Virus record (IMG/VR): IMGVR_UViG_3300020400_000044
Span: 1-22,851 of that record
DNA length: 22,851 bases
Source of the DNA: a virus
Strand: one strand, 5' to 3'
Positions 1-22,851 of this stretch are shown here, piece by piece. Position numbers and translations under genes: made by a program. Within the stretch, counting starts at the first letter, position 1. Every line of letters starts with the position of its first letter. Below the pieces are notes generated by a model. That model saw nothing but the letters and a program-made list of their open reading frames with translations, had not been told where the DNA came from and ran no database searches.

Positions 1-1858
1 GTATAGTATGATTAAGTCCTGCCATATATCCTGCCAGTATTGTACCATCAGTATTTAGAGTTAGCCTAGCAGTTCCAGCACTTGTTCCTAAAGCAAGTTT
101 ACCAGAAGCACCAGACGAAATACCAAAATCAGCATCAGCAAGTCCATTGATTGCCCAATCTCCTGACCCTAAATATCCTCTTGTGTCTGAAGCTTCCATA
201 AATCTCATAGCAGGATGCGTACTAGCGGCTGTTTTAATTTGTATAATTCCATCTACCTCTAGCTTTTCACCAGGAGTAGTTGTACCAATACCAACATTGC
301 CGTCACCTCTGACTGATAGCATATCAGTAGATGTAGCAAAATCAAATGCATTAGACGTATTTTTTCTGATTGTGTAAGCACCATCACTATTTCTAACAGT
401 GGTCATAAACATACCGTTAGGAGCACCCCAACCATCATCTTGTATTACAAGACCTAATCCACCAACATTTTCATCACCATACAAATGTAATAATTTTGCC
501 GGAGTATGTGTACCAATACCAACACGACCACTGCCATGTATCCTCATGCGTTCATTATTAGTTCCAGTTGAGTTTGTATTAAAAATTATAGCTGTACTAG
601 AATCTTCTGTTCTTAATCTCAATGAACCATCTGTAAATATTTGTGCTGGATTACTAGTGGTTGTATTTCTAAAAAATAATGTTTTAGTTGTGTTTGCAGT
701 TCCGTCCACTCTAATTGCAATTCCGTCTGCTTGAACATGTAGAGGAGAAGCAGGACTAGCTGTACCAATACCAACTTTTTTACCTGCCATAAAATGTAAT
801 CCATCTACATTCATTTCCATCACATCACTATTGCCTATATTAAAGTTAATATTTTGCCCACTGGCGGCGTTAAGAAATGTTCTTCCACTATCTTGTTGTA
901 ACAACGCATAGCCTGTAGTACCATTCATGTCAACATGACTAATACCACCAATATCTAAACCAAAGCCAGAAAAACCATGATCTCCAATATGAACTTTTCC
1001 AATCTCTGCACTTGAATTTGTATCAATAGCACCACTAGATAATACAACTTCTCCAGTAGCATCTGGCAATGTTATTGTTCTATCAGCTGTTGGGTCTGCA
1101 ACTGTTAATATAGTTTCATTTGTACTAGCAGTTGATCCTTCAAACTTTATGAAATTATTAGTATTAAGAAATAAACCTTGGTGTGTCATTCTTGCAACAA
1201 TTTCATTGGACCCATTAGATAAGACTGCAAATTCAATATTACCGTATTCAACTCCAGCAGATGGATTGACTATCTTACCAGAAATTTTTGCGTATGTGTG
1301 TTGACTACCACCATCATCATCACCTTTAAATGAAATTTGACCAAGATAATCTGCGGCGGCAGGTGATGCACTGTCACGAACTAAATCTATGACTGGACCT
1401 GCACTAGAACCAGCATCAGTTGACTTTAGTTCCATATTTCCTACTACATCTACGGATTTGTTAAAAGTAAAATTACCTGTGCTATCAACATAAGTCAATG
1501 TTGCACTAGCACCATCTATTGTAATACCTGCTCCATCAGCCGCGGCACTGTTTCCTGCTCCACTGGCAAGCACAATATTTTTATCGTCTACTGTTAATGT
1601 TGTTGAGTTTATAGTAGTTGTTGTGCCATCTACTTGTAGGTTACCTGCAATAACCAATGTGCCGGTATTGTCTCCTACCACTGCAGGATCAATAGTAAGT
1701 GTAGCAGGACCACGCACTGTAGCTGGAAGAGTAAGTGTTTTACTACTGAAATCCATATCAGTGTGTAGTTTTGCATGAGTTATTTCTAGAGCACCTATGT
1801 CGTCTGCTGTAATTGCGCCTTGTGCTATTGCTCTACTGATTATCTGTCCAACTGCCAT
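1..1858 (-). CDS. Tail-fibre-like structural protein, 3' end outside window (partial)
   Basis: I translated this frame by hand. It starts with ATG at 1858 (MAVGQIISRAIAQGA) and stays open for 619 codons to the window edge, so the C-terminal tip is missing. Residues about 74-135 carry a shared fibre module (DGTTTTINSTTLTV, then DDKNIVLASG and a GAGITIDGASATLTY stretch). Residues about 251-272 hold ADPTADRTITLPDATG, a motif common in marine phage fibres. Three GIGT units follow near residues 362, 447 and 522, the second preceded by ERMRIHGSG. No catalytic residues are visible. It has its own late promoter and an AAGG ribosome site 7 bases before the start, directly behind the stop of the 1891-2196 gene. 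Fibre shaft is the likely role; which appendage it belongs to is unknown. Confidence 0.85.
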   Translation of the reverse strand, partial: MAVGQIISRAIAQGAITADDIGALEITHAKLHTDMDFSSKTLTLPATVRGPATLTIDPAVVGDNTGTLVIAGNLQVDGTTTTINSTTLTVDDKNIVLASGAGNSAAADGAGITIDGASATLTYVDSTGNFTFNKSVDVVGNMELKSTDAGSSAGPVIDLVRDSASPAAADYLGQISFKGDDDGGSQHTYAKISGKIVNPSAGVEYGNIEFAVLSNGSNEIVARMTHQGLFLNTNNFIKFEGSTASTNETILTVADPTADRTITLPDATGEVVLSSGAIDTNSSAEIGKVHIGDHGFSGFGLDIGGISHVDMNGTTGYALLQQDSGRTFLNAASGQNINFNIGNSDVMEMNVDGLHFMAGKKVGIGTASPASPLHVQADGIAIRVDGTANTTKTLFFRNTTTSNPAQIFTDGSLRLRTEDSSTAIIFNTNSTGTNNERMRIHGSGRVGIGTHTPAKLLHLYGDENVGGLGLVIQDDGWGAPNGMFMTTVRNSDGAYTIRKNTSNAFDFATSTDMLSVRGDGNVGIGTTTPGEKLEVDGIIQIKTAASTHPAMRFMEASDTRGYLGSGDWAINGLADADFGISSGASGKLALGTSAGTARLTLNTDGTILAGYMAGLNHTI

Positions 1859-1884
1859 ATGTATACCTTATCTATTATACATAT
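1857..1884 (-). repeat. 9-bp inverted repeat in the leader of the 1..1858 gene
   Basis: On the minus strand the arms are ATATGTATA (1884-1876) and TATACATAT (1865-1857), a perfect inverted repeat around a 10-base spacer that carries the AAGG ribosome site. The left arm overlaps the late promoter and the right arm includes the first two bases of the start codon. The same arrangement stands before the genes starting at 6932 and 12200. Confidence 0.7.
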
Positions 1885-1889
1885 TTATG
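1882..1889 (-). promoter_or_regulatory. T4-type late promoter, CATAAATA
   Basis: The octamer matches the T4-like phage late consensus (TATAAATA, NATAAATA in cyanophages) at seven of eight bases. It begins one base after the stop codon of the upstream gene (1891-1893) and lies 23 bases before the ATG at 1858. Transcription would start about 6-7 bases downstream, leaving a very short leader. No -35 element is expected for this class. Confidence 0.7.
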
Positions 1890-1890
1890 T

Positions 1891-2196
1891 TTAACTAGGG
1901 GGTGTTGGCCAGACTACGTCTTTAAGTGAAGAGTAAGTTTTAGTTATATCTCTTAATTCTTGTCTATAGTTTTTTTGTGCATCAGTTGGTGTTCTATCTG
2001 GCAATACCCACCAATCTGTTTTTGCAAGCATATCATTTCTTGTTTGTCTTAATTGTTCCAACTCCAACATTGGTCTTTGGTTGTCTCTAAATGCTCTTAC
2101 ACTTGCACAATGCGTAGATATTGCTTCTTCTCTTGTACAATCGTGTGCAATCATTGTAAGGTTTATTTCTTCTTCTGTGTAATCGTGTCCTACCAT
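1891..2196 (-). CDS. Tail assembly chaperone-like protein (PF16778 type), 101 aa
   Basis: This small soluble protein has the C-terminal signature shared with two other proteins of the window: RN at residues 53-54, DW at 61-62, YR at 77-78, LRD at 81-83 and the terminal WPTPPS at 96-101. That pattern fits the Phage_tail_APC (PF16778) family, usually found beside tail-fibre genes and thought to help fibre assembly. The N-terminal half is acidic and has no recognised domain. Its ATG overlaps the TAA of the upstream gene in a TAATG junction with only a weak G-rich ribosome site, so translation is probably coupled to that gene. It closes a transcription unit that begins with the S74 fibre at 4926. 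The family call comes from motifs read by eye. Confidence 0.75.
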   Translation of the reverse strand: MVGHDYTEEEINLTMIAHDCTREEAISTHCASVRAFRDNQRPMLELEQLRQTRNDMLAKTDWWVLPDRTPTDAQKNYRQELRDITKTYSSLKDVVWPTPPS

Positions 2197-2741
2197 TAAG
2201 TACCCCAGCTTGATTCTCTTCGGTGATTAGCACCGGAATTTACAGCATGATATGTACTACTATGGTCATGATAATTTCGTGATTCTCCTGTTCCTGCAAA
2301 ACTTATATTTGAAACCTTATGAACTACGACAGTAGTCCATTGTGACCATAATCCATCATTATGAAACCAAACTTGTCCATCTGAATCGAAAGCAAATCTT
2401 GATGTGTTTGCGTGACCATGTCTTTCCTGGCAGAAAAAGTGATAATTTGCTGATTGACTACTCCAGATTATAATAAATACATCAAGAATTGCATATTGAT
2501 TGGTATAATTTAAATCACCTTTTCTATATATAGTCGCCGCATAAAGTTGTTCTTGCCCTTGATTAGGTGAGAATTTGCAAAGTTTGCAAGTTCTTGCATA
2601 GTATGTTCCGCCTCCTGCGTGATAGGTATATAAATTAAGTGTATGTTGAAATGGAAACCCATGGACAGGATTTGCACTAACTAAATCGCTATGGTCATAA
2701 TATCCACCATATTGTCCAACTTTGTAATTACTTAGTGACAT
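2196..2741 (-). CDS. His-rich tip-like structural protein of unknown function, 181 aa
   Basis: I do not recognise a named family. The protein has no fibre repeats and no leader. It is rich in His (13 of 181), Tyr, Gly and aromatic residues, with a CKLC pair near residue 54, two H-x-H triplets (HGH and HDH) and a beta-rich centre (AILDVFIIIW). Composition and the string of aromatic strands resemble the C-terminal tip segments of the fibres at 16016-18376 and 20436-22851, but here the segment stands alone. It overlaps the end of the S74 fibre gene by 14 bases and has the strongest ribosome site in the window (GGAGGA at 2755-2750, 8 bases before ATG). By position it could be a separately made adhesin at the fibre end, comparable in place to T-even gp38; this is inference. 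Confidence 0.6.
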   Translation of the reverse strand: MSLSNYKVGQYGGYYDHSDLVSANPVHGFPFQHTLNLYTYHAGGGTYYARTCKLCKFSPNQGQEQLYAATIYRKGDLNYTNQYAILDVFIIIWSSQSANYHFFCQERHGHANTSRFAFDSDGQVWFHNDGLWSQWTTVVVHKVSNISFAGTGESRNYHDHSSTYHAVNSGANHRRESSWGT

Positions 2742-4926
2742 TTATTTTTTCCTCCAATTTACTTATCTGTTGTTTCAAACTGGATATTTCTTGTAATGCA
2801 TCTTGTAGTGATTTCACAATTACAGGTGTAATTTTTCCGTAATCCATTTGCATCATTTCTTCACTGTCAGCATCTCCGCTTACAGCTTCTGGAATAATAG
2901 ACTGCATTTCTTGTGCAATAAAACCATGTTGTGCAGGTGTAGTTTTATCATTTATCCAAGTGTGTGAAACAGGATTCATAGCCAATATCTTTTCAGTAGC
3001 ATCTTGTATTGGCTTAATATTTTCTTTTAATCGTCTGTCTGATGTAGTAAGATAAGTTGTAGCTGTCGTTGTAGATTCTATTGCACCAACTCTGCTAGTG
3101 CTAGTGCCTTGGAAAAAATCTATCTGTCTCATAGTACCACTACCAGTAGTGTTTGCACAACTTAACATAGCATTACTACTACCACCTGCCCGATAAATTA
3201 CCATGCCACCATTGGATCCAGCATAGGTCGTTGGATCACTAGTACCAATACCAACATTGCCACTGCTTCCTTTAAGGGTCATAAATCTGTCACTAGCTCT
3301 TCCAAAATATATATCTCCCCCTTCATAGTTCCACAAAAACCCATCTTCTTGTGTATCAAGTCCAACGCCAAAACCATCTGAACTTCCAGCTCCAGTGGTT
3401 TGGTTTTGAAATTGTATTTGCGTCTGGTCAGAATCGTTTCTGTACAATACCAATTGACGATTAGGACTATTCGTACCAATACCTACATTACCACCTCTTT
3501 TAATTGTAAAAGTATTAGTTCCTGTAGCATTATTATTTTTGTTCCAAATTTGTAAAGATCCGTCAGCACTAGAGTCATATATACCCCACCCAAAGGTTGA
3601 ACTAGCGATGTCAACATTATCATAAAGTCCTAACCACGGATCTGTACCACCAGGTGTACTATTACCCCTGCCAATACTAGCATAATATCCACCACCTTCG
3701 TAAATATGAAGTGGATGAGCAGGAGCAAGATTTCCTATACTAACATTACCAGAGCTATCTATCCTCATGCGTTCTGTGTTGCTTGTAGCAAATATTATAT
3801 CTTCTGCTTCTCTATGCCAGATTAAAGCACTTTCATTACTATCAATACCTATGCGAAAGCCATCATTGGCAGTAGTTCCTGTTGTAGTGTTAGTAAATAA
3901 AGCATAACTAGCATCACTATCATCTTGATGAACGTGTAAATTATAAGCAGGACTACTTATTCTTATACCTAAATTTAAACTTGAATAAGTTGTTCCTGTA
4001 ACAGTAACACCACTAGATGTTGTTTCTAATTTTTTAACATTGTCGTGGTAAAGTTCTACTGCACCATTTTCTGTTGCAAATAACATTGTTTCATCATTAG
4101 CAGAATTTCTTATATGAACCACACTACCGCAGATACGCAGTTGACCAGTTCCCTCATCTTTAATATGGGAATGATTCCCATTATGACTTATACTTAGATC
4201 ACCTCCAGTACCAAATTGGGCTTTTGCATTGTCAAAAAACTTTATAGCATTGCTTGAGTTATAAAATGCTATATTATAATTATTACCATTAAAAGTTACA
4301 GCCTCTGTAAAATTTGCACCTGTCCCCCTAATTTGTTTATTAAAATTAAAACTTGTTGTTGCGTGTGTATAAGTCATTGTAGCAGTACCATCACTGCCCA
4401 AGTCTACTGTTAGACCACTTCCATCTGCCGTACTGCTATTTGAAGAACCACTTGCTATTATTATATTTTTGTCATCTACTGTGAGTGTTGTTGAGTTAAT
4501 TGTAGTGGTAGTACCATTTACAGTTAGATCACCTGCTATTACCACTGTTCCTGTATTGTCTCCATGTGTTGCTGGATCAATTGTAAAACTGCTAGGACCT
4601 TGCAAACTGCCTGTGGTTGTAATATTGCCTGAAATATCTATAGCACCACCAAATGAGCCACCTTGACTCGCACTTACTGTGTCGTTTATACTGAATATCT
4701 GATGTGCAATTATTGTAATTTCGTCACTTGCACTGGCTCCAACACCTAAAACTACTGTGGTTCCATTGGTTGCTGTATAATCTGAAGGTGTTAAAAGTAT
4801 ACCATTTTGATAGACATCAATATAGCCAACATCATACGTTGCTGAAAATGTGGTCTGACTTCCTGTTGCTACAAAATTATAAGCTCTACGTCTACCTTCA
4901 GTAAGACCTTGTCCTATATATGGCAT
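2728..4926 (-). CDS. Tail fibre with C-terminal peptidase S74 chaperone domain, 732 aa
   Basis: The N-terminus (MPYIGQGLTEGRRRAYNF) leads into a beta module of about 70 residues (SQTTF, then DVYQNGILLTPSDYTATNGT), related to that of the gene at 14135-15598. A VNGTTTTINSTTLTVDD module lies near residues 133-152. The shaft follows, with ERMRIDSSGNVSIGN and two NVGIGT units. From Ser629 the C-terminus is a peptidase S74 domain: SDRRLKENI, then HGFIAQEM, MDYGKITPVIVKSLQ and a terminal coiled coil. In this family the domain trimerises the fibre and then cuts itself off just before the Ser of SDxRLK; both the Ser and the Lys are present, so cleavage is expected at about base 3042. A ribosome site AAGGA lies upstream. 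The gene heads a unit with the His-rich protein and a chaperone-like protein. Confidence 0.88.
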   Translation of the reverse strand: MPYIGQGLTEGRRRAYNFVATGSQTTFSATYDVGYIDVYQNGILLTPSDYTATNGTTVVLGVGASASDEITIIAHQIFSINDTVSASQGGSFGGAIDISGNITTTGSLQGPSSFTIDPATHGDNTGTVVIAGDLTVNGTTTTINSTTLTVDDKNIIIASGSSNSSTADGSGLTVDLGSDGTATMTYTHATTSFNFNKQIRGTGANFTEAVTFNGNNYNIAFYNSSNAIKFFDNAKAQFGTGGDLSISHNGNHSHIKDEGTGQLRICGSVVHIRNSANDETMLFATENGAVELYHDNVKKLETTSSGVTVTGTTYSSLNLGIRISSPAYNLHVHQDDSDASYALFTNTTTGTTANDGFRIGIDSNESALIWHREAEDIIFATSNTERMRIDSSGNVSIGNLAPAHPLHIYEGGGYYASIGRGNSTPGGTDPWLGLYDNVDIASSTFGWGIYDSSADGSLQIWNKNNNATGTNTFTIKRGGNVGIGTNSPNRQLVLYRNDSDQTQIQFQNQTTGAGSSDGFGVGLDTQEDGFLWNYEGGDIYFGRASDRFMTLKGSSGNVGIGTSDPTTYAGSNGGMVIYRAGGSSNAMLSCANTTGSGTMRQIDFFQGTSTSRVGAIESTTTATTYLTTSDRRLKENIKPIQDATEKILAMNPVSHTWINDKTTPAQHGFIAQEMQSIIPEAVSGDADSEEMMQMDYGKITPVIVKSLQDALQEISSLKQQISKLEEKINVTK
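3741..3776. repeat. 36-base repeat shared with 8355..8390
   Basis: These 36 bases inside the 2728-4926 gene are identical to 8355-8390 in the 7276-9300 gene. Both encode the ERMRIDSSGNV shaft motif on the minus strand. A shorter version (about 29 bases) recurs at 8117-8145. Exact identity across different genes suggests recent sharing or gene conversion. Confidence 0.85.
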
Positions 4927-4950
4927 AAAGTAATCCTTGTATATTATACA

Positions 4951-4958
4951 TATTTAGT
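4951..4958 (-). promoter_or_regulatory. Late promoter-like octamer, ACTAAATA
   Basis: This is a weaker match to the late consensus (second-position A and third-position T changed to C and T), but it shares the downstream TGTATAATA context seen at the other sites and lies 24 bases before the ATG at 4926, a few bases after the stop of the preceding gene. Confidence 0.5.
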
Positions 4959-4967
4959 TGATTATAT

Positions 4968-6932
4968 TTAAGATTCTAGTGTTTTAATTCTGGTTTCTAG
5001 TGCGTCAATTTTGGTAAGAGCATCTTGCAAACTTTTTACAAGATATGGTGTGAGTCTGCCGTAATCCATGCCTTGAATTACTGGTTCACCATCTTCATCT
5101 ACTTGATCTTTTGTGCCACTTACACAATCAACAACACCCGCTTCTTGTACTTCATGAGCTAAAAAGCCTACATGTTTAAGTCCGTCAAAGTCAGTACCTT
5201 CTTCACTTGTACTTTCGAATTCTACAGGTCTTAATTGTTTTATAATATTATCAGTACTAGATAGATTTACAATATTCTTTTTGATTCTATAATCTGAAGA
5301 TCCTTGATATGTTGTTCCGCTAGTTGTTGATCTTATGTATCCTCGTGCAGAAGTATTTACTGTGAACTGCATCATTCTATCATCATTAGCACCACCGCCT
5401 CCAAAGTTATATCTTTGAATATACATACTTGACCAACCAGAATCACTGTCTGTTCCCATTTCAAGATGTGTTCCCTGACCTGCACCGCCACTGAAGCCTG
5501 CCTGAATTCCTGCTGATATTATTATACCATCACCACTACTGTACAAATTACCTGTTACAGGACTGTTTACATTTGAACTAATAGACAAAGATTTAGCATG
5601 CATTCTACCATTATTTTGTATATTAAGCACATCGTCTCCGTGCGTCCAACTGTAGATATTAAATTGATCTGTTCCGTTACCCGCACCAACTCTGGTCTGC
5701 CATTTCAAACTACCAGCTAAAGAATATCTATAATGCGATTGTCCAACAGCATTTACTTCAACTCCTGTATAATAATAACCACTTCCACTAGTGTTATTAA
5801 TACGCAATCCACAAAAAGGTTCTGCACCCAAAGCTGGATGTACAATATTCAAAGGTGCATTAGGACTAGTCGTACCGATACCAACATTACCAGTTGATCT
5901 TACAACCATTTTATAAGCACCATCAGCATATACGCCAAGAGCCATTTTATCATTGGCACTTGTTGCATCAGTCCTAATAAGTGTACCTGCACCATTAGTG
6001 TTTGTATTATAAATTCTACTTATCCAATCATCATTAGCACTGCCTTCAACATCAAATTTTCTAGCAGGAGTTGCTCCAATACCTACATTACCAGAGCTAT
6101 CCATTTGCATGACTAGATTAGAAAATCCACCTCTGTAAATGTGTAAACCATCATCATCAGTTGTATAAATGTTATATTGTTGTGTTGCACTATTTGTGCC
6201 TCTACTAAATGAAAGAACTCCGCCTTTAGTGCCATTTATATTAAAAGTATTAAAATTGCCACCAATATCAACAGGATCATTAGTACCAAGGCCCATGTTA
6301 CCACTACTATCAATCCTCATGCGTTCAGAATCATTAGTTTGAAACATCATATAGTTAGAACCATGATTATATCTTATAATTCCTACATACTCACCTGCAC
6401 CTGAAGTAGCATCAGAAAAATAAATATTTCCATGATTACTTGTGCCTGACCTTATAGTTATACCTGCTTCTGTAGAATCAGATATAGTTAATTCTGTGCC
6501 TGCTGTATCTCCTATTCCCGGTGTGATGCTACCTAATGTTAAACTTCCTGATGAATGAATCCTCATGCGTTCTGTATTATTAGTAGCAAATGTTGTACTT
6601 GTGTTTTCTCTATTCCACATTGTAGCTTCTTCATTAGAATTAATTCCAATAAGAAGTCCATCACTTATAGCAGTTCCTGTTGTGCTATTTGTAAAATGTA
6701 TTTGGGAAGCAGTGCTATCAGATTGATTAGCTTGTATCATTGAAGTAGGACTAGTTGTGCCAATACCAATTTTACTAACATTTTTAAGAGTTGTGTCACT
6801 GGTATCCAGCATGGTGGTACCACCCATTTGTAAACTTCCATTTACAATATTAAGATGACCATTGGTATCTATACTGACGTCAGGACCACTGTTTGCAATA
6901 TTAGCAATATGTTCTATTTTGAGAGTTGACAT
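4968..6932 (-). CDS. Tail fibre with C-terminal peptidase S74 chaperone domain, 654 aa
   Basis: The start MSTLKIEHIANIANSG resembles the short MSxLKV N-termini of the small structural proteins at 12672-14133. The shaft has about five repeat units, including KIGIGTTSP near residue 56, two ERMRI units, NMGLGTNDP, NVGIGATP and NVGIGTTSP. The C-terminal S74 domain begins at Ser546 (SDYRIKKNI), followed by HVGFLAHEVQEAG, MDYGRLTPYLVKSLQDAL and a coiled-coil end. Ser and Lys of the self-cleavage motif are kept, so a C-terminal piece of about 109 residues should be released. It appears to be a single-gene unit with its own promoter and inverted-repeat leader and an AAGG ribosome site. It differs from the S74 domain at 2728-4926 by a longer acidic insertion (VDEDGEPV), so this is not a recent copy. 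Confidence 0.88.
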   Translation of the reverse strand: MSTLKIEHIANIANSGPDVSIDTNGHLNIVNGSLQMGGTTMLDTSDTTLKNVSKIGIGTTSPTSMIQANQSDSTASQIHFTNSTTGTAISDGLLIGINSNEEATMWNRENTSTTFATNNTERMRIHSSGSLTLGSITPGIGDTAGTELTISDSTEAGITIRSGTSNHGNIYFSDATSGAGEYVGIIRYNHGSNYMMFQTNDSERMRIDSSGNMGLGTNDPVDIGGNFNTFNINGTKGGVLSFSRGTNSATQQYNIYTTDDDGLHIYRGGFSNLVMQMDSSGNVGIGATPARKFDVEGSANDDWISRIYNTNTNGAGTLIRTDATSANDKMALGVYADGAYKMVVRSTGNVGIGTTSPNAPLNIVHPALGAEPFCGLRINNTSGSGYYYTGVEVNAVGQSHYRYSLAGSLKWQTRVGAGNGTDQFNIYSWTHGDDVLNIQNNGRMHAKSLSISSNVNSPVTGNLYSSGDGIIISAGIQAGFSGGAGQGTHLEMGTDSDSGWSSMYIQRYNFGGGGANDDRMMQFTVNTSARGYIRSTTSGTTYQGSSDYRIKKNIVNLSSTDNIIKQLRPVEFESTSEEGTDFDGLKHVGFLAHEVQEAGVVDCVSGTKDQVDEDGEPVIQGMDYGRLTPYLVKSLQDALTKIDALETRIKTLES

Positions 6933-6958
6933 ACGTATACCTTATTTGTTATACATAT
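6931..6958 (-). repeat. Inverted repeat in the leader of the 4968..6932 gene
   Basis: The arms are ATATGTATA (6958-6950) and TATACGTAT (6939-6931) on the minus strand, with one mismatch to a perfect 9-bp inverted repeat and a 10-base spacer carrying AAGG. It is the second of three nearly identical leaders in the window. Confidence 0.6.
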
Positions 6959-6963
6959 TTATG
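6956..6963 (-). promoter_or_regulatory. T4-type late promoter, CATAAATA
   Basis: The octamer matches the late consensus at seven of eight positions and lies 23 bases before the ATG at 6932, in a 24-base gap after the stop of the 93-residue gene. The downstream bases TGTATAAC match the other leaders. Confidence 0.7.
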
Positions 6964-6987
6964 TTTAGCTTGGCTTGGTAATGATTA

Positions 6988-7269
6988 TTATCCTTTAGAT
7001 TTTAATTCATCATCGAATTCAGCATTGCGTTGTGCAACTGTTTTAACCCAGCCTCTTGTGAAAGCGTCTAATACTATTTCGTCTTTAGAACTAGGCACTG
7101 TAATTCCTTCTTCTAAATATCTGTCAACAGTAGTCCTATATATTTCATCATATGCTTCTCTGCATCTTAACTCTATTGCACTTTTTGCCCATTCAGCAGG
7201 ATCAAGTGCTACTGATTCTAATGCTTTGTACATAGCATCACTTATTGTTGTTTCAATATTTTTTGTCAT
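6988..7269 (-). CDS. Small acidic helical protein of unknown function, 93 aa
   Basis: I do not recognise a named family. The sequence is charged and predicted helical by composition (SDAMYKALESVALDPAEWA, then CREAYDEIYRTTVDRYLEEG), without a signal peptide or membrane segment. A segment SSKDEIVLDAFTRGW lies near residues 60-74. It lacks the WPTPPS-type ending of the chaperone-like proteins, yet occupies the same kind of place, as the last gene of a fibre unit. The start lies 6 bases after the stop of the fibre gene, with a GAGGAA ribosome site overlapping that TGA, so translation is coupled. A role as fibre chaperone or assembly factor is possible from position only. Confidence 0.65.
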   Translation of the reverse strand: MTKNIETTISDAMYKALESVALDPAEWAKSAIELRCREAYDEIYRTTVDRYLEEGITVPSSKDEIVLDAFTRGWVKTVAQRNAEFDDELKSKG

Positions 7270-7275
7270 TTTTCC

Positions 7276-9300
7276 TCATCCTAAAAAGTATATTGTACAT
7301 GCATTTTCGCCACCAGGTTTAACTGTGCTTCCACCACCGGAGCCTGTTGCTTTCCATTCTATATAATCACCACTGCTACACTTCAAAATAGTAGTGTGAG
7401 AATGATGATAGTATGTAGCATTTGGTTGAGATTGTGGTACAAAGTCAGCAAAGTTAACGCCATTGCCTGTAGAAGTAGCTCCGTTTATAGTCGGATACAA
7501 GTATCTCCATATTGCTCCACCGTTGTTTTCCATTTGTATACTTGTAGTGACTAGATATAACCCTGTTTCAGGACAGGTATATCTTGTATTGCCACTATCC
7601 CAAGCACTGGTGTTTCCTTTTTGATATACTACTGTATTCAAGTTTATTTTTTCCCAACCCCATGTTCCACTACCTGGTAATCCTTGACTGGCAGATAATG
7701 TAAGACAAATTGCACTTTGTCTCGGACGCAGATTATTGCCGTTAGATTTGAGTTCAAGTGCTGGATCTTCTGTAATTTGATGTGCAAGTTTTGTTGCCGA
7801 TGGTGTAGCAGGTATTTTGAATTGCATACTACCATAACTACTCCAAAGAGTCATACGTTCTTGGCCTTTGTGATCGTATTGTATTCCGCCTCTGGTATTG
7901 TTGTCATAACCAAATGCCATACCCCATACAGTGTGATGTCCGCTAGCATCTCTGTTGTTGTCATCATGGAAAAAGTTCATGTAATGTCTTCCAAGATAAG
8001 TTGTTTCAGTAGTATACAGTTGAGCTATATCTTCTTGATATCCAGTTGTATGTCCAGTGGCAGGTTTGTTTACTGTAAATTTTGCTGTCATATTGCCGTC
8101 AGCATTAACACCAACTTTACCAGAGCTATCTATCCTCATGCGTTCACCATCATTAGCACCAAAACGCATAGCATTTACATCATGTTGATAAGTTATGTAC
8201 CCAATATATTCTTGAGAGCCAGATGTACCATCAGAAAAGTAAATATTATTTTGTCCAGAGTTAGTAGAACGTATTGTTATTCCAGTGTTTCCACTATCAG
8301 AAATAGTTAGTTGATCTCCATTATTAGCTAATCCTGCTGTGGTTGTGCCAATCATAACATTACCAGAGCTATCTATCCTCATGCGTTCTGCATCACCTGT
8401 AGTAAACCTCATAGGATTTGTGCGAGAGCTTATTTCCATAGCTGAAGCATCAGAATAAATAAATGCTTCGTTTGTGCCACCTACTCCAAAAGCAACAGCA
8501 CCAGAGTCACTATTGTTTATAGATACTGTAGTTCTATTTGTACCAGATAAAAGATTAGAAGTTGTGCCAATCATAACATTACCAGAGCTATCTATTCTCA
8601 TTCTTTGAGAATTATCTATTTGAAAATCTATAGTAGTATTTGGATAATCTCCCCCACTGTCAGCATTAAATAGTAAATGACCTGAATTTCCAGAAATTAT
8701 AGATGTGCTTGTAGAATCTGGATCAGATAAAGTAATAATAGGCTGACTTCCATGAAGTGTTAGTAACGAAGATGGGCTAGTCGTGCCAATACCAACGTTG
8801 CCATTGTCATCTATTCGAACTTTTTCATCATTATCAACCTCAAATATTATTTTACTATTTGCAATTGCATTATTGACGTCAGTACTAATTACAAAACTTC
8901 CTGTTCCTGTATTTCCTTTTAAATCAACAACTGCATTTGTATTTGTATCTTCTAATCTTATATCAGGAACTGAATCTCTGATGTGTAATTTTTTTGCAGG
9001 AGTTGCTGTGCCGATACCAACACTACCAGTAAAATTACCACCAGACAAAGGCATTTTTGTAGCAATACTGTTAGTGATTGTGGTTGAAAAATTTGCGTCA
9101 TCTCCCAATGCCGCGGCTAACTCATTTAATGTATCTAATGCACCTGGTGCACTGTCAACTAATGCATCAATTTTTAATTGAGCTCTTGCATCAGCTCTTG
9201 TGTTTGTAAAATATAAATTTGAACCTTCTGTTACATCTGCTGTGTTGATACCATCTGCAAATACTGCACTATTATCTGCTATGTCTCTTACTCTACTCAT
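7276..9300 (-). CDS. Tail fibre with C1q-like C-terminal domain, 674 aa
   Basis: The N-terminus (MSRVRDIADNSAVFAD) leads to a SNLYFTNTRADARAQ module at about residues 27-45 and to PGALDTLNELAAALGDDANF at about 53-72, both shared with other fibres here. The shaft holds SVGIGTATP, NVGIGTTSP, two NVMIGTT units with ERMRIDSSG, and a degenerate KVGVNADG unit. Residues about 527-674 form a compact domain with RYTCPETGLYLVTTSIQ and the ending CTIYFLG, the C1q/TNF-like jelly-roll pattern seen as a phage fibre tip; it also has an HHSH run and three Cys. The start overlaps the stop of the 967-residue gene as ATGA, so the two are translationally coupled. Receptor binding by the tip is inference. Confidence 0.82.
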   Translation of the reverse strand: MSRVRDIADNSAVFADGINTADVTEGSNLYFTNTRADARAQLKIDALVDSAPGALDTLNELAAALGDDANFSTTITNSIATKMPLSGGNFTGSVGIGTATPAKKLHIRDSVPDIRLEDTNTNAVVDLKGNTGTGSFVISTDVNNAIANSKIIFEVDNDEKVRIDDNGNVGIGTTSPSSLLTLHGSQPIITLSDPDSTSTSIISGNSGHLLFNADSGGDYPNTTIDFQIDNSQRMRIDSSGNVMIGTTSNLLSGTNRTTVSINNSDSGAVAFGVGGTNEAFIYSDASAMEISSRTNPMRFTTGDAERMRIDSSGNVMIGTTTAGLANNGDQLTISDSGNTGITIRSTNSGQNNIYFSDGTSGSQEYIGYITYQHDVNAMRFGANDGERMRIDSSGKVGVNADGNMTAKFTVNKPATGHTTGYQEDIAQLYTTETTYLGRHYMNFFHDDNNRDASGHHTVWGMAFGYDNNTRGGIQYDHKGQERMTLWSSYGSMQFKIPATPSATKLAHQITEDPALELKSNGNNLRPRQSAICLTLSASQGLPGSGTWGWEKINLNTVVYQKGNTSAWDSGNTRYTCPETGLYLVTTSIQMENNGGAIWRYLYPTINGATSTGNGVNFADFVPQSQPNATYYHHSHTTILKCSSGDYIEWKATGSGGGSTVKPGGENACTIYFLG
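8342..8595. repeat. 35-base direct repeat within a fibre gene
   Basis: Bases 8342-8376 recur exactly at 8561-8595, about 219 bases apart, inside the 7276-9300 gene. Both copies encode SSGNVMIGTT-type repeat sequence. Slippage or recombination between them would remove or add one shaft repeat in frame (219 is a multiple of 3). Confidence 0.85.
9181..9210. repeat. 30-base repeat shared with 10740..10769
   Basis: Bases 9181-9210 in the C1q-tipped fibre gene are identical to 10740-10769 in the 967-residue gene. Both encode FTNTRADARA on the minus strand, and a related form occurs near 22798-22830. Confidence 0.85.
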
Positions 9301-12200
9301 ACTGGCATGTACCTTATATCTATACTTTGATTGAGCAGTGGAGCACTACCAAAAGTTAATGTTGTGCCACTTACACTGTAATCACTTGGAGGTAATATCA
9401 GTCCATCTAATATTACTAACACACTATTCGCTGTGTGTCCTGCAGGAATTGTATATGCTGTGGTTGAATTGTTTCCTGTATACTGATTGCTTGTGTATGT
9501 TAAATTTAATTTAGCATTTGTTACACTATCATCTGCTGGAACACTAGCATTTGCATATGGCAAACCAAGATATCTTACATAGATTCTAGCATTAAGTGCC
9601 GGAGCACTTGTAAATGTTAGTGTTGTTCCACTTGTTGTGTAGTTTTCAGTAGGTTCTTGTACAACATTGTCTACCATTACCAATAGTGCTTGTGCTACAC
9701 CTGGATCAGTACTAAGTGTAAATGCAGTTGTTGTATTGTCACCAGTAAAGGTTTGTTTTTGATATGCACCAGCCGCAATTTTATCTACAGTAATTGTTCC
9801 GTCTTGTAGTTTTACTCCAGTAATACTTGCATCAGCTACAGTACCAACATTAAGTGCAACACCATAATAGCGTACATAAACCTCAACACCTGCTGTAGGA
9901 GCACTTGCCAATGTCATTGTTGTTCCACTTACTGTGTAGTTTGTGACTGGCTTTTGCCAAACATTTGCAATATACACTGTAATTGCATATGGAGAACCAG
10001 GATCAACTGAAAGCGTATATGCAGTTTGATTTGATCCTGCTGTAAATGTATCTGCTGTATAATAATTGCTTGCAGATATTTTGCTAAGTCCTATTGTATT
10101 ATCCTGTAGCTTTGCTCCAGTTATACTGTTATCTGCTACTGTTCCAACTGGTAGTCCTACACCATATCCTCTTACTTCAACTATTTGTCCATTAGTGGGT
10201 GTACCAGCTAGTGTAAGCGTTGTACCTACCACAGTTAATCCACTAGTTTTTTGTGGTACACCATCTACAAAAACTTGTATAGCATTTTTACTTCCTGGAT
10301 CACTGCTCAAAGTAAATGTACCTGTCGATCCATTTGCTGTAAATTGATCTACAAAGACATTTGTAGGATCTAACATGCTATTTGTTATGAAGCTAGGTTG
10401 AAACTCACTGCTAGCACTTACGTATTTTAGTATTTGATTGTTTGTAACACCACTCGAATCTACATCACTTAAATCACTAATAGCAGATACACTGCTACTA
10501 ATCGTAATTGTCTTGGTAGCACCTGTGCCAGTTGCAGTAACACCTGCACCAACAAAATTAAGAGTGGTTGCACTAGTTGATAGTGCAGAACCTTCATCTT
10601 GTACTGTAATTTGTCCGCCAACTGTGCCTGGCTTCCAATAATTATTGGCGTTATCCCAAACAAGTGCTTGTCCGTTAGTAGGTGATGCATTATTAACATT
10701 GTTTAGAGATGCAAGGTTTGCCGCCGCAATGCGTAAGTCAGCTCTTGCATCAGCTCTTGTGTTTGTAAAGTAAAGATTGGAAGTACCTTCTGATAGGTCA
10801 TCTGTATCTTTTGCCGCAAAATCTGTATTAAAATTACTTGTTGTATATCCTGCCGCGCCATCTATAGTAAGTGTTCCTGCGGCATCATCATAAGTTGCTG
10901 TAATGTTGCTACCACCAACAATCAGTGCGGCAACTCTGTCGTCTACACGTTCATTTGTAAAATATAAATTGGACCCTTCTGTCAAATCTGCTGTTGTACT
11001 ACTAGTTTCATCTATAAGTTTTATCCAATTACCACCATGAGCAAAATATCCTTTGTTAGTTGCATGTACATGAGCAAACATACCATGATAGGTGCTAGCA
11101 CTAGGTAAGTCACTTTCTTGTGCATAATGATTAGAATATGTAATTTTGTTTGAACCAAAATCAGTTGTTCCTGTTGCAGTTAAGCCGTTTAATACAGGAG
11201 GTGTATACGTAATTGATTTAGCACTGGAGTTCCAAGCTATAGCACCATTACCTGCAGGTGTACCTTCTGTGCCTATTGTGATATCTGCTTGTGTTAGCAG
11301 TGCATTTGTATTGTAAAATGGCGCTTTGTTGAATACCCACTTGTCACCTGTGCTAGCATATGTTAAAGTTGCACTAGCACCATCAACTGTGATGCCTGCT
11401 CCATTTGCCGCGGCGGCATTTGCCGCACCACTAGCTATAGTAATATTAAGGTCATCTACGTCTAATTGGGTACTATTTATAGTGGTTGTAGTTCCATTAA
11501 CGGTAAGTGTACCAGTTACTGTTAAGTTGTTGCCAATTGTGACATCATTGGGCAATCCAATTTGTACTTGATTGTTTGTTACAGCGGTTTCTATTTCACT
11601 GCTTGTACCAGCAAAAGTAAGTGTATCCGTGCCTAGTGTAATTGTGTCAGTGCCACTATCTCCTGCAATGTCTGTTGTGGTAACAATGTTTACACTTTGC
11701 GTACTTGCACTTGTAATACGTCCTTTTGAATCTACTGTAATTACAGGTATAGCACTACCACTACCAAAACTTCCAGCAGTGACACCTGAATTTGCTAGTG
11801 TTAAATTTAATGCAACATTAGCTGTGCCGTCAAAAGACACATTGGGTGCAGTTGCATCACCTGTCGCACTGAAATTTCTTGCAGTTTGTAAAGCAGTTGC
11901 AGTGCCAGCGTTTCCTGTTATTGTACTGGTTGTGGCATCAATTGTTAGACTGTTTGCAACATCATTATAATTTACACTGATATTATTACCAGCTGTAATT
12001 AAATTACTAACAAAATCATCTGTACGTTCTTGAGTAGCGTAAAGATTTGCAGTGCCTTCTACAACATCATCACTGTCAAAAGCTGTGCTAACATTAATCA
12101 AAGCCTCCCATGCACCTGAAGTACTGTTATACTTCCAGCCACGTCCTAGTCTTACATAGGTATCGCCATTACTTGGATTCGAAGGAAAATTTAAACTCAT
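9297..12200 (-). CDS. Large modular fibre-like protein with tandem C-terminal beta repeats, 967 aa
   Basis: The longest gene of the window differs from its neighbours: it has no GIGT units, no S74 and no C1q domain. The start MSLNFPSNPSNGDTYV and GRGWKYNSTSGAWEAL form a short N-terminal motif common in phage fibre-related proteins. Next come a LTVNGTTTTINSTQLDVDD module near residues 230-248, a TYHGMFAHVHATN module near 379-391 shared with the 20436-22851 gene, two NLYFTN units, and LNNVNNASPTNGQALVWD. Residues 616-967 are four tandem repeats, the first two with SITGxKLQDxTI linkers. It starts a unit with its own perfect late promoter and AAGG ribosome site, and its stop overlaps the next start. 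It may be a connecting or base-proximal fibre; that is inference. Confidence 0.82.
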   Translation of the reverse strand: MSLNFPSNPSNGDTYVRLGRGWKYNSTSGAWEALINVSTAFDSDDVVEGTANLYATQERTDDFVSNLITAGNNISVNYNDVANSLTIDATTSTITGNAGTATALQTARNFSATGDATAPNVSFDGTANVALNLTLANSGVTAGSFGSGSAIPVITVDSKGRITSASTQSVNIVTTTDIAGDSGTDTITLGTDTLTFAGTSSEIETAVTNNQVQIGLPNDVTIGNNLTVTGTLTVNGTTTTINSTQLDVDDLNITIASGAANAAAANGAGITVDGASATLTYASTGDKWVFNKAPFYNTNALLTQADITIGTEGTPAGNGAIAWNSSAKSITYTPPVLNGLTATGTTDFGSNKITYSNHYAQESDLPSASTYHGMFAHVHATNKGYFAHGGNWIKLIDETSSTTADLTEGSNLYFTNERVDDRVAALIVGGSNITATYDDAAGTLTIDGAAGYTTSNFNTDFAAKDTDDLSEGTSNLYFTNTRADARADLRIAAANLASLNNVNNASPTNGQALVWDNANNYWKPGTVGGQITVQDEGSALSTSATTLNFVGAGVTATGTGATKTITISSSVSAISDLSDVDSSGVTNNQILKYVSASSEFQPSFITNSMLDPTNVFVDQFTANGSTGTFTLSSDPGSKNAIQVFVDGVPQKTSGLTVVGTTLTLAGTPTNGQIVEVRGYGVGLPVGTVADNSITGAKLQDNTIGLSKISASNYYTADTFTAGSNQTAYTLSVDPGSPYAITVYIANVWQKPVTNYTVSGTTMTLASAPTAGVEVYVRYYGVALNVGTVADASITGVKLQDGTITVDKIAAGAYQKQTFTGDNTTTAFTLSTDPGVAQALLVMVDNVVQEPTENYTTSGTTLTFTSAPALNARIYVRYLGLPYANASVPADDSVTNAKLNLTYTSNQYTGNNSTTAYTIPAGHTANSVLVILDGLILPPSDYSVSGTTLTFGSAPLLNQSIDIRYMPV
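9300..10355 (-). repeat. Four tandem protein repeats of about 62-100 aa
   Basis: By eye the repeats fall at residues 616-714 (10355-10059), 715-814 (10058-9759), 815-905 (9758-9486) and 906-967 (9485-9300). Each has F/YT.xN.TTAYTL, a strand with VDxV or LDGL, NYTxSGTTLTF, SAP and an ending VRYxG. The first two are followed by SITGxKLQDxTI linkers, the third by a degenerate version, and the fourth ends the protein at RYMPV. The same fold pattern is the N-terminal module of the genes at 2728-4926 and 14135-15598. Confidence 0.8.
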
Positions 12201-12226
12201 ATGTATACCTTATCTGCTATACATAT
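12199..12226 (-). repeat. 9-bp inverted repeat in the leader of the 9297..12200 gene
   Basis: The arms ATATGTATA (12226-12218) and TATACATAT (12207-12199) are perfectly complementary around the 10-base spacer GCAGATAAGG on the minus strand. It overlaps the late promoter on one side and the start codon on the other, as in the leaders at 1857 and 6931. Confidence 0.7.
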
Positions 12227-12231
12227 TTATA
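12224..12231 (-). promoter_or_regulatory. T4-type late promoter, perfect TATAAATA
   Basis: This is a perfect match to the T4 late promoter octamer, 23 bases before the ATG at 12200 and 4 bases after the stop of the chaperone-like gene at 12236. It is one of the two best promoters in the window. Confidence 0.8.
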
Positions 12232-12235
12232 CTAA

Positions 12236-12646
12236 TTATGATGGCTTAGTGGGCCACGTAACTGAGCTTTGATCCAACATTCCATCTTTGATTTTTGGAT
12301 CAGCAGACGCTGGTAAATCTCTGAGTGCTTTTCTATAGTTTTTCCAAGCTGTACTCATAGTAACATCACTGTTACCCATCCAATCAGTTTCTGCTAGTTT
12401 TTGATTACGCTCTGCTCGAAGTAAACGCATAGGTTCTTCAGCTATTAGTGCATCTCGTTTGGCTACAACTGCTTCCCAAGTAGTTCCCCATTCTGATTCC
12501 TTTGTACTTTCAATAGCTGAACCATTTGCATCTGCACCTGTTATTTTAGCGTACATAGTTGAGAATTCGTCTTTGTTAGTAGGTTCACCTCTGAGTACCC
12601 ATTCTTTAATACCTAATTCTGTCAATGCTTTTGCAATATCTGTCAT
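12236..12646 (-). CDS. Tail assembly chaperone-like protein (PF16778 type), 136 aa
   Basis: Residues 80-136 carry the same signature as the proteins at 1891 and 15629: RN at 80-81, DW at 88-89, YR at 104-105, LRD at 108-110 and the ending WPTKPS. The N-terminal part (ALTELGIKEWVLRGEPTN, then DEFSTMYAKITG) is a separate mostly helical segment not shared with the other two. The family is associated with tail-fibre loci and thought to aid assembly. Unlike its relatives, this gene has its own late promoter, and an AAAGGA ribosome site, rather than being coupled to a fibre gene, so it may be made in larger amounts or at a different level. It lies directly ahead of the 967-residue gene. Confidence 0.78.
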   Translation of the reverse strand: MTDIAKALTELGIKEWVLRGEPTNKDEFSTMYAKITGADANGSAIESTKESEWGTTWEAVVAKRDALIAEEPMRLLRAERNQKLAETDWMGNSDVTMSTAWKNYRKALRDLPASADPKIKDGMLDQSSVTWPTKPS

Positions 12647-12668
12647 TTGTTTATTCCTTTGTTAAATG

Positions 12669-12676
12669 TATTTATC
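12669..12676 (-). promoter_or_regulatory. T4-type late promoter, GATAAATA, overlapping a stop codon
   Basis: The octamer matches the late consensus at seven of eight positions and lies 22 bases before the ATG at 12646. The stop codon TAA of the upstream gene (12674-12672) is part of the octamer. Confidence 0.6.
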
Positions 12677-13163
12677 CTATTAAATACCCCATACAGTTTG
12701 TAAAAGCAGATGCACCATACACACCATAAGTGCTGGTACTAGTAGACCTTAAATACCATGAAAAAGTATCACCAACTCCCATTTCATAAACTACACATAA
12801 ATGATCCTGATTCCAACTTGCACCTGTAGCAGTTTGATTTCCTTTTGTTATCACAGTACTATTTTTATATCCGTGTAATTGCATATCGCCGGCTGGATTG
12901 CCATGCATCCAATTCATTGCAAAAAAGTATACACCAGCAATCGGACAAGTAAAATCTCCTGTACTTGCATTAAAATTACTTCCTATATCATGTACAGTAG
13001 TCCAGCTTCCTATTTTCACTGTAGCATTTGTTTCTGCCAAATGTCCATTTTTATTTGCATAAAACGAAGGTCTAGCTGGAGTTGTAATTCTACCTGCACT
13101 ATCAATAGTCATCGCTGTAGTGTCATTAGTGTGTTGTAGCTGTTGAACTTTTAATACGCTCAT
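12672..13163 (-). CDS. Small C1q-like structural protein, 163 aa
   Basis: The short N-terminus MSVLKVQQLQ and TIDSAGRITTPARPSF (about residues 19-34) lead straight into a C1q/TNF-like domain: NFNASTGDFTCPIAGVYFF at about 63-81 and the ending CMGYLIG. The corresponding segment in the 18381-20156 fibre is FNASNGRFTAPVAGTYLF, so this looks like the same type of tip without a shaft. C1q-like domains form trimers and bind ligands, so this may be a decoration or adhesin bound to the tail; the target is unknown. The start overlaps the upstream stop as ATGA, with a GGAG ribosome site inside that gene's last codons. It is the fourth gene of the unit that begins at 15598. Confidence 0.78.
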   Translation of the reverse strand: MSVLKVQQLQHTNDTTAMTIDSAGRITTPARPSFYANKNGHLAETNATVKIGSWTTVHDIGSNFNASTGDFTCPIAGVYFFAMNWMHGNPAGDMQLHGYKNSTVITKGNQTATGASWNQDHLCVVYEMGVGDTFSWYLRSTSTSTYGVYGASAFTNCMGYLIG

Positions 13164-13177
13164 TGTGCAATCTCCAT
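13160..13177 (-). promoter_or_regulatory. Ribosome site embedded in the last codons of the upstream gene
   Basis: The 18 bases ATGGAGATTGCACAATGA encode MEIAQ-stop of one gene and supply GGAG and the ATG for the next. The same 18 bases occur at 13630-13647. Confidence 0.75.
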
Positions 13178-13633
13178 CGCTATAAATGTTGCTGTGTTTG
13201 CAATACCTGCCTGATCATTAAATCTCGCTCGGTTTCCATTTATCTCTATTGTGTAAGTTAAGGTAGATGTACTATTATGAGTAGTATCAAAGAAAGCTGT
13301 AACCCAACTCAGGGTGTTCCAAGCGCCATCTTCTGTATAACCCTGACCATCGTTAGTCATAATTACAGACCCGTTTCTTTTTATTCTTAATCCCCTACTG
13401 TAAGGGCTTCCAGCACTGTAGTGCCAGCCTGCGGCAAAGTTTTGTAGAAGTATTTGACTGTTAGCAAATTTTGGTGTTATCGCAAGACTATGACCAACAT
13501 CTGAATAACTGCTTGATACTACTTGTATATTTGAAGTAATAATAGATTTTGTTATCTGTATGATGTGACCGGGAATATGTACACCATGATTAGAACTTTT
13601 TTCCTCAAGATTATCAACATACAAAGTACTCAT
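13160..13633 (-). CDS. Small virion structural-like protein ending in MEIAQ, 157 aa
   Basis: I do not recognise a named family, but this is clearly a relative of the gene just upstream. Both start with a short M-x-x-L-x-V-D segment, then a GHxIQ motif (here IPGHIIQITKS), a SLAITPKFANSQI segment matching SFTPKFSDSI, a series of beta strands and the ending MEIAQ. No signal peptide, membrane segment or catalytic motif is visible. Such short beta-rich proteins stand near fibre genes in marine phages and are usually taken as structural. The start overlaps the previous stop as ATGA, and the ribosome site lies in that gene's last codons. It may bind the same scaffold as the other MSxLKV-type proteins. 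Confidence 0.72.
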   Translation of the reverse strand: MSTLYVDNLEEKSSNHGVHIPGHIIQITKSIITSNIQVVSSSYSDVGHSLAITPKFANSQILLQNFAAGWHYSAGSPYSRGLRIKRNGSVIMTNDGQGYTEDGAWNTLSWVTAFFDTTHNSTSTLTYTIEINGNRARFNDQAGIANTATFIAMEIAQ

Positions 13634-13647
13634 TGTGCAATCTCCAT
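13630..13647 (-). promoter_or_regulatory. Ribosome site embedded in the last codons of the upstream gene
   Basis: The 18 bases encoding MEIAQ-stop also contain GGAG, 8 bases before the overlapping ATG of the next gene. They are base-for-base identical to 13160-13177. Confidence 0.75.
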
Positions 13648-14133
13648 TATAGTCATATATGACGGGTCACCATAATTGTTTACTCTTGCAGTACCATTTG
13701 AATTACTAGGTTTGAACACAACTGAATAACTTCTTGCACTGGTACTACCAGCACTTCCGTACCATTGCATTGTGTGTTGACTAATATTTTGTGAATTGTC
13801 GCTACTGTGATAATCAGTGTATTGACTATCATAAAGAACTGTTGAATCCTGTTTAATATTGTAACTTATACCCAAATCACTGTAATTGTAATGCTCACCT
13901 GCTATAGTTGTTATCAGCCATATTATACTGTCTGAAAATTTAGGTGTGAAACTTTTACTCATACCAAATGATTGAAAAGTACTTCCGCTATATGTTACTA
14001 CTGTTGCACTACTATGAAATACAGTTTGAATTACATGACCAGCTGGCAGTTTTAAATTGGTTACGCTACTTATATCAACTGCGGTTGCTGTAGTTGCGCC
14101 TTGTACTGTATCTACTTTTAATATACTTGCCAT
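13630..14133 (-). CDS. Small virion structural-like protein ending in MEIAQ, 167 aa
   Basis: This is the first of two tandem relatives. The N-terminus MASILKVDTVQGATTATAVD resembles the MSxLKV starts of neighbours. It is followed by LKLPAGHVIQTVFHSS, SFTPKFSDSIIWLITT and a Tyr/Ser-rich beta region, and ends in MTIMEIAQ. No enzyme motif is seen. The gene starts one base after the stop of the fibre gene with no clear ribosome site, so translation is probably by coupling. A structural role in the tail or fibre is likely from its position; the precise part is unknown. Confidence 0.72.
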   Translation of the reverse strand: MASILKVDTVQGATTATAVDISSVTNLKLPAGHVIQTVFHSSATVVTYSGSTFQSFGMSKSFTPKFSDSIIWLITTIAGEHYNYSDLGISYNIKQDSTVLYDSQYTDYHSSDNSQNISQHTMQWYGSAGSTSARSYSVVFKPSNSNGTARVNNYGDPSYMTIMEIAQ

Positions 14134-14134
14134 T

Positions 14135-15598
14135 TTATACTATTGTCCATGTGCTTCCGTTGGGTATTGTTAACGTTGCGTTTAGTGTTATAGGTCCTAT
14201 TGCCATGCTGTTACTACTGCTTGGTAATGTTGTGTTTGTACTTATTGTATTAGGATTTGTTATAATTGATTTTTCTGCTGTAATTCTTCCATCTGCTTCT
14301 ATGGTCATTGCACTAGACATGCTTGCACCTGTTGACTTTGTGTAAAATTCTATTCTGCCATCATCATTAGCACTGGTATTTGTAGCTGTTGATATTTGAC
14401 TAACTTGTGTAGCACCGTTATGACCCAATATTCTGTACAAATCAAAGTCAGCGTTTGTTGCTGATGCTCCGTTACCCAAATACAAAAATCCACTACTGTT
14501 AGCATTATCACCTGATAAACTTAAACTGTTGTATCCACTTGAACTTGATCTTGTCCATGGGATAGTAGTAGGACCTATATCAACACTGCCAATGACTTGT
14601 AACATTTCATCAGGAGTCGTTGTTCCCACACCTATCTTACCTGCTACAGTTAAACTAGCAGTACCTGTTGAGCTTGGATCTAAATAATAACTGTTATTGG
14701 AGCTATCTACAAAATATGAAGCTTCAACTTCACCTGCAAAACTAACATTACCTTGATTGTTCAGATACATTAAATTTGTTCCAGAACTTCCACTTCTTAC
14801 TTCTAACACTTCTGAAGATCCACTAGCATGTATTCTTACACCTGTGTTGCCACTAGTCTTAGAAGCATAGATAAATGCTTCTCCACTAGATGGTGTCGAA
14901 GGTGCGGCTGTAGCTTTCACTGTCATTCTATTTCCAGAAAGATAACCGTTAATATCAATATTACCATTTCCAAGAACATTTTTACTGTTAAGATATAAAT
15001 CGCCACCTAGTTGTGGACTTGTATCACCTACTAGATCACTTTCACCTAAATCAATATAACTACTACCATCGTTTGTAAACTGCCATTTATCAGAGGTTTC
15101 ATTCCATCTAAACACAACATTAGTTGCACTACCACGTTCAACTTCTATACCTGCATTTTGACTGGGTGTACCAGTCTCATCACTGTTAAGTTTGAGAATA
15201 TTATCGCCGATATTTACTTCGTTTGAATTTACTGAAGTGGTTGTACCATTTACAGTCAAGTTACCAGACATGGTTACATCACCAATAAATGTGCCGCCAT
15301 TTTGTCTGCTTACTGTGTCAGTTACTTCAAATACATCAGTTGATACAATACTAATTAAATCATTGGTAGAGGCGGCTGAAGCAAGCACAATGCTGGTTCC
15401 GTTTGTTGCTGTGAAATCTGCTTCTTCTAGTCTGGCGCCATTAAAAAATACCTCGACATTTCCAGGATTATATGCTAGTGTATTGTTGTTAGTATCTAAA
15501 CCAGTAAACGTTGTTTGACTGCTGGTAGCAGTATAATTAAATTCTTGTTGTGCGTTACGTATAACAATGTTGTCTGGACGATTACCTAAATATGGCAT
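14135..15598 (-). CDS. Tail-fibre-like structural protein, 487 aa
   Basis: The N-terminus MPYLGNRPDNIVIRNAQQEF leads into a beta module with SSQTTFTGLDTNNN, NVEVFFNGARLEEADFTAT and NGTSIVL at about residues 26-90, related to the start of the 2728-4926 fibre. A LTVNGTTTSVNSNEVN module follows near residues 116-131. Only one clear shaft unit is present (KIGVGTTTPDEMLQV, near residue 320), so this is a short fibre. The C-terminal part ends in SMAIGPITLNATLTIPNGSTWTIV without S74 or C1q features: a simple beta ending often found in phage structural proteins. It has a perfect TATAAATA promoter and an AAGGAA ribosome site and heads a four-gene unit. Confidence 0.82.
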   Translation of the reverse strand: MPYLGNRPDNIVIRNAQQEFNYTATSSQTTFTGLDTNNNTLAYNPGNVEVFFNGARLEEADFTATNGTSIVLASAASTNDLISIVSTDVFEVTDTVSRQNGGTFIGDVTMSGNLTVNGTTTSVNSNEVNIGDNILKLNSDETGTPSQNAGIEVERGSATNVVFRWNETSDKWQFTNDGSSYIDLGESDLVGDTSPQLGGDLYLNSKNVLGNGNIDINGYLSGNRMTVKATAAPSTPSSGEAFIYASKTSGNTGVRIHASGSSEVLEVRSGSSGTNLMYLNNQGNVSFAGEVEASYFVDSSNNSYYLDPSSTGTASLTVAGKIGVGTTTPDEMLQVIGSVDIGPTTIPWTRSSSSGYNSLSLSGDNANSSGFLYLGNGASATNADFDLYRILGHNGATQVSQISTATNTSANDDGRIEFYTKSTGASMSSAMTIEADGRITAEKSIITNPNTISTNTTLPSSSNSMAIGPITLNATLTIPNGSTWTIV

Positions 15599-15619
15599 AA
15601 ATTATTTCCTTATATAACA

Positions 15620-15627
15620 TATTTATA
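15620..15627 (-). promoter_or_regulatory. T4-type late promoter, perfect TATAAATA
   Basis: This perfect late octamer lies 21 bases before the ATG at 15598 and begins 1 base after the stop codon of the 15629-16000 gene. The following bases TGTTATATAAGG combine start region and ribosome site. Confidence 0.78.
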
Positions 15628-15628
15628 T

Positions 15629-16000
15629 TTAACTTGGAGGTGTAGGCCATACAACATCTGCTGTAGTTGATGCTGTGGTAATATCTCTAAGTGCAGTTCT
15701 ATAGGTTGCCCAAGGGTCTTTGATATTACTAGGAACATCAGCACCTTGTGTCCAATCACATGCAATTAGCAGTTTGTTTCTATGCTTTCTTATCTGTTCC
15801 CAAGTATCTAGTTCTCTGTGTTTTGTAATCAATTCATCTGTTATTACATCACTGCCTACAATTTGTTGCACAGTTTTTCCATAGTCTTCATGATCCGGCA
15901 TTACTGGTATTTCAGCCGAGGGGTCATAACTGTATTCTACACCATCAATTACTATTGGATGATATAACCAAGTTGGACTGTATTCAAATTGTTCGCTCAT
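15629..16000 (-). CDS. Tail assembly chaperone-like protein (PF16778 type), 123 aa
   Basis: The C-terminal half has the family signature: RN at 74-75, DW at 82-83, W97 with YR at 100-101, LRD at 104-106 and the ending WPTPPS at 118-123, identical in the last six residues to the 101-residue relative at 1891. The N-terminal half (EYSPTWLYHPIVIDGVEYSY) resembles short segments found ahead of this domain in tail-fibre assembly proteins. It follows the 786-residue fibre by 15 bases, has a good AGAGGGA ribosome site and no promoter of its own, so it closes a three-gene unit. It probably helps fold or assemble the fibres made from the same transcript; this is inferred from family and position. Confidence 0.78.
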   Translation of the reverse strand: MSEQFEYSPTWLYHPIVIDGVEYSYDPSAEIPVMPDHEDYGKTVQQIVGSDVITDELITKHRELDTWEQIRKHRNKLLIACDWTQGADVPSNIKDPWATYRTALRDITTASTTADVVWPTPPS

Positions 16001-16015
16001 ATTTCCCTCTTTTGA

Positions 16016-18376
16016 TTATGCGTGTAATGCATATGAATTTGCTCCTGGCATTGTAGTAGTAGTTGGGTTCCAGTCACTGTGTGAAACTTGTATCTTTACA
16101 AGATAGTATACATATGCAGGTATACTAATTGAAACATCAACAATTTCAGCTACACTATTACCTGGAGCACCGCCAGGTAAATTGATAGACAATCTGCCAC
16201 TACCCGGTCCATTGTAAATATCTTGATATGCTATACCATAATTAGGATTGTAACTGCCATCGCTTCTACCATGTCCGTATAACCAATATTCACCTTGTGA
16301 TGTTGTACTATAGTATGTTTGAAACAAAGTAATATGCACACTACCACTACCCCAATAGTGTCTTCTGTATCTCAATAGATTGTATGTTGTGGTGCTTGAA
16401 CTAGCACCATATAATCTGTAGTGTATATTAGTATTATCAGATTGTACAAGCCTTGACCAGTTGTTTTTACTGGCGTGTATCATAGCGGCGCCATACTCGT
16501 CAATTCTAAAACGTCTTGTTGCTCCACTACCTGGGCCTATACTGTCATCTTTGGTATAAAAATCTAAATGTGCAGGAGCACTTGAACCGCTGTGATTTGA
16601 AGCGGCAATAGCTTCAATTTTAGCATCTGCACCAGCAACTGTATTACCTTGAGAATATCCTTTAAATCCTATTACACCTAGCTTTTGACCGCTTGTAACT
16701 GAGCCACTGTAATATGTTGATTGAAGTATTCCGCCTCCGTTACCAACAGTTAATGTTAGTCTATCAGTTGGGTCAGTATTATTAATACCAACATTACCTG
16801 AGCTATTAATAACTACTCTTTCGCCACCATTAGTCCACAAACCCATTTTATTAATATCGTGTTGGTATCTTACACCAGATATTATACTAACACCAGTGGT
16901 ATCTTGAAAAAATATACCAGATGCGTTTGCGTTACCAGATACAACTGTAATAGCGTTATCTCCAGTAGTATCACCAACAACCAAATCACTTGTTAAGTAA
17001 TTGCCAGGCGTATTATTATTAATACCAACTCTACCAGAGCTATCAATCCTCATTCGTTCAGTTAAATTTCCACCATTTGCCCTTGTAGTAAAACGTAATG
17101 CAGTATCATAATTTCCATCTGTAGTATTTTCTTTTACTGCTTGTACCGTTCCAAAATTTGTTATTGAACCACCATTATTGTACTTTCCTCTAAAGGTAAT
17201 ACCACCACCCGGATTTGTACCATTGTAAGCAGTGCTTGTGTCGGTAGCACATAATACAGCTAAACCACCACCAGAAGAAACACTTGAACCTTCTACATGC
17301 AAAGCGTATTCAGGACTGGTCGTGCCAATACCAACATTACCAGTGTTCATAATCCTCATACGTTCATTAGAGGTACCATCAGTGCTAAATGTCATGTGTG
17401 ATGCGTCACTTGTAATTAAACGCATTGGATTAGTTGTTGAAATAATATCAATACCAGAGCCACTTGGAGCAATTTGTAAATTTCTTCCAGAACCATCATC
17501 AACTTGTAATTTTGCTCCAGGAGTAGCTGTACTAATACCAACATTACCTCCACCCGTAATGAAAAGACTGGTTGTCCCCCATAATCCAAATGATAGATAA
17601 TTGGCAGAGCTAGCATTGCCTTGGTAATTAAACGTCATTGCACCTGTATCATTTGTACTGCCATCTTTACCCAATAATATTTGATGTTTATGTCCTATAG
17701 GAAGTGTTGTAGCATATGCTTCAATGGCTTTAGGATAGAGATTGCTGGTATTTGTATTATTGATTTGTAAACAAGCACCACCGCTGGTTTGACCATCACC
17801 AACTATTTTTACATCACCATTATCAACATGAAGTTTTGATGTTGGACTAATCGTACCAATACCTACATTACCATCTGTTGAAATATGCATTTTAATTGTT
17901 GCGTTGTTTTGTCCAGAAGCTGAGCCAGTATTGAAAGATATGCCTCCACCACCACTACCTGGTAAGGCACTCGCATCGGAAATGCCGTTCCAAAGTATTG
18001 TATTATTATTAGACATTCGCAATCCACCAGCTTCATATCCACCATCTTGTTTGAAAAGAATTTTAGGGTTATCAAACTCGTTGTTATTGTCTGTGTCTGC
18101 TTCTATAGTCAGTGTAGCATCACCGCTAGTACCACTAGAAATTGTTAAATCACCAGTAAGTGTTCCACCAGTGAGATTTAATTTAGTTGCAATTGAATTT
18201 GTGACTGTAGTTGAAAAGTTTGCGTCATCACCTAGAGCGGCGGCTAATTCATTTAATGTGTTTAATGCACCAGGAGCGGCGTCAATTAGATTGTTAATAC
18301 TGGTAGTTACACTAGCTGTGGTTGCGCCAGTTGCACCACCTGTTGTAATATTTCCTAAATTACGTGCATTACTCAT
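16016..18376 (-). CDS. Long tail fibre with an unrecognised C-terminal tip, 786 aa
   Basis: The start MSNARNLGNITTGGATGATT leads into APGALNTLNELAAALGDDANF at about residues 34-54 and a LTGGTLTGDLTI unit. The shaft holds NVGIGTISP, NVGISTATP, NVGIGTTSP, RVGINNNTP and NVGINNTDP, several with ERMRI or ERVVI before them; later units are more diverged. Residues about 638-786 lack shaft repeats and form a Tyr/Gly/Ser-rich beta domain (YRRHYWGSGSVHITLFQTYY, then GEYWLYGHGRSDG and SIPAYVYYLVKIQVSHSDW), which I read as a receptor-binding tip of unknown family. It follows the C1q-tipped fibre by 4 bases, with an AGGA ribosome site overlapping that stop, so the two are coupled. Confidence 0.83.
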   Translation of the reverse strand: MSNARNLGNITTGGATGATTASVTTSINNLIDAAPGALNTLNELAAALGDDANFSTTVTNSIATKLNLTGGTLTGDLTISSGTSGDATLTIEADTDNNNEFDNPKILFKQDGGYEAGGLRMSNNNTILWNGISDASALPGSGGGGISFNTGSASGQNNATIKMHISTDGNVGIGTISPTSKLHVDNGDVKIVGDGQTSGGACLQINNTNTSNLYPKAIEAYATTLPIGHKHQILLGKDGSTNDTGAMTFNYQGNASSANYLSFGLWGTTSLFITGGGNVGISTATPGAKLQVDDGSGRNLQIAPSGSGIDIISTTNPMRLITSDASHMTFSTDGTSNERMRIMNTGNVGIGTTSPEYALHVEGSSVSSGGGLAVLCATDTSTAYNGTNPGGGITFRGKYNNGGSITNFGTVQAVKENTTDGNYDTALRFTTRANGGNLTERMRIDSSGRVGINNNTPGNYLTSDLVVGDTTGDNAITVVSGNANASGIFFQDTTGVSIISGVRYQHDINKMGLWTNGGERVVINSSGNVGINNTDPTDRLTLTVGNGGGILQSTYYSGSVTSGQKLGVIGFKGYSQGNTVAGADAKIEAIAASNHSGSSAPAHLDFYTKDDSIGPGSGATRRFRIDEYGAAMIHASKNNWSRLVQSDNTNIHYRLYGASSSTTTYNLLRYRRHYWGSGSVHITLFQTYYSTTSQGEYWLYGHGRSDGSYNPNYGIAYQDIYNGPGSGRLSINLPGGAPGNSVAEIVDVSISIPAYVYYLVKIQVSHSDWNPTTTTMPGANSYALHA

Positions 18377-18380
18377 ATCT

Positions 18381-20156
18381 TTATCCTAGTAAATATCCAC
18401 CAAAAATAGTATATTCATATGTTGCGGTATATACTGTACCAGCGCCAATGTATGCTTGTACCCAATCATTTTCTGCCAATGTAACCATCCATGTCATTAC
18501 TCCATTATCACCATAGGTATTAACGTTGCCTCCATCAAGCCTTAGATGTCTTTGATTGTGTAAATAACCAGAGGCACTATTTTTTACTAGATAGTATCTC
18601 ACAGTGACAGTAGTGCTACCATTTTTAATAGCAGTTCCATAAAAAAGATAAGTTCCTGCAACAGGTGCGGTAAACCTACCATTACTGGCATTAAAGTGAT
18701 TGCCTCTATTTACATATGTAGCTTGCCAACCAGTTAAATTTGACGATGCACTTGATGCCGCTGGTCTTGCCGCGTCAAACGCTGGTTGCTGAGGAGTCGT
18801 AACTCTTCCCAAGTAGTCTACTTTAATCGCTAGATAATCACTGTTGTTTATTCCATTACCACCTACTCTAGCCTGTAAATTTCTTGCTGTTGAACTACCA
18901 TTATGATGTCCTATCCAACCTCCAACATGTCCGTCATTTGATTTTATGTCTAAACCTGCATAATAATAACCTTTGGCTTTTGCAGTAAAAAACGCATTAG
19001 CATTTGCACCACCGTCACCTGCTAGTTGTGTTGCATCTACTGTAACATCTACACGATGATTAGGATCATCAGTACTAATTCTCATGGTGTTTGCCAGTGC
19101 TTGTGCTTCTGGTTTTGTCCAAAATTGCATTGTACCACCACTGTCATCACCAGCATTACTGTCAGTTGTTGTAATCACAGTTCTAATCTGACCTACTGTT
19201 CTGTTTTGTGTACCTGTTCCAGCTGTACCTGCATTTTCTGCATTGTTAAACTGTATTGCACCTGCATTGTATCCTGCTGTATTTGCACGTGAAGCAAGTT
19301 CTAAGTATCCTGATGTAGCATTGTTAAGTGTTGTACTCATCACCGTAAGTTTTTTTGATCCTGTGTCATATGCACTTGAAACTGCACTAGTTGTGCCAAT
19401 ACCAACATTACCACTTTTTGTAACAACAAATCTACTAGTATAATTTGTACCAGTAGCAGAAGTACTAGATTGTAAATCAAGTATATATTCGCCAGTATCA
19501 TTGTCGCTTGTTCTAACTTGCAAACCTTGAGCACCATCACTATTATTTGTAATTCTGGTTGCAAAAGCATTAGCAGATGCTACTAAATCTAGTCTGTGAC
19601 TAGGACTACTCGTACCAATACCAATTCTATCTGTACTAGCATCAACATAAAACATATTAGTTTCATTTACACTTTTAATTCTAAAGTCTGTGTCGTTATT
19701 AGTTTCATTGAAATAAGCATTTGCGTTAAAAAAAGCAAATCCTAGGTTACTCATATCAAGTTTTAGGGCAGATATTCCTGAACCGCCAGCATTTCCGTAT
19801 AAAATAATATCTTTGTCTTGTGTTAGACTTTGTATATAAAAATCACTACTTGATTGATAGAAGGTACCATAGTTGACGCCATCATCTTTTAAAATTATCT
19901 GCGTACCTGCGTCTAAATTTATATTACCTGCTACATCTAAATCAAAATTACCTCCACTTTGTAGTTTACCGTGAGCACCATCTGTTTCTAGTTGTACAAA
20001 ATGTGATGTGCTGGTTCCTAATCTTGTGAGTCTGAGTGTTGCGCCTGCTGTATGATCCACATGCAAGCCATTGCCTGCAGGAGCGGTAGTTCCCACACCT
20101 ATTTCTGCTCCTGATGGTAAATTAAATCCTGTTGTTCCGTCTAGTACTAGAGGCAT
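18381..20156 (-). CDS. Tail fibre with C1q-like C-terminal domain, 591 aa
   Basis: The N-terminus MPLVLDGTTGFNLPSGAEIG is a short start motif common in phage structural proteins and runs directly into the first GVGTTAP unit. RIGIGTSSPSHRLDL and NVGIGTTSAV follow, then a shaft rich in TAG, TTTDSNAG and similar stretches. Residues about 456-591 form a C1q/TNF-like domain with PAFDAARPAA, HFNASNGRFTAPVAGTYLF and the ending TIFGGYLLG; this is the clearest such domain in the window. Such domains trimerise and could form the binding tip. The gene has its own late promoter and an AGGATA ribosome site, and is followed 4 bases later by another long fibre. Confidence 0.85.
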   Translation of the reverse strand: MPLVLDGTTGFNLPSGAEIGVGTTAPAGNGLHVDHTAGATLRLTRLGTSTSHFVQLETDGAHGKLQSGGNFDLDVAGNINLDAGTQIILKDDGVNYGTFYQSSSDFYIQSLTQDKDIILYGNAGGSGISALKLDMSNLGFAFFNANAYFNETNNDTDFRIKSVNETNMFYVDASTDRIGIGTSSPSHRLDLVASANAFATRITNNSDGAQGLQVRTSDNDTGEYILDLQSSTSATGTNYTSRFVVTKSGNVGIGTTSAVSSAYDTGSKKLTVMSTTLNNATSGYLELASRANTAGYNAGAIQFNNAENAGTAGTGTQNRTVGQIRTVITTTDSNAGDDSGGTMQFWTKPEAQALANTMRISTDDPNHRVDVTVDATQLAGDGGANANAFFTAKAKGYYYAGLDIKSNDGHVGGWIGHHNGSSTARNLQARVGGNGINNSDYLAIKVDYLGRVTTPQQPAFDAARPAASSASSNLTGWQATYVNRGNHFNASNGRFTAPVAGTYLFYGTAIKNGSTTVTVRYYLVKNSASGYLHNQRHLRLDGGNVNTYGDNGVMTWMVTLAENDWVQAYIGAGTVYTATYEYTIFGGYLLG

Positions 20157-20178
20157 ATTTTATCCTATCTGCTAAACA

Positions 20179-20186
20179 TATTTATT
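20179..20186 (-). promoter_or_regulatory. T4-type late promoter, AATAAATA, overlapping a stop codon
   Basis: The octamer matches at seven of eight positions, lies 22 bases before the ATG at 20156 and contains the TAA stop (20184-20182) of the 81-residue gene. The following TGTTTAGCAG matches the other leaders in part. Confidence 0.65.
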
Positions 20187-20427
20187 GTTTTATAAAGTCT
20201 GTAGTAAACTTTTCATCATTGGGATCAACTGGATTGTCTTCATTTAAAAGTTCTAATTTTGTGTAACCTTCTTGTACTACCCAAGGAATAATCATAGCAT
20301 CTGCCATACCTTCGTTATCAGCCAGGAGTGTATTTTTTACCTCATCTTTTTCATAAAGGTCAACTTTAATTGTTCCATCTTCTTGTGGTATTTTTTTGCC
20401 ATAATAGTCGTTAACATAATTTTTCAT
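20182..20427 (-). CDS. Small acidic protein of unknown function, 81 aa
   Basis: I do not recognise a family. The protein starts MKNYVNDYYGKKIPQEDGT and is rich in Asp, Glu and Lys, with a central ADAMIIPWVVQEGYTKLELL and an acidic end before FIKQ. It has no membrane segment or known motif and lacks the DW/LRD/WPTPPS signature of the chaperone-like proteins. It begins 8 bases after the TAG stop of the long fibre, with a repeated GGATA/AGGA ribosome site, and it ends the unit, the position taken elsewhere by chaperone-like genes. Fibre assembly is possible from position alone. Confidence 0.65.
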   Translation of the reverse strand: MKNYVNDYYGKKIPQEDGTIKVDLYEKDEVKNTLLADNEGMADAMIIPWVVQEGYTKLELLNEDNPVDPNDEKFTTDFIKQ

Positions 20428-20435
20428 TTCCTATC

Positions 20436-22851
20436 CTATCCTAAAGTAAGTACACCTATAACTGAGCCTACGTCACCTGGTGTGCTATGTCCCGTCCACC
20501 TACAAGTTCTATCTGTGACTAGATTACTTCCATATAGTTCTACATGAATTGTATGACAACAAGCCATATCCCAGGTACTGCCATTATGATTACCATGGCC
20601 TTCGACCCTCATATATATTTGTGCATTTGTGCCAGTAGCACTTGAATGATAAAATCTTACATTAGGTGTACTCGACCAACCATAAAAACTACCATTTCGC
20701 CACTGATATGCCATTCTAACATGCGGTTGACCTTGTCCATTATTTGCCCCTGAGGGTAAGTTAACAGATCCATGATTACTTACAACACTACAAACACCTT
20801 CTTCATAACCATGACCAGATGCATGCCCAGTAGTCCAAATTACTTTATATCTAATTGAATGACCTGTTCCAGAAGAGTTATCTCCAAGTTTTATCTCATG
20901 CCAACTGTACTGATTGAATACAGGGTGATAAGCATAATGAAAAGTTCTTATAGTTTCATTTCTAGTAGTATATCCGTTTGCCATAAAGTCAATACGCTTA
21001 TTGTTGTTTCCGTCATTATAAGAACTATGATTTCTTGCTATAAAAATTTGTGAAGGAGGGTTTTTAGCATCAGAATTATTGCCTATTCCTATATTACCAT
21101 CAGCTCTAATAGTTAGAGCATTTGCGCCAAGAGTTGTGCCGTCATCATTCATTTGTTGGATGCTAAAATCACCCGCATTATACTGAGAAGCCGCTATTCT
21201 AACTATCTTTTTATTAGTAACTTGACCAGGTGAGTTAAGACCTATTGTAGGTGCACCTGCTGATACTTCTAGTGTTTGAGTTGGATTAGTTGCACCAATA
21301 GCCACATTGCCACTACTGTTGACCATAAATCTATATGCTGAATTAGTTCTATCATATAAGATAAAAGCACCTGACCCAGCGTTACTGCCGTCATCTGCAC
21401 CTATACTAAAGTCAGCACTTGCATCGCTATCTGTAAATCTTACAAATGCATTTCCTGCATTTCCTTTAACATTTAAAATATCAACATTACCATTTACTTG
21501 TAATGGATATCCTGGACTATCTGTAGCAATACCAACATTACCAGAGCTATTAATAATCATTCTATAAGCACTAGCAGTATTATCCATAATACCAAAACTA
21601 TTACCAAGTCCTGCACCAGTGCTATTATTACCTACATATAAACCATATTCACGTCCGCCTGTGTGTGTATTTTGTAAAATAAGACCAGAACGATTGCCAT
21701 CTGTGCCAGCATATATAATTTTTGCTTGGACAACATCTCCTGAAGTACCTCTTACTGTTAAAGTTTTATCTGGACTAGTTGTGCCAATACCAACATTACC
21801 ATCAGTTTTAATGTTTAATATTTCACTAGATTGTCCAGCTGAATCAAAATTAGTTGAGCTACTATTGTAATATCCCAACGAGTACGTGTTGCTACTTGAT
21901 GTTGCGTGAGCATGATGTATCCAGTGATGATCTACAGTAGAGAGTATCATGGCTGATCCGTTATTTCCAGCATCGCTAGCCATAACTTGTATTCTAGTAT
22001 CACCTCCTTCAACTAGTAGATCAGCTTCACTGTCTAAATGTTTTCCAGAAACCGCTTGACTTATAACATGTAATTTTTTTTCAGGATCATCTGTACCAAT
22101 ACCTATCTCACCACTGGAGTAATCCCATATCATATTGTCACTAGCACCATAAAAAGTTATATCTCCGTTTTTAGCAATTCTCATACGTTCAGTTGCAGTT
22201 TCCCAACCATTATTAGTGCCTGATGTTCCAAAACTAATACCTCTATTAAATACACCTGCATTGGTTATGTTTAGAGAATTGTCATTACTGCCACCATAAT
22301 TACCAGTCCAAATAGCACTATGTTCATAATTACCATCTAACTTAAATATAATAAAAGCATTATCACCTTCATCATTATTATCACTATCTGCTTCAATAAT
22401 TAATTTAGTATCACCAACGGATTTTGTAAGTGTTAAGTCACCAGTAAGTGTTCCACCAGTTAGTGGCAATACATTACTATTATTTGCTAATTGTACCCAT
22501 GCGCCTGCATGTGCATAATAAGCCGCGTTGGTAGCATGAACATGAGCAAACATTCCGTGATAAGTGCTTGCACTTGGTAAATCAGATAATTGAGAGTATA
22601 CATTTGCAAATAAGACTTTATTTCCGTTGCCATCAATATCCCCGCTCATTGTACCACCAGCTAGTGGTAGTTTAGTTGCTATACTATTAGTCACGGTGGT
22701 TGAGAAGTTAGCGTCATCTCCCAATGCCGCCGCCAGTTCATTTAATGTGTTTAAAGCACCCGGAGCACTATCGACCAGTGCATCTATTTTTAATTGGGCT
22801 CTTGCATCTGCCCTAGCATTAGTAAAGTAAAGATTAGAACTACCTTCTGTG
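20436..22851 (-). CDS. Tail fibre, 5' end outside window (partial), at least 804 aa
   Basis: The frame is open to the right edge: upstream of the TTG at 22724 it continues as TEGSSNLYFTNARADARAQ and PGALNTLNELAAALGDDANF, so that TTG is an internal Leu and the true start lies beyond the window. An SASTYHGMFAHVHATNAAYY module (about 22500-22600) is shared with the 967-residue gene. LTGGTLTGDLTLTKS follows, then shaft units EIGIGTDDP, NVGIGTTSP, NVGIATDSP, NVAIGATNP and NIGIGNNSD. The last 190 or so residues are a Gly/His-rich beta region (GHASGHGYEEG, YQWRNGSFYGWSSTPNVRFY, then the ending VIGVLTLG), likely the tip, with no family recognised. The 81-residue gene follows 8 bases after its stop. 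Confidence 0.85.
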   Translation of the reverse strand, partial: TEGSSNLYFTNARADARAQLKIDALVDSAPGALNTLNELAAALGDDANFSTTVTNSIATKLPLAGGTMSGDIDGNGNKVLFANVYSQLSDLPSASTYHGMFAHVHATNAAYYAHAGAWVQLANNSNVLPLTGGTLTGDLTLTKSVGDTKLIIEADSDNNDEGDNAFIIFKLDGNYEHSAIWTGNYGGSNDNSLNITNAGVFNRGISFGTSGTNNGWETATERMRIAKNGDITFYGASDNMIWDYSSGEIGIGTDDPEKKLHVISQAVSGKHLDSEADLLVEGGDTRIQVMASDAGNNGSAMILSTVDHHWIHHAHATSSSNTYSLGYYNSSSTNFDSAGQSSEILNIKTDGNVGIGTTSPDKTLTVRGTSGDVVQAKIIYAGTDGNRSGLILQNTHTGGREYGLYVGNNSTGAGLGNSFGIMDNTASAYRMIINSSGNVGIATDSPGYPLQVNGNVDILNVKGNAGNAFVRFTDSDASADFSIGADDGSNAGSGAFILYDRTNSAYRFMVNSSGNVAIGATNPTQTLEVSAGAPTIGLNSPGQVTNKKIVRIAASQYNAGDFSIQQMNDDGTTLGANALTIRADGNIGIGNNSDAKNPPSQIFIARNHSSYNDGNNNKRIDFMANGYTTRNETIRTFHYAYHPVFNQYSWHEIKLGDNSSGTGHSIRYKVIWTTGHASGHGYEEGVCSVVSNHGSVNLPSGANNGQGQPHVRMAYQWRNGSFYGWSSTPNVRFYHSSATGTNAQIYMRVEGHGNHNGSTWDMACCHTIHVELYGSNLVTDRTCRWTGHSTPGDVGSVIGVLTLG

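Follow-up and report, generated by a model that had tools for sequence, protein, structure and literature searches.

A small protein encoded between a putatively self-cleaving tail fibre and a chaperone in a marine phage may be an exchangeable fibre tip

The DNA analyzed here, referred to as the window, is the entire 22,851-base record IMGVR_UViG_3300020400_000044 of IMG/VR, which comes from a marine virus of bacteria and is probably a genome fragment. Long fibre genes on the minus strand fill nearly all of the window (1 to 22851), and two of them have S74 ends. One of these two S74 fibre genes is the first member of a cassette in which it is followed, on the same strand, by the gene for a free-standing protein, here designated T181, and then by a gene for an APC chaperone (Table 1). 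The T181 gene overlaps the end of the fibre gene by 14 bases (2728 to 2741), in agreement with the sequence-only reading of this DNA, and shares one base with the chaperone gene, whose recognition as a third cassette member is new relative to that reading. The second S74 fibre gene of the window (4968 to 6932) is followed by a large open reading frame (ORF), with no small protein behind it. Elsewhere in the window (12236 to 14133), three consecutive free-standing ORFs of 157 to 167 amino acids have N-terminal starts that are somewhat alike, and an APC chaperone gene follows the last of them.

Table 1. Coordinates of the cassette features in the window
Feature	Position	Strand	Basis
732-aa tail fibre gene with a C-terminal Peptidase_S74 intramolecular chaperone	2728..4926	-	PF13884; PHROG tail fibre families
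S74 domain of the fibre; predicted self-cleavage site TT^SDRRLK	2728..3042	-	PF13884 match 2881-3042; alignment to 6f45_A
Shine-Dalgarno GGAGG of T181	2751..2755	-	Sequence; within the last fibre codons
T181, 181-aa free-standing protein, proposed fibre tip	2196..2741	-	ORF, two homologues, dN/dS
101-aa Phage_tail_APC chaperone	1891..2196	-	PF16778

The T181 ORF has 181 codons and an ATG start, and its ribosome-binding site had been called the best of the window. This was borne out by the predicted duplex energy of the GGAGG sequence (-9.3 kcal/mol), which ranked first among 17 gene starts (a 5'-open gene without a start at the end of the window being left out) and was followed by -6.4 kcal/mol. 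The same GGAGG doubles as part of the Leu-Glu-Glu codons among the last residues of the fibre. Since the site reads GAGG in both T181 homologues found (see below), its strength is not conserved. A frameshift fusion of the fibre and T181 was also considered and set aside by eye; a TAA codon immediately precedes the T181 ATG in the T181 frame, which makes stop-start coupling the simpler explanation. The dN/dS values of T181 with respect to its two homologues, to which it is 87% and 80% identical, are 0.19 and 0.23, and T181 is therefore counted, on comparative sequence grounds, as a real protein under purifying selection and more than a chance ORF. T181 of the window has high contents of histidine (7.2%) and of tyrosine plus phenylalanine (13.8%), and its first tryptophan is residue 93.

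The C terminus of the preceding fibre matched PF13884 (Peptidase_S74) with 61.9 bits (cut-off, 22) and keeps the S-D-R-R-L-K motif, with Ser629 (codon 3042 to 3040) and Lys634 five residues apart. We take these two residues to be the catalytic pair of the S74 domain, and the fibre is predicted from this motif to cleave itself just before Ser629. The best PDB match of the S74 end was chain 6f45_A, the distal subunit gp37 of the S16 long tail fibre (E value, 2.8e-5), in which SDRRIK is aligned to SDRRLK; S16 does not stand out here, since a second S74-type fibre, 8jov, is nearly equal at 4.1e-5. The S74 end of S16 is described as autocleaved at DLNVS^SDRRIKK, which exposes the docking surface for gp38 (PMC7917993). 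The residues ahead of the predicted cleavage site in the window are TTYLTT, and the marine fibre ends compared here are mutually alike at this place, mostly reading TTY.TT^SD.

T181 itself has no recognizable family. Its best matches were at an E value of 0.084 in Pfam and 0.056 in the PHROGs, neither identifying a known family, and searches yielded nothing at 0.1 in NCBIfam and nothing among PDB chains at E values up to 10. No match was obtained by tblastn against plasmids or, at an E value of 0.01, against 50,697 phage records, where raising the threshold to 10 gave two matches with E values of 2 and 3. Degenerate-pattern scans of IMG/VR retrieved two homologues only, L001 (87% identical) and L002 (80%), with one T181 copy on each contig; a scan of genome_contigs retrieved none, and the N-terminal half of the chaperone, used there as bait for more T181 genes, also found none. 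AlphaFold2 modelling with the three sequences in two input orders gave a pLDDT of 30.6 both times and no confident fold. The sequence-only reading had described T181 as looking like a fibre tip. The cassette context favours this description, the family and PDB searches and the structure models add nothing to it, and it is kept here as a proposal. That reading had also suggested looking for versions of T181 fused to fibres in related phages, and none emerged from the tblastn and pattern searches above or from the following, all of limited reach: (i) hmmsearch of 4462 ORFs with a three-sequence profile of little reach, which found only the three T181 copies; (ii) phmmer and BLAST in an enlarged locus set, which found nothing past these copies; and (iii) hhalign comparison with 268 clusters made from ORFs and C termini, where the best non-self probability was 3.25% with the same kind of profile.

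In all three viruses in which T181 was found (the window, L001, and L002), its gene sits between an S74 fibre gene and an APC gene, and homologues away from any fibre gene, which would have spoken against the tip proposal, were not seen; both homologues follow an S74 fibre. L001 lies on a 124.7-kb contig with a T4-type portal (Portal_T4; E value, 4e-114). The 42-kb contig of L002 has no Portal_T4 match, and near its cassette a gp6-like head-tail connector was weakly matched (PF05135; 24.5 bits; cut-off, 21.2). The window and L001 are 92% identical in the S74 end, 87% in T181, 72% in the APC protein, and 47% in the shaft; as the S74 end, T181, and the APC protein all stayed together, this virus cannot separate the partners of T181. 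Between the window and L002, identity is 59% in the S74 end, 80% in T181, and 74% in the chaperone (82% in its N-terminal half), and dS is 0.74 for T181, 0.73 for the APC gene, and 1.59 for the S74 domain. The S74 fibre of L002 is only 200 amino acids long, of which ~100 residues would be left after cleavage.

The chaperone of the window matched PF16778 with 39.8 bits (cut-off, 26.6). Its first 45 residues (N-half) are 80% to 84% identical among the window, L001, and L002, and the remainder (C-half) is 62% to 67% identical. Among 184 APC-matching ORFs of the compared loci, into which the best 80 of the 216 chaperone relatives from the scan had been taken, the T181-type N-half of ~45 amino acids occurred only in the three T181 cassettes. 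A further locus, L008, shares with the window an S74 end (81% identity; retrieved as L167 from the same contig) and a chaperone C-half (77%), but its small protein of 177 amino acids is unrelated to T181 and its chaperone N-half gave no usable alignment (3 identities over 13 residues). The small protein of L008 is instead similar to that of L088 (28%; E value, 5e-6), and these two loci are also alike in the chaperone N-half (41%). Thus, since L002 exchanges the S74 end and L008 exchanges the small protein together with the N-half, the N-half follows T181 and not the fibre in these comparisons, having been co-inherited more with the former than with the latter.

A similar trend was seen among 113 distinct APC proteins. 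In pairs with 70% to 90% identity in the C-half, the proteins encoded upstream were similar in 109 of 348 pairs with similar N-halves and in only 7 of 450 pairs with different N-halves. The trend has the same direction in two lower C-half bins, the pairs not being independent of each other, and in 239 of the 348 pairs with similar N-halves the upstream proteins are dissimilar nonetheless. In the description given by PMC9608196, the chaperone of phage Pam3 is built of modules; the fibre is bound by its N-terminal domain, which lacks conservation, and its C-terminal domain is conserved. Given this precedent, the co-inheritance of the N-half, and the exchanges described above, T181 is the simplest client for the APC chaperone of the cassette, and we regard this pairing, deduced from sequence comparison, as very probable.

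Small proteins behind S74 ends were surveyed in 189 records, the window plus 188 fetched loci, several of which share a contig; these records contained 34 distinct S74-ended frames. A script assigned the neighbours of these ends as a small ORF and then an APC gene (6), a small ORF without an APC gene (14), a large ORF (12), or cut (2). Inspection reassigned L171 and Roseobacter phage CRP-212, giving 8 of 34 with a small ORF and then an APC gene and 12 of 34 with a small ORF alone; the former fraction is not a natural frequency, the loci having been picked by similarity to parts of the cassette (best 80 of 216 and best 80 of 249). As a point against a mounted tip, S74 fibres need not be accompanied by a separate one, as 12 of the 34 ends precede a large ORF and another 12 precede small ORFs with no recognized APC gene next to them. 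We also considered whether S74 ends and directly following APC genes exclude each other. The combination was found in 0 of 34 cases, a count that skipped 21 ORFs near locus ends, but in loci fetched by the fibre N terminus the comparison was 0/7 versus 6/160 (Fisher p = 1), and the idea was dropped.

The eight cases comprise the T181 family (three viruses), the L008/L088 family (two), and one each in L168, L171, and CRP-212. The ORF of L171 has 78 codons for amino acids, and its chaperone, cut by the end of the stretch, was recognized by BLAST only (E value, 1e-6). CRP-212 is the complete genome of a cultured phage with the host Rhodobacteraceae bacterium FZCC0040; behind its S74 fibre gene lies a 134-amino-acid ORF that the neighbour rule of the script had missed, being misled by an over-long ORF start. 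This ORF is intact and is unannotated in the deposit (L179, 5360 to 5764; MZ892988.1, complement of 29482 to 29886), between the S74 fibre and chaperone genes. Two other phages have small ORFs at this place: (i) in Roseobacter phage CRP-235 (L180, 4348 to 5033), the S74 fibre gene is succeeded by a 113-amino-acid ORF, and the protein after that fails the APC profile; and (ii) in the cyanophage Synechococcus phage S-H34 (L196, 2878 to 3426), a 182-amino-acid ORF shares one base with the end of an S74 fibre gene, and the gene after it, of 389 codons with its stop, carries the annotation hypothetical protein.

The small proteins that occupy this slot resemble little else in the searches made with them, all of which rest on single- or few-sequence profiles, so that their negative outcomes are weak. 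In tblastn searches of the phage records, the L088 and L168 small proteins gave no match and the CRP-212 one retrieved only itself, and pattern scans with the L008 and CRP-212 proteins returned the query or nothing. In hhalign comparisons of five small-protein sets with the 268 clusters minus those made of a single short ORF, only the sets themselves were retrieved, and the best other probability was 8.6%. No N-terminal attachment segment shared across the families was identified, although the marine fibre ends are alike. This counts against docking at this place, since proteins that use the same dock would be expected to carry the same plug.

The arrangement of the cassette recalls gp38, and cutting a fibre end and then capping it with a separate adhesin is, according to the descriptions available, established in T2/S16-type phages. 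The sequence-only reading had drawn a parallel with the gp38 of T-even phages without a sequence relation. The parallel holds for the arrangement, an S74 fibre and then a free-standing protein, and for the missing relation, but the right model is the T2/S16 type and not all T-even phages; the gp38 of T4 itself is described as a chaperone. In the S16-type complex, one gp38 per gp37 trimer is reported to be held by three conserved tryptophans (PMC6851490). The records of T2, Klebsiella phage Roth21, and Escherichia phage LF82-7 have an S74 fibre gene, a gene for a free-standing protein, and then a holin gene. As positive controls, the gp38 proteins of T2 and Roth21 matched Gp38_N with 61.7 and 83.4 bits, and the LF82-7 protein is 45% identical to T2 gp38; in these proteins the N-terminal plug is conserved and the rest is variable.

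T181 shares with the T2/S16-type gp38 (PDB 6F45) its small size and its place immediately after a fibre whose S74 end can be cleaved (cleavage being predicted here from the motif), and its length is close to that of the Roth21 gp38 (L190, 2343 to 2882), whose 179 amino acids form a Gp38_N domain and a short body that, unlike T2 gp38, is not glycine-rich. However, T181 has no BLAST similarity to gp38 (PF21721 and PF05268) and, at E values up to 1, no Pfam match to Gp38_N, the N-terminal attachment domain marked by conserved tryptophans (the first tryptophan of T181 being residue 93), and it is not glycine-rich (8.8% glycine and 2 GG runs, versus 22.5% and 11 in T2 gp38 and 12.3% and 2 in Roth21 gp38), a property that is not decisive for membership, as Roth21 gp38 also lacks it. 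The fibres also differ, ending in TTYLTT^SD in the window and in NVYIR^SD, NVEIR^SD, and DVYVR^SD in the T-even types. T181 overlaps its fibre gene by 14 bases, whereas gaps of 30 and 36 bases precede gp38 in T2 and Roth21, and it is followed by its own chaperone gene, whereas gp38 is followed by a holin gene. By analogy, T181 would work like gp38 while standing outside the gp38 family.

Two other known systems are comparable in part. In Tfa-type pairs (Mu, Pam3 gp24/gp25, and Alteromonas phage V22 gp26/gp27), the chaperone gene also lies right behind the gene of the protein served, and Pam3 gp25 offers the same division into a variable fibre-binding N-terminal domain and a conserved C-terminal domain, as described (PMC9608196). 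In the cassette, however, the client would be a shaftless tip after a fibre with its own intramolecular chaperone, and the N-half has only ~45 amino acids. In the branched T5-like phage DT57C, a separate receptor-binding protein, LtfB, is likewise encoded with an S74 fibre, LtfA, and is described as held in the virion through it, but LtfB, itself a complete fibre ending in an S74 domain of its own, is believed to attach to LtfA via its N terminus (PMC4728585). In the literature searched, outside of which lie subscription papers and preprints, no description was found of an S74 fibre, a free-standing tip, and an APC chaperone together in marine phages.

On this evidence we propose, with a probability of roughly 0.6, that T181 is an exchangeable host-recognizing tip, or tip module, that has its own chaperone and is mounted on a self-cleaved fibre. 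The S74 domain would fold the shaft and then cut itself off before Ser629, leaving the cleaved fibre without a knob. The APC chaperone would help its putative client T181 to fold, and T181 would then complete the fibre and thus be carried in the virion. Docking of T181 on the cleaved end itself, argued from the gp38 analogy, is slightly favoured over any other seat. T181 and the chaperone N-half would be inherited jointly and swapped as a unit behind different S74 fibres. A further guess is that T181 is trimeric, since Pam3 gp25, a described fibre chaperone, acts on a trimer.

T181 and its chaperone could also constitute a short knob of their own that is attached elsewhere, to the baseplate or another fibre of the window, the S74 site being a convenient insertion place. 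This would accord with the other free-standing ORFs of 157 to 167 amino acids at 12236 to 14133, with an APC gene behind the last one, with the lack of an attachment segment common to the small proteins of the S74 slot, and with the inheritance of T181 and the APC gene apart from the S74 end in the comparison with L002. We nevertheless consider it rather unlikely: an S74 end immediately precedes all three T181 genes, as well as the genes of unrelated small proteins in five other viruses, and the ORFs at 12236 to 14133 begin with a MS(V/T/I)L.V-type sequence that is not clearly present in T181 (a weak argument, made by eye).

A role of T181 as an accessory fibre assembly factor outside the virion would fit its place between fibre and chaperone genes, Tfa-type factors being described directly behind fibre genes, but the intramolecular chaperone and the APC chaperone are already there, and T181 resembles no chaperone family in Pfam, PHROGs, or NCBIfam, which makes such a role quite improbable. 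The sequence-only reading had offered, as its own alternative, that T181 is a tip that stayed behind after an S74 end had replaced the original end of the fibre. A fibre that once ended in T181 is a plausible origin in so far as 38 of the 124 distinct APC genes preceded by an ORF come after one of fibre size that lacks S74, and a fused fibre could have been split. As a description of the present protein, however, the relic is highly improbable and is not supported, since T181 has its own start and ribosome site, is under purifying selection (dN/dS, 0.19 and 0.23), and is preserved in a conserved cassette in three viruses with different shafts, the tip and chaperone moving together, with no fused homologue found in the searches of limited reach described above.

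If T181 is indeed such a mounted tip, the gp38 plan of cutting a fibre and mounting a separate adhesin would be a general design that arose on more than one occasion, and its marine version would have a dedicated chaperone that makes the receptor-binding tip exchangeable while the fibre is left untouched. More tentatively, and with slightly less than even confidence, marine phages may possess a gp38-independent plug-in tip system in which an S74-matured shaft receives an APC-matured tip on the fresh cut, the tip and the matching chaperone half being swapped as one cassette between unrelated viruses; five tip families with no detectable mutual similarity, the unannotated one of CRP-212 among them, would occupy the slot. 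If T181 is a mounted tip, searching the interval flanked by an S74 end and an APC gene would serve as a sequence rule for finding receptor-binding proteins missed by annotation, and CRP-212 is a cultured test case.
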